Part shown: piece after piece, positions 1 to 64,000 of the stretch | How positions within the stretch are numbered: the stretch's first letter is position 1 | How the letters are laid out: each line of letters begins with the position of its first letter | Assembly (NCBI GenBank): GCA_019044685.2 | Contig: JAGTXX020000007.1 | Coordinates: forward strand, 62,001 to 126,000 | Source of the DNA: Nannochloris sp. 'desiccata' | Lineage: Eukaryota; Chlorophyta; Trebouxiophyceae; Chlorellales; Chlorellaceae | Length of the DNA: 64,000 bases | Reading direction: 5' to 3' | The notes under the pieces: generated by a model | The model's database searches: none | What the model was told of the DNA's origin: nothing | Seen by the model: only the letters and a program-made list of their open reading frames with translations | Program-made: the position numbers and the translations under genes

Positions 1-51
1 ATAGTATAGAATCCTTAAACCCCCATCTATATACTCACATCCTTATCAAGC

Positions 52-264
52 TTGTCTAAGAATTCATCTTCGTCACACTCTACAGGCTTACTAAGCATAT
101 CCAAAATAGCCCTAGGATCCTTTTTGATAACCATTTTTGCAACTCTAATCTTACAAAAGATAAAAAATGATAGTCAGTCCTTACGCAACGACAGAATCTT
201 AAATGGCATTTTTATTGCCCTAGCTAGCTCCAGCACGCTGCTGCTGTGGTCTCTGTCTCCTTGA
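52..264 (+). CDS. Possible last exon of an unrecognised small membrane protein
   Basis: An open frame of about 70 codons ends at a TGA at 262-264. It has no ATG at its 5' end; the frame opens just after in-frame stops at 7-9 and 16-18. A pyrimidine-containing stretch ending in AG near 48-49 could be a 3' splice site, so this may be the terminal exon of a gene starting left of the window. The peptide has a hydrophobic segment (about residues 15-35) and a second one at the C-terminus, suggesting two membrane passes. It would be convergent with the proteasome gene. No family is recognised and it could be chance. Confidence 0.25.
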   Translation: MSKNSSSSHSTGLLSISKIALGSFLITIFATLILQKIKNDSQSLRNDRILNGIFIALASSSTLLLWSLSP

Positions 265-390
265 TCTCTTTATCATTTTTACATTAACACAAAGGTACTA
301 GCGTATAATATAACACAAAGATGTTATTAAATGGTTCTACACAAACCCAGGCAAACACATGGTTTCTCCAACATGATTAAAAAACCATAT

Positions 391-1510
391 CTACCATGTT
401 CCAGCGGCATTGGCGGAAGGATCAGCAAATCGTTTATAATCCCACTTCGTCTCCAACGCAAAGGGCTCGCTGATAGACACCCCATCTTTCGTTACCTTTG
501 CCATCTGAAACTTATTAATAGAGTTCTTATCACGGTAATAGCACACCCGTAAACAATCTCTCATTAATTCCTCGGCGTCTGCCAATTCCATATCAGGGCT
601 GTGACGTTCTCTCATTAAAGGACGTGCAAGCATATTTGCAAACCCAGTAGCGACAGTTTGATCTTGATAATTGGTTCCAATCATACCCAGAGTACCCAAA
701 AAGGGCTTTCCATCAGGGCTGACTCCTCCAACAACAAGAGAATTCCACAAGGGGTCCATTTTATTGCGCCTGTTGTAAATAACACGAGTTAAATACGAGA
801 ATACCTCTGATGGTTTGAGTCTATGTCCATCATCCATGCAAAAATCGTCATCTGCGAGTTCTTCAAGTAAACGCATGATGTATTGGAAATCTGAGAGTTC
901 ACCGCCTGCTGCGATGATGCAACTGTCGTTAACTTTACGGACGCGATCGAAAGATTTGTAGCGTTTAGTTGACCCGTAGGCACCTGAAAGAATATGAAAT
1001 AGTAGACGGAGGGAGAGGTTAGAGTGTGTATTTTAAATTGAGTGGGAGAGGCAGCTCCCTCTAAAATAAGAGACCCAACGGCAAGTAAGATTGATCAAGA
1101 AGTGGTGGCTGCTTACCGAGAGTATCGCAGGCTATGAGGACACCATCCTTGTAGGTGATACCTAACACTGAAGTTCCAGTGACGTAAGGATACCTGTGAC
1201 AAACAACGGGCAAAATAGAGTGAGGAGGTGCTTCTTGTGAAAAAATTTGGAATGAAAAGATGGTCACGCATATATAAAGCTTTTTGTTGTTGCTAAAGAC
1301 AGCATCTAATACTTACTGTGTATGCTTCCTATTGTCTCCTGCTTGAACGGCAGAAGGATCTACAACAAAGGCTTCGTTACCACAAGTTGGGGCTTGAGGG
1401 GCATTGCGTTGGTGCTGCTGTTCTGCATACACAGGAGTAGGGTGAGCCAAAGGACCACCTGTGACGCCTGGGCCTATCGCCGCAGAATGAGAGCTCTGGC
1501 GCGGCAACAT
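391..1510 (-). CDS. PSMB4: 20S proteasome subunit beta type-4 (PSMB4/PBG1)
   Basis: Non-catalytic beta subunit of the 20S proteasome core (plant PBG1, yeast Pre4 position). I assemble three exons: 1510-1317, 1193-1117 and 983-391, with GT-AG introns; phases match at both joints. Exon 1 gives an N-terminal extension, the exon 1/2 joint gives YPYVTGTSVLGI, and the exon 2/3 joint gives DTLGAYGSTKRYKSF. Family landmarks follow in order: VNDSCIIAAGGELSDFQYI, then KMDPLWNSLVVGG, GTNYQDQTVATGFANMLARP, LRVCYYRDKNSINKFQ and a C-terminal TKWDYKRF. The product is about 287 aa, slightly longer than the roughly 250-265 aa usual for the family because of the N-terminal segment. The start is the first ATG (1510). 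Confidence 0.95.
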
Positions 1511-1938
1511 AGCTACAAAGAGAAGCTACGTTTTTATAGGATCAGAAAACGAATTTCTAATGTGATCAAAATAACTTTCGACTGCTCCAGCGCAAATTTA
1601 TGGCGCTCTGATTTTTTTTAGAGCAGACGGGTGTTATTAATGTATTAGCTGGCCTTGGGGAATCTGCAACTTTATGATGGCCTTGTGCTTTGGTTGAGCG
1701 CAACACAGCGGTGTAATTTTTTGGCTAACAAGAGAGGACAGCCCGCCAACCCGAAGTATAATTACTATATACAAGGCCTAAAACGTGTAGAAGAGTGCTT
1801 GCGCACTTGCTTGCAAGGAAAACGTTTCAAAATTGAATTGCAGTTGGCATTTGTTGTCAACCTAAAGACCTCAACGCAACAGCAAATTGAGACCTCAACT
1901 CTTTTCTGAGAAAGTAAAACCATCAAGATACTCTAATA
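1511..1938. other. Intergenic, shared upstream region of the divergent PSMB4 and ankyrin genes
   Basis: This 428 bp stretch lies between two divergent start codons and presumably holds both promoters and 5' UTRs. A short plus-strand open frame here lacks an ATG start. I see no clear TATA box or conserved element. Confidence 0.5.
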
Positions 1939-3675
1939 ATGGCTGGCAAGTCTAAAGGACGCGGAGGCCGTGGAGGCAAGTCTAAAAATCCAAAATCAAA
2001 CAACAGTCGAGGAACAGCTACATCTTCAACAGCTTCTGGTGCTTCGTCCATCAACAAGAACGTATCTGCTCCTACTGGCAATTCCCTCACTTTGGAACTC
2101 ATCGGATCCCCTGCTACCTTTGACCTCACCAAAACTGAATCATTCCCTGCAACCACCGCTGTCAATTCATCAGAAGTCGAAGGGAACAAGCTCTCTCTCC
2201 ACCTCCCTTCTTGGGATGCTTTGGACGCAATCATCGCCTGGTTCCGCGACGCATCTGACGCCGACCATGAAGCATCTCTCTCCTTTTCTTCTGCACTTGC
2301 CAAGCAACACAGAGCAAAGATTCATTCTGCTGCATCTGCAATTGGCCTTGGTGCTTTAGTCTCTCTCAGCCGTGGCGTCGGCGAAGACCGTCGTATTACC
2401 ATTGCCCGTCGTGGATCTACAGTAGCTAAAGCAGCTGCTGCAGCTGCCGCAATTGAAGACCCTGTACTTGCCGCAAAGGCCGCCCTTCTCTATTCTTGGG
2501 CATTGAAAGACCACGTGGAAGTCAGCCGTGATGAATCAGTTGAAATTATGGCGAACAACGGTGGGGATAATATGCCTGAAGCTTTAGCTATTGTCTGGGC
2601 TGCACACTGGCCTAGGCAAGAAGCAGCAGAACGACTCTGCATGGCTATCTCTAAGAATGATCTTGCGGAGGTACAATCCGCAATTGAAGCTGCGCCCAAA
2701 GGTGCTATTGCTAGTGGATCTATTGTAGATGAACACACAGGTGTTGCTCCACTTCATTTGGCAGCTGGGGAAGGTCATGTCGCTCTTGTAGAGGTGCTGC
2801 TTTCTGCTGGGTTCCCTGTTAATTGCAAAGACGGTGCTGGTGCGACTGCATTAGATATTGCCAGAAAGTATGAACATAGTGATGTGCAAGGGGTGTTAAT
2901 ACGTGCTGGGGCTGTAGATACTGAGGTTGTACCTACTATTTCCGAGTCTGCTAATAGCACTGCTGCTCCTATTGCAAATGGCGGCCATCCTCTTGTGACG
3001 GATTCTGTGGTCTCGGTCTGCGGAACTGACGCCAGCACAGATAAAGCTGCTGAGATTAGCAGTGTTGTGGGTGATTTTGTTGATTCCGAGTACTCTGAAA
3101 ACGGAACTACTGCTCCTCCTCCTACCACTGTCGCAGTTACTGCCACTACTGCTGGTACTGCTGCCGACTGTGCAGTGACTCAGATGGGCCTTTCAGAGAA
3201 AGGAAGCGGTGGTTTTGCCAGCAAATCTGAAGAAACTTCCTCTAAAAAGACAAGTAGTAAACACGGCAAATTTGCTGTTAGTGTCCCTGCTGCAGTTGTT
3301 GAAGCTACTGCTGCCGTTGCTGCCAAGGCTGAAGACTTTGTCGCCTACGGGAAGAAAGCGTTATCAGATAGTAAAGCAGCCAGCACAAAGGCAATTGAGA
3401 ATACCAGAACAGCTACCTTAAGTTATGGGCACAAAGCTATTGATGGTGGTAAAGCTGCAGTGGAAAGCAGTAAAGCCTATACTGTAAAAGCACTAGAAAG
3501 CGGAAAGTCGGTAGTCACCAATGCTGCAGAGAAGGCAGATGAGAATGTAAAAGTGGCTGTCAGTTGGGTAAAGGCACATTATGTGTATATTCTGGCGGGT
3601 GCTGGTGCTGTTGTAGCTACTGCTGGCGTTGCATTGGCTATGAAACACAGAAATAACATGACTAGTCGGTATTAA
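1939..3675 (+). CDS. Ankyrin-repeat protein with C-terminal membrane anchor
   Basis: Single-exon 578 aa protein starting at an ATG. The N-terminus is basic and Gly/Lys/Ser-rich (GKSKGRGGRGGKSKN). The middle, about residues 235-330, holds ankyrin repeats; the clearest has GVAPLHLAAGEGHVALVEVL followed by GATALDIARKYEHSDV. Residues about 440-545 form Ala/Lys/Ser-rich heptad-like repeats (AVEATAAVAAKAEDF, GGKAAVESSKAYTVKALESG), likely long amphipathic helices like LEA or apolipoprotein segments. The C-terminus has a single hydrophobic segment (YILAGAGAVVATAGVALAM) and a short basic tail, so a tail-anchored cytoplasm-facing protein is inferred. The specific function is not recognised. Confidence 0.85.
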   Translation: MAGKSKGRGGRGGKSKNPKSNNSRGTATSSTASGASSINKNVSAPTGNSLTLELIGSPATFDLTKTESFPATTAVNSSEVEGNKLSLHLPSWDALDAIIAWFRDASDADHEASLSFSSALAKQHRAKIHSAASAIGLGALVSLSRGVGEDRRITIARRGSTVAKAAAAAAAIEDPVLAAKAALLYSWALKDHVEVSRDESVEIMANNGGDNMPEALAIVWAAHWPRQEAAERLCMAISKNDLAEVQSAIEAAPKGAIASGSIVDEHTGVAPLHLAAGEGHVALVEVLLSAGFPVNCKDGAGATALDIARKYEHSDVQGVLIRAGAVDTEVVPTISESANSTAAPIANGGHPLVTDSVVSVCGTDASTDKAAEISSVVGDFVDSEYSENGTTAPPPTTVAVTATTAGTAADCAVTQMGLSEKGSGGFASKSEETSSKKTSSKHGKFAVSVPAAVVEATAAVAAKAEDFVAYGKKALSDSKAASTKAIENTRTATLSYGHKAIDGGKAAVESSKAYTVKALESGKSVVTNAAEKADENVKVAVSWVKAHYVYILAGAGAVVATAGVALAMKHRNNMTSRY

Positions 3676-4182
3676 GAAATGAAGAAAAAATAGTTTAGAA
3701 GCATAGAAGGAAAAAATAAACAGAGAGAGAAATTAAATATAATTCAACCCCTTTTAGTTAATTAACCGCTTTGTATGCAATTATAGTGTTTCCTTACACC
3801 GTTTGAATGAATGTCTGCTTTGTTGTTTGATCCATTTTCTTTCTTTCTTTTCATTTTTAAAGAGGCGCTTTGCCATGACTGTTCTTCCCTGACCTTGCCT
3901 TGCCCTCCTTTGTTCTGTTAAAATTATTTCTTTTCTACAACTTACGTACTTCTTTTGATTTTTCTTGTTTCGTTCTTCATTGTAATTTGCATCTTTGTAG
4001 ATAACGAAGGAGCAGCCACCAAGGAGGTAGAAAACAAATGTAACAAAGGGGTTGTGCAGTGGTTATAAAAAGAATTAAAGTTTGGGCTCTGGACTTTCCG
4101 ATATATCTGATGATAAACAACGTACAACTCTAAGTCAATACTTCCAAAAGCACTGAACGTGTAACAAAAAAATTAAAAGAAA
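3676..4182. other. Convergent 3' intergenic region
   Basis: 507 bp between the stop codons of the ankyrin gene (+) and the CASTOR/POLLUX-like gene (-). AT-rich with pyrimidine runs (around 3838-3860) and an AATAAA-like sequence near 3714. It presumably contains both 3' UTRs. No gene or repeat seen. Confidence 0.5.
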
Positions 4183-7100
4183 TTATGCCGCCTCTGCTAG
4201 TTTTTCATCGCCTGCTGTTGCTGTCGGTGGGATCTTTAAAGCCTTTGCCACAGCAGCCCTAGGCGCTAAAGTGATTAGCTTACACCTCGAGTTCCCAGCA
4301 TTCCATACCCTTTCAACCACCCTATCTTCTGGATCTGGGTTCACCAGAATGTTTAACACTTGATCGATGCTGCTCGGCAAGTCATAATATCCCAATAAAA
4401 CTTGTGAAACCGTGGCGCAACGAGCTTGCAAGTTGAAAAAATTCAATTCTTCACCTTCTTTAGCAAATGCCGCAGCATCCTGCACCACGATTTCACATTG
4501 GACACCAACTTGAGCATATGCGGTCAAGCTTCGTGGCTGAACTGCAGTCTGTGCAAGTACCTTTGCAGCAAAACTGGCCGAGTTTACAGCAGCTCCAATT
4601 GGGAGTTCTCTTCTATTTTCAAACCTTGTTTGCCCCAAATACGTCAATTTCTCAGAAAGAATGTTAATATCTGGACAACAAGCCATTTCTAACAAATATC
4701 GTACATTTAATTGTACTTCTAGCACCGCTGCATCCATTCGAAGCATGTCTGATTGGGAAAGAGAATACGCTGATGCCTCTGCTGCTGCCCTGTAGGTGCT
4801 AGATGACGAAGAAGAAGAAATAGTAGTACTAGTACTAGTAGAAGGATCACTTGAGTGAAGCAAAGAAAAAGTGGCACCACCACCACCGCCACCACTACCG
4901 ACTGCTGCCATACCCCAGTTTCTGTCATGCAATATAACAGCTGCACGTAATGTAGCCACATCTAAAGCGGTAGAAAGTGCCTGTCGATCACGTGGATCAC
5001 ATTTCACATGTTTGATATCAAGGCGCTGAATTATCGTAGTAAGTGAACACCGGGTGCATATTTCCTCCGAGCTGTGGTCATTTAATAAAATAACACGGGA
5101 TCCTTGTGGAAGCGCGTCAACGCCGTGATCTAATTCTTTTAATAATTCAACCATGGCAGTTGATCCAGGCCAGCCACATATGAGAAGATCACTGCCAATG
5201 CCACTGCTACTGTCTCCCGTGGCTGTTGAACCGTAACTGAGTGGTAATAACGCCGCACCTAGACGACGATTTTCACGGATTTGAACACGTTTTCTTCGCT
5301 TTCTACGCAGTTCCATTAAAAAAGATTCTGAGGAGCTGGTGCCGACACCCTCGAGACCAGCATCACCTGGGCCCCGGGGTGGAGCAGCATGTGGCGAGAC
5401 TTCAGCATTACCAAAAACATTACCACCATTGCCATTGCCCGTACTATGTGCACTAAAATCGGCAGTACTCATACTCATAGTATCCGTATTATTGTTACTA
5501 TTAAAAAAATTATTGTTATTGCTACGATTCCAGGAGCATACTCGCTGGCCAAAAGCATCTTTGCCCAACGGCGCATCATCCACCGATCTCATAGAATAGA
5601 AATTTGGGTCCCAATTTCCGCCTGAATCCAGCGCAGCAGGCACAGCATGGCGTAATGGACGTACAATATACTTCGTCATACCTACTGGTGGCCGTAACAA
5701 AACGAGTGCTTCCCCGTTTTTAACGATTCTATTTGGATTGCAACTCAGTTCAGATTTCCACGTGGCAACATTAATGATCCCGGACACTATGGCATCAGGG
5801 AAGAAAGCATGTAAATCGCCAAATTTCTTACCAATCAGCCAAGTAGCTTCTGGGAAATATCCCACGTGGCAATTTGCTTGCGAATTATGATCAAATAAAG
5901 CATGCGATAGGGTTGCTACAGCAGGATGCTTGAGAAGCCGTGCATATCGCCGGGCATTTATTGTACTGCTGGGTACTGGAATGACACGTGCCGTACAGGC
6001 GTATTGGAGTAATGCAGTGACATTTGTACCTTGTACTTCAGCGATAACCCAGGGACCCATACCATTCGTCGTCCCAAAAGAACGAGAAGAAGAAGAAGAA
6101 GTAGAAGCGCTAGGAATACTGGCATCATCAATCCATTCTTTCCCCGCTGCAGCAGTCATTTCATCTATAAGGACAGCACAGCGCAGCACTTGTGCATCAG
6201 AATCTTCAACTGATCGTGAATAATCTCCACTTAGGATAATTGCTCTGGCGTCCGTGGCGCCGACCATCTGGAGAGCACCAGGGTCTAACGGGCTGCCTTG
6301 CCGAAAGACTATTTGAGAGCCACAACGTGCTTCCATAGGCAAAGTTTCTCTAAACAGAGTTTCCATTTCAAGCTTTTCACGATATGCCACTAATATAACA
6401 ACCACAGCACCCCCGGTAGCCGCAGAGGCAGCACAAATTTGTTCTGTTATTGTTTGGCACTGACTCAAATCTCGAGCACTTTCTCCATAAGTTAATATAA
6501 CGTAATGGTCCTTTTCGTACACCCGTGACCCTCTCCGTACATTACTTTCCAATAATTCTAATGTAGCTTGCTCAATTAATGCTAAAACTAACGCAAAGGA
6601 GGCGACGCCAAGGACTGCCGTAGCCACGGCAAAGAGCTGCTGGGGGAAAGTTGATGCCTGCTCCTCGGGTAGTTCTTGGCCTAGTACCACAGTTAGTACA
6701 CTATACAGGTCTTGCCACCATGAAGGTGGCGGTAGAGGAACATCAGGAGCATCGATACCGAGCTCCGAAGGTTGGGAAACAAGAGGGACACCAGCAGCAC
6801 CACTACTGCTGCTGCTGCTGCTTGGAGCAAGGTGCTGTTTGAGTGCAGCACCAAGCGTGATGACAACCGCGTTTAATACCATAAATAATTGTAAATCTGA
6901 CAAGGTATCCTGTCTCCAGTTGTAGTATTTGTACAGCGTTTTGCCTATAAACTCATTGATAGAATTACATAGGGGAGTAAACACGCCAGTTGTTTCAAGC
7001 CTGGAAAATGGGGCGGGATGACTGATGACGGGGACAGGAGAAGAAGAAGAAGAACGTTGCTTTGAAGGGCCTAATCTATTATTACTGCCATTATTATTCC

Positions 7101-7272
7101 CAAAAAGAGATGTAGTAACTATTCTTTGTCGCCTAATTAAAGGTGGTCTCCATGTTCCTCTACTAGCAAGGAGAGAGCGGACGCGCCAGCAAATAGATGA
7201 CGGTGCCATGGGGACCATGATCAGGTGAGCTTCACGCTGCCTAGGAGACCCTTGGTAATGTATATCGAGCAT
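4183..7272 (-). CDS. CASTOR/POLLUX (DMI1/SYM8)-like ion channel
   Basis: Intronless 1029 aa cation-channel protein of the plant CASTOR/POLLUX family, which acts in the nuclear or plastid envelope. A Ser/Arg-rich N-terminus is followed by a hydrophobic segment (about 127-146, LFMVLNAVVITLGAALK), a pore-like region (about 185-208) and a second membrane helix (about 211-233). The family linker SNVRRGSRVYEKDHYVIL follows, then an RCK/NAD-binding-like domain with QIVFRQGSPLDPGALQMVGA and ARAIILSGD. A second nucleotide-binding-like domain has DLLICGWPGSTAMVELLKEL, matching the ILICGWRR region of plant homologues. Gly- and Ser-rich insertions occur in loops. The pore segment does not show the A-D-x-G-N-H-type filter of land-plant members. 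The assignment to the family is strong; ion selectivity and location are not known. Confidence 0.88.
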   Translation of the reverse strand: MLDIHYQGSPRQREAHLIMVPMAPSSICWRVRSLLASRGTWRPPLIRRQRIVTTSLFGNNNGSNNRLGPSKQRSSSSSPVPVISHPAPFSRLETTGVFTPLCNSINEFIGKTLYKYYNWRQDTLSDLQLFMVLNAVVITLGAALKQHLAPSSSSSSSGAAGVPLVSQPSELGIDAPDVPLPPPSWWQDLYSVLTVVLGQELPEEQASTFPQQLFAVATAVLGVASFALVLALIEQATLELLESNVRRGSRVYEKDHYVILTYGESARDLSQCQTITEQICAASAATGGAVVVILVAYREKLEMETLFRETLPMEARCGSQIVFRQGSPLDPGALQMVGATDARAIILSGDYSRSVEDSDAQVLRCAVLIDEMTAAAGKEWIDDASIPSASTSSSSSRSFGTTNGMGPWVIAEVQGTNVTALLQYACTARVIPVPSSTINARRYARLLKHPAVATLSHALFDHNSQANCHVGYFPEATWLIGKKFGDLHAFFPDAIVSGIINVATWKSELSCNPNRIVKNGEALVLLRPPVGMTKYIVRPLRHAVPAALDSGGNWDPNFYSMRSVDDAPLGKDAFGQRVCSWNRSNNNNFFNSNNNTDTMSMSTADFSAHSTGNGNGGNVFGNAEVSPHAAPPRGPGDAGLEGVGTSSSESFLMELRRKRRKRVQIRENRRLGAALLPLSYGSTATGDSSSGIGSDLLICGWPGSTAMVELLKELDHGVDALPQGSRVILLNDHSSEEICTRCSLTTIIQRLDIKHVKCDPRDRQALSTALDVATLRAAVILHDRNWGMAAVGSGGGGGGATFSLLHSSDPSTSTSTTISSSSSSSTYRAAAEASAYSLSQSDMLRMDAAVLEVQLNVRYLLEMACCPDINILSEKLTYLGQTRFENRRELPIGAAVNSASFAAKVLAQTAVQPRSLTAYAQVGVQCEIVVQDAAAFAKEGEELNFFNLQARCATVSQVLLGYYDLPSSIDQVLNILVNPDPEDRVVERVWNAGNSRCKLITLAPRAAVAKALKIPPTATAGDEKLAEAA

Positions 7273-7770
7273 GCATAGAGTTGATCTTAAAACATTGGTT
7301 GAGTTTATTGGGTTCGTTTTTGTAAAGAATAGGTTTAGTTGCAGAAATTAGTGCTGCGACAACGATTTGTTATAATCAAATGCACGATTCGTTGGCGAAT
7401 TATTTGTGAGGAAAACCCAATAGATTCAGAGCTGTTTATGTGTTTTGATTACTGATTGACTTTTAATAAAGGATCTATGCCCTAGCTAGCGTCATATACT
7501 GTGAACCCTAGAACAGAATCTTGACTTCTTTCTTTTCTTCACTTTCACTTGCTCCGACTCGGAGTGGCAGCGTTTCTCTGCGAAGTAAAGGCGCCCCTAC
7601 TTACAATCAACACGCCAGTTCAGATGCTGATATGAAATATTCACTTTAGCTTGAACTATGATGGAAAATAAAGTAAAAAGTGCTATTACAATCATTCATT
7701 TTCAAAAAAAGTGTGTTTCTCAACGTTAAAAAACCCGAAGAAAAATGAAATTCAAACTCAAGTTTATACA
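7273..7770. other. Intergenic, channel promoter and SPP 3' flank
   Basis: 498 bp between two minus-strand genes. It should contain the 5' region of the channel gene and the 3' UTR of the signal peptide peptidase gene. I see no repeat, RNA gene or convincing ORF. Confidence 0.5.
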
Positions 7771-8934
7771 TTAAGAATCTTTCTTATTCTCTCCTACCGC
7801 TGCACTGGCTGCTTCCTTCACCTTCCCTGCTGCTGTCGCTGCACTTTCCTCTTCTTCCTCTTCAGCTTCCTTCCAATGGAATAACTTCTCGGCTTCTCCG
7901 GCAATCTTGGCATGCCCAAAAGTAGTGATCAACACAGCAGGAACGATATACAACAACGCAGGCTGTGCAGCTTGAAAGATATTCATCACTGCAATAGTCG
8001 TAGCAAGACCTGCCACATACCCAATGAAAGCAGACTTGAAATAACGGGTCGTTCTCTTATTAGTGCCAATGCCACTCGGTGTTTGCTTACCGTGGAAATT
8101 GTTATGTTCGGCGTCATAGCGTAATATAATAGCCACAAAGATGCCAGGAATAACAATATCACCTAAACCAAGCATAGAGAATGCAGACGCACCAGCAGTA
8201 GTGGGCATGGGCACACGTGGGAATAGTAACTTGATTGGAGCGTCAAAAGATTTTGCTACTGAAACCATCACAGGGGTGCAGAAAACCCAAAATACATCAT
8301 AGAAAAACAGCCCTGAAAGGAGAATGACACCATTTTGGACTGCTCCAAGGCTTAAATGTTCAACTCCTTGTAAACTGAATGCAATTCCGAGTGCGTTATT
8401 GCCCAACCAGTGCTTTGTCGTCCAATACCAGTAGCAAAAACCGGCCGCAGGAATGGCCAACACTGCCTCGAAGGTAGAAAAAGAAATTTCAAATCCTTCA
8501 GGTAAAAGACGAGGAATGGCAGGAATTTTAATGGTTATATCCTTATGCGGGAAGGCAGCAGGTAAAAATGGAGCTACCAAAGGATCAACGGTGGCAACAA
8601 GAGCCGCAGTGCCAATGAGAACGAAGTACGCAGAGAGAACTAAATTGACCAGATCTTTAGGAAGAAATTTGAATGCTAGGAACAAAGAAAAGAGCATGAT
8701 TGACCCCATTAAAGGGAATTTCATTGCATCTTTTTTTGTCATAGCCTCTGTGGGGGGTTCGGCCTTGACTGACCGCCAAGATCCCACATAAACTGTAGCT
8801 GCTGCTGTCAAGACGATGTTGATGTTTGTGGGGATGGGGACAAAGAGAGGAAGTATTGATATGATGATGAGAGCTGCATGTGCTAGGGGTGCGGGTATCC
8901 CCTTGTTGACACTAACTTCATCAGAAGAAGGCAT
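7771..8934 (-). CDS. SPP: Signal peptide peptidase (presenilin-type aspartyl protease)
   Basis: Intramembrane aspartyl protease of the ER (peptidase family A22B) that cleaves leftover signal peptides. The frame stays open upstream to 8994, but the first ATG is at 8934, giving 387 aa. The three family motifs are present in order: YD in GLFFYDVFWVF (about residues 212-213), GLGD in SMLGLGDIVIPG (catalytic Asp about 259), and PAL in AAQPALLYIVPAVL (about 325). The predicted topology is nine hydrophobic segments, as usual, with a charged cytoplasmic C-terminal tail rich in Glu and Ala. It is divergent from the WD40 gene. Confidence 0.95.
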   Translation of the reverse strand: MPSSDEVSVNKGIPAPLAHAALIIISILPLFVPIPTNINIVLTAAATVYVGSWRSVKAEPPTEAMTKKDAMKFPLMGSIMLFSLFLAFKFLPKDLVNLVLSAYFVLIGTAALVATVDPLVAPFLPAAFPHKDITIKIPAIPRLLPEGFEISFSTFEAVLAIPAAGFCYWYWTTKHWLGNNALGIAFSLQGVEHLSLGAVQNGVILLSGLFFYDVFWVFCTPVMVSVAKSFDAPIKLLFPRVPMPTTAGASAFSMLGLGDIVIPGIFVAIILRYDAEHNNFHGKQTPSGIGTNKRTTRYFKSAFIGYVAGLATTIAVMNIFQAAQPALLYIVPAVLITTFGHAKIAGEAEKLFHWKEAEEEEEESAATAAGKVKEAASAAVGENKKDS

Positions 8935-9308
8935 GATTTTGGAAGAAGATTGATGATCACGGCAGACGAGGAACGTTGGGCATTTGTAACACACCCACAG
9001 TGATACTAAAACTGGAGTAAAGATACGATTAAAGTAAAATAACGACGCTAGGGAGAGTTAACACGGTGCTTCTGGCTGTGCTGGCCATGTCTTGATTTTG
9101 GAACTTTTCATATTTCCTCTAAACGTAGGCCTGCTCGTAGTATCGGAGCTGTTGCAATGCACTTCACTGTTGCGATACTGCACAGATACAAGTGTGTGAA
9201 GCTATATTTTACCAAAGCTTTATTTTGGGATCTCAAGTGAATCCTTTGAAACTAATCAAATTTTGATATCCAACCCTTGTTACGTAGTGCGCCCTAAAGA
9301 AGGCAGGC
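8935..9308. promoter_or_regulatory. Divergent intergenic region between SPP and the WD40 gene
   Basis: 374 bp between two divergent start codons, so it likely carries both promoters. No specific element can be named from sequence alone. Confidence 0.4.
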
Positions 9309-11067
9309 ATGGATGAAGATGGAGATGAACCATTGCATCTAAATGTACCACTGGACGAGCAACAGGCGCGTGAAGAGGAGGAAGCATTCGCAAATCAAGA
9401 TCAAGCGTTTATGAATGCCGCCAATCACGCTGACCCTCTTCTAGAAGCAATGATGAACGAATTTCAGTTCCCTGATGATGGAGGATTCGACCAGGATATG
9501 ATGGTTGATCATGAATCAGAAGAAGAAGAGGAAATTGAAGATGAAGACGATGAACAAAGGCCACATTTAGAAGAATTTCCAGAAGACGATGACGCTCTAT
9601 TAGATTCAACAGCTGAACAAGTAGAGAAGGGCAAAGACATTCAAGGCATACCCTGGTCTACGACACCTTGGACGCGTGATGCGTATAGAAGAAAACGTAA
9701 TACAGACTATAACTCCTATTATAATTGTGAAAATGAAGTTAAAGCAGCAGCAGCGACGATAAAATCACAATGTCTTGCCAGCCACACACTCTCAGCTAGA
9801 TGTGACGCTCGTTACACTTTCTACCGTAACTGGCGACGTGTACGATCCACCATAGTACATTTTCAACTACGTAATTTAGTATGGCCAGTTACATCGCACC
9901 AAATACTCTATGTGGCAAGTAACCGAATAATGCAGTGGCAAAATCAAACCAGAGCAACAGAGCCAAGACCTCTATTGGATATGAGCAGGAGTCCTGCTAG
10001 CAATACTACTATAACAACGATTAGAACAGCGACTGGTGCTAATGTGAACAATGAAAGTATTGATAGGGTGGTTGTGTGTACTATGTGTGCAAAATATGGA
10101 ATAGTGGCTGCCGGTGGGTTTGGGGGGGAGCTGGTTGTGACTCAATTAAATATGAACGAAATGACGTGTGCAAAACGAGATGACGATTATGATTTTGAGA
10201 ATTATGATAAATATAATGATGATATGGCTGCTGCTCAATCTCAGGGCACCAAAGCATTGGGGTAAGAAAGAGAGAATATTAGTAATGAACGACGCCATTG
10301 ACTTTTGAAATCCAACCAACAACTTTTCCGTTTCCAAATTTTTCAGTACCCGGGTGAGCTCTTCAGAAAATGGAATCACGAATGCAATAGATATCTACAA
10401 CAGCGTGTCTGGAACACCTTCTATAGTCTGTAGCAACAACGACCAAGCTGTGAGACTCTTTGATGCAGCGACCCTCTCCCCAAAGGGCGAATTCAAACTG
10501 CCCTGGGCGGTCAATTACACCGCCGCACACCCGGCACAAGGCAGAGTTCTCTGTGTCGTTGGTGACCACCCGGAAGCAGTACTACTGGATAGTACTTCTG
10601 GTAGTAAGATAGCCACATTACGTGGTCATTACGATTACTCCTTTGCTGCAGCATGGCATCCAGACGGGAATATTGTAGCGACAGGCAACCAGGACCTAAC
10701 CACAAGGATCTATGATTTGAGAATGGTGTCCCGCTCGCTGTGCGTGCTGCATGCTCAAATAGGTGCAGTCCGTTCTCTACGGTTCGCTCCTGATGGTAAA
10801 ACACTTGCGGTAGCTGAACCTGCGGATTACGTCACTTTATATAACGTGGTCAATGACTATGCCACGTGTCAATCTCTGGATGTATTTGGTGAGATTTCCG
10901 GTATTGGGTACAGTCCAGATTCGAAAAGATTTTATGCTGCGGTGTCTGATGTGCATTATGCATCGTTACTCCAACTAAATGTAGCCTCTGGGGATGCGGA
11001 AGATGGGGGGAGGAGTCTAGATGAGCAGTGGTTGTTGGAGAAGGGGATGTATTGTAGAAAGAAATAA
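9309..11067 (+). CDS. WD40-repeat protein of the S. pombe C2A9.03/plant transducin-like family
   Basis: Two exons, 9309-10261 and 10347-11067, joined GG|T in phase; intron GTAAGA...TTTCAG. The product is about 557 aa. The N-terminal 110 residues are strongly acidic. Next comes the family signature IQGIPWSTTPWTRDAYRRKR followed by a Tyr/Asn-rich NTDYNSYYNCENE. The rest is a WD40 propeller; the clearest blades are SIVCSNNDQAVRLFDAATL, LRGHYDYSFAAAWHPDGN with TGNQDLTTRIYDLR, and AVRSLRFAPDGKTLAVAEP. This family is widely conserved in fungi and plants but has no well-defined biochemical role that I can state. Family call is good; function unknown. Confidence 0.85.
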
Positions 11068-11289
11068 ATTAGATGAATTAGATATGTTAAGTTACCTGGC
11101 TTGCTTTTTCAAGTGGTTTTAGGAAGAGCTTCTCTTTGTATGTTTTGTATACAGATATGTTTGCGCATATGAAATTTGTGTTTGTAATATAGCGTGGCTT
11201 AGCCTCCATTCCACTGTGTATATTACATGGTCAAGTTATCTATACAGGTCGAAAAATGCACTGGAAAACAGCATCTACAAAAAGGAAAG

Positions 11290-12107
11290 TTAAAACTCCG
11301 TGACGGCTACCGACAGATAATCTCCAGTTTGAAATTTCAGGTCTCTCAGGGTAGCATCATCATCATTCGAAGGTCGAGTAGCATGCACAACACCAACATT
11401 TCTCATAGTATTACGGCCGGTACGATCTGGGTAGACTAGTGAAAATGAAATTCTTGCATTCGGTCGCTTGGCATCTGGATTGACGTCTTGCAACAGTTCA
11501 CACAATTCTCGAAGGGAGGCGTCTTGCCAGGTATGGACTTGAACTTCTTGATCAGGTAGCCTGTCTCTGCCTTCAAAGGCTTCTAGGCGGTGGTGGGATC
11601 CTTTCCGGGGGAAGATACGGAGGAGAAGGGGGCAGACCTGGAAAAATGGTGAGAGAGCGAGCGGAGACGGTTATATGAGAGTAGTTAATTTAAGTTGTTG
11701 AGGACGTGCTGGTAAGGAGGTCCCCCCAGGTATTTAATCACCATATTTAGGAACTGATTGTAATGCGTATAAGCTTATGAAGTAGGCATTTCGCTTCAAT
11801 AAAACTGTGTTGGTTTCAAATTTAGATATGAACTAAAACATACCTTTTCTCGATTGATGGGAGGCAACTTCTGACGTTTCATAGATGGAACTTGAGCACC
11901 TGGTGGTCCACTGCGTTTGTGATCATCAGGCCTGCCAGAATCCCTTCGATCCTCGAACGAAGGTCTATTTTTAAATGCTCCTTGCTTGCGATTATCTCTC
12001 CATTTCCTATTATTTTGCTTTCCCATCCTGTCTTTTGGTAGTGAATTTATGTACAAATGATTTTTCGAGCTGCTGAAAGGGTATGTGCTTGTCTCGAAAG
12101 TAGCCAT
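11290..12107 (-). CDS. SAP18: SAP18, Sin3/ASAP-complex ubiquitin-like subunit
   Basis: Nuclear adaptor with a ubiquitin-like fold that works in the Sin3-HDAC co-repressor and in the ASAP/PSAP splicing complexes. Two exons, 12107-11844 and 11637-11290, joined in phase 0 across a GTATGT...CAG intron, give about 203 aa. The N-terminus is basic and Arg/Lys/Asn-rich (RKWRDNRKQG, FEDRRDSGRPDDHKRSG), longer than in animals but typical of plant or algal SAP18. The joint reads INREKVCPLLLRIFPRKGSH, followed by VHTWQDASLRELCELLQDV, RISFSLVYPDRTG and KFQTGDYLSVAVTEF, all matching the SAP18 core. A second in-frame Met (MGKQNNR) is an alternative start. Confidence 0.93.
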
Positions 12108-12715
12108 ATTTGAAAAGCACCACCGCCTGGGGGAAGATAGAGAAAGACCAGAGCTGAATGAAAGCAGACAACTCCAGACCTCTTGTCTAGGATATCATTA
12201 CCATATGTAATGCTAATGAAAGCTCAGGTGTCTCCTTTTGGGTTTGGCAGCTCACAATCATGGTGGAGCGGTATTTTTTGGGACGGTGGTTGCCGACGGA
12301 AGGTTTAAAGCCTGGTAAGCGGGAAATGAGGCTAGATCTTTGACATCCAAACTAAAAGGGAACTCGAATAAGTGTCAAGTTCTGACATCGTGGCCAGAAT
12401 CGTCTTATATCAAGCACCGTATCTCGTTCCACACGAGATGGCTCGTGGCCAATCATACTACGGTAGAGAAGCTCTCGACTGCTCGTGTGCTTGGCTGGGA
12501 AGCCCTTTGACTTTAAGTGGTTAAAATTGCTAAATGTGCATTTATCTGATTAAAATAAAATCACAGTTCTATTGCCACATTCTTAAACAATATAAATAAA
12601 GGGCCTTTTAATTAAACAAACTACGTGAGCGGAATTTTTTATCAATTAAAAAATAAACTGAACTTCAATTGAATTTATTCACCGAGCTCGATATAGGTGG
12701 TCTCGTGGAGTTCAT
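12108..12715. promoter_or_regulatory. Divergent intergenic region between SAP18 and the permease gene
   Basis: 608 bp between divergent starts. The last 150 bp upstream of the permease ATG is very AT-rich. A CCAAT sequence occurs near 12449-12453 (GGCCAATC). No ORF or repeat is convincing. Confidence 0.45.
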
Positions 12716-14731
12716 ATGCTTTCCTCAGGAGGACTGAGACTACCATGTACGGTTCATGGTCCCAAAAGGGCGACATTATGTCCAGCAGTGGGCAATCTGT
12801 CGCTACAACCCAACCCCAAGGGCTCATTAACAATGGGGACTAGGGCTTCTCACTTTGGAGGCAGCAATCGTCACACCGCACGTTTACGGCTACTCCAAAC
12901 ACGCGTTCTCCGAGATATGAGATCAGAGACCTCAATCTCTAGGGATTATCAAGATACTTCTAAAATTCTCTCTCCTGAGAAGATCCTAGTGGGAAAGACC
13001 TCTAACGGAACGAAAGCAGCAGCAGCAGCAGCTGGTTCTCTCTTCGGTGCTATCGCTCTGATCACCGGATCTACTGTCGGTGCAGGTATGCTCGCCTTAC
13101 CAGAGGTCACAGCACCAGCTGGTTTTGGTCCCACAGCAGCGGGACTTGTGGCCACCTGGGCACTCCTCGTAGCTGAAGCTTTATTGATGGCAGAAGTCAA
13201 CCTAGAGCTAATGAAACAAGCCAAACCTGAAGATGCAGGGAAGATCGTTACTTTACGCAAAATGGCTGAGCAAACACTAGGAAAACCAGGCAAGCTTGTC
13301 ACGGTAATTTATTTGCTTCTGTCCTACTGCCTCTTGGTCGCCTACCTCGCCAAAGCATCTGAAGTTTTAGACTATTTCGCTGGCCATACCTTGGCCCCAA
13401 TCACCTCTGCAAGCATGTTATGTGCTTCTATAGGAAGCTTATTCCTTTTAGGTGGTACTAGCGCTGCAGATAGATTAAATCAAGCACTTACGAGCGTTCT
13501 TTTTGCATTCTTCATCGGAATTCTGGGGGTCGGTATAACTCAGAATGATTTGGTTGGTAATCTGGCTGCCAACCCAGCATCGTGGAGTCATCTTTCGCCA
13601 GCTGTACCTATTTTATTCTTGTCTTTAGTATACCACGATTTGGTTCCGTTGATTTGTTCGTATTTGGGGGGAGATCGAAAGCTTGTGCGGTCGGCATTAG
13701 TGCTCGGTAGTCTAGTGCCGCTCTTTATGTTTTTGAGTTGGGAAGCTGTAGCTTTATCACTAGTCCCCGGTGGTGGATTAGTTTTAAGCGGCAGTTTTAC
13801 TGGAAGTGACTTTGCTTCTGCTGCAGTTGCTGTACAAGAGGCGGCATTAACAACACGTTCGACCATTTCAATGGCCGCGACATCGATAGCAAGCACCGTG
13901 AGTACTACCGTGACTCAACCACTGACTGTGGATCCACTCCAAGTCTTTATTCATCGTTCTGGTCCTGGTGTTGGTCTTGCTATTGAATGTTTCTCATTTT
14001 TAGCTGTTATCACGTCGTTTACCGGTACAGTATATGGGCTGAGTGAAACTTTGAGATCTGAAGTACCGTCGATGATTCGAGATTTGGGAACATTCCTTGG
14101 ATCTGACGCGATGAAATCGTACGATACGGGTACTTCAAATGGAGAAGAAGACGCTGCGCAACCAGAAGGAAATGGACACGCGGTAGAAGCCGAAGATCCA
14201 GAAGGCTTTCTCGCTGATCCAAGTAGAATGTTAGCGCTGGTTTTAACGCTCGGCCCACCTCTCGCATTCACTGCAGAAAACCCCGGTGCATTCTTGGCTG
14301 TGCTGTCTATTGCTGGTGGGTATGGAATGACTGCACTGTATGGAGTAATGCCTCCTGTAATGGCATGGAAGTTGAGAGAACAATTACAACTATCTGATGA
14401 AAAATCCCAGCAGCTTGGAACTACTACAACTACTCATACCTCTAAAATTAATAGTAGCACTCATGGATCTATTTCTTCTACTTCCCCTTCTTCTTATACA
14501 TCGATGATGCCGGGGGGTATGCCTGCCTTGGCTGGAGTCTTTGCAGCTGCTGTAGGAGTCGGTCTTAGCAGAGTTGCTGCTGATGCTGATGCGGCCTTAG
14601 AGGTTGTATCTCGTCTGGCGAATGAAGTACTGACAGCAGAAGAAGCCGAAGTGTTTGTGTCGTCAGTAGAGATGGCTGCTGCAGGGTTGGCTACAGTGGC
14701 ATCAAGCGTTTTCGCTCTCTCTCCTTTATAA
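12716..14731 (+). CDS. Tyrosine/tryptophan-type (HAAAP) amino acid permease, probably plastid
   Basis: Single-exon 671 aa multi-pass protein of the aromatic amino acid permease family (bacterial TyrP/Mtr; plant tyrosine-specific transport proteins). After about 100 Ser/Arg/Thr-rich N-terminal residues that look like a transit peptide, the family start is clear: GSLFGAIALITGSTVGAGML followed by ALPEVTAPAGFGPTAAGL. Further helices include VTVIYLLLSYCLLVAYLAKA, PAVPILFLSLVYHDLVPLIC and AIECFSFLAVITSFTG. It is longer than the roughly 400 aa bacterial proteins because of the N-terminal extension, an Ala/Thr/Ser insertion near 385-420, and a Ser/Thr-rich loop near 570-595. Aromatic amino acid export from or import to the plastid is an inference from plant homologues. 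Confidence 0.85.
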   Translation: MLSSGGLRLPCTVHGPKRATLCPAVGNLSLQPNPKGSLTMGTRASHFGGSNRHTARLRLLQTRVLRDMRSETSISRDYQDTSKILSPEKILVGKTSNGTKAAAAAAGSLFGAIALITGSTVGAGMLALPEVTAPAGFGPTAAGLVATWALLVAEALLMAEVNLELMKQAKPEDAGKIVTLRKMAEQTLGKPGKLVTVIYLLLSYCLLVAYLAKASEVLDYFAGHTLAPITSASMLCASIGSLFLLGGTSAADRLNQALTSVLFAFFIGILGVGITQNDLVGNLAANPASWSHLSPAVPILFLSLVYHDLVPLICSYLGGDRKLVRSALVLGSLVPLFMFLSWEAVALSLVPGGGLVLSGSFTGSDFASAAVAVQEAALTTRSTISMAATSIASTVSTTVTQPLTVDPLQVFIHRSGPGVGLAIECFSFLAVITSFTGTVYGLSETLRSEVPSMIRDLGTFLGSDAMKSYDTGTSNGEEDAAQPEGNGHAVEAEDPEGFLADPSRMLALVLTLGPPLAFTAENPGAFLAVLSIAGGYGMTALYGVMPPVMAWKLREQLQLSDEKSQQLGTTTTTHTSKINSSTHGSISSTSPSSYTSMMPGGMPALAGVFAAAVGVGLSRVAADADAALEVVSRLANEVLTAEEAEVFVSSVEMAAAGLATVASSVFALSPL

Positions 14732-15175
14732 AGGTAACTATTTAGAAAATTAAATTTGAACTCTCCGTGTTTGTTTATAAAACACTTTAAACTTCAACCG
14801 TGTACGCGTTTCCTTTGTATACTTTCTTTCTTGAGTTTGAATAAATCTATTTGTCCACTTTACAATCCTCGTTTATCTTTCCTTCCTCCCCCTGATTGCC
14901 GGGCGGGTGTCGATTCTGTTTTGTTTTGTGTTCCTTCTTGTACTTTATCTTCTGTTTTGTATAATATATCACGTGTATAACTGGTATTTTCTTGGTTCTG
15001 TGATGGTTTGATGAACTTTCAATTTAGTTTCTGTAATCCTTTGTAAATTTCAGATTCAATTTGAAAGCGTTTTGGCGCTGAAAAGAGAGAGAGAGAGAGA
15101 GCACTCAGTGCTGCACTCAGTGACTGGTTAACTTTCAAAGTTACTTTGCCAACTTGAAGTTGGCGCCAGGTGACA
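14732..15175. other. Intergenic, no gene seen
   Basis: 444 bp downstream of the permease gene. It contains a short (GA)n run near 15085-15101 followed by a tandem GCACTCAGTG-type duplication (15101-15122). The right end abuts the inverted-repeat element. Confidence 0.4.
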
Positions 15176-15955
15176 ATAGTGGTTTTCACACCGGGGGTGA
15201 TTTGCGATAAATCAGGGTGTTGCAAATCAGGCTGCAAATCACGTCTTGAATCACCTCTCTTATTTGTTGTTATGCGAGGTTCAAGTAGTTTTCGTTAATT
15301 TTCACGGCTTTTTGCTATTGTAATTCATGATTCATATGTTCAACTGCTAAAATGATGGGGAGGGGGGGAGGTAGGGAGTGTAGAGAAGAGGGGTGAACAT
15401 GATCACTCATCGGGAGGCATCTCACATGGAAAAGAGAATTGGCCCAGACCAGGTTGCGCGTTCGGTGCTACAGAATTGGTAAGTTTCTCAATTTCTTCTA
15501 GCTGGGCTGCGGATAGCATAGAGTGGAGATTGTGCTGGGAATTGACTGGGAGATCACCAGCTGGGGGCAAGGTCGGGAGGAGATGAGGGATTTGACCCGC
15601 GATTGATGGCAAACTTTGTTGTGGAGGGTGAACTCCGGGATTGGATGCAATTTGACCGGTTTCGCCGGCCCCTTGCAGGAAAAGAGAGAGTTCATCGGCA
15701 TTAGGTTCAGCCATGATGCTGAAATGAACAGGGAGTGCGTGCAGCTGGATCTAGCCTCGGAACTAGGTGATTCATAATGTAAATAATATATTTAAGCGGA
15801 AAAATATGGGAAACGGAGGCATATAAAGGGTGAATCACCCACCTGCAAATATTCGTTACTTGAATTCTCCTCGAGAGGAGAATTTGCGCAAATCACCTCC
15901 CAAATCACGCGGCAAATCAGAGGCAAATCACCCGGTGTGAAAACCACTAATGACA
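15171..15955. mobile_element. Non-autonomous TIR DNA transposon with subterminal repeats
   Basis: The left end at 15177-15205 begins TAGTGGTTTTCACACCGGG; the right end at 15923-15949 is its reverse complement apart from a 2-nt length difference in a G run, giving terminal inverted repeats of about 27 bp. The pentamer TGACA lies immediately outside at 15171-15175 and 15951-15955, fitting a 5-bp target-site duplication if one extra terminal base (A) is counted at each end. Inside both ends the motif CAAATCA(C) or its complement recurs at least three to four times, a subterminal repeat pattern typical of cut-and-paste transposons. Near the right end (about 15863-15884) there is a hairpin with 10-bp arms. 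No transposase is encoded, so it would need a partner elsewhere. The superfamily is unclear. Confidence 0.7.
15403..15714 (-). CDS. 103-aa hypothetical protein inside the TIR element
   Basis: ATG-started 103 aa frame wholly inside the inverted-repeat element. The peptide is acidic and Pro/Gln/Leu-rich (MAEPNADELSLFLQGAGE at the start; AAQLEEIEKLTNSVAPN near the C-terminus) with no membrane or signal segment. Composition resembles a real soluble or adaptor protein more than translated noise, but no family is recognised. It could be a captured host exon, cargo, or chance. Confidence 0.3.
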   Translation of the reverse strand: MAEPNADELSLFLQGAGETGQIASNPGVHPPQQSLPSIAGQIPHLLPTLPPAGDLPVNSQHNLHSMLSAAQLEEIEKLTNSVAPNAQPGLGQFSFPCEMPPDE

Positions 15956-16157
15956 GCGCGTTGATATTGGAGTTCCCAGAACCTGCCTTTCTTATTTTAT
16001 TTTCATTTGTAAGATGTCTAGGAACGGAATAAACGCAGCCGGATCGGCGTTCGTAGTGCTCAGTGAGTAGCATTCGCATGAATCTCCCAACAAACTTGGA
16101 ATTTGAATTTATTTATCATTAGCAAAGAAGCTAGATACTCCATCCGTATCTGTTTGC

Positions 16158-18009
16158 ATGTATTTATCTGGTTGCAAGAAATGCATTCTGATTCTCATTT
16201 ACTTCTACTTTTATATTGCAGTCACTTTGTTGCTACATTGTGCTTCCACCGCTGCCGCTGCCCCCTGTTTTAGCCAACTTCAAGTGTTAGGATCTCACAA
16301 TAGCTACCACGATGTCCCTCCCAAACCAATCGTCGATCTTCTCACCTCCCCCCTTGCGAAAGCTGTCCTCCCGCCCACTGCATTTCTCCCACAAAGTTGG
16401 GAATACCAGCACCCAGCGCTCGCTTCCCAACTCGAAGCAGGTATTCGCGCTTTTGAGTTGGATATCCACCCAGATCCTACTGGTGGCCTCTATTCTACAC
16501 CTGCAATGTTGAAATTTGCTGGTGTTAGTGCAAAATTACCAGATCCTGCTCTAGGACAACCTGGTTATAAAGTACTTCATGTTCCAGATATAGATTTTTC
16601 TACGACCTGTTCGACCCTGGTAGCTTGTCTAACTGCGATCAAACAATGGAGTGATGCGCACTCAAATCATGTTCCTATTACAATTATACTGCAAACGTCT
16701 TTTGGAGAGACTGATCTTGTTTCGCTCCTCGGGGATGCGGGAAAATTGTATGTAGAGACGACACTTGCTGCCTCAACTGTGGAAGGACCTACCAAGTAAG
16801 TGAATCCTTCTTCGTTTCTATTCTTATCTTTTAAATCAATTCAGTCCACCAGTTTCGTTGAGTTTCCATATCTCTGTCTTCCTCTAAATAAATAAAACTA
16901 TAAAAATATAATTTCTCACCGCTGTTGCACCGTTCTCTCTTCCAATTTTCCATAGATTAACAGTTCAGCCTGAAGCTTCACAGGAACTTCTCGGTTCCAT
17001 CGAATCTGAGATCTTATCTGTGTTCTCACCAGATAAAATCATTACCCCAGATTCTGTCAGAACAGCTTTAAACGTATCGCCAACTGCAGACTTGACTAAA
17101 ACTTTATTGCAAGCACCAACGCAAACAGCCTGCCCTTGGCCCGATTTAGAGACTTTGCGAGGCAAAGTTATTTTCGGTCTTATCTTTCCAGATCAATTTA
17201 CAGCAGATCTTTATAGAAATCTCCACCCGGGTCAAAAAGGAGCTGTAAGCTGGATGGTGTGGGATAGTTTCTATATTCCTGAAGCTATCATGTACACAGC
17301 AGGTGGTGGATTAAATTTAAGTTTAGAAGGTGGAGTATTACCCCCAAATATGCCGAAAAACGCCTCTGCAATTGTTGAAAAACTTTCCAGAGACATTTCT
17401 GAAAAGGCGAAAAGTGGATATTTAATACGAGCGCGCGCTGATGCAGATACAATCGAAGCGAGATTGGGCTATGTAGGTAGAGCCTCAGCTGTTTTAAATA
17501 GCGCAGCGAATATTGTATCGACAGATTATGGTACGCCTACGAGTATTTTACCAGGTATCAATTATTCTGTGAAACTGTATGGCAATGAACCAGCTCGCTG
17601 TGTGAATAACGCAGCTTTAGGGACGTACACTGGCGCTGAAGTGTCATGTGCACCGCTGGCCACCCCGACTGCAGTGCCTCTAGGTGGTGGTGGTGGTGGT
17701 AGCGCGGTTGTTGCAGATGATATTAGTAATAGTAATAATAATAATGGTATAGAGAGTGATGCTGCTAATAATAATAGTACTTTTAGTCCCATAATCGAAA
17801 AGACTAGCCCTGGTAATGGATCAGAAACTGGCCCTAGTGGGAGCAATAGCGGCTCTGCCAGTGGCAGCAGTAGTAGCACTAGTGATGGTGATATTCCTCC
17901 TTCTCCTCCTCCTCCTCCTCCTCCTCCTAGCAGCAATGCTGGTGCAGCAGCAGGAGTCTCAAAACGTATTTGGCTAGTAGCTAGCACAATAGCATTCGTT
18001 TTGATCTAA
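16158..18009 (+). CDS. Secreted Ca2+-dependent phosphoinositide phospholipase C-like protein
   Basis: Two exons, 16158-16795 and 16956-18009 (GTAAGT...CATAG), joining ACCAA|A to read GPTKLTVQPEAS; about 563 aa. The first about 40 residues are a signal peptide (LILIYFYFYIAVTLLLHCAS). The catalytic domain follows: LQVLGSHNSYHDVPPKP, with the first active-site His; ASQLEAGIRAFELDIHPDP, with the Glu/Asp metal-binding region; and KVLHVPDIDFSTTCSTL, with the second His. VPITIILQTSF follows. This matches the single-domain Ca2+-dependent PI-PLC family known in bacteria and fungi rather than eukaryotic signalling PLC. The C-terminal 110 residues are a Gly/Asn/Ser linker with a run of Pro, ending in a hydrophobic tail (RIWLVASTIAFVLI) that could be a GPI signal. 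It is probably at the cell surface. Confidence 0.82.
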
Positions 18010-18059
18010 AAAAAGTTAAAAAGAAAACTCTTCTTGTGTGTTTATCCACCATTATTATA

Positions 18060-18562
18060 TTTTCGCTTATCATACAGAATGAGCTTCTCTAGGAGAAAAC
18101 ACTTACTGAAGATTGACGCAGCAAGCTGCGTGGGTTTGTAATATATTCTTTATTCGACTGAATCTCTAATCCAAAACTCGCGCTAGCATAGAGGAGATAG
18201 TGGGCAAAATAGAAAAATGGGATGCAGACAGCAGGTATAGTGTTTTACGTACCTACAGAGGGGCTTGGGAAGAGGTGAGGACTGATTCCAGGTTAGTTAG
18301 CACGAGTTTTGATTAGTAGACCATCGTAGGAGGAACTCGGCTGTGTATAGGTGCTGCAGGGTTGTCGTCGAAGGTGCTATTGGGTGCTCCCAGTCAGCAG
18401 CACAGCACACTTTTCAGGGTGCTAAGGTTGTCAGAGCAAAAATAAACGCAAAATGCGAAAAAGATATAGATAAAAATGTAAGAAATCTAAGAACAAACTT
18501 TTTATTGTTAGGAAAAGGGGTGAAGTGTGGGGAAGGGATCAAAATAAGAAAAAAGTATTTTC
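18060..18562 (-). mobile_element. 5'-truncated copy of the Penelope-like retroelement (3' end only)
   Basis: 503 bp that is identical to 51207-51705 except for a 4-bp insertion (CCTA, near 18250-18256). Element orientation, set by the reverse transcriptase next to the other copy, is minus, so this is the last 0.5 kb of the element's 3' end, as left by incomplete target-primed reverse transcription. TATATTTT occurs at both edges (about 18056-18063 and 18566-18573), a possible short target-site duplication. It sits between two convergent stop codons (18009 and 18703). Confidence 0.85.
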
Positions 18563-18702
18563 ACCTATATTTTACATAGATACTGTCTGATATGATATGT
18601 GGTGTTTATTTATTTAATGTGTAATTTTTGACGCGCCGTTCTCTCGTTTTTAAGTTCAAATAATGGAGGAGAAAAAAGTAAAAAAATCAAAAACGTATCA
18701 TC

Positions 18703-21700
18703 TCAAAGGGTCCTTTTTGCTGCTAAGCGCCTACTTCTAGCATTCCATCGACGAGTTGGCACATACTCTTCTTCACTTTCTTCTTCTTCACTTTCTTCTC
18801 CTTCTTCTTCACTCTCTTGCTGCCGTTGTTGTTCAAACACTTCAGCGTAATTCGCTCCAGGATTAGCTACAGTACTTGCATTAGAAATACTAGGAACTGA
18901 ACTATCATCACCACCTGCAGTGGCACCTTCCTCCACGTCCTCCGCCCCTCCTGCTATTACACCACGCTCAGCTTCTTCAGCAAGCCGTTGCTGCACATTT
19001 TCATACCGTTTCGCGTATTTAATATCTCTAAACAGATTCTTTGGTGTAATTCTAGAGCCGCTGCCGCTGCCACTTGCACCACCAGCGCCCCCGGCATTGC
19101 CGCCAACGACTGAACTGACCACACCTAATTTTCCTTGGATAGTTCGCCACATTAGATCATCTGCTGTATCCATTGCAGTTAAATATTGCACTTCAAGTGC
19201 GCCACGTTGACCTAATCTATGCGCTCTATCTTCAGCTTGGATTAACGCAGCTGGTGTCCACCACAATTCCACAAACGTGACGACAGTAGCAGCTGTCAGG
19301 GTGAGACCGATGCCTGCTGCGTTGATGGAAAGGAGCGCAGCACGCACAGCAGGGTCACTCTGGAATGCATCAACGGCAGCTTTACGGCGTAGTTCAGTAA
19401 CAGAGCCATCGATGCGTACACAGCCTGCAGGAGGAGGATCTGTGGTTGTACGGGCAGATGTAGTTTTTCTTTTCCTTCCGACGGCAGCAGCAGCAGCAGC
19501 AGCAGCAGTGGAGGCGGCATTTCTTTTAGTTTTGGCAGGAGTAGCTTGGTTACTATTCTTTTTTCTTCTCTTAGAAGGTCCAGCACCTTGCTCATCATCC
19601 ACTTCATCTAACAAGTCAATCACCTCCCCACCACCGCAACCGCCATGACCACCATGAGAAAATTTCAAATCTCGTTGTAAAGCATCCAATACTTCCTTAT
19701 GATGTGCAAATACAAGTACTTTTTGTCCTGCATCTATTAATGATTGGATATGCAGCACAGCTTCAGGTACTTTCGCTGGTCCAGTCACTCTAAATAATTC
19801 AGTAACAAGGCGCTGGCGCTCGAATTCTGCTACTTCTGGTCGTAATCTCCCTGATTCGAGATTTTTCTCTAAACTAGCAAGTTCTTTCTTCACTGCTTCA
19901 ATAGCACCGCGAGATTTCGGCGCAATTTCAATCGGAATCCGTTTTCGTATCTTTTCAGGAAGTTCACTTAATACGCTCGATTTTTCTCTTCGAATTAAAA
20001 TATCCTTTTCTAGTCGAGATCGGAGTTCTCTTGTATTTGAAGAGCCTTTATAATCCATTCCACTAGGTGAAGATGCAAATCGGAAGTCTAATGCTGGTTT
20101 TCCATCGCAGTACCGCATCCCAAATTCATCTACAGTGCCAAATAATCCGGGACGAAGCATGGATACCTGCGGATAAAGCTCAAAAGGTCTCGAAAGAGCA
20201 GGCGTACCAGAGATAAAGATAACACGACGTGCTGTATCAGCCAAAGTTTTCATAGATTGCGTCCTCTGGGCATTTAAAGACTTCAAATGATGGCTTTCGT
20301 CTGCAATGATGACGTGAGGGCAGAGCGTGCAAAGCGGGCTAAGCAGGCGTTTCACCATATCATAACTGACAATCACAATACGTGGTCTTTGTGACGAAGA
20401 TTGACTGCTAGTATTTGTAACACAAAGAGCTTGTATTTTATCAGTGGCACTTTTGCCATCTTTAACGACAACGAGATCCTCTACCGCTGGTTGCAGTGCC
20501 GGTGGCAACCATGCTCGAACGGCTTCTTTCCACACCAATTTCATTGTGGAAGGTGATACAATAAGCAATGGCCAGTCGTCTTTATAACATGCAGCGAGTG
20601 CAAGTGCCTGTACCGTTTTGCCTAGACCCATATCATCTCCAAGCAATACACGACCGCCTCGCTGTAATCCAAATTGTACTGCCTCTCGTTGGAATCCGTA
20701 CAGTTTTGACCAGATAGCGCGTATACTACGAAGACGACGGGAACATTCAGATTGGGGGGTAACTGGAAAGGAAGGTTGAGGTGAAGAAGAAGAAGGGGGC
20801 GGTGCTGCCACTGCTTGTTGTCGGCTGGATTCTTGTTTTTTTACCTGTTCTGCTGCTTGCCGCTGTTGTTCTTGTTGCTGTTTTTTTCGAGCAGAAGAAG
20901 TTGGAAGAGTTTCTTCTTGGGATGCCGACTCAGAGGATTCTTTTGAAACGCTGGGTACTCCAACATCCATAGGACTGCCTAGATCAAATTCTGATAAATT
21001 GGTAATATACACGCTAACAGGAGAGTCCCTCTGTATCAGTCGTAGAGCTTCTTTATAGCCACGTGGAGAAAAAGTCCACGCTTTTATCGATTGCTCCCAC
21101 CATGGTTTTGATGGGTATGGGAACGTCTTGATAAATTCTTTAAGTTTTTCATTATAACGGAATCGAGCTGCAACTCTGTTATTATCCACCCGTTCCAAGG
21201 TGATGAAAACAGGGCCTCCATCATCGGCACTGAAGAGTGCCCGAGGGGTAAGGTCCCCTGTAGCTTGGGAATAAGGTCGTTGGGACGCTGTGTTGTATCT
21301 ATTTGCTGTAGTGGGTGCATAACGAGTCTGGCTTTGTGGAGAAGGTGTTGCACCATAATTAATATTGCTACCACCATAAGTTCTATTGGCAGAGGGAGGG
21401 GTGCCACCCCCACCGACAGTTCTTGGAGGCGATGCATAATTTGGCGTTGCAGGGTTACTAGGAGCCCACTCGAAAAATCCACAACCTGTGCCTGCAGGAG
21501 TCCATTTACTGCAACCATAGAATTCACTGCAGGAAGATATGGGAGAAAGAATACGAAGGGAAAGAGGTGAGCCGTGTTTGAAACATCCAAAGTTTAGACG
21601 CACTGGAGATCAAAGGACGGTTGAAGATACTATAAATTCCACGGAATCCAAGGCGTATATCAATGGTGTCAACTTCTTTGTGATATGTTATTACTTACCG

Positions 21701-21778
21701 TCCTTGTGTGGGCCCTTCCTTGTGCACAATTCGTAATTTGCTCGGGATTCCGCATACGCAGAAAGGAGCATCCTCCAT
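18703..21778 (-). CDS. SMARCAL1: SMARCAL1-like annealing helicase (GRF zinc finger-HARP-SNF2)
   Basis: ATP-dependent DNA annealing helicase acting at stalled replication forks. Two exons: 21778-21699 and 21526-18703, joined CG|T in phase; 967 aa. The short exon 1 starts at an ATG and encodes MEDAPFCVCGIPSKLRIVHK followed by EGPTQGR. The joint continues EFYGCSKWTPAGTGCGFFEW, together making a complete GRF zinc finger (Cys7, Cys9, Cys32, Cys42). A HARP domain follows at about 128-191. The helicase has GDDMGLGKT (Walker A, about 323), ADESHHLKS (DESH box, about 436), VIFISGTPALSRP, and motifs V-VI in INAAGIGLTLTAATVV and IQAEDRAHRLGQRG. The C-terminal tail is Glu/Ser-rich. Without exon 1 the frame would begin at a GTG, so the two-exon model is preferred. 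Confidence 0.93.
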
Positions 21779-22226
21779 TCTTTAAACTAAACTGCCCGCT
21801 GCCGATACCTTCGGTATACACGTTTCTAAGGTTGTTGGATGCGTTGCTTGCCCTTGGTAAGGCTTACAAATAGTGGGTTAGAGCGAGATTAAAAGATACA
21901 TCTTTTTACTAGATCCCATAGAAAACGACGTTCATACTTCCTTGTATTCTAAACTTGAAATAATCACGAGGCATATAACGTATTTCAATGTTAAAAAATG
22001 TCTATGGAGGGTCAGACAAGTTTATTTAGCCTCGGAAAAGAAAAGTTCGCCTCGAGAACTCTGAGTTCTGGACTGTTCAAGATAAAGCAGCGAATGCAGA
22101 CATTTCTATGCATTAACTCTTTAATTTTTCAAATTTGAGAACTATAATAGTTCCAATATCAGCGACAATACGCTTCGTTCTATCCTAAGTTTAACCAGCA
22201 GTTTAAATTTAAATTTGGTGGCCACC
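21779..22226. promoter_or_regulatory. Divergent intergenic region between the SNF2 and ABCF genes
   Basis: 448 bp between divergent starts. An inverted pair, CTCGAGAACTC / GAGTTCT, lies near 22051-22070. The ABCF start codon at 22227 sits in a strong vertebrate-like Kozak context (GCCACCATGC). Nothing else stands out. Confidence 0.4.
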
Positions 22227-24599
22227 ATGCCTGACGTTGAGGCGGCTGTCAAGGAGATTGTGGGCACTTCTGGTGATGCAGATGTTCTCAACTATGTCAT
22301 AAGTATCCTAGATGATGAGTCATTCGAGTTTGGTGACGATGCAGAAGAAGCCTTTGAAGCCATTGGCCCATTGCTGGTGAGAGCTGTTCTTTTTATCTTT
22401 TGTTATTTATCGCTTATGTTATAGCTATTCTACTACTATGTTCCCATAGATCATCTTCTATACTTCTCATTCGTCCGCTTTTGTCCTCTAAATAATCTCC
22501 TCCAGGTCGGTGGCGGGTGTGCTGCTGACGATGCTGCCGCTCATGACCTATGCCGCCAACTCCAACGAAAACTTGAAACCAGTAACACCTCTGCTAATAG
22601 AACAACAGCGAACGGAGCCGCAGGAACGGGAGTGAATGGAGCCAGTAACGGCACTAGTAATATCAATGGAAATAATAGTAGTAATAATAGTAATTCTGGA
22701 TTTAGAGCTCTAGCTGGTGGACCTATTCTAATGGACGACATGACGTCAATCAACTTACACCCGAGCGACTCCTTCTCCGGAAAGCATCTGATCCAAGGGG
22801 TCTTTCGTGAAGGCGCTGAAGAAGATTTTTCTCTTATGAGCGATAAAGACGCTGCTAAAATGAAAAAACAGCACGAAAAAGCAGAAAGAGCTCAACGTGC
22901 AGCTTTAGAAGCACATCAAGCGGCCGCAGCGGCAACATTAGCAGGCGAGAGAATCGAAGTGATGCGTAATTGTGGTGGTCCTGCTGTACGAGATGTCCAT
23001 TTGAGTAATATCTCAGTCAGTAATGGTGGCGCTGATCTCATTGCTGACGCGGATATTGTGCTTACGTATGGAAGGCGGTACGGTCTGGTAGGTCGAAATG
23101 GTACTGGCAAAACAACTTTCTTACGTGCTCTCGCATTACGACAACTACCTGGGTTACCTTCAAACTGCCAGGTGTTGCATGTAGAGCAGGAAATTGCAGG
23201 AGACAAGACCTCTGTGCTGGATGCAGTGCTGGCATGTGATACCGAGAGAACGGAATTGATGGATGAAGAGGCAGAATTATTGAAAGAAAGTACTAGTAAC
23301 GCTGCTTCTAGTACGTCTAATAGCGCAGAGAGGTTAGCTGAAATAGCCAAAAGATTAATAGAAATTGATGCACATGACGCTGAAGCACGTGCAGCTGCAA
23401 TTTTAGCCGGGTTATCTTTTGACACTGCCATGCAGCGGAGACCGACATCTTCTTTAAGCGGTGGTTGGCGTATGCGTGTCGCTTTAGCCCGTGCACTGTT
23501 TGTGCAGCCAGATATTTTACTCTTAGATGAACCGACGAATCATTTAGATCTACATGCTGTGCTATGGCTGCAAGAATATCTTTTAAAATGGCCAAAAACT
23601 GTCGTTTGTGTTTCCCATGCTCGTGAGTTTCTAAACGCGGTTTGTACAGATATCCTGCATTTACATTCACGTACGATTGTCACATACCGTGGCAATTACG
23701 ATACTTTCGAGAAAACCGCCAAGGAACGGCTGCGGTGCGCCAAAGCGCAAGCTGAATCGCTTACCGCTCGTAAAGCACATATGCAAGCGTTCATTGATAA
23801 GTTTAGATATAATGCTAATAGAGCGGCATTGGTTCAATCAAGAATCAAGGCGTTAGAACGTATGGCAGAGGTTTCTGAGTTTGTAGATGACCCGGAATAT
23901 TGTTTTAAATTCCCCACTCCACCAGATCCTCTTGGGCCACCAGTCATCTCATTTACCGATGTGTCGTTTGCCTACCCTGGAGACCCTGGTAATCCCGTAC
24001 TATTCAAAGATTTGAATTTTGGGATAGATACAGAATCAAGGTTATCTATCGTAGGACCCAATGGAATTGGTAAATCTACACTCCTGGGTCTAATTAGCGG
24101 CACTTTAGAGCCAACCAAGGGCCGGGTCTACAGAAATCCGAAACTAAGGTTGGCTATATTCTCACAACATCACGTCGATGGGCTGGATTTAGCGCTCACT
24201 CCGTTGCAATATATGGCAAAATGTTTCCCGGAAGCCAAAGATCCAGTGCATAGAGCTCACTTGGCAAGTTTTGGTGTTGGAATGGAATTGGCAGCACAGA
24301 CAATGTACACTCTGAGCGGAGGCCAAAAATCTCGTGTCGCTTTAGCAAAGATCACATGGACAAAACCTCACATTTTGTTGTTAGATGAACCGTCAAATCA
24401 TCTAGACATTGATGCTATTGATGCGTTGATAGCTGGGTTGACTGAATATAAAGGAGGTGTATTAATGGTGAGCCATGATGAATTTTTGATCAGTGCGAGC
24501 GTTGATGAACTGTGGGCGGTTGAAGAAGGGAAAGTGACGGTATTTCATGGTACTTTTGATGATTATAAAAATAGATTAAGGAAATTGAGGCAACTCTAA
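22227..24599 (+). CDS. ABCF3: ABCF-family ATPase (GCN20/ABCF3 type)
   Basis: Soluble twin-ATPase ABC protein of the GCN20/ABCF3 group, which acts on ribosomes. Exons 22227-22376 and 22506-24599 (GTGAGA...TCCAG) join in phase 0; 747 aa. The N-terminus has the acidic segment usual for this group, then an Asn/Gly/Ser-rich low-complexity insert. ABC domain 1 has GRNGTGKTT, SSLSGGWRMRVALARAL and LLLDEPTNHLDLHAVLWL. ABC domain 2 has GPNGIGKSTL, YTLSGGQKSRVALAKI and LLLDEPSNHLDIDAIDAL, with an HDEF switch. There are no membrane segments, so it is not a transporter. The ATG at 22227 is preferred over an upstream TTG in frame. Confidence 0.93.
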
Positions 24600-25041
24600 A
24601 TATAGGGAAAGGAAGAAAATTGGATCATCATTCTTCTTCTTCTTCTTCTTCTTCTCTTTCTCTCTCGTTCAAAAATCTCTCTCCTCTTCTTCTCTCTTCT
24701 TCTCCTTCTGAAGATGTTATATGTAGTGTTGATTTGATAAAGTGTGTAAAGAATTGTTGAAGATTTTTTTTTTTGAGGAGGGTTTTTTTCCCCAAGGGTT
24801 TTTGGGTTTACGGTTTAAGGTTTAGGGGTGAAGGTTTAAGGTTTAGGGTTTCTTTTTAGCGAAGCTCCTTGATGACGCGTGAAGCTGTTGATTGAAGCTG
24901 GCAGTCTTAACATTTCTACCTAAAATAATCTTAAAATAACTTGCTGCACTCTAGATCAATGCAATGTTCCGTGCCCATCTGATCACCTCGTGCTGACAAA
25001 AGAAAGACAGAGATGATTTAAATTTCCAGTTCAAGATTACA
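24600..25041. repeat. Microsatellite and degenerate plant-telomere-like tract
   Basis: Between two plus-strand genes. A (TTC)n run at about 24630-24653 leads into CT-rich sequence to about 24710. At 24803-24851 there is a decayed array of GGTTTA(A/G)GG units, including GGTTTAGGG and GGTTTAAGG, equal to the plant-type telomere motif TTTAGGG with substitutions. The rest holds no gene. Confidence 0.6.
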
Positions 25042-28011
25042 ATGTGCTCTCGCCAAAACCAGCATTTGCTGCTTCTAGTGATTAGTGTGCATTTAATGAG
25101 CTTTCATATCCACCATGCTAATGCTGCATCCTACAGAATCGAAGCTACTGGAAGTTTAGTTGGTAAAATGCCAAGTGATCTGGGCATTGGATTCGGTTTT
25201 GCAAATGAAAAAGGCAACTCGTTCACTTGGCTGCGATATCTCGGCACATCCATGGCTAGAGTATTTATTCAGCCATTTATCAATTCCGGAGATCCTTCCA
25301 GAAATACAGCCAACTGGAGAAACTTTGCTTCCAACTCATGGAGCTCCCAGCGTCTCAAAACTTACGGTGATCAATATGGCCGTGCTTTTGATAATTCTGA
25401 AGTCGTTAGCGAGCCCTTTTGGCGTTCTGCCGTCTCAGGTATGCGTCAAAACAGTAATGACTCTGGGAAAGAGTTTTTTACTTGGCTTGTAGAACAACTC
25501 CCGGTGCGATGGGCTACATTGTTGTCGCAATTAGAAACAACTAATAGTGGTGCGTTTTTACGTCAAAAAGGCAACCCTGAGTATATTATAACCAATTTAA
25601 AACAACAGGGATACACAATACTCGCTTTATTTGATTTTCGCTGCGATAATTTGCCTTTTCTAAGCAGCGACCCCAACAGCGGAGACTATTGGAAAGAGCG
25701 ATGGGAAGAATATAGGTTGATGTATATTGGCGCTCGTTGGATGGCTAAATTTGATGTTACTATTGTACAATTATATAATGAACCTGATAAAGAGAATGAC
25801 AAATGCATGGATCCTACAAAATGGTCTGATCACATGAGAATAAGATCACAAGCAATTCAAGATGGCTATGCAGATTTTTCTGAATTTTCTTCTACAAATG
25901 GTGGTGGTTTCACTATAGTACCTCAAATATGGAGTCCAACAACAGCTGCAGCTTGGTCCGCAGAATACGCCCCTGCAACTATGTCAACGATGAATCTGCC
26001 TTTTCCTGGTAGTACGGTCAACACCAGTTGGAAAGCAGCTGATGGTTATTCTTTCCACCGTTATGGCAGCTTCTCAAAAAACCCAACGTGTACAGTCTTT
26101 GCCCCTCGTTGTTGGCCTGCTGTAGGCTATAATATTCGTAGATCTTATGATGTCGTAAGACGAAAGCTAGCGGAAACTGGAACTTGGAGAAGTTTGCCAG
26201 TGGGCATTTCAGAACTTAATTGTTTCACAGGTGCCGCTGCAGATAATTCCTCAATGGAATATTTTAGGGGCAAACACGTTATGGATTACCCTAGTTCTGC
26301 TACGTGTTTAGCTGCACAGGTAGCTGGTTTTGCAACTACAAATGATCCACCTGCGTTTATTTCTGTACATAAATTTGTACAGAATTTGGGGAGTAATGCA
26401 GGTGCAAGTCGCAGCAAATCGCGCACTGGAAAGAACGGTAAGAGAGAGAAAGAGAGAGAGATCACTTCAATAAATTACTAGCAGAAATGCAATATTTTTA
26501 ACTTACAAGCCCACCAACTTTTAACTTTTCTTCTACGCCTTGCTCTTAATTTTGAGTTTTCCTTTCTATTTTCTTATCACCTCTATTTCTTTAAGTTCTC
26601 AGGTCTATTCTATGGAGATACAAGTAATTTACCCCATATTGTTACCGGATCTACCATGTCTGGCGAAGCCTACCGCCTTATTGCTACTAAAAATCTATAT
26701 TCAAAAAGTACCTATGGTTTTATTTCCAAGGGGACACTTACTATTAACGGAGGGTCCAGATTGAGTATATTTGCAGTAGATGACAGTACATCGTACTATG
26801 TCTACGTGATTAATGAATCTGCGAGCTTAAATGATGTGAAAATCAACTTTGCACCTCTGATTCCGCAGCCAAACCCTTGGTCTTTTGTCGTAGCATCTGG
26901 AACTGGAATCAATCCGACACTGCCTGCGTCGACTCTACATGGAGAAGTAGCCTTTCAAAAGCTTCTGGGAGAAAGTTTAGAGCTTAGATTTTCGCATCCA
27001 CCTGCTACAATGTTCCGTTTCTCTGTTCCCAAGGTGCCCACATTAAGATTGGAGGCGGAGCCGAGCGGGGATGCGACTCTGTGGGGTACTAGCGGCACTG
27101 GTGAGAATTTCTCTACCTTGCAAGTAACTAGCGCTGATGCGATTGCAGTTACAGTACTTAAATTTGATATTTCTGGTCGTACTGGAGATATCGGCATTGT
27201 CAATGCTGTACTTCAACTGCACCTCGAATCGTGTTCCAATGCCGAGCCACAAGTAGTGACTGTGTTGGGTTTAAAAGATGCAAATTGGGATGAAAATACC
27301 GTACAATGGAGTTCTATTTCAGCTTTAAAACCAAATCCTGGACCTTTGCTTACTACCACTGATAATTTCATCAACTGGTGGGTGAATCCCCCACCGGCAG
27401 TTGCCGGTTATATCACTGTTCCACCAAGCTCTTCCCTGCCTGCAAATGGCACTAATTTGGCACTGGATTTGACTGAAATGGTTGTTAAAGATGGTATTAC
27501 AAGCTTTTTGCTCGTGAAAATGAGAAGATATGATCAGAGTTTAGGTCTACCGCCATCTCAACTTCCCGCTGAACTTGTAAGTTCAACGTATACTTTTGCA
27601 TCAAAAGAAGCCCTGGTACCTGAATATCGTCCTAAACTAGTGCTGGCGTATCAGGTGACGGAGAATTTCTCACCTCCAGTGAGTCCACCGCCACCTCCAG
27701 TTCCTCCACCGCCATCACCGCCTTTGTCACCACCACCGCCGCCACCTCGTCGACCCCCTCCACTTCGTCGCCCACCGCCACCTAGGAAAAGACCACCGCC
27801 ACCAAATAGAATACCACCACCACCTCGGAGAAGACCACCGCCACCTAGGAGAAGACCACCACCACCTAGGAGAAGACCACCACCACCACCGAGGAGAAGA
27901 CCACCACCACCTAGGAGAAGACCACCGCCACCCAGAATAATAGTAAAACGCCCTCCTCCGCCAAACCCAATTAGGAGAAGGAAGCCGCCCCCCCCCAAGC
28001 TTGTCGGTTGA
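25042..28011 (+). CDS. Secreted clan GH-A-like glycosidase with DNRLRE domain and Arg/Pro-rich tail
   Basis: Exons 25042-26437 and 26603-28011 join G|GT in phase; 934 aa. Residues 1-29 are a signal peptide. Residues about 30-480 look like a (beta/alpha)8 glycoside hydrolase: IVQLYNEPD (Glu247 after Asn, the acid/base position) and PVGISELNC (Glu391, the nucleophile position) fit clan GH-A, though I cannot place a family number. After a beta-sandwich-like linker, residues about 590-830 have features of a DNRLRE domain: TLRLEAEPSGDATLWG, AVTVLKFDISG, LGLKDANWDENTVQW and LVKMRRYDQ. The last about 110 residues are Pro-rich with repeated RRRPPPP units, like the rod of pherophorins or other hydroxyproline-rich wall proteins. 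A secreted, wall-bound polysaccharide-degrading enzyme is inferred. Confidence 0.78.
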
Positions 28012-28640
28012 ATAGAATATTAATTGATTAAATAAAATGAAGTAACTTATTTTTTTCACATTGGATTTTATGACGTGTAAATAACATCTTTCAATTTAAA
28101 CCAGGTAAATTGACGTGAGTTCCAGAGTGCACTTGGCGCCGAGGCAGGTTTTACAGGGAAGAAACTGATTGGAGATTTATTGCAGTAAATAAAGGATGTT
28201 TAAATCGCTAACCTTAGCTGCAGTGAATATATGTGATGAGATGCTGCATCCATAGAATGCAATGGCATGGTGCATTCATGCAAGAAATTAATAATGGATC
28301 ATGGACTCTCTACAAAACCAAGCCACCGCCTCCGTCAGGACGAATTTTTAGCTACTAGTCAGTCGACCCTAATTCCCTCTCTTCTTTCCTAATATCCTTT
28401 AACTTCCAATATGAGTAATATATCATATAGACACCAGCATCGCTTTATGAACCGCTCGCAATGACTGCTCGCATTTACATGGATGATAGCATATTTATTT
28501 AGTGGGGCTTTCAAAGGCGCTACGCTCCTTAATTTTCCTATATGTATCATATTGGAACGCAACTATGTGTTCTAAAGCTTAAATAGAGCTGATATGAAGC
28601 TTTTGATTGATTGAGGATCTTACATGTGGCCCAGTCCCAC
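28012..28640. other. Gene-poor intergenic DNA
   Basis: 629 bp downstream of the secreted glycosidase gene. No ORF, RNA gene or repeat stands out before the hairpin-dense block. Confidence 0.4.
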
Positions 28641-29600
28641 CGCCCTGGTGAGAGAGTCAGGTGACTCGCAGGCTTCCCTATAACATGGGAATGTATAAAA
28701 AGTAGAAAAAAGACAAGAGTCTAGAATTGAGGTTAGCCAACCCAAAAACATAAGCATGGGGCGGTGAATATGCAAAACGCCACCAACCACCATACCTGGC
28801 GGTAATGAGCAAAAGGCAAAAACCCTACATTTTAACTCAAGAAAGGTGATAGATAACCAGAGATACTTTGATTACCCATCAATACAACATAAAAAATGTT
28901 GAGCAAAGAATGAATTCTTCACTGGAAAGGATCCAGATCCATTTTTCAGGGTCTGAATGAAAAGAGCGGCGTTTCAGAAACGCCACTGGGAGGTATGATA
29001 AGAAGCACCATACAAAAAGAGGGGTTTTATTGGTGATAAATCAGTCAAGTAAAACCAGGTCGTGCAGAAATCTCTGCGCGAGTATTGAAAGAGTAGAGAA
29101 AAAGCTGCCCACCACCAATCCACGGCATATGACGGTGAATATGCAAAACGCCACCAACCACATGCAAGGGAATGATGTTGGACCTCTCATCACTACTCAG
29201 TTGAGGAACGAGGTTTCCCTGCGTTGTTTTGCTGAGATAGCTTAATCAATAAAAGATTATTGATGGTAGAAATCCTGCCTCCCAGTGGGTGGCAGCATCG
29301 GGGCTCGATGGCGAGCACCCGAATATGGGGGTTAAAAAGTCAGCGTGATGGAGTCCAGCGGACCCGGGGGCTGAAGAAGCTCGAATATAGAGGTGAGTTA
29401 TGAGGCTCTCCATCTATCTTCGATCTGTGAAACAACGTGCAGAGGTTGATTTCTGAGGTGTTGTTAAACTGCCGGTTAGTTGAGAAAATAAATCCTCAAA
29501 TACCGCATTATCAGAGACCGCGCGGCCTCAGATAGCTCCAATATAATTAGAGCTATAATATACATCCCCCGCTGACGGCGAAAGCACGCACGGGAGAGTT
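28641..29600. repeat. Hairpin-dense noncoding block with a 29-bp direct repeat
   Basis: An exact 29-bp direct repeat, starting CGGTGAATATGCAAAACGCC, occurs at 28762-28790 and 29133-29161. Many short perfect hairpins are interspersed: GAGTC-AGGT-GACTC (28654-28667), GGCGTTT-CAG-AAACGCC (28968-28984), CAACAT-AAAAA-ATGTTG (about 28884-28900), CTGCC..GGCAG (29275-29295), CGGGGCTCG..CGAGCACCCG (29299-29321), and ATAGCTC..GAGCTAT (about 29532-29556). No long ORF is present. This looks like structured noncoding RNA or the untranslated part of a mobile element, but I do not recognise the family. Confidence 0.5.
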
Positions 29601-29676
29601 TTAGTTTGTCGATCAAAGAATGCTAACGAAAAAAATATTTTTTTCGCTGAACACCTTTGATATATAACCCCAGCAC

Positions 29677-29725
29677 TTTGAGAGGGAGCCAATTAACAAA
29701 AGAAGTTAATTGGTTCCCTCTCAAA
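29677..29725. repeat. Near-perfect 21-bp inverted repeat (stem-loop)
   Basis: Arms 29677-29697 and 29705-29725 are complementary over 21 bp with one G-T pair, separated by the 7-nt loop AAAAGAA. The left arm begins TTTGAGAGGGAGCCAATTAA. A TATATAA box lies 17 bp upstream on the plus strand (29660-29666). It is much stronger than expected by chance and unexplained by any gene. Confidence 0.75.
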
Positions 29726-29866
29726 ATAGCTAGAATTGGATTGATTGCCGGGGAACCTGTTTTTTGTTAAATTTTTATCATAGTGCTCAAATTTAATTAA
29801 GTAGATGTCACCACAACTCAAACTTTCGCAAGAGACATCTTGCAGGGACTAACACTCCCCCTTTTC

Positions 29867-29947
29867 ATCGAAAGGTCACCGGTTCAAGCCCGGTATTGAG
29901 CAACAGAAGCTCGATTAGCTCAGTTGGTTTAGAGCGTTCGACTAATA
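29867..29947 (+). tRNA. Circularly permuted tRNA-Ile(AAU) gene
   Basis: The 3' half (29867-29902: position 38 to discriminator A73) lies upstream of the 5' half (29909-29947: positions 1-37), separated by six bases (ACAGAA). Joined at the 37/38 position the two make a complete cloverleaf. The acceptor GCTCGAT/ATTGAGC has one G-U pair. The D stem is GCTC/GAGC with the loop AGTTGGTTTA. The anticodon stem TTCGA/TCGAA is fully paired. The anticodon loop is C-T-AAT-A-A, and the variable loop is AGGTC. The T stem is ACCGG/CCGGT with the loop TTCAAGC. T8, A9, G18-G19, G26, T54-T55-C56, A58 and A73 are all present. The A box (TAGCTCAGTTGG, 29916) comes after the B box (GGTTCAAGCC, 29881), the hallmark of permuted tRNA genes. 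T runs at 29948-29952 and 29956-29961 would stop Pol III. No CCA is encoded. No normal-order partner half is found nearby. Confidence 0.8.
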
Positions 29948-29961
29948 TTTTTCAATTTTTT

Positions 29962-30588
29962 GACAGCTTTATTTCAAATCTTGGAGTTTACACCCCATGT
30001 CCGATCGAATGAAACACTTTTCAGCTCAATCAGACATCACTGGGAAACGTGACGGCACTTTCTTCCATTTTTGCCTCCCGCGTGAAGGAAAGAAATTTAG
30101 AATATGTCGCCCTACCTGTGTTATCATGCTTTATTTTGGGGTAAAGAAATTAATATCATCAATCATGGGACAGTCTGGCTACCAGAACTGCCGTTTTGCA
30201 ACGTCCAATTATTGTGCTCATTCTGTCAACGACGGGGGGAGGTTACTGCTACTAATACAATTCAATGCCAAGCTGCCTATTTTTGCATATTTCACAATGT
30301 ATTGGTGCATTTATCAATGATCAGAAACTTGGAAACAACCGGATCGCAAGGCAGCGCATCTTTTTTTCGTCCTCAATCCCACTAATCTGTCGTCAGCGGC
30401 TGCCTCAGGCTGATCCTGGGCTTCTTCTATTAAAGACGCCAAGAAATAGCTAAGCTGGCACATTTGCAAGATTAGTAGGATTATTTTAGATTTCAAATAT
30501 TTCTAACCCGCCAGAATTAAGGTTATTGTTCTTTATAGTTCCTCTATTTTTTTGTGTGATCAGTCTAAGTTAATCTTGATTAAAAAAG
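29962..30588. other. Intergenic between the permuted tRNA and the Mic60 gene
   Basis: 627 bp, with overlapping open frames of about 90-107 codons (for example 30104-30385, Cys-rich, with CNVQLLCSFCQRRG) that I cannot match to any family. Probably 5' flank of the Mic60 gene. Confidence 0.4.
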
Positions 30589-32758
30589 ATGTTGCCTCGC
30601 TCCAGATCGAGCGCCAAAAGGGCGATTGCACTGTTAGAAAGAAGCATATCATCATCAAAGCACACCTTGAAACAGGTAAGTTTTATTGAGAGTTTTTAAA
30701 CCCAAAGTGACGATTTCATCCAAAACAAAATCTTCGCTCCTCGACAACTCACCTCAGGAGTCCCTACTTTCTTTACAGACCAAAGGGACATCAGCTTCAT
30801 CAGGATATGTCCGAAGCCAACCCAAAGTTGAGCTCCCTCCTGACGCCAAAGCTACCCCTGCTGCCATGCCGAAGCCTCCATCACTGTCAGCAGGAGCACC
30901 ACCAAGCAGCGGTGCAGTATCCAGCTCCGCTTCTTCATCATCTTCCTGGCAATTAAATCCTTCAATTCCTGTAGACGTACGGCTCTTGGGAGCTGGTGCC
31001 TTGGGTGCAGGGGCCTTACTTTATTCTCTCAGCGGCAGCGGTGATGGTGATGACCCTGATAAAAAGAAAAGTATTGGAGAAGCAGGACACGCTGAAGAGA
31101 ATGTGTTTGTGATACAAGATGAGAGTACATCACAAGTAGAAGCAACGAAGCAACCAGAAGATTCTGATTCTCATTATCAGCAGTCTAAACTCGAGACTCC
31201 TTCTTCTGCTGGTGAACCTGACGGGACTGCCCCACAGACAGAAGAAGAAGAAGGAGGGGAAAGTCTAGCTGATGGAAAAGAGGAGCCAGCCATAGTAGTG
31301 GATAGCCACGAAGTCTTAAAGATGATAGAAGACGTTCTCAGTAAACCAGCGGAACAAATGCTTAGTGAAGATGCAGCTGCAGTCAAGAATCATGATGCGA
31401 ATGATATAGCAAAGACGTCAAGACACAACAAAGAAGATGTTCAAGCGGCACAAGTAGCAATCACAAGTGCAATGTCAGAAAATGCAGCTGAATCCATTTC
31501 TAGTGATATTGTGAAAGCTTCTAAAGGAGTTGACGCGATGAATCCTTCCAGTTCTTCTTCTTCTTCTCATAAGAAAATTAACTCTCGCTCTCCTGAGCAC
31601 CATGGAAGGCCCACCAAAGAACCCTCATGGACCTCTCCTTCGCATTCACCTTCCTCCCCCACGCCTGTCTCAGACTCTCTCGCATCTGCTTCAGCAACCT
31701 TGGCAGGCGTCAGTCCCGATGTAATGAACATACTAGGTCTTCATGCAGACCTAACAGCTGCTGGTCTTCTATCGGACGCTGTTAAAAATGGTGTTGGTCC
31801 GGGCGATAACTGGGAAGAGTACGCGTATAGACACAAACAAGCTGAATCTGATGCGGAAATATTGGCATCTTTACTTGATTCTGCAGCACAGCATGTGAAG
31901 AAACAAATCACAGCAGCACAAGCAGCGGCACGTGCAGGACGTACGGAAGCAGAAGAGATAAAAAAAGAAGCAGCTGCGCAAGCTGAACGCTTTCGTGATG
32001 CTCTAAGGGATGCTTTGAAGAAAGCGGAAGAAGGGCATAGGGTGCAAATGAATCAACAAGCTGAAAAACTGGCAAATGCGCATGCTGAAATGACTGTTCG
32101 GGAAAGAGTGGAGAGACAAAAAATAGTTGACGATCTTCGAAAGAAGCTTGGTGCGTTGGAACGAGCCTTAGAAAAACGTGGAGATGCTGCACGGGGTAGT
32201 ACAAGAGCGCATCGTATGGCACAGGGTGCTTTTGCTCTACAGGAAGTTCTGGATAAAGGAGGAAAAGTAGACGGGGCTGTTGAATATTTAACGACCGCTT
32301 GTGGCAGTGATCCTTTAATCAGTGCTGCTGCGCGTGCTTTGCCACGTGGAAAGAGAATTTTGACCCCTACACAGCTTACAGATGAGTTTGATGCTGTGGA
32401 GAGGGTAGCAAAAGAACTGAGTTTGCTCCCAGCTGGGCATGGAGGCATGCTCAGTGCTGCTGTGGCCAAGATGGTCTCGAAATTAAAATTAAAAGAAAAA
32501 CCCAATTCGTATTCTCAAGTACTCAACGGCAATGGTACTAATGTTGGAATTGATGCGAAGTTAGGTGAAATTGAAGCTGAGGTAGTTAATGGCAGGTATA
32601 CTCAGGCAGCGAAGAACCTAGAAGAGGCAGTCCAAGGGACCGCAGCAGCATTGGCCGTGAAAGACTGGGTTGAAGCAGTGAGAGCAAGGGCAGCAGCTGA
32701 GCAAGCTGTGGCAGTGGTCGAAGCGCATGCAGCGACAGCCGCTTTGAGTCTGGCGTAG
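30589..32758 (+). CDS. MIC60: MICOS subunit Mic60 (mitofilin)
   Basis: Inner-membrane organiser of mitochondrial crista junctions. Exons 30589-30675 and 30779-32758 (GTAAGT...TTACAG) join in phase 0; 688 aa. Exon 1 supplies a mitochondrial presequence (MLPRSRSSAKRAIALLERS). A single Gly/Ala-rich membrane helix (LLGAGALGAGALLYSL) follows at about residue 105. The middle is acidic and Ser-rich, then a coiled coil (AEEIKKEAAAQAERFRDAL, MTVRERVERQKIVDDLRKKL). The conserved C-terminal mitofilin domain has MAQGAFALQEVLDKGG, LISAAARALPRGKRILT and GRYTQAAKNLEEAVQGTAAA. The domain order and length fit the family well. Confidence 0.9.
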
Positions 32759-33011
32759 GGATGATCTTATGGTTTTTTTAATTCCTTTGTAAAGAGTATT
32801 GTATGATACTACTTGGCAGTTCTTGGGCAACAAGTCACAGAGTGACTTTGGCGTCAGACTTGAGAAGAAAAGAAATGAAAATGCTCTGCCCTCAGTCCGA
32901 ACAAGACATTTTGATGTATGAATGCTATGAAAATTCAATCATGTATATCTTCTAAGTGTAGCTTAGAATGGTGCTGTCTTCACAATCGATAACTAGTAAT
33001 TCAAAATAGTA

Positions 33012-34157
33012 ATGAAGATCAAAGATCGGGAGTTGGAGGTGGTTAAGACCAACAACAAGAAGCCTCGCCGCATAGACAGAGTTGTTGGATGTGTACTAGC
33101 TATCGTGATATTCATATATTCCGTCGTTCTTTTCAACGTGGTGCGCACTTCAAAATTTGCTTGTTTCTTTGCACTTTTCAAATTACGAGATTAAAATGAG
33201 AACATCCTCAGGAATAATACCATCCAGTCTTCTTCCATTCAGCTAACCGGTATATCCATCTCCTCGCTAATGCAGATCATCCCACATTATTCCTATTCCA
33301 CGTCAGGCGTTGCCCACTTCATCTTCCTCACCGCCACCACGGCCCTCGGCCTTTCCACTTACTTAGCCTGCGTTTTCATTGACCCAGGGAGGGTCCCACG
33401 CGACTATTCGCTAGATTTAGAACACAGTGCCACATCCATAAATGTACAACAAGCAGTCGTTCAGGTCAAACGGAGCGGTGCACAACGATGGTGTAAAAAA
33501 TGCAATGCTGCAAAACCGCCACGAGCCCACCATTGCCGCCGCTGTGGCCACTGCGTTCTACGGATGGATCACCACTGTGTATGGATAAACAACTGTGTAG
33601 GCCATGGAAACTACCGTTCGTTCTTCCAAATGGCATTTTACCTAGCTACGGCAGCTTCTCATGCAGCTGCTTTATTAATTTCTTTAAATTTAACCATCAT
33701 GCAACTGACGCTCGGCTGGGAACCTGAGGGTGTTCTCCCAGCCAGTAGCCTCGACCATACAGTTCAGGGCGCTGTAGGTCGCCGCGTAGGTTGGACAGGG
33801 TCCTTTTGGAGCCATGCTGCACTGCAGCTACTAGCCACCACCCTAGCTACCCCACTTTCTTTAAGCGTAGTTACTCTCCTCATTTGGAACTGCCATTTAC
33901 TGTCTCAAAATAAAACAACAATAGAGCACCATGAAGGTGTTGCTGCAAAGTTAAGTGCTGCAGCTGCTGCTGAAGGCGTGGGTGCAGGGAAATCGGGAAA
34001 ACATCCTTGGGATCTAGGTGATTGGCATGAAAATGTAGCAGCTACGTTTGGAGAGAGCTTCACCTCTTGGGTCGTCCCAAGGGTATCTAGAGGATTGAAG
34101 GGGTGCAGCGCTGAAGGGGATGGAACCGTGTTTCCTACTAAGTGGGATAGAATGTAA
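33012..34157 (+). CDS. DHHC-type protein S-acyltransferase
   Basis: Membrane palmitoyltransferase. Exon 1 starts at 33012 and ends at 33137 or 33140 (two adjacent phase-0 GTG donors, so one Val is uncertain). Exon 2 is 33243-34157; about 347 aa. Exon 1 carries the first membrane helix (VVGCVLAIVIFIYSVVLFNV). The second helix follows, then the DPG motif (FIDPGRVPRDY). The zinc-binding cysteine-rich domain is WCKKCNAAKPPRAHHCRRCG and HCVLRMDHHCVWINNCVGHG, with the catalytic Cys in DHHC. Two further helices follow. The C-terminal tail is short. Substrates unknown; ER or Golgi location is usual for the family. Confidence 0.92.
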
Positions 34158-35618
34158 CTATATTATAAATACGTATGTTTTATTTTAGTTGTGTCGTATT
34201 ATATAACTGTTCTTTACTTTAAACACTGTTTGAGAAATCCTTTAAAGTGTTTAAAGTCGCCGGGGGCTGACGGTGCATGGCTATCTAACCAACAGTAAGG
34301 AAGTAAAGAAGGGAGGAAAGACTGTTTTCTGATTATAGCCCTCGAGAGAGAAGTTTCGTGACACGTGTGTCTGTGTGCGGAGCATTACAAGTTATTTATA
34401 TTTTCAAAAGCAACAGCAGTAAGAGTTTAAGAGATAGCAATCAGAAAACAAACGCGCATTGGCGATGACGTCAGGATTCATAGGAATTTAAATAAATCTT
34501 CTCAAGCAGAGAAGAGACGAGAAGAGAAGAGAGAAGGATGCTTTTAGTAATCCAGAGTGAAAAATTAAAAAAGAGAGAAAGGGAACAAAAAAAAATCGAA
34601 AATATGAATGAATGAATGAAGGGGCACTTAAAACTCTCATAAAAGAGGCCCCCAAAAAATCAAATTAAAAGGATTTAGAGAGAGAAATCAAGATAGAAAT
34701 ACCAATAAAGATATTTCACTCTTCATCTATCCTAGAAACAAGAAGAAAACCCAGGATACAAAAATGCAAAAAGAAAACTAAATCTGACGGATTGAGTTGG
34801 TGACAAACGTTGTTGTTGTTGCTCCTTGTAATGAGTAATGCGTATCGTATGTGCGTATCGTACATAGTTGGTTGAAAAACGAATGAAAGGATGAATGCAA
34901 GAGAGAAAAAAGAAGCAGAAGAAGGCAAAATCGATTGAGCTAGTGTACAAAGAGAAATAGAGCGAGAAAAGAAAAAGAAAGAGGTAGAGTAGGAGCAACA
35001 ACAAAATTACGAGGAAGAATCAAAAGTCAAAAACCGAGAACCACAAGAGTATATGTATATGTATATATCGATAGGATCAAGCATCAGAACATAGTGATGC
35101 AATGAATGGTTGAATGAATGGTAGAATGAGTGAAATACAGAGAGACGTGGGGTATAGAAAAACCAAAAGCAGTACAGTGCAGTGTACTTTAAAAAAAAAA
35201 AAAAAAAAACAGTGCATCCAGGAATCAAGTTCTATCAAGTTCGATAAGAAACAAGAAACAAAGGGGTACTAGCAGGTGCAGCAAAAATAATTGCATATGC
35301 AATTATGTATAGAAAATCTTCTCGAATCGAACCAAAGGAATAACAATTAAAAAAAATCATAGACAAAAAAAAAATGGCGGCATTAGGTTGCAAAAAAAAA
35401 TAAAAAAAAATCGGTGGGGAGATAAAGAAAGATATCCCAAATTGTAAGGATCGATGGAGAATCGTTGGGGCCAGCAAAAACACAAAGTGCTGTGCTGGAT
35501 TTGAAGCGACATGCTTTTTATGGAAGATATTAATAGTAATAGGAATAGTTGGTATAGCAAAGCTGGGAGGGCGAGCAGGAAGAAAGAGAAAGGAACACAA
35601 TTTTTTGAAAAAATCTCT
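34158..35618. other. Purine-skewed convergent intergenic region
   Basis: 1.46 kb between convergent stop codons. From about 34300 to 35600 the plus strand is strongly A/G-rich with few C, so the strand of the CCT gene is pyrimidine-rich. Contains an 18-nt A run near 35191-35208, (GAAT)n near 34605-34620, and a TATATG/TA run near 35051-35069. Minus-strand frames here are Phe/Ser/Leu-rich and look like translated pyrimidine tracts, not genes. Likely a long 3' UTR plus low-complexity DNA. Confidence 0.55.
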
Positions 35619-36944
35619 TCAAACTACCTCTCCAGCATCCATTTGGTTATTTAATTTCTCAGCTGCTTCATCAATGACACTGGCTTTGATAAACCTGCCT
35701 TTTACTCTCGGTCTTCTATCTGCGTTGACTTTCCTCATATGGTACCGGATATGTTTTGAATACGACCGGGAGGCTTTCTTTTGACGGTACCTTTCTAAAC
35801 TAGCAGCACGGGTAGATCCAATAGGTACACCAAGCATAGGTAACGCAGCAGTAGAACCAGAAGTAGCAGATACATGGTGGTTCATCATTGCAGCAGCCGT
35901 CGCTGTCTCAATACCAGGGCGCCGTATTGTCATTAATCCACCGCTGTAAGGAACAAGCATCACTGCACCATTCCCAGCAGGGTATGCAGCTACCTGGATA
36001 TTGTTGTTAATGCTGTTATTAATGGCATTGGCAGCAGCATTTCCAGTTTCAGGCACCACTTGAAGATTATTATGGTATCCAGAATCGTCAGAAGACACTG
36101 ATCCTAGTTTTCTTGTTGGTAACTGACATGAAGGACCAGCAAGAACCACGTCATCTCCACTACTACTCCCATCATTGGTGTTGCACATGCCATTATTGTT
36201 GTATGTTAAACTGAGAGGAGGGCTGGCAGAGGGGACGACAGCAGGAGGGGCGCTCATTGTTGCTGTAGCGATTGAAACGGGCTGTGCAGAAGTAGTAGGT
36301 GGTGGGAATGGAGGACATCCTTGTTGGATTTGCATTGTCATGGCTGCTGCCATGTTCATATTTGGAAAGACACCGCAGTTGACAAACCCAGGAGGAGGAG
36401 GGGCAAACATTGTAGGCATCCACCCTGCAGGAGCTGTAAGTCCACCACGTCCACACTGTGCTTGCACTTGCATAGTAGGTAAACCACTGCTAAGGTACTG
36501 TGCCTGCTGGGGTGTTGCCATCATTTGGATAGGGAGTGACATCTGCATTTGAGACATTTGCATTTGAGAGACGCCATAGGGCATTGAGACCATTGGCACT
36601 GTCGTTGGGTGAAACGGTGTGCCTGCAGTGTCTGTAATTTGACCTTGGTGTTGGGCACCAAAGGCACCGAACGTTTCAGAAGGGCCTGCTCCAAAGGCAA
36701 GAGCAGCACCTGGGCCATAGGCACCGCTGCCCCATGCAGCGGTGGCGCTGGGAAAGCACTGGGTAGGCTCCATCTCGCCAAATGAGGGAGCGTCAATGCC
36801 CCAGCGGGAGGGACCACCTTCTCCACGCACATCGCGAAGGAGATCAGGGAGGTCTTCTGTTTGTGGAGAGTCCATGGGATTGCCACCAATGCCGGTAGGC
36901 ATGGTGAGGAAATCATGGATGGCTCCAAATGTGTCGTCAGCCAT
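35619..36944 (-). CDS. CCT-domain transcriptional regulator (CMF-type)
   Basis: 441 aa nuclear protein with one CCT (CONSTANS/CO-like/TOC1) domain near the C-terminus: RAASLERYRQKKASRSYSKH followed by IRYHMRKVNADRRPRVKGRF. This is the motif that mediates DNA and NF-Y contacts. No B-box zinc finger or response-regulator domain is visible, so it belongs with CCT-only proteins. The middle is Met/Gln/Pro- and Asn/Ser-rich and probably disordered. The frame is open further upstream, but the start is taken as the ATG at 36944 (MADDTFGAIHDFL). A good 3' splice site (TTTCCAG) lies just before it and a GTAAGC donor at 37061, so an intron in the 5' UTR (37061-36952) is likely. A role in light or circadian control is by analogy only. 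Confidence 0.83.
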   Translation of the reverse strand: MADDTFGAIHDFLTMPTGIGGNPMDSPQTEDLPDLLRDVRGEGGPSRWGIDAPSFGEMEPTQCFPSATAAWGSGAYGPGAALAFGAGPSETFGAFGAQHQGQITDTAGTPFHPTTVPMVSMPYGVSQMQMSQMQMSLPIQMMATPQQAQYLSSGLPTMQVQAQCGRGGLTAPAGWMPTMFAPPPPGFVNCGVFPNMNMAAAMTMQIQQGCPPFPPPTTSAQPVSIATATMSAPPAVVPSASPPLSLTYNNNGMCNTNDGSSSGDDVVLAGPSCQLPTRKLGSVSSDDSGYHNNLQVVPETGNAAANAINNSINNNIQVAAYPAGNGAVMLVPYSGGLMTIRRPGIETATAAAMMNHHVSATSGSTAALPMLGVPIGSTRAASLERYRQKKASRSYSKHIRYHMRKVNADRRPRVKGRFIKASVIDEAAEKLNNQMDAGEVV

Positions 36945-37779
36945 TATAGGACTGGAAATGAATGATGAAAAATAAGTTAGAGAGATGGGCAATGAAGAAA
37001 TGGAAGAGGTTTGCAAGAATAAAAGACAAAGTGTCATCGTAACAAAAAGCAAAATGCTTACTTTGGCCTCGAGAAATTCGTCGGGGAGAGCATGCAAGGT
37101 CCTTGAACTGATATATATGCGTATACAAAACTTTATCACCGGGTTAAATCGAAGATGAAGGACGCCCGGTTGCGGGGGTTCTTGAACTGTCGAATTGAGG
37201 CAACGATCTGCAGAATAGACGAAAATGCACGGTTGAAAAATGATCGAGCGGGCGTTAAAGACTTTAGATTTGTTATTCGTATGCAGTAACGGCTCCAACG
37301 CGGCCGGAGGAAGAGGAAAAAGCTCGCATGCACAATTAGAAGCTCAAGCAGCATGATGGAGCTCAAACCCGTGAGGAATAAAGCCGGAAAAGCACAGCCT
37401 ACTTACTTGTATTGCTCTAAGCGTGAGATTTAAGCTGCAAAAGTTAAACTTCCAACTTTTGAATTCAAGTCTATTGAAAAGTGTTAAAGCAACTCTGAAA
37501 ATCGCTTTTTGGCGTAAAGGCGCAGAAATTCCTGGCTCTGGATGCAGCTGCGTCTCATCCCCGGGTAAAATATGAAAATAAATCTGCTGTTCTCCCATAT
37601 ACTATTTACATATTTCTGTCGTATTTGCACATCAAAATGAGGTTTATAAAATGAATTTCGTATTAAAAACCTAAGAAACTTGGGTGCTTGCTCAATTAAT
37701 ACGTTTCAAAGTGTGCTCACCTACTACCGCCATTGCAGGAACCTCGCACCGTTATGCCAAAAAAGAATGCAACTTTTTC
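36945..37779. promoter_or_regulatory. 5' UTR intron and upstream region of the CCT gene
   Basis: Holds the inferred 5' UTR intron (37061-36952), the 5' leader and promoter of the CCT gene, and the 3' flank of the SDR gene. An open frame continues upstream through this region, but its peptide has no family features. Confidence 0.45.
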
Positions 37780-38705
37780 TTAATCCTTCTTCAACCCTGA
37801 AAATATACCTTTCAATTGATCAGCTAATGGAACAACAACCTTCTTCACCTCCTCTCCCTCCTCTCCAGGAGCACCATCCACGGACATCAACTCCAAAGTA
37901 ACTTTCTCCGCAGCAGGATCAGTCAACGCTGCAACACACACTGCAGCAACATCAGCTCTCGCTACACTACCAGCAGACGTATCACCCTGTTGAGCCAACA
38001 ATGTTTTCTCGCCTCCAGGGCCATCATTTAAACGACCAGGACGCACCACCGTATACTTGAGCCCACTGCCCCTTATGAATTCCTCTCCTTTAAATTTTTG
38101 GTCCATTATGCCCCATTTCAAGTTGTTCAACATGATGCGGATAGGGTGCATACGATTATGGGGAGATACCAGACCGGAAGAGACCAACACCAAAGGACCG
38201 GGGAGATTGCTAGCTTTAATTGCATCAACGGTATTTACGACTCCCTGAGAGTGTGTGCGAGAGAGAGAGAGAGAAGTGAAATTTACTCGGGTTTCATATT
38301 AAAATTTATTGTAAGCGATTTCATAATGGTTAAAATCTCTATTTACCTGGTAATCTACTGATTTAGCAGAAAAGTAGCCCACCCCACTTGCGGCAAAGAT
38401 TACTCCAGCGTCACCACCTCCAAGAGCGGTAGAGAGACTAGCAGGGTTGGTGACGTCGCCAGAGACCACATCAACCTTGCCAGGTCCAGCGGTTGCAACA
38501 CTTGAGAATGTGTCAGCATATTTGGAAGGAGAACGGACGACAGCTCTGTGACGTGAAGTGTCAAGGTTTGATTAAATTAATCCCATGTCATCTCAAGGTT
38601 AAGAAATTGTTTGACTTACTTGACTTCAAAGCCTTTTTTGACAAGTTCTTTAACACATTCTTGGCCAGTTTGACCTCCAGCACCTAAAACTGCAGCAGTG
38701 GGCAT
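37780..38705 (-). CDS. Atypical SDR, NAD(P)H-binding protein
   Basis: Three exons, 38705-38620, 38545-38347 and 38244-37780, all GT-AG and in phase; 249 aa. The N-terminus has the Rossmann nucleotide-binding motif GAGGQTGQECVKELVKKGFE and then KAVVRSPSKYADTF, with an Arg suited to NADP. Further landmarks are VDVVSGDVTNPASL, AGVIFAASGVGYF and LVLVSSGLVSPHNRM. Exon 3 has KYTVVRPGRLNDGPGGEKTL and GSVARADVAAVCVAAL, as in plant NAD(P)-binding proteins of the TIC62/At2g37660 type. The catalytic Tyr-x3-Lys of classical SDRs is not evident, normal for this atypical group. No clear transit peptide is seen. The substrate is unknown. Confidence 0.88.
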
Positions 38706-39182
38706 GGTGAAGCGATCTAGAATCTAGAAGACGATGCAGACAAAACTTTTATCGTGCGTCGCAAAAAGCAACCTGGGGAAAGCTCAGAAGCGATGCAAAA
38801 GATCCTATTAATTTTGAATAGCGGCAAGAGGTTCCTGAAACTGTCCTTCTATGGTGTATAAAGAAACTTCTCTTTCTTTTGCTCCCTCACGTCGGCGACA
38901 CCGAGCAGCCAAGGTGGCTTTTAAAAGGTACACGCTAAGATATGGTGTAGCAACCCCTGCTTCTCATTACCACAGCTATTTGTATTCTTTCTGCAGTGTT
39001 CTGTCGGATTCGTTACATTATTAGCTTGATACAATGAAATAAATAACAAAAGCAGCAAAAAGTCGGCACTCAACCCTGTAGGGAAGTATTCTTATATATC
39101 GTACTTGAAAAGTCGTTTTTTATTATTTTTGGCGTGCAGACTATTCTCTGCTCCCCCCACTATCCACTCATACACTGCCTTA
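38706..39182. other. Intergenic, SDR promoter side
   Basis: 477 bp between two minus-strand genes: 5' flank of the SDR gene and 3' flank of the deacetylase gene. No gene or repeat seen. Confidence 0.4.
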
Positions 39183-40588
39183 TTACATCTTGCACCTTGC
39201 CTTGAGCCATGCTGCCATTTCACTGTTTGGCACAGGTTTTTTCATCCACTCCAGCACCTGTCTATACGTCACAAAATACGTATTAGGTTTAGACAACGCA
39301 TATTTAATAAACTTCTGAGTTTCTTTGATTCGCCTAGCACTCATCCAGTAGACGTGGACACCAATAGGAACAGGAGCGCGATTTCCGTTATAAGCTTGAT
39401 CAAAAGCTCCTTTTAGAACTTGGTCAACAGGTAACTCTTTAGCCTTACCCCAGGTAGTGTTCATACCTGGATCCATGCTGTAGGTTTGTTTTTTGTACTT
39501 TACGTTGTAAATAGGGATTTCCCACATTCCTTTGTAAGATTCACCAGGTCGGCAGTTTTTGCAGCTTGCATCGGGAAGACTGGCATCAAGCGTAAAAGGG
39601 AAAGGTTTGCTGGCCATGCCGGCGTAGTCAAATCCGTTACTGGAGTCGTATCTGAATCCATTTTCATAGAGAACCTAGTGAAAGAGAACAGAGTTATAAA
39701 TAATACTATTAAATTGTGAAGAAGCTACTATCAGAATGTGGTGGGCATTTACTGAAACACAGGGAGACCTTAAATTTAGTTTATTGACTAAGAAACCTAC
39801 CTGTCTAACCCGAGGGTTGGTAGTCAAATAGGGTGCCCTAAACCCAGTCACTGAAGCAGCAGGTAATTTACACGTCTTGAGCAAATAATTTCTACTTCCA
39901 ACAATCTCTTTGACCACAACAGATTTGGCCAGCGTCGATTTCAATGCTGGGTGAGTAAGAGTGTGGCAAGCAAATTCGTCACCCATAGCGAACCTTTTCT
40001 TGATAACAGAGCAAGAAGAGTATGCGGTTAAGGTGAACCAAGTGGCGGGGATAGGGCACCCATTGACGTTCTTAGCAGACCCAGTGATCTTGCTCATCTT
40101 CTTGGCGACATCGTCGTTGACCTGGATTAGTATTCAAGTAACAAGGGAGAAGAAATCAGAGAGAGGACTCAAGTTTATGAGTGTGCGATGATAAGGGCGT
40201 GAGTTAGTAATGCAAGGGCCTATTGAATTCGTGAAGTCAAGAGGTGGGCTTCAATTCAAAAAGGTAACCTTATTTTTCTTACGGTGTCATCATTTGAGAT
40301 AATAATGAATTGAGGGGTTTCTGAAACAGGGAGAGGTGACTTCCCAGAAGCACAGTGGCATTTAGGGAGACTGCATGTGCTGGGGGAGCAACTGTACCAG
40401 CTAGAATAAGTGGCACCTAAAGGATTGGAAAGGAGAGGTTTGAAAACTCAGGATGAGATGGGTGATCGTTAAAATGTCTACCGGTTTGCAGGGGTACAAA
40501 GATGCGGGATGTAGTTAAATCATGTCCATGTACCTTGTGCACTGTGTAGACTGATCAGCACGGCTAGCAACGCTGCCAAGTTATTCAT
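39183..40588 (-). CDS. Secreted polysaccharide (chitin-type) deacetylase-like protein
   Basis: Four exons, 40588-40534, 40416-40283, 40121-39801 and 39674-39183, phases consistent; 333 aa. Exon 1 is a signal peptide (MNNLAALLAVLISLHSAQG). A small Cys-rich segment follows (YSSWYSCSPSTCSLPKCHC). The NodB-like fold then begins: PQFIIISNDDTVNDDVAKKM aligns with the first-strand metal-binding Asp region; PATWFTLTAYSSCSV and DEFACHTLTHPAL give the H-x-x-x-H metal motif; ASVTGFRAPYL gives the RxP motif. The last exon has KGMWEIPIY and PVPIGVHVYWM. A CE4 deacetylase acting on chitin-like wall polymers is inferred. The first motif reads NDD rather than the usual TFDD, so activity should not be assumed. 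Confidence 0.85.
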
Positions 40589-40835
40589 TGCTGCCAGCTC
40601 CTCTTGCGATGAAAACCTGTTGGGAGTTGGGAAGCTAGAGTATAACAGTCTTAATTAGTGATTCATTGTTGTAAAGAACATAATAGAGTAACTGTAGAAA
40701 GACTAGTTGGTTTAATCTAGCATTCTGTTGATGGTATTTTTCCAGCCTGAAAAATTCCACTGCTGGGCAGCGCAAAGCCGCTCAGTGAGCGCCCTTCACT
40801 TCTATTCCCCTCATTTTTCTAAATAGTCGCTATCG

Positions 40836-41825
40836 TTACATAAAGTTAGTCAATCGTACAGGTACACTCAATCCTCCGCTACTTTTAGCACCACCGCCAA
40901 TTCCCAATTTCACCATTGCTGTCTCATTCTTTTCTGCCGCAGGCACTGTTCCCCCATCTCTACAGTTGATCATAAAATACGTATCGATAGTCGCTAAATG
41001 CTGATACTGCCACAAATACCTCGCTCGTAGCTTTCCTTTTAAGAAAAACACTAAAACTTCAGGAAAAGTTGAACATTGTGATAAGATTGATAAAATATAA
41101 TCAGCTGGAACATCTGATGCATCGATTTGTGCATGTACTAGCTTAGGCAGTGCTCTAGGATTTAACGATACCGGTGCGATGACAGCTCGACCTGCTTCTG
41201 CCATATAAAACAACACTTTAAGTTCCCCTTCTATAGAGGCTCTTAGATAATTGGGATTAGAAACAGGTATTGTGGCGACGAGGCGGAGTTGATATGAAGC
41301 TTTCGTTGTGTTCCAACTCATTCGATCTGCTGCGACTGAGATTTCACCTACACTAACTGATCGTGGGACAGATATGAAGACGATTGCAGCGATTAGAAAG
41401 GCAAAACCTATTAAAAAGACAGCAGTAAGGCGGGTGTCTCGAGGTTGCAACCGAGCGTCTGAGAGCGGAATTAGAGTCAAGTAGCCTGAAGGGGTGGGAG
41501 GCTCTGGTTCTATCCTGCGGGATGCGAATGGAGCTCTTATCTGTTCACCCAGCCTGCAAATGGTATTTAAAGAAACATTTTAGAAGAAAACGAAAGGAAA
41601 AGACACAGATGGAATATTTGAAAGATTTGATCTGGTCAGAAAATGCCCGAAAAGATTTCTGTGTGCAAAGCTTGGGAACCAAATGCAGATTTTGATTTTT
41701 CATCGTATCATATGTTGCAGAAACACTACGCACCGTGCCCAAGGCCTTCGTGTCTCTGCTGGTTCGTCATCGGATGCAGGAAGGGGGGGAGCCAGATGTT
41801 CGTCTTCTAGCAATGGAGAGGTCAT
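40836..41825 (-). CDS. Single-pass membrane protein with LEA_2/TMEM106-like domain
   Basis: Two exons, 41825-41734 and 41553-40836, joined CG|G in phase; 269 aa. The N-terminus is acidic and Pro-rich (MTSPLLEDEHLAPPLPASDD). One membrane helix (TAVFLIGFAFLIAAIVFISV) is followed at once by PRSVSVGEISVAADRMSWN, a pattern shared by TMEM106 proteins and plant LEA_2/NDR1-like proteins. The rest is a beta-sandwich with ASYQLRLVATIPVSNPNYLR and VLFYMAEAGRAVIAPVSL. The topology is likely type II, with the domain in a lumen or outside the cell. The function cannot be stated. Confidence 0.75.
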
Positions 41826-42212
41826 TGTAAATTGCTTTTCGGTTTAAATTTACTATTAAAATTGCTGAAGCCGAAATGCAGAGCTGTTTATGAAAAGGCA
41901 TTTTTAATATTCCTCTATTTGTAGCGTCCGCTGCCAGCAGTGCTGTCTGCTATGAGCTAGCTGCATTGCTGAGATAGGAAAGCATAACTCTGCACAGCCA
42001 CACACTATAGTACTCAATCAACTACAAACATTTCTTACCTAAAGACACATAATCAAAACAGAAGTGATATAAATTTCTTCAGCTACCGCCCCAAAAAAAT
42101 CAGCGGGAGCGCTTTGTGCTTTTCTACAATACTTGACAATACGTTATTGTATTCAATTTCTATATATAGATTTAATTAGAAGATCTAATAATCACCTTCT
42201 ACAATTACTAGA
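41826..42212. other. Intergenic between two minus-strand genes
   Basis: 387 bp, the 5' flank of the LEA_2-like gene and 3' flank of the PH-RCC1 gene. Nothing notable. Confidence 0.4.
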
Positions 42213-42637
42213 TTATCCAGCAGATTTAGGTCTCCTTCCACCAAACACCAGCAATGGCGGTGACATTGCTGGCTTCTTCACTCCCTCTTGCTGTAGAGGA
42301 CGTCGTTGTTGTTGTGGTGGTACAGGTGGTTCATGTTGGTCTGTACTACTAGCAGCGCTTGCAGTTGGCGAAGGTATTGATATATTTGTGTAGTCCTCTC
42401 CACCTATAATGCTACGAGCAATCTTGGCTGCAACACTACGCAGCAAACCAGAACCACCTATGTCACCTCCACCACCGCCACGAGTTAACGCTGCTACACC
42501 AGCAGCAGTAGAAGTAACAGGGCTTTGGCTCCCTGGTCTCTTGACATCTAAACTACGTGCTGAGGTGGTAGGAGACAGTGATGTAGTAGAGAGAACATCA
42601 GTTAAAGCAAAAGAACGAACCCTAGCACCGCCAGCAG

Positions 42638-42669
<32 letters not shown>

Positions 42670-45600
42670 CCGCTACGAGGTCTTCTTGTTGGGGATGGCC
42701 GGCGAGGCGGAGGTGGGGACAACAACACCCCTGACAATTGACCACTACCATTACCAGTAGCCGAGGTTGTATTTGTATTGCCTTTGCTGCCACGTGGCAA
42801 TATCATTCTTCGTCTTCCTCCTGAAGAAGCAGAGACAAGAGATACATCTCCTGAAGAAGAAGATTCGCCATCTGAAATAGTGCCCTCCTCTACTGGATTT
42901 ACTTCTTTATGGTCCTCTTGTTCTTTTTCATTACTTGCTGGCGCAGCTGCTGCCTTGTCAAAGAGAGATTCCAGAGCAGGTGACGGTACAATTCCAGTAC
43001 CACGGGTCCGTACTCCTCCCGTACCTCCGTCACTTTCTTCTTTATCTTTGTCTTCATTGACAATCTGCGTGAGAGGCGTGTGGAACTCTTGATGAGCAGC
43101 TCCTGCTTCTTTCTCGGCCACCGGCGGAGAAGAAAGAAAGGAAGGAGTCATCGTCGGTGCAGCGCCTGCTGTGCTGCCCACGGTATATGTATGTAATTGA
43201 TCATGTAAATGCGCTAATTCTCTAGCATCGAATGACATATTCTTACTGTCTACTCTGCCATGAGCAATCATTTGCCGAGCTGTAACCGCCGCAGCCCTCG
43301 GTGTACTCCCAGGCGTCCCTCCTGCACCTCCTCCGAGAAGTACAGTATGTACTTCTTTAGTAGGTGTAGTTGAAACAGATTCTGACAAGCCTACTGAAGG
43401 AGGTGGATGCGGTACTCCAGTAGAAGCAGCCCCTCCAGGAGAACTTGCTCCTGCTGGCAATGTTAAATTAGCAGCATTTTTCTTATACCACGTCGAAGCT
43501 GTTGTAGCAGAAAACTGGGTTTTAGAGAAGCGTAGACGTTTTAAACGAGGTGTATTTGTGGTGGAATCTCGAATGAATGTAGCTGTTACGCCTTGTTCCA
43601 AATGCTCAACCCATTCTTCTTCTTCTTTTTCTTCGTTTTCAGGCTCAACATGTTCAATCGCAACCTGTCCTTCTACTTTTTCTTCAGTTGGTCCAACACC
43701 GATCGTGGTTTCTTCCTTCTCATATTGCTGCTGCGGTTGTTGTTCTTGATCTTGATGTTGTTGCTGAACACTAAAAGCAGCAGGTTCACCATGCAAAGAG
43801 AAATCTCCAGCTGTACTGCCATGTTGTGGGGTAGAAGCGGCCGTGGAATTTGGTCCTGCTCCCTCTCCAGCCATAAAAACAGGAGTCGTCGATACAGAGT
43901 GCGCTGACGAGGCAACAGCACGAGATCCCACATCATCAAGACCTTCTGCGGGTCGTATATTATTATAAGTAATACTATTAGAAACACCATTACCACCACC
44001 ATCAGCAGTGAGACTCCTTTGTCTTTCATTCTGTTGCAACAGGGCTTCTTCTTTTCGATGCAGCTCCTCCGCCCATAAAGCAAGTGCCTGTTGCTGCCGC
44101 TCAAGCTCTACCTGCTTTCTCTGTAACAGTTCTTCTAATGCTGCCGCGTCAGGTGCAGCATTAGAAGGTGTTGGTGCGGGGGTGAACGTAGAATTTGTTG
44201 TGGTTTTGGCATGATCAGGAAGAATAAGAGATGGTGGCGGTGGTGGTGGCTGGTGTGGGGCCAACACAAGACCATGAGCAGCATTCGAAGTGGTTTCTAT
44301 ACCAGTAGTACTACTAGTGATAGTTCTAAAATCTCTTTTCATAGATTCTCTAAACAGAATAGCACTCTCAGCAACTGCCTGCTTTAATTTTTCATCACCA
44401 TGCTTGATCTTTGCCACTGCCGCCTCCACTCCCCCGGCTCTGCCACCTGTCATACGTTGTAAAGCTTCGAGTCTCTGCTCTAATCGAGCGATATACCTCC
44501 CCTTTGAGAGAGATACATCTTGGCTGTCTCTCTGTAAAGAAGATGAAGAAGATCCAGCACCAGGGAACGCACTTAAAGAGCTCGCAGTACTACCACCACC
44601 AAATCTACCGCCAGCAGCACCAGCAGTACCATTAATAATACCAATACCCTTGATTGAACCTGGAGATGTAGCTGGAGTTGTATTCGTGGTACTATAATTA
44701 CCAATCTTGGGAGATGTAGGACGTACAACTCCATTGTTCCAAGGGTCAAACTTTCCAATTCCACTTTGACTTTGACTTAAAGAAGAACTGGAGCTTAGAG
44801 TAGATCTCAGTCCATCTTTCCCCTCATTTTGATAATAATTCAAACTATTTCTACCAGACACACCACTAGGTACAGTGCTATTGGTGGATATACCAGAGAT
44901 ACTGATTATTGAAGGATAACTCGAATCAATACCTCCGCCACCACCACCACCACCACCGCCGCTGCCGAGGCTTTGCATCGAAGTAGAGCTACTTAGTCTC
45001 GATAAATTCAATTGCCCTGATCCTCCCCCTCCACCCCCACCTCCGGCTCCAACACCAGCTACTCCATTGAATCCAGATGCAGCAGATGTGAAACTAAATG
45101 AAGATGATCCACGGAATATATTCGATCGAGAAGGAGGCCGTTCATCTCGAGTCAACAACCACCCAGATCGACTGCTCTTACCAGCTTTACCAGCTACTGC
45201 AGCAGAACCAGGTCTGGTACTGGTACGTGGTTCTAATAACGCAAGCAGAGTTTTTGTAGCTCTATCTGTCGCTTCTTTACTTTGCAAACCAACATCTTCA
45301 AATTTTTTCAAGTCGTGATCACATACGACCATGGTGGTAGCCCCTCCAGCAGCGACAGTGACAGCTCGTCTGCCTTTTAGATTCTCTTCAATTACAACAG
45401 GACTCGGCGCATCGTCCCATTTCCCAGTGCCTAGTTGTCCTTCAGAACCTCTGCCCCAGGTAAAGACACTAGGAAGACTATTTTCAATAGGTCGACCAAC
45501 TTTCTTTTCCATCGGTCTACCTAGTACGACAACATGATGCATTCCGCAAGCGATTGCATCTACAAAATGATGTAGTAGCTGTCCTTTTACTGGTTCTGGA

Positions 45601-47474
45601 GCAGTAGCACCTTCCCAAGGAGCTAACACACTATTCGTACTTCCACTCGCACCTGTCGCACCCATTTGGTACACCACGCCCGTTGTCGTTAATGCGACAG
45701 TTAGGTGTAAGCCAGCAGCCACACTACGGACTCCTTTGCCTGTTAATTGAGAGCCGGCACCCCCTACACGGGTAGGTACAGTTTGACCTGTATACAAATC
45801 AATCTCACCATGCCCTAGGCATCCTTTATTACTATCTCTGCGTTGTAGCCCACCACCACCACCAAGACCACCGCTGCTGTTGCTGCTGTCCCCAAAGGCA
45901 ATTGCTTCGTTCACCCCGCCCCAAGTATAGAGAGATCCACCCCTACCTTCTTGGTACCCCTGATACAGCTGCTCAGCACCGCTGATGGAACTACTCGCAC
46001 GACGGTGGTGGGTAGATCGACCGGGGGTTGAAGGAAGAAAAAGGAGATGGCTGTTGGTTTCAGGTTTTGTGGATAAAGAGTGAATCGGTGATGGAGGGGT
46101 GGCAGGGGCTTCTCCTCCACCAAAGAAGGCATTACCACCACCAACACCTCCACCAGGGCTAATAGGAGGTTGTAATCCTAATCCAGGGGGCTCTAATACA
46201 ATAGCTGCTGTGTGCCAGACTCCACACGCCACTTGCAGCACTGGCATCGAGCGCAGCGCCACAACATGTGTTGGCTGTAATCGATTTATTTGATCACCAT
46301 GGCCTAATTTCCCACCAAAACCTTCACCCCAGGTAAATAATCTCCCATCAGACGCGACGGCAGCAGTGTGAAACGGGCCACACGAGACCTGGCAGACTGA
46401 AATATGATTCAACCCACCTTTGACCAGGGTCGGTAGTACTAGTGGTAAGGACTCCCCTGGGAGCCTTCCCCACGTATATAGCTGCCCTTCTGGAGTGATA
46501 GCAGCTGTATATTCATCACCACAAGATGCAGCGATGATTTTACCGTCTCCTGGAAGGCCTCGAGTGGTTCTATGGGGTACAGGGGCAGGATTATCATGGC
46601 CTCGACCGAGTTTTCCACCACTGCCTTCTCCTAAGACGTAGAGAGCGCCTTGTGCAGACACGATGGCAGCGTGACGACGGCCTACGGAAGCAGTCGATGC
46701 GTCGAGGATGGAGTTTAAAGGGATTGGGGTAGGAGTCAAGCGACGTGGCCAGCATTCTTTCGTCTCGTTTTTGATATTAGATTGCATACTTGGAGGTGGT
46801 GGAGGGGTTGGTGATCTATTGAATGAAGGGTTTGAAACACAGCCCCAAATGAAGAGATCTCCAGGGACAACCTGCTCTAGAAAGTGCTCACTTCCTCCTG
46901 CTGCTGCTGCTGCTACTTGTCGAGAAGGAGAGGCACCACCACCACCACCAGCAACGGTACTTTTAGTGCCGCTAACTACTACTAATCCAGCAGCTGCAGC
47001 TGCTGTAGAATGCTGCACTGCAATTTGAAGACCAGGATACCATAGAAGATACTGTTCACTATCTCTACACGTCAAATCTAGAGTCCTAGCAGCTCCAGAA
47101 GAGTCTAGATATCGAAGAGAAAAAGAAGCAGCTGGTTCTCGAACAGGATGCCGCCGAAAGACTTCCGTGGCCTGGCCAGGCAAGAAATCACGTACACTTG
47201 CCAATAAAACGGATTTTACTGCTCCTGAAGCGCTACGCCACCGTAGCTCGTTGTCGCAGTTTGCAAGACGGAAGAAGTGAGCTTTGGGGCGGCCTTGTCG
47301 CCCGTGTTTAAGGAGAAAAGAACCTTTGCGGAGAGCTGTAAGGAGCTCCTCTTCTGATTGGCCTCCAACAGAGACTTCATGAGAAGTTGAAGAGGCAAAG
47401 AATGTGGCGGGAGGTTCCATCTGTAGAGGGGAAAAAATGGAAAAGGATCGAGGTTGAGTTTCATAATTATGCAT
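42213..47474 (-). CDS. PH-RCC1 repeat protein (plant PRAF-like, no FYVE seen)
   Basis: Very long intronless frame, 1753 aa from the first ATG (47474); a second Met (MEPPATFF) lies 18 residues on. The N-terminal PH domain has RKGSFLLKHGRQGRPKAHFF, then RLANCDNELRWRSASG, RDFLPGQATEVFRRHP and DLTCRDSEQYLLWYPGL, closely following plant PRAF proteins. Several RCC1 blades follow, recognisable by GALYVLGEGSGGKLGRGHDN, GQLYTWGRLPGES, GRLFTWGEGFGGKLGHGDQI, NKGCLGHGEIDLYTGQTVPT and SVFTWGRGSEGQLGTG. Some blades are split by long Gly/Ser-rich inserts. The C-terminal 950 residues are low complexity with a short coiled coil (RKQVELERQQQALALWAEEL). The FYVE zinc finger of land-plant PRAFs is not seen. Phosphoinositide binding and GEF-like activity are only inferred. 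Confidence 0.82.
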
Positions 47475-47860
47475 TTGAACCGAGAGCAATGCTGTCTTGA
47501 GGTATATCTTGTCGTGTTGAGATGTACCTTGGATCTGAAAGATGGAGTTAATGCAAGATACTGGCTATCCTTCTCGCAGTAAACAGACTATAGAAAAAAA
47601 CTGCCTCATGATTGCTGTTTTCAAACTGATCTGGAGCAACTAAAGTGCATTATTAAATTAGACAAAGCATGCAGAAATACTCCTTTAACAGTTCTTCGTC
47701 ACTTCATTCAATTTAAAATGCAGCTCGTTCCACTGGAGACGCCATGAAGTAGTGTCAAATGCTGTGTTCAGGTCCGCCGCTCTGCTCTGGGTTGCAACTG
47801 CTTTGGGTTATAACACTGGCAGCGTAACCCATCTGCGTAGTATTTCCAAAATCAAACTAC
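47475..47860. promoter_or_regulatory. Divergent region between the PH-RCC1 gene and the small plastid-type gene
   Basis: 386 bp between divergent starts. A GTACAT donor-like site near 47527 on the minus strand could mark a 5' UTR intron of the PH-RCC1 gene. No other element recognised. Confidence 0.35.
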
Positions 47861-48509
47861 ATGAAGATTACACTACTGAAATCAACAGTCTGCCAGCCTC
47901 AGCGCTGTGGGCGTGCTCAGTGCCATGCCTTCTCACATGCCGCAAGCTTTATTGCTCCACCTCGTCGTGTTGCTCAGGCAGCTCACACGACACGTGACTT
48001 CACAGTTACAAGGGCTTTAGAAGAGGGAACTGACCCAGAGCAGGTACGCTATGCAGAAATTATCGAGCTTTTTGCTAATGTTTCAACAAATTGAATTAAT
48101 CCATTCTACATTGTTATATGCTTTGCGTTGTGCAGTTTGAAGGCCTGGACCCTGCAGAAGATGCCGAGGTACATTTTAGGGATCCGTCGCAGTTTTTCAA
48201 CGCGATACCCTAGAATCTAATTTAAAAATGCCTTCAGATATTTTTTTGCCGCCACGGGTGAACACACCGCCACACGCTTCGACTAACCTCCCTCCTTCCT
48301 CTTTAATGCAGATCCCTGGAACATATCGTGATGCTATGACATCCAACACTCCCCTTGGAAAGGCAATTAAGGAAGTATGCAGCGAGCTTGACAACTTGGC
48401 AGCTCTTGAGAAAGAGACGCTGACGGAGGCGGACGCTTTGTTGAAGAAGTTAGGTTTAAAAACGAGTTTATTTGATGTGCCTGAAGCGAAATCGAAGGAT
48501 AATGAATAA
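47861..48509 (+). CDS. Small plastid-type protein, 137 aa, with a 33-nt microexon
   Basis: Three exons, 47861-48043, 48136-48168 and 48312-48509, all phase 0 with GT-AG introns. The first about 45 residues are Ala/Arg/Ser/Cys-rich and lack acids (CHAFSHAASFIAPPRRVAQA), fitting a chloroplast transit peptide. The middle exon encodes only FEGLDPAEDAE. The mature part is a short acidic then helical region: IPGTYRDAMTSNTPLGKAIK, VCSELDNLAALEKETLTEAD and ALLKKLGLKTSLFD. No family is recognised. The exon structure is supported by frame continuity and sensible splice sites rather than homology. Confidence 0.6.
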
Positions 48510-48830
48510 AGAAGATAGTATAATCTTCATATTAATTAATTTATGTGTTAATACTGAGCGATGTGAGTTGTAACAAAATTAAAAGTTCTGTCGTCCTGGC
48601 AACATCACGTCGTACGGCGCTGCCAATAAATATTTGATAAAAGCAGCTCAAACGCGAGACTTCGTCTCGATAGTTTAAAATTTGAGAAATTGCCTTGAGT
48701 GTTGCCAGTGGTTCTAAAGAAATCTTGGATCTACCCGTCTTTCAATATTTAAAATTAATATAGTGATTCGTTAACTTAAAGTTCGAAAGAATTAATGCTG
48801 CTGCAAACTGCTTGCACTCGTTAAATTCGC
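48510..48830. other. Intergenic between two plus-strand genes
   Basis: 321 bp, 3' flank of the small plastid-type gene and promoter of the exonuclease gene. Nothing notable. Confidence 0.4.
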
Positions 48831-50108
48831 ATGAATAGTATTAGATCAAGATTTACTATGCGGGAATTACGCGCTGTTATGCAATATTATACCATCAACA
48901 GGCCGTGTTCCTTCTCATCTTCATCTTCTCCCATCGCTGCTCCAATCTTTAGCAAGCGATCTCCCCTTAACCCAACTCCTGCTGCTACTACCCATCTACC
49001 CAGTAGCATACGCCACAATTTAGAGAGAAGAATATACAACAATGCTACTAATAGCAAAACAACCCCGCCAACAACAACTAGCCCTCTCGGTTTCTTTGCC
49101 GACTCCTCCGACCCTCTTCCTGCCAGCGGTCCCTCTGCCCAGCGCATGATCCTTATCGACGCAATGGCACTCTTATACCGCTCCCACTTTGCCTTTGGTC
49201 CTGATTATAGACTCCGTAACTCTGCTGGAGAAGATACCACCGTCATGTTTGGCTTTTTATCTACTTTTCTGTCACTAATGGAATTACACCCGCCGCCAAC
49301 GCACGTGGCCGTTGTTTTCGACGCTTCTGGGAAAACATTTAGACACGAACTCTTCCCAGGGTATAAAGGTCAACGTCCAGATACTCCAGAGGATATCAGA
49401 GCCGCCGTTCCAAAGCTACAGGAGCTTCTAAATGCCATGGGGATTGTTGAGCTGTGCGTCCCCGGAGTTGAAGCTGATGACGTTATCGGGACCGTAGCGG
49501 TACGATCTGTAGAAGCTGGTATGGCTGTTGCTATTGCATCACCAGATAAAGATTTCTTTCAACTCTTAAGACCAGGGTTAATACTTTTACGGCCACCAAA
49601 AAAATCAGATGCAGCTGCAGCGGTTGCAGCAGGTGCTTCCAAGGCAGTGAAATATGCCTTACAACCGTATACAGATGACAGGTTTAGGGAAGAGTGGCAG
49701 GGGTTGGAACCACAACAGTTTGTAGATTTGCTTGCACTTATGGGAGATGCTTCGGATAACGTTCCCGGGGTCGAAGGAATTGGTCCCAAAACTGCAACAA
49801 CTCTTTTATTACGCTACGGCACCTTGAGTGAAATCTTACAGCAGGCCGGGGATATAATACCTAAGAAGCGTGCTACAGCAGTATTAGCGACCTCTGAAGG
49901 TGCTGCAGCTGCGAAATTAAGTAGGCAACTTGTTGAAATTCGAGTTGATCTCGATTTGCCACCCGTCGTGGGGTCGCTTGAAAAATTTCGAGTGCACCCA
50001 CCGAAAGATGGAGGAACCGAAGCGTTGAGGTTGTTGAAGGAAATAGAGTTTGAGGTGCACAGTACAAGAATACAAGCTTTGTGGAAACGGATGGAAATTA
50101 AGATGTAG
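48831..50108 (+). CDS. Organellar 5'-3' exonuclease (PolI N-domain/FEN-like)
   Basis: Single-exon 425 aa protein. The first about 100 residues are Ser/Thr/Pro-rich with Arg, fitting an organelle targeting peptide. The nuclease domain follows that of bacterial DNA polymerase I: RMILIDAMALLYRSHFAFG, PPTHVAVVFDASGKTFRHEL, GVEADDVIGTVAVRS, IASPDKDFFQLLRPG and DLLALMGDASDNVPGVEGIG, followed by PKTATTLLLRYGTL. The Asp-rich metal sites and the helix-hairpin-helix (VEGIGPKTA) are intact. No polymerase domain follows, as in plant stand-alone family members. Primer removal or flap processing in plastid or mitochondrion is inferred. Confidence 0.9.
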   Translation: MNSIRSRFTMRELRAVMQYYTINRPCSFSSSSSPIAAPIFSKRSPLNPTPAATTHLPSSIRHNLERRIYNNATNSKTTPPTTTSPLGFFADSSDPLPASGPSAQRMILIDAMALLYRSHFAFGPDYRLRNSAGEDTTVMFGFLSTFLSLMELHPPPTHVAVVFDASGKTFRHELFPGYKGQRPDTPEDIRAAVPKLQELLNAMGIVELCVPGVEADDVIGTVAVRSVEAGMAVAIASPDKDFFQLLRPGLILLRPPKKSDAAAAVAAGASKAVKYALQPYTDDRFREEWQGLEPQQFVDLLALMGDASDNVPGVEGIGPKTATTLLLRYGTLSEILQQAGDIIPKKRATAVLATSEGAAAAKLSRQLVEIRVDLDLPPVVGSLEKFRVHPPKDGGTEALRLLKEIEFEVHSTRIQALWKRMEIKM

Positions 50109-50204
50109 AAAATGAAAATGTATTTTGTAATAAAAAACAAAAATAAACTGAGAGGAGCAAAAGATTCGTCACTGCTACATTAGTTCCCCATCTCTGTTGG
50201 TACT

Positions 50205-51110
50205 ACTGTCCGGGAACTTTTTTTTCAAGAAAAGAAAGAAAAAGTTTAGTTTAGACTTTTAGTGTAGTTTAGATCATTTAGTTTTAGAATTTAGGATTTA
50301 GTTTAGATGTGTAGGGCTAAAGGTTTAGTTTAGTTTAGAGCTAAAGAAGTTCCCGTCCGGTTTAGTTTAGTTTAGTTTAGTTTAGTTTAGTTTAGTTTAG
50401 TTTAGTTTAGTTTAGTTTAGGTGGTAGATGAATAACCACTAAACTAAAACAATTTAGTTTAGAGCTAATGTTTTAGTTTAGTTTAGGTGTAAAGAAGTTC
50501 CCGTCCGGTTTAGTTTAGGTACTAAATATTTAGCTAAAGATTTAGACTAAAACTTTTAGTTTAGATATAAGTGTTTTAGTCGATGATGATCATAAATTAG
50601 TTAATCGATGGTTTAGCTAAATTTAGTAGTGAAATGGTATACTTTAGTTTAGTAAAAGTTCAGTTAAATTTAGTTTAGGTAAGGATTTAGTTTAGTTTAG
50701 TTTAGTAATAGTTCTACATATAGTTTAGTTTAGTAAAAAACTAAACTAAACTTTTTGGACGGGAACCTCCTTAAGGCACTACACTAAAACTTAACTAAAT
50801 CTAAATTAGTTTAGTTTAGTTTAGTTTAGTTTAGTTTAGTTTACTAAATAACTAACTCAACGTCATTAACAACATAACATCATCATAAAATCATAATTTA
50901 GATAAATTTGTTTAGCTAAACTAAACCGGACGGGAACTTTACTAGTCTAAACTACCTCTTAACTAAATCTAAATCTAAACCGGACGGGAACTTCTTTACC
51001 TCTAAACTAAACCTAAACAAAACCTAAACTAAACCTAAACTAACTCTTAACTAAATCTAAATCCTAAACTAAATCTAAAGCTAAAACTAAACTAAACTAA
51101 AGCGCGATTT
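50205..51110. repeat. (TTTAG)n foldback block with GTTCCCGTCC motifs
   Basis: About 900 bp of TTTAG units that switch orientation. The left half is mainly TTTAG (for example 12 perfect tandem units at about 50361-50420); the right half is mainly CTAAA. The motif AAGTTCCCGTCCGG occurs forward at about 50347-50360 and 50496-50509, and its complement (GGACGGGAAC) at about 50756, 50928 and 50980. The block is therefore a large imperfect inverted repeat centred near 50.70 kb. No ORF. It resembles a foldback or satellite element, or remodelled telomere-like DNA, but matches no family I know. Confidence 0.75.
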
Positions 51111-51196
51111 TTTTTGAGTTTTGGGGGCTTTAATTCAACTATATTCGACGCCCTAGACCATAGAATAAAAAAAGATGGGAGTTTGGCAGCGAGGAT

Positions 51197-53750
51197 TGCA
51201 TTTAGTTTTTCGCTTATCATACAGAATGAGCTTCTCTAGGAGAAAACACTTACTGAAGATTGACGCAGCAAGCTGCGTGGGTTTGTAATATATTCTTTAT
51301 TCGACTGAATCTCTAATCCAAAACTCGCGCTAGCATAGAGGAGATAGTGGGCAAAATAGAAAAATGGGATGCAGACAGCAGGTATAGTGTTTTACGTACA
51401 GAGGGGCTTGGGAAGAGGTGAGGACTGATTCCAGGTTAGTTAGCACGAGTTTTGATTAGTAGACCATCGTAGGAGGAACTCGGCTGTGTATAGGTGCTGC
51501 AGGGTTGTCGTCGAAGGTGCTATTGGGTGCTCCCAGTCAGCAGCACAGCACACTTTTCAGGGTGCTAAGGTTGTCAGAGCAAAAATAAACGCAAAATGCG
51601 AAAAAGATATAGATAAAAATGTAAGAAATCTAAGAACAAACTTTTTATTGTTAGGAAAAGGGGTGAAGTGTGGGGAAGGGATCAAAATAAGAAAAAAGTA
51701 TTTTCGATCAAAGATGTGTTTGAAAAATTAGCAGAAAGAAGAGAGATTAAGTGAATGGGATTGATAGCTTGAGAAATGGAGAGACGATGTTGTAGAATGA
51801 AGTGGAGAAAAGTTAGTATCGCCGGAAATTGGCGTTTAGTGGAAATATTGTGGTGTTAGTGGAAGGAAAATTCTGCCGCCGCTGTCGGTTTGTTTTGAAA
51901 AGCTTGCTGTGTAGAATCCAATTGACGGACTCACGAGGAGTTCTCCGTCAAGAAAGCCGTAACTTGATGCATTATTCGTTGTTGGGTGGATCGGGATGCA
52001 TGGGTATAAAGGTAGGGGTAAGTCTGAAGTAGTTTAAATAATCTGCGGAAAAGGCGTCTTTCGTTGTATCCTCTTCTAATAAGTTGAGCTATGACGAGTG
52101 CTGTAGCTTGGCAGAAGCTGTTTCGATCTGTAATGTTTCTTCGTAGAGCATGAAATCTTCCAGTTAATATGTTGTCTTTAATTCTTCTTGCCAGGTTGGA
52201 GCTATTATGTACGTAGCGAGTTTTTGATAACGCTGCAAACTCGGGTTTGGAGAACTTGTTGTAGAAAGTAGTTCGTAGTGGTAGACTGCCATTCCCATTC
52301 TTAGAGCTCAGTGTTATATCTAGGAAATTGGTAGTAGGTCCTAGGGTAGATAAAGTAATCTGCAGCTCTGATGGGTAGATGCCGCTGATGCCGTAGAAAG
52401 TATTATTGTTGTAGAGTAGCTGCTGAAGGAAAATATTAGTAATAGTAATGATATCATCTATATATCTGAAGAGCCATTGGAAGAAGACTAGCAGATATAG
52501 AGCTACAGAGCCAGAGTCGTAGGTTTCCTGCCAATTTGGTGGCTCTGTGGCTGGAAGAGAAGTCAGAATTTGAAGATTAGTGCTGGTCGCCACCAGCTGC
52601 TGCAGTTGTGAATAAAAAGCTAATTCATAGGTAAATAAGAAGTGGTTTGCTACGTAGACAGAAGCATTACCGCCCATAGCTATGCCTTGGGTTTGCTTGA
52701 GAATACGTTGTGCGAAATGAACGTAGTTGTGGCTAATAATGAACGTGAGAAGTACTTTAAGATCATCCAAGGTGAAAATTGTATAGCGGTCGTAGCCAAT
52801 ACCGCCGTGGCGAGGTTGGCCTGGTATGTAGGTGGACAGCCACTGGGGTTTCTTCGTTGGAGAGTCAAATATTTTGATAGCTACGCCAAACTTATCAAAT
52901 AGCTTTGTATATAAATCGACGAGTCGCTGGAGTAGAGCTATAAGTTGGAGGTTGGTATATAATCGGCTGACGTCTCCAGTTTAAAAATGTACTTCTGGGT
53001 CGGTAGGCATAGCGTTGAAACTACGTAGTCTGGTAACCATATCGATAGCATTGCGTAGTATAGTATGGTGACCGTGCCAATTGAACGAAGGTGGAGGGGT
53101 GCTGGAGGTAGAAGGAAGAGAAGAGAGGTGGTTGTTCAGCGCAGTGAAGACGTCGTCTAGCAGGTGTTTTGTAAATGGATCCAGTGCACTCAGGAGCGTG
53201 CAGAGAGTTTTGGCTGGCGGGGTGCTATAACAGAAGCCTGCACTGACTATAAATCTAGGTTGTGGAATTGGTTTATGCAGCTTGACTGTGCAAACATAAT
53301 TAGGGACAGATCCATCTCCGAGCGTCAAGACGCGTCTGGCTTGGTTAGATATACCAGCATCCAGAGAAGGTATAAGAAGAGCAGCTGTAGTATTTAATGG
53401 TTGAAAGACAGTGCTGTTAGTAAGATCGTCGTTTATCCAAGTAGTGTATTGCTTTTTGCATACAAAGGCGAAAGATGTGTCTGCTTTGTCGACGCTGGTA
53501 ATTGCAAAATGGCGCTGGAAATGGCGCAGAGCATGGAAATCAGCTGTGGAGAAAGGGAGTCCAGAAGCGTTACTAGGGATAGTAACGGTTTTTCCTAAGG
53601 GTAGGTCAGCATCAATTTGCTCCTGGATTAGTGGTTGAAGACTATTTCGCCAAGCTTCCCACCCAGTAATACGGAGACCGTTCTCGTAGCGGTTTGAGAA
53701 TTTATTGAAGGCTAGGAGTGCGAGCTGGAGAGCTTCTGCATTTAGTTTTT
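51197..53750 (-). mobile_element. 5'-truncated Penelope-like retroelement copy with 14-bp target-site duplication
   Basis: The 14-mer TGCATTTAGTTTTT lies at both ends (51197-51210 and 53737-53750), so the inserted element is about 51211-53736. The 3' part (51207-51705) matches the fragment at 18060-18562, defining the element's 3' terminus. The interior encodes a reverse transcriptase on the minus strand. The coding frame is still open at the 5' edge of the insertion, so the copy is 5' truncated. It landed 76 bp past the GluRS stop codon. Confidence 0.82.
51931..53748 (-). pseudogene. Penelope-like reverse transcriptase, truncated, one in-frame stop
   Basis: One continuous minus-strand frame from 53748 to 51931, interrupted by a single TAA at 52983-52981. 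Upstream of it are VDKADTSFAFVCKKQY (the Penelope-type ADK region) and YVCTVKLHKPIPQPRFIVSA. Downstream come TGDVSRLYTNLQL (motif A with catalytic Asp), QTQGIAMGGNASVYVANHFL (motif B), LFRYIDDIITIT (motif C with the catalytic Asp pair) and FLDITLSSKNG (motif D). These together are diagnostic of Penelope-like elements rather than LINEs or LTR elements. No C-terminal GIY-YIG domain is present. In green-lineage Chlamys-type elements that domain is N-terminal, and here the N-terminus is missing. The stop replaces one codon, so decay is slight. Confidence 0.85.
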
Positions 53751-53826
53751 ACAAAAATATCCGTCTTGGCGCCAAGACTCTGAAAATTTCTATTCGTTTA
53801 AAAACTATTTTAAAAAGTACATTACA

Positions 53827-56194
53827 CTATTTACCACCCTTTGCTTGCTTTCCGTCAGGAATATCAAACAAAACAATGGGTTTCTCTGGCTGTGCAGGGT
53901 CAAACGCCTGATCAATTATGAAATACCCCCGTCGTTCCAGCTGAATGACATCCCCTTTACTCGCAAGCTTTAAATTAATATCACCCACAACATTAGTGAC
54001 CTTGTCACTCTCTCTATTCACACAATCTTCAAGTTTATCGTCCTCTTCAAGCTTCTTTTTAGTAATTAAATACCCAAAATGGTGCAACAACATTGCCGGG
54101 CAGTCGCCACTTGCGGACAACCACGTTACTTTTAATTTTGTTTTCTTAAAATCACCTTCAAGATGTAACCGAGCATCGACACTGGTAACAACACCCAAAC
54201 CGTCAGCCTCTTTATGTACTCTATCGACAATGATGTTACCCCAAGCCATTAAAGTTATTTCTTCACCTTCGATCAATTGGGCAGCATCTGCTTGATCAAG
54301 CCACAAAGTTTTTGATCTGACCTGTTGTTTCATACCTGCAGGGGGGTATTTCTGATGTTTGGGAACCTCCACTACCTCTACAGGATCAGGGCCGTCGAAT
54401 AAATTCACAGCAACACGTTGATTAACTTCAATGGCGGTGTGTCGAGGGCAGACGGGATCAATTACTTTTTTATTAAAGGCCCAAATTTTATCCCATTCTT
54501 GATAAGTAACATTTTTAGATGCTCCCTGGAATAATATAAACTCCCGCAATGCAGGTAAAGTAAGCCCTCTACGCATCATTCCTTGTACGGTCGGCATTCG
54601 AGGATCAGACCAGCCATCCACTAGACCCTGGTCAACAAACCACGTCAACTTTCTTTTTGAAAGTACGGTATATATAAAGGACAATCTTGAATAATCCCAA
54701 ATAAAGACATGTGGTAATGGACCACGATCTGTCCATACCTCTTGTTGAAGTTTCAACATCCAGTAGAATTGAGCTTCTCTGTCTTTATATTCAGAAGTTC
54801 TCAGAGCGTGGGTGACGCCTTCCAAAGAGTCCACAAATGGGCACGCGAAATCATAGGTAGGGTAGCACTTATAGGTATGTCCAGTGCGCCAATGATGTGT
54901 GGGGTTGCATCTGTAGACAACTGGATCGCGTAATGCTTTATTTCCTGCAGTCATATCCATCTTGACACGGAGACAATATTTAATTCCAATATCGCTTCCA
55001 GTCTGCATCTCTTCCCATGCAGCTAATGTGTCTTCAACAGAGGAATTACGACGTTTGCTTTCGATTCCGTGCATACGTTCTTCACGCATTTGATCTACAG
55101 GGGTGTCGTCAGCGTAGACGTAGCCTTTTTTAATCATCAAAGCTGCTAATTCAACCATTTGAGGGAAGTAATCCGATGTGTAGGTAATTTGCTCAAACTC
55201 AAGACCAAGACGCTTAATATCAGCTATAATGTTTTCCACGTATTCATCCTTTTCTTTAGATGGGTTGGTATCATCAAAACGGACGAGTAATTTTCCGTTG
55301 TACCGATTCGCAATTTGTTGATTTAAAATTGCTGCTTTGGCGTGGCCAATGTGGAGATAGCCGGAAGGTTCAGGAGGGAAGCGAGTCACAACTTTGCCCA
55401 TTTCGGCACCTTCAAGATCAATATCGTAACTGCCACTTGCACCAGCTATAGCGGCAGGGGCAGCAGTACCATTCGCAGCAGCCCCTCCAGCAGCGGCTGC
55501 AGGTTTCTTTGTGTAAGCATCCAGGACAGCTGCCAGCGCAGGCATGGTATTCAGATATTCAATATATCTGGGTAAATGGGAGAATTGCTTCCGAGTTTTC
55601 TTCCATGCAGGGGTAGAAGATAAGCCACCCCATACAGCAACATCCGCCAAAGTGATTGAGTGACCAACCATGAGGGTACGAGCGGAGATGTAGTCTTCTA
55701 ATGAGCGACACGCGGGATCAAAACCAGAGCCAGTGACGAGATTTGTAGCTGCAAATTCGACCAGATGGTCGACTTGGCAGGCAGCTAAAGGGTCAGCTGG
55801 GTAAAGCTGGGTAGCTGGGGCCGCTCGGGCAACGTAGCGGAGGATGCTCGCAGAGCCTGTAAGTTCATCACTGCACAGTTTAATGAGAGTGGAGAAAGGG
55901 GTGATAAGATATACATGCGCTTTATAGCTGAACTGAAGCTTGGTTCTTTGAGGAATTCAAATTTTGCCAAAGTGATCGATTAAAACTAAGATTGGTTGTC
56001 AATTTTGTCAAAAATGATAAAGATACATACCCACTGGGGAATGTGAGAGTAATTGGGGCGTCTCTGGACGTTTTATCTTCAGGCTTGAGATCAAGCTCCA
56101 CCCCACCAAGCTTGGCAGCCGCCAAGATACCAAAAGGTGGCATGGATGAATTAAAAGTAAGGATGGGCGCAGAGCCCGAATTCTGCGCTACCAT
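53827..56194 (-). CDS. Cytosolic glutamyl-tRNA synthetase
   Basis: Class I synthetase charging tRNA-Glu. Exons 56194-56035 and 55856-53827; 729 aa. The phase that keeps SASILRYVAR in frame requires a GTGGGT donor, four bases before a tempting GTATGT that would break the frame. The N-terminal about 190 residues are a GST-C-like domain (VGHSITLADVAVWGGL). After an Ala/Gly linker comes the catalytic domain: VVTRFPPEPSGYLHIGHAKA (HIGH signature), RFDDTNPSKE, and the KMSKS-equivalent LSKRKLTWFV. The beta-barrel anticodon-binding domain follows with TLMAWGNIIVDRV. It has the archaeal/eukaryotic architecture, so it is cytosolic, not organellar. First ATG at 56194. Confidence 0.94.
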
Positions 56195-56378
56195 TGTAGT
56201 TGAGAAGATCACAAAAAATCAACCCAAGTTCTGGAAGCAAATTTGAAATGCTAGAGGTTTTCAGAAATTCTAGTGTTTTCGAGTGCGGCACTGATGGCGA
56301 AATAAAGCAGCTTACAATGTGCATTTTCTCTCTTAATTTCATAATTGTATATATGTCACATTTTTACACATTGCCAAC

Positions 56379-57734
56379 ATGTCATTGCTATCGCCATTGA
56401 CGCCATCCGGCGAAACGAAACATATTCAAATCGGAGATTTAGTGATTGTTTATGAACGCTTTGATTCTATGAAATCAGTTACGATCTCAGAAAATGGGCA
56501 CTATCAGAACAGATACGGAAACTTTTACATGAAGGTCAGCATGCCATGCATATAGACTGTTTGAAGAAACATACATACTTCCTTTTTTTCACAGACGTCC
56601 CCTCACCAGCCCCGCCTCCCCTCCAATGTTTCACCAAGCTCGCACTTTAACTTCCATCAAATACAACGCTAACAAACCCAACTTGCTAAACTGCCTTCGT
56701 GTATCTTCTCTTTCTCTATACAGCAATGGATCGGTCTTCCCTTTGGAAGCAAAGTCTCCAGCAAACAAGACAAGGGCTATGTCTATCTCCTTTACCCCAC
56801 TCCAGAACTCTGGACCCTGGTCCTCAAACACCGTACCCAAATCCTCTACCTCGCAGATATCGCTACAATCTGCTGGCAGTTGGAATTGAAACCAGGGTCA
56901 ATTGTTTTAGAATCTGGTACCGGTTCAGGGTCACTTACAACTTCTTTAGCTCGTGCAATCGCACCTACTGGACAAGTACACACATTTGAGTTCCATGAAC
57001 AGCGTGCGCTTGATGCAGCCAAAGAATTTGAACAAAATGGACTAGGAAAGCTGATTACAGTGGAACAAAGAAACATAGAGGAACTCGGCTTTCCCGATGA
57101 TCTTCACAACAAGGCTGATGCTGTCTTTTTAGATCTACCTGGGCCTTGGAAAGCGATACCTAGTGTAGCAAAATGTTTAAAACCTGATGGGGTGTTCTGT
57201 GGGTTTAGTCCATGTATAGAACAAGTGCAAAAAACTGTTGAAGCGCTGAATGCTGAAGGCTTTAGAGCGTTTAATACTGTTGAAGTTTTATTAAGAGAAT
57301 ACGAAATTGTGAACGATGAAGAATTTGGGGGTAATGAATTGTTGGAGAAAATGTTGATGCAGCAAGGAGATCCAAAGTTGCATCACCGTGGAAGGGCTAG
57401 AGGTGGTGGCGGGAGAGGCGGCGGGAGAGGAGGTGGAGATGAAGGGAGAGAGAAGAAAGCTAAGATAGATAATGATAATGATAATGTAGAGGAGAAAGGA
57501 GGTACTGCAATGGAGGTACACAGAGAGGAAGATTCCGCTCCAGTAGAAGAAGATGCGCCAAAGGTGCAGCATGAAACAACAGCAGCAGCAACAGCAGCAG
57601 CAGCAGCACCGCCACAGGGACAAAATAATGATACCAAGAGAGAGAGCGTGGTTCGTGCGCGACCTATTGTGCAGGGTAGAGGACATACTGGGTATCTTAC
57701 TTTTGCGAGAAAAGCTGTAGATTTTAAAATGTGA
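56379..57734 (+). CDS. TRMT61A: tRNA (adenine58-N1)-methyltransferase catalytic subunit
   Basis: Makes m1A58 in the T loop of tRNAs in the nucleus with its partner TRM6. Exons 56379-56534 and 56724-57734 join in phase 0, giving FYMKQWIGLPFGSKVSSKQD; 388 aa. The N-terminal barrel starts IQIGDLVIVYERFD. The methyltransferase core has YLLYPTPELWTLVLKHRTQI, the SAM motif I SIVLESGTGSGSLTTSLARA, VHTFEFHEQRALDA, and ADAVFLDLPGPWKAIP with the catalytic-site Asp. GFSPCIEQVQKTVEAL and TVEVLLREYEI follow. A Gly/Arg-rich and acidic insert (RARGGGGRGGGRGGG) precedes the family C-terminus HTGYLTFARK. Confidence 0.94.
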
Positions 57735-57970
57735 AACCAATTTGTAATGTGTTCGGAACTCGATCGGGAAGAGGAGCCTGCACTGGAACAAGATTTTAAA
57801 TTTTGAAACGTGGCGTACTTCAAACGAATGCCATTTAAAATTTAACTCATTTCCCGCGAAACCAATTGTCACATGACATCAAGGAAGTGTAATCCTGCTT
57901 ATAAATCTTATTCTGAAGGGTTTGACAGCGATGCTCGCAACAGCACATTTGAATCCTAAATCAGAAAATA

Positions 57971-59716
57971 ATGCATAAAACAGCGAGCTTACTAAAACGC
58001 CTGCCACAACCAACGTTCACCTCGAGTATAAGAAAAGCTTTAGAATTAACCCTACCCACAAGCAACCACACCCAGTGTTGCCCCGGAGGACAGTGCCCAT
58101 CCTCTGATCATAGTCATCCGGACACTCATCTCCACCCGCACCAGTTCCTTGATAATATAGCCAACCTACCTTCACAGCATAACGACGCTATGTCTCCACC
58201 TAAAGCCCTCGCTCCACCAGGCCTCTCCAGAACGTTCTACAAGCGAGAACTCTCCCCACCCGCTGTTGCTTTTTCATCCGAAGAAGGCCAACTCATCTTT
58301 CGTGACGCCCTGGCTGCTGGGACTATGCAGGGCTTTTTTCGTCTTATCGAACAATTCCGTACCCAAGATGAACCTGCATACTGCGGTCTCGCTTCTGTAG
58401 CTATGGTATTAAATTCTCTAGCCATTGATCCCCGCCGTGCTTGGAAGGGTCCCTGGCGTTATTTCCATGAAGAGATGCTTGATTGCTGCCTACCCTTAGA
58501 AAAAGTCCGCCAAGAAGGTATTACCTTAGAACAAGCAGCGTGTTTAGCACGCTGTAATGGTGCTGCAGTTGAAGTCTTTCCCTATGGAGCTGTTTCTATC
58601 GACGTATTCCGGGAAATGGTGAGATCCGCAGCCGCCAATCCAGAAACCCACTTGGTTGTTTCGTACACTCGAAAGGCCTTTAACCAAACTGGTGATGGTC
58701 ATTTTTCACCCATTGGTGGATACTCTCCTGAGAAAGATATGGTTTTAATTTTAGATACAGCACGATTTAAATATCCACCTCATTGGTTGAAATTAGAAGA
58801 CGTCTATCACGCCATGGCGGCATGCGACTCTGTGACAGGCTTACCACGTGGGTTTATGCGACTTGGATTACCTGTCGTACTAGATTCTGTACTTTTCACT
58901 TTAGATGTACGTGATACACACTGGGTCAAGGCTTTTACCTACGCAGAAAATGCCATTGCAGCGAAAGCAGCGGGGGTGGCTGCCGAGGTCGAGGGAGCTG
59001 ATGTGGAACGTGTGATTGCTGCTGCGGTGCATGCTGCGCCATTTGAAGCCGTTAAAAAATTTGTTGCTGTGAGGATGGCAGGGAATAGTTGTAATGGTGG
59101 CGTCTGTACGCAAACCGCAGCTATTGAAACCTTTCTTAATGAATTAAGGCTGCTTCCTCTGTATTCAGTAATCTCCAAGGTGCTTGCTGAGAGCACCATG
59201 GCTACGTCTCCCAACGGTCAAAAAGAAGAAGGCCAAGACCAAGATGGACAGAAGGAGGACAATACTATCACGAATCAGAATCGCGAGCATCATCCTAGTG
59301 ATGATTTAGATGGCGACGATCTCAATGGGGTCTTTTCCAAAAATGCGTCCAAGATCTCCTCAGCAAAGCCTGCAGTCCCCGGTGCGCTCCTCGCTGAGCG
59401 GCTCACCATGCTCTTGCTTCTCGCTCCTCCTTTAAGCTGGGAGAAGTCTATCTCATCTGAAAGTTTGAGAACAGAAGTACAAAGTCTACTGGATGTGTCT
59501 AGTCATAAAGTAGTTGATTGTGAGTTACAGTACTTGAAAGAGCAGTACAATGAATTACCTGCGGTACGGAGAATTATGGCGTGTGCGAGTGTTGATTGTA
59601 GTGAGCAAGGGCATCAGCCATGTTTGACGTCAGAACCGTATATAATGCAACAACAACATGAAGAAGAAGAAGAGGGAGGAGGGGTTCATCAAAAGAAGAG
59701 CCACGCTGCCATGTAA
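57971..59716 (+). CDS. PCS1: Phytochelatin synthase
   Basis: Glutathione gamma-glutamylcysteinyltransferase, which makes metal-chelating phytochelatins from glutathione. Intronless, 581 aa. The papain-like N-domain has EGQLIFRDALAAGTMQGFFR and PAYCGLASVAMVLNSLAIDP with catalytic Cys138. KGPWRYFHEEMLDCC follows, then GDGHFSPIGGYSPEKDMVLI with His244 and LDTARFKYPPHWL with Asp262. The plant-type C-terminal domain is present though divergent (LAERLTMLLLLAPPLSWEKS). The N-terminus is extended: residues 1-30 are basic and hydroxylated like an organelle presequence, and 35-57 are Cys/His-rich (QCCPGGQCPSSDHSHPDTHL). Met74 (MSPPKALAPP) matches the usual start and could be an alternative start for a cytosolic form. 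Confidence 0.95.
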   Translation: MHKTASLLKRLPQPTFTSSIRKALELTLPTSNHTQCCPGGQCPSSDHSHPDTHLHPHQFLDNIANLPSQHNDAMSPPKALAPPGLSRTFYKRELSPPAVAFSSEEGQLIFRDALAAGTMQGFFRLIEQFRTQDEPAYCGLASVAMVLNSLAIDPRRAWKGPWRYFHEEMLDCCLPLEKVRQEGITLEQAACLARCNGAAVEVFPYGAVSIDVFREMVRSAAANPETHLVVSYTRKAFNQTGDGHFSPIGGYSPEKDMVLILDTARFKYPPHWLKLEDVYHAMAACDSVTGLPRGFMRLGLPVVLDSVLFTLDVRDTHWVKAFTYAENAIAAKAAGVAAEVEGADVERVIAAAVHAAPFEAVKKFVAVRMAGNSCNGGVCTQTAAIETFLNELRLLPLYSVISKVLAESTMATSPNGQKEEGQDQDGQKEDNTITNQNREHHPSDDLDGDDLNGVFSKNASKISSAKPAVPGALLAERLTMLLLLAPPLSWEKSISSESLRTEVQSLLDVSSHKVVDCELQYLKEQYNELPAVRRIMACASVDCSEQGHQPCLTSEPYIMQQQHEEEEEGGGVHQKKSHAAM

Positions 59717-59905
59717 TTTGAATTTATAATCCAGGGTTTTCACTTTTTGTTTCATTTATTATTTCTCCCATCGATTCCTCTTAATTTTTATTCAGAGGTA
59801 CTTTTCTGAGAAATTCCGATCGTTCTAAAGTAAAAAATTCAAAACAAATGAACAAATCAACTATATATAGAGACAGATATGACGATCATTTCAGTTTTAA
59901 AATAA

Positions 59906-60880
59906 TTACAACCGATATTTTCCTTCAAAGGCTGCCCCCTTGACTCCGTCAATCCGAACTCGAAACAGCCCTCCATGATGCTCACTCGCCCCTTCTCCAC
60001 TCTCCACCCGCGTTGTCACATACAACCACTCCAACTCAGGCCCGCCAAATCCACACGACGTCGGTCTCTTCACTGGCAGTGTGATCTTTTGCAATTCATC
60101 TCCTGTAGCAGGATCTATCTGAACGACCGAGCCACTCTCCCCCAGAACGACCCATAGTTTACCATTACAATCGATCGTCATACCGTCAGGGACGTGTTTA
60201 TGCCCTGTAGTCTTACGACTGATTTCCCTAGGAGGTGCAGGAATGCTTGTAGAATTGGCATCAGTAGCACCATGGCTCCTCGTAAGAGGAATTCCATTAG
60301 TATCAGTAGCATAGGCGGTGATGGTTTCCTCAGCACTGTCTACAAAATAGCACGTTTTACCATCTTGTGACCATGCTATGCCATTAGGAAGACCGACATC
60401 TTCAGGTGTAAGGACGATTTCGAGGTCAGAAGGGCTTCCTGGAGCAAGCTTATAGAGGGAGCCTCGGTTGCTGGGTTGGCGCCAGTTGCCGTGCATGCGG
60501 CCGGCAAGGAAAGCGCCCTGTGGAGTAGCTTTGGCGTCGTTAAAACGCATGTTGTCGATTCCGTGAGACTCAGGTACTTCGGCTATGGTGCGGATGACAC
60601 CGCGTTCTTGTTCTGCACCTTTCCAGAAACGGACGAGAAGGATGTGGCGTCGGGTGGCAGCCAGAAGAAGATCTTTATCTGTTGTTAATGCAACTGCTCC
60701 CACAGGTTCAGAGAGTTCCAGTGTCTCATGCGCATTCGTCTCGGTATTGTAGGCGTGGATTGTATTGCGATTAATGTCTACAAAGTATAAAATTGATAAT
60801 CTGTCATCGAAAATGGGACCTTCGCCAAGATCGCAATGGCAGTCCAATGCCAGCTCTACGGTGCGCTCCATCAAAGCCAT
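59906..60880 (-). CDS. SMP-30/gluconolactonase/regucalcin-like lactonase
   Basis: Intronless 324 aa six-bladed beta-propeller protein of the SMP-30/LRE family, metal-dependent sugar-lactone hydrolases. The start is the only good ATG (60880). Family landmarks are CDLGEGPIFDDRLSILYFVD with the metal-binding Glu, HGIDNMRFNDAKATPQGAFL, DVGLPNGIAWSQDGKTCYFV with the metal-binding Asn, and KHVPDGMTIDCNGKLWVVLG with the metal-binding Asp. KRPTSCGFGGPELEWLYVTT ends the fold. No targeting peptide, so cytosolic. The substrate (gluconolactone, gulonolactone or other) cannot be told from sequence. Confidence 0.93.
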   Translation of the reverse strand: MALMERTVELALDCHCDLGEGPIFDDRLSILYFVDINRNTIHAYNTETNAHETLELSEPVGAVALTTDKDLLLAATRRHILLVRFWKGAEQERGVIRTIAEVPESHGIDNMRFNDAKATPQGAFLAGRMHGNWRQPSNRGSLYKLAPGSPSDLEIVLTPEDVGLPNGIAWSQDGKTCYFVDSAEETITAYATDTNGIPLTRSHGATDANSTSIPAPPREISRKTTGHKHVPDGMTIDCNGKLWVVLGESGSVVQIDPATGDELQKITLPVKRPTSCGFGGPELEWLYVTTRVESGEGASEHHGGLFRVRIDGVKGAAFEGKYRL

Positions 60881-61031
60881 AGTGGTTGGATCTTTTGTTG
60901 GAAATAGTTAAGCGTTTTGGGTGGAATTATCAACTTTTAAAACATTGAAAGGGTAGTTGTGCTGCTATATTTCTTGCAAAATGTCTTGCTTCTAATAATT
61001 TAAAGGACATGGGCATTTATAAAATATTGCA
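60881..61031. promoter_or_regulatory. Short divergent promoter region
   Basis: Only 151 bp separate the start codons of the SMP-30-like gene (-) and the ABC ATPase gene (+), so both promoters and 5' UTRs must share or overlap here. AT-rich; no named element seen. Confidence 0.45.
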
Positions 61032-61989
61032 ATGAATCCAGGGAATGGCCAACTGGGGTGCAGAAACTCTACTTTTCATGCAAACGTCCTGTTGATCAGA
61101 TCCCGACCATGCACAAAATCTCACCGCCTACGTTCGTCAAGTCTGTGTATCAAAGCGAATATCAACCTTAACACTAGTGCCGCGATCAGTATACGCGGTT
61201 TACAGCTCACCTTCGGTGGTGGAGGCAGCAGAAAGCAGGTAAAGTTAATTAATAATTAATTTATGTTCCCCCACACCGCCCTTTCTCACTACTCACCCTT
61301 ATTTTAAATAAAAAGACTAAACCCAGCACCCTGCGTTTTCCTATTTTCCCCAGGTCCTCGCTGGTGTAGATTTAGATGTCCCTCGAGGCTCCTTTCACAT
61401 GCTTTTAGGTGCCAATGGCTGTGGAAAATCAACCACCCTCCGTGTTGTTGCTGGTCTGCTGCCTGCCGGTTCTGGCACCGTCCATGTAGATCGCCCCTTT
61501 GGAATGGTATTTCAGAACCCAGACCATCAAGTGGTCTTACCAACTGTCGCTGCTGACGTGGCATTTGGTTTAGGGAGGTACAAATTAACGTCGAAACAAG
61601 TTACAGCAGCAGTGCACCATGCCCTCGAGAGGGTCGGCCTAACTAGGTATTCAGAGCGACCAACGTCTTCCCTCTCTGGTGGGCAGAAACAACGTGTTGC
61701 TATCGCTGGTGCATTAGCAGAAAATCCACGGGTGTTGTTATTAGATGAGTTGACCACATTTCTGGACGCTCGGGATCAAAGAAATGTTTTAGAATGTGTC
61801 CGTGGACTTGTGGACTCTAAAAAGAAAAGTACCCTAGACAACCCAGTGACTGCGTTGTGGGTGACACATCGATTAGAAGAATTAGAATTTGCTGATGGAG
61901 TGAGCATAATGGATGGTGGGAGAGTTATATTCAATGGGACACCGAACGAAGCAATTGCAGTGATGAAAAAAATGGGAGCAAGAATTTAG
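61032..61989 (+). CDS. Plastid ABCI-family (ECF/cobalt-type) ABC ATPase
   Basis: Single-domain ABC ATPase like plant ABCI11 and bacterial CbiO/EcfA, which energise metal or vitamin uptake modules. Exons 61032-61238 and 61354-61989 (GTAAAG...CCCCAG) join in phase 0; 280 aa. The first about 45 residues are Arg/Ser-rich, fitting a chloroplast transit peptide. Motifs: LLGANGCGKSTTLRVVAGLL (Walker A), GMVFQNPDHQVVLPTVAADV (Q-loop), SSLSGGQKQRVAIAGALAEN (signature), VLLLDELTTFLDARDQ (Walker B and D-loop) and LWVTHRLEEL (His switch). The Q-loop wording QNPDHQ is typical of the ECF/cobalt group. The membrane partner is not in this window. Confidence 0.9.
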
Positions 61990-62091
61990 TGAGAAGAACG
62001 AAAGAACGAAATGAATAGTACAGTAACAGCGCTTTAAATACGTTTGAGACAGGTGATATATTATGTACGAAATTTAAATTAATTAAAGTAA

Positions 62092-64000
62092 TTACATAAT
62101 GGAGCATCGACTGCTTTCTGCTGCAGTTTGTAAAGCGATTTGCTTCTCCTCCTCTTCTTGTTGCTGCCGGCGTTTATCCTGGGCAGAGTCTGTTCGTGGC
62201 CTTTTTGCTGGTAAACCAATTACACCCCCTTCTGTTGCCCTGCCATCATCTCCATTGCCCATCAAATAATCATCGTCCATTCCTGCCTTTTGTATAGCCT
62301 TTACTGTTCTATAGTCTTCAAAAGTTTTCACCCGGCACCCCGGCACAGATTTTTCAACCGCCATTTTCACATTTTGCAATATTTCCTCATTTTCTGCCAC
62401 TTCTTTAGGCAGTTCCAATAAAGCAGTTGTCCCATCTTGCCCTAATACACTCACACGGATATACGCGCCATCTAGAAGTTCCTTTACTTCTCTTAATTTT
62501 TTTACTACGTCCCCCCCATGTCGATATTTCGTAGGGTCAATTCGAGTGAGGTAGAGAATATTATTTCGGGGCAATACGTTATCTGGTCCCCATAAAGCAG
62601 CATACCCCATATCTGACCGGGACACATTCATTCTCCAGCAGTACTCTTCCACAGCTTCGAGACTATACAAAATCGGAGCAGCAGCGGCGGCGGTTAAAGG
62701 ATACGAAGACAGTGTGTCACCAGCAACGACATCATCCTCGTCTACTACAGTGCTCCTTTTCTGCAGTAAAGATAAGAACACTGCAAATACCGATCCAGTC
62801 ATATATGCATCGTACCCTGCTTCGTGTGCGTACGATTTCGTACTATCAACTTCCGGAGTACTAGCAGTATTAGGATTAATTACAGGACCAGGTACGGGTG
62901 TCAGACCACTACTCGCATCCACATACCGTCGAAACCCATCAGCATGGTCTACCTGAGGGAATGTCTTAAAATCAACAGTGTCTTTAAACGCGATGAAAAG
63001 TCGATCTGCTATGCTTTCCTCCACGGCGCCTTGGTCCACAACAGCATCCTCTTCCATGTGTTTTCCAATTCGCGTGGCAAGCTGGGTGGATTTGTAGAGC
63101 GCGCCAAGAACAGTATCCTCAAAAGGGAATTCATACAGACTCGCGATATATTTTGTATCGTACACCCCACCTGGAAACCATTTTTTGACTCGGTCTTTAA
63201 ATTCCATCCACGTCGGTGGTAGCGGTTTTGCAAAACTATGCAGAGTATATGCCACATCGAAACTCAAATTATGCCCTACAGCTGGCTTTCTAGAATCCCT
63301 CATTAACTCTACTACTTGACAAAACGAAGCAGCAGTATTAATGGCGTCAATCCGCTTTTGCTTCTCTTCCAGTTGCCTTGCAGCGACGCGGATAGACGTG
63401 GCCCTGATAAGTTTCAAAGCAACACGGCCGTAACGATTTTCAACACGATCTACATAAAACCCAGGTGGATCTTCAGCGTCAAAATGTCCATTATTGCGTA
63501 GTGTTTGATACTGTAGGGCGCGTTGATAGGAATTGACTGAGGTCAACTGTAAATACTCTTCTGTAGACTTGACTCTCGACAAATCATCATCATCACCTAC
63601 GTCTACTTCTTTGTCTTCAGGATTGATGATAGGAGTTTTATCTTCTTCATCTTCTTCACTGCCGCTGTAAATACTACCGCGCTCAATACCACCATCAGCA
63701 TCACAGCCATTCTCTTCTCTATTTAGCCATGTTCTGACTGTTTTAATTAAATTCTCAACAAAATCTATATCGGATTGCTTTGTCGGTAAAATATCTGGCC
63801 TGGGCTCTTTGCTGTCATTTGCTTTCTTTAATTTTATATCCCGTAAAGAGCTGGGCATATAGGGAATGCCGCCGTAGATCCATTTATTAAAGTCAAAGTG
63901 GCATTGAGCTAGAAATTGAAGGGATCCAGCTTCGGATAAGAATCGACATTCCCAATCTTCAAATGGGTGCGGGAAGGTATAAAAATTGAAAGTTTTTGCA
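62092..64000 (-). CDS. PARN: PARN poly(A)-specific ribonuclease, 5' end outside window
   Basis: DEDD-family deadenylase. The frame is open to the right edge: the first codons read in-window are AKTFNFYTFPHPFEDWECRF, then LSEAGSLQFLAQCHFDFNKW and IYGGIPYM. This is the conserved PARN N-terminal region, so the true start and the first catalytic D-x-E motif lie beyond 64000. Inside the window are PAVGHNLSFDVAYTLHSFAK (the second catalytic Asp), YDTKYIASLYEF, and HEAGYDAYMTGSVFAVFLSL (Exo III with the last catalytic Asp). An RRM-like region follows (RSDMGYAALWGPDNVLPRNN). About 635 codons are visible without an intron. It is convergent with the ABC gene, 102 bp apart. Confidence 0.93.
   Translation of the reverse strand, partial: AKTFNFYTFPHPFEDWECRFLSEAGSLQFLAQCHFDFNKWIYGGIPYMPSSLRDIKLKKANDSKEPRPDILPTKQSDIDFVENLIKTVRTWLNREENGCDADGGIERGSIYSGSEEDEEDKTPIINPEDKEVDVGDDDDLSRVKSTEEYLQLTSVNSYQRALQYQTLRNNGHFDAEDPPGFYVDRVENRYGRVALKLIRATSIRVAARQLEEKQKRIDAINTAASFCQVVELMRDSRKPAVGHNLSFDVAYTLHSFAKPLPPTWMEFKDRVKKWFPGGVYDTKYIASLYEFPFEDTVLGALYKSTQLATRIGKHMEEDAVVDQGAVEESIADRLFIAFKDTVDFKTFPQVDHADGFRRYVDASSGLTPVPGPVINPNTASTPEVDSTKSYAHEAGYDAYMTGSVFAVFLSLLQKRSTVVDEDDVVAGDTLSSYPLTAAAAAPILYSLEAVEEYCWRMNVSRSDMGYAALWGPDNVLPRNNILYLTRIDPTKYRHGGDVVKKLREVKELLDGAYIRVSVLGQDGTTALLELPKEVAENEEILQNVKMAVEKSVPGCRVKTFEDYRTVKAIQKAGMDDDYLMGNGDDGRATEGGVIGLPAKRPRTDSAQDKRRQQQEEEEKQIALQTAAESSRCSIM

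Follow-up and report, generated by a model that had tools for sequence, protein, structure and literature searches.

We found that the window, a stretch of 64,000 nucleotides (C7:62001-126000 of a 21.55-Mb genome in 18 contigs), contains a type II (37/38) circularly permuted tRNA-Ile(AAU) gene on its forward strand, at 29867-29947. The gene consists of the 3' half, a 6-nt spacer, the 5' half and a T run, in that order (Table 1). The 3' half includes the T arm, the 3' acceptor strand and discriminator A; CCA is not encoded. The spacer has no T4, and its 6 bp fall within the 1-74 bp that a review gives for the class.

Rejoining the halves at 37/38 gives 7 + 4 + 5 + 5 pairs, with no mispair among the 21 stem pairs and with G5-U68 as the sole G-U. 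The anticodon loop is CU-AAU-AA, and the conserved bases are retained (U8, A14, G15:C48, G18G19, A21, U33, the T-loop UUC and A73). By inspection the junction is 37/38; any other join alters the 7-nt loop. An earlier note on this DNA had described a circularly permuted tRNA-Ile(AAU) gene in which all four stems pair with one G-U, the loop is CU-AAU-AA, the invariant bases are kept and the B box precedes the A box. Direct reading reproduced these features, and the identification is borne out by the sequence, by a match to a permuted-order model and by the pairing of the halves.

The DNA upstream of the gene contains AAATTT at -98 and -78. About 140 bases 5' of the gene lies an inverted repeat (window 29677-29725; 21 bp, 95% complementary, 7-nt loop), and the stretch around it, 29672-29730, folds at -33.7 kcal/mol (z -9.3). 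The window also has a glutamyl-tRNA synthetase ORF whose closest named relatives, among the matches listed, are from Micractinium (67%) and from Chlorella, Parachlorella, Auxenochlorella and Picochlorum (61-64%). Window ORFs carry BRX and CCT domains, which we take to be plant-lineage domains. On these matches the source is likely a green alga of the trebouxiophytes.

Table 1. Features of the window tRNA-Ile(AAU) gene (window coordinates) and the other permuted tRNA genes found in the genome
Feature	Locus	Position	Strand	Basis
tRNA-Ile(AAU) 3' half, positions 38-73		29867..29902	+	sequence, R1, descriptor scan
B box, positions 52-62, 5' of the A box		29881..29891	+	sequence
Spacer ACAGAA, 6 nt, links position 73 to position 1; no T run		29903..29908	+	sequence
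tRNA-Ile(AAU) 5' half, positions 1-37 (D arm, 5' anticodon strand)		29909..29947	+	sequence, R1, descriptor scan
A box, positions 8-19, 3' of the B box		29916..29927	+	sequence
Anticodon AAT		29944-29946	+	inside the 5' half
TTTTT immediately 3' of position 37, likely RNA polymerase III terminator		29948..29952	+	T-run placement over 18 permuted genes
Leader end CTCCCCCTTTTC, just 5' of position 38		29855..29866	+	sequence, pairing tests, folding
Permuted Met(CAU)	L011			
Permuted Asn(GUU)	L012			
Permuted Val(AAC)	L013	G000:C12:300922		
Permuted Ile(UAU)	L014			
Permuted Val(CAC)	L015	G000:C12:299083		
Permuted Thr(AGU)	L020			
Permuted Ala(UGC)	L021			
Permuted Thr(UGU)	L027			
Permuted Leu(UAA)	L028			
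Permuted Leu(CAA)	L029			
Permuted Ser(GCU)	L036			
Permuted Arg(UCU)	L061			
Permuted Lys(CUU)	L072			
Permuted Tyr(GUA)	L073			
Permuted Phe(GAA)	L074			
Permuted Cys(GCA)	L076			
Permuted Glu(CUC)	L086			

Detection of the Ile(AAU) gene and the search for other copies

ARAGORN, run on the window without and with introns allowed, reported no tRNA, and Rfam at gathering thresholds reported nothing there. Both were silent on this gene because they assume the ordinary order of the halves. We used a covariance model with the permuted order (R1), trained on 14 ordinary tRNAs that had been permuted by script; Ile(AAU) was left out of the training set, and the His tRNA was also excluded. Over both strands of the window and up to E 10, R1 gave a single match, at 29867-29947, with 68.7 bits and E 1.9e-19 (by a rough calibration). 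The score of the gene in the descriptor scan was 23.6. Shuffled sequence (23.1 million strand-bases) gave 23 descriptor hits at 19.5 or more, one at 21 or more (21.2) and none at 22 or more; on these controls a chance match was rejected.

The two halves belong to one tRNA, as had been claimed. All 12 acceptor and anticodon pairs form between them, and neither makes more than nine with a half taken from another permuted gene (17 genes, described below).

When the whole genome was searched at the DNA level for the rejoined tRNA (up to E 10), the window locus alone matched, as two halves. The earlier note held that normal tRNA-Ile(AAU) genes elsewhere would count against it. No ordinary-order copy was found by this search, which scored one first-pass candidate and which a diverged gene could escape, or by D-arm patterns allowing up to three mismatches. 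The Ile genes met by the patterns were permuted ones only, Ile(AAU) and Ile(UAU). An ordinary copy was not found although AUU, AUC and AUA codons are used in the window ORFs (183, 119 and 73 of 9118, in 14 of the 15 ORFs with Pfam matches), and this counts in favor of the explanation that we give below.

Two other readings of the locus were rejected. A fragment of a repeat family was rejected on the single genome locus in the DNA search, with its one candidate scored. For an ordinary gene with a long intron, the 600 bases flanking the gene on each side were scanned, and no second half, 5' or 3', reached significance (shuffle P 0.93 and 0.88).

Permuted and ordinary tRNA genes in the genome

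The genome has at least 18 permuted tRNA genes, the Ile(AAU) gene and 17 more, identified with D-arm patterns, the descriptor scan and R1. Seven D-arm patterns, blind to gene order, led to 74 places, all of which were scanned with R1 and by a script that looks for both orders with a 37/38 junction. Eighteen places were permuted, six were ordinary {Val(UAC), Gln(CUG), Ser(UGA), Ser(CGA) and two of Ser(GCU)} and 50 had no tRNA in these scans. The patterns cover some D-arm types only, and one was designed after the D arms of permuted genes that had been met before; leaving out that pattern, the count is 13 permuted and six ordinary. The 37/38 junction in all 18 is partly made by the method, because R1 and the script look for that junction only.

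R1 scores of the 18 permuted genes ranged from 29.5 to 72.1 bits, compared with 26.4 for the top ordinary locus. The lowest belongs to Ser(GCU) L036, which has a long variable arm, a type that R1 was not made for. Descriptor scores were 22.1-23.7 for 17 of these genes and 21.0 for Leu(UAA) L028. Because one shuffled hit reached 21.2, L028 rests on its R1 score of 42.8 bits.

We also paired the 5' halves of the 18 genes with all of the 3' halves. The own 3' half was the best partner of the 5' half in every case (18/18). All 12 acceptor and anticodon pairs formed in 15 genes, and 11 of the 12 in the other three. The 306 non-own combinations averaged 6.04 pairs, with a maximum of 11.

The permuted Val(AAC) and Val(CAC) genes (L013 and L015) are 1.8 kb apart on one strand, each with a 29-nt spacer, and their T arms are two bases different. 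As read from the descriptor scan, they have compensatory changes at pairs 3-70, 4-69, 5-68, 28-42, 29-41 and 30-40. That is, six pairs have changed on both sides, and the swapped halves are therefore tied together. It is likely that an already permuted gene was duplicated and that the anticodon changed afterward.

Some of the permuted genes have unusual features. Val(CAC) L015 has C, not U, at position 33. Ile(UAU) L014 has G at position 37, by a 36/37 or a 37/38 join alike; A at this position is usual in tRNAs reading codons that start with A. For Cys(GCA) L076, R1 and the script differ by 7 bases on where the 3' half starts. With one start the stem is perfect and the variable loop has 12 nt; with the other there is a mismatch, the usual variable loop and an A-I pair (see below). 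Decayed extra tRNA halves adjoin L027 (-36 to -15), L011 (+66 to +90), L086 (+30 to +56) and L021 (+126 to +153), and the signal for an extra half had P of 0.01 or less in 4 of the 36 flanks of permuted genes (100 simple shuffles). A simple tandem-duplication model is fitted by L011 alone, which has the 3' half downstream. No decayed extra half was found beside the window Ile(AAU) gene, and an extra tRNA arm upstream of L001 was rejected because it formed no cloverleaf.

The Rfam tRNA family, which covers the ordinary order only, gave at least nine matches on the genome, from 63 of 825 candidates scored. These include four tRNAs not met by the D-arm patterns: His, Pro, Asp and a Met(CAU), L003, which we take to be initiator-like by its features. 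The Rfam list is incomplete, because Ser(CGA), which passes the same cut-off, was missed. The totals are 18 permuted and nine distinct ordinary tRNA genes, both of them lower bounds and not a full inventory.

One ordinary copy of Ser(GCU), L004, lacks a T run over the next 40 bases. L004 and L005, the two ordinary Ser(GCU) genes, may come from an organelle, in which case the permuted L036 would be the nuclear Ser(GCU). A match to the Sen54 family and an ordinary Ser(GCU) tRNA are found both on G000:C13 and at the end of C6; on each contig some 72 kb lie between the two, and the orientation is opposite. Because this pair repeats on both contigs, C13 may represent part of C6 in a second haplotype.

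Transcription signals and the A-I pair

A run of four or more T's starts 0-14 nt after position 37 in all 18 permuted genes; 10.5% of random positions have one so near. None of the 18 spacers contains T4. The earlier note regarded a T run directly after position 37 as odd. It is not, since 5 of the 18 permuted genes share it, Ile(AAU) included. Upstream of 26 tRNA genes that were tested, certain A- and T-rich words are enriched, and no common TATA-like element was found at a fixed distance upstream of the 18 permuted genes. Loss of TFIIIC was considered as a possible cause of the permuted order, and the evidence on it points neither way. The B-block_TFIIIC family has two matches in the genome (best E 1.1e-8), but 8 of 14 prokaryote controls match it too, four of them over the cut-off, and the better of the two frames had no TFIIIC among its PDB matches.

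The genome encodes Sen2-, Sen34- and Sen54-like proteins: chains of these three are the top PDB matches of three frames. The ordinary His, Pro, Ser and Asp tRNAs carry introns, and need the same cutting and joining as is predicted for the permuted genes. The splicing endonuclease is described as reading the A-I pair as a signal at intron ends, and with the human enzyme disruption of this pair abolished the cut at the 3' site (PMC8479045). For eukaryotic 37/38 junctions the motif described is a relaxed hBH rather than a complete BHB (PMC3978253).

We tested for the A-I pair in the 18 permuted genes at one cell first, position 32 of the loop with position -3 of the leader, and then at all 72 loop-by-leader cells. 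Position 32 pairs with -3 in 13 of the 18 genes, compared with 4.66 expected, which is the largest excess among the 72 cells (P ~3.5e-5 for the cell, ~0.0025 after 72 cells). It pairs with -2 in none of the 18. Among ordinary introns, three of four tested have the -3 pair, as does the Asp intron by reading; the Ser(CGA) intron is without it. Because the pair is present in 13 of the 18 and in most ordinary introns examined, the leaders of the permuted genes resemble the end of an intron. A general hBH helix was not detected: in only 2 of the 18 genes is the longest loop-leader run better than in shuffled leaders at P 0.03.

The 32:-3 pair is missing from five permuted genes: Ile(AAU), Val(CAC), Thr(AGU), Lys(CUU) and Cys(GCA). 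Loop-leader pairing lies elsewhere in three of them, with four to five pairs one base further up in Val(CAC) and Thr(AGU) and six pairs further off in Lys(CUU), and the status of Cys(GCA) depends on which of its two split points is used. Ile(AAU) is a clear exception to A-I pairing among the permuted genes. Its C32 is unpaired with U-3, and its best loop-leader run is two pairs, compared with a shuffled mean of 2.28. The junction has neither a BHB or hBH helix nor an A-I pair, in line with the earlier note, which saw no helix between leader and trailer. The claim that this precursor is spliced is therefore weaker, and the claim about gene order is unaffected.

The Ile(AAU) leader can pair with GAAAGG of the 3' half, forming a hairpin with the cut site in its loop. 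In the linear precursor this hairpin is 1.2 kcal/mol better than the cloverleaf. The best folds of the linear precursors of the other 17 genes are 3.8-25.6 kcal/mol better than the cloverleaf, possibly in part through structure in the spacers. With a 27-nt leader, the best fold of Ile(AAU) retains the acceptor and T stems and loses the D and anticodon stems. Folding of the linear Ile(AAU) precursor had no significant stability (z -0.86). The minimum-energy structure is the cloverleaf for both the rejoined tRNA and the predicted circle.

Maturation of the Ile(AAU) tRNA and comparison with known permuted genes

Based on these results we infer, with a probability of roughly 0.8, that the Ile(AAU) locus is a permuted type II gene whose predicted transcript is cut at 37/38, circularized and then opened at the spacer to yield a normal tRNA. 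RNA polymerase III would transcribe both halves together from an upstream start. The tRNA-splicing endonuclease would cut the precursor at 37/38, although the cut at the leader would have to work without an A-I pair, and ligation of 37 to 38 would give a circular intermediate. RNase P and RNase Z would open the circle and remove the 6-nt spacer. CCA would then be added, and A34 would probably be edited to inosine before use of the tRNA on AUU and AUC codons. Judging from the sequence, this is probably a working gene, and its tRNA would be the major Ile isoacceptor. The earlier note likewise considered the gene functional, which agrees with the tests of sequence and pairing.

It is also possible, although unlikely, that the gene is permuted and used and that its leader is removed without the A-I pair being read. 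Another endonuclease could act on the leader hairpin, or a 5' exonuclease could remove the leader, with the U tail trimmed at the 3' end. The missing A-I pair and the loop-leader run of two pairs are consistent with this, as are the cut site in the loop of the hairpin and the presence of U's alone directly 3' of position 37. However, ligation is expected to need ends of the type made by the endonuclease. In addition, the -3 pair is absent from four further permuted genes and from the Ser(CGA) intron, and some of these pair in a shifted register; the A-I requirement may therefore be loose in this alga.

We consider it very improbable that the locus is a silent relic, from duplication or reverse transcription, and that the real Ile(AAU) gene was missed. 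A diverged gene could have been missed with the single candidate scored, and decayed half-gene copies do lie beside some other permuted loci. In contrast, all 21 pairs of this gene are free of mispairs and the conserved bases are retained, no other copy of Ile(AAU) was found, and 17 sister genes share the permuted form. Least probable is a split tRNA with halves transcribed apart and joined in trans, as in Nanoarchaeum: the halves do lie apart on the DNA, but the 6-base spacer has no terminator and no room for a promoter, and each of the 18 spacers is without T4 and joins 73 to 1 on one strand.

As a permuted gene, Ile(AAU) belongs to an established class. Permuted tRNA genes are known from a red alga, prasinophytes, a nucleomorph and one archaeon (PMC3978253), with further nucleomorph genes in another report (PMC4494063), and from the trebouxiophyte Auxenochlorella UTEX 250 (PMC12636532). 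The list in the earlier note (Cyanidioschyzon merolae, prasinophytes and a nucleomorph) was right as far as it went and lacked Auxenochlorella and the archaeon. The class is defined by gene order, and a 'no H' junction is mentioned among its archaeal members (PMC3978253). The 2014 table in that source has 34 permuted tRNA genes, with isoleucine absent.

Type II genes of prasinophytes (Ostreococcus, Micromonas) and of the Bigelowiella nucleomorph are like Ile(AAU) in having the 3' half first, the 37/38 junction and eukaryotic tRNA features (PMC3978253). Their spacers are 5-64 bp, compared with 6 in Ile(AAU); they are said to have the hBH motif, which Ile(AAU) does not; and each of those genomes has two to six permuted genes (PMC3978253), compared with the 18 found here. 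In C. merolae the halves are swapped likewise, the 5' half is followed by a T run, CCA is not encoded, and the circular intermediate that is predicted here was shown there (PMC3978253). Eleven of 43 genes are permuted in C. merolae, with junctions at four positions (PMC3978253), whereas our 18 were sought with the 37/38 junction only. The permuted share here would be 39% (18) if a set of 46 genes is assumed with all others ordinary. Ordinary tRNA genes with a 37/38 intron share the junction with the permuted genes, and likely the same endonuclease and ligase; they differ in having the normal exon order and a linear spliced product.

Among the matches listed in the open-licence PMC literature, we found no genome reported to exceed C. 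merolae in its number of permuted tRNA genes, a comparison to which the Auxenochlorella number does not belong. Within the literature compared, what is new is the scale, 18 here and 11 in C. merolae. An ordinary tRNA search gave an incomplete set in Auxenochlorella UTEX 250 (PMC12636532), as it did here. The ordinary finders that we used miss Ile(AAU), and the tRNA sets of such algae would therefore look incomplete.

The points of interest to specialists are the number of permuted genes, the finding that both Ile tRNAs found are permuted, and the A-I signal in the leaders. The permuted genes, at least 18 of them, are a natural data set for the requirements of permuted precursors, in which position 32 and leader position -3 stand out. 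A model of intron-like recognition is directly testable, with Ile(AAU) as a built-in exception. Tentatively, and at somewhat less than even odds, we suggest that this lineage may have made most of its nuclear tRNA genes permuted, including both of the Ile tRNAs found, that most codons would be read by tRNAs born from circles, and that the endonuclease would accept the Ile(AAU) precursor without an A-I pair.
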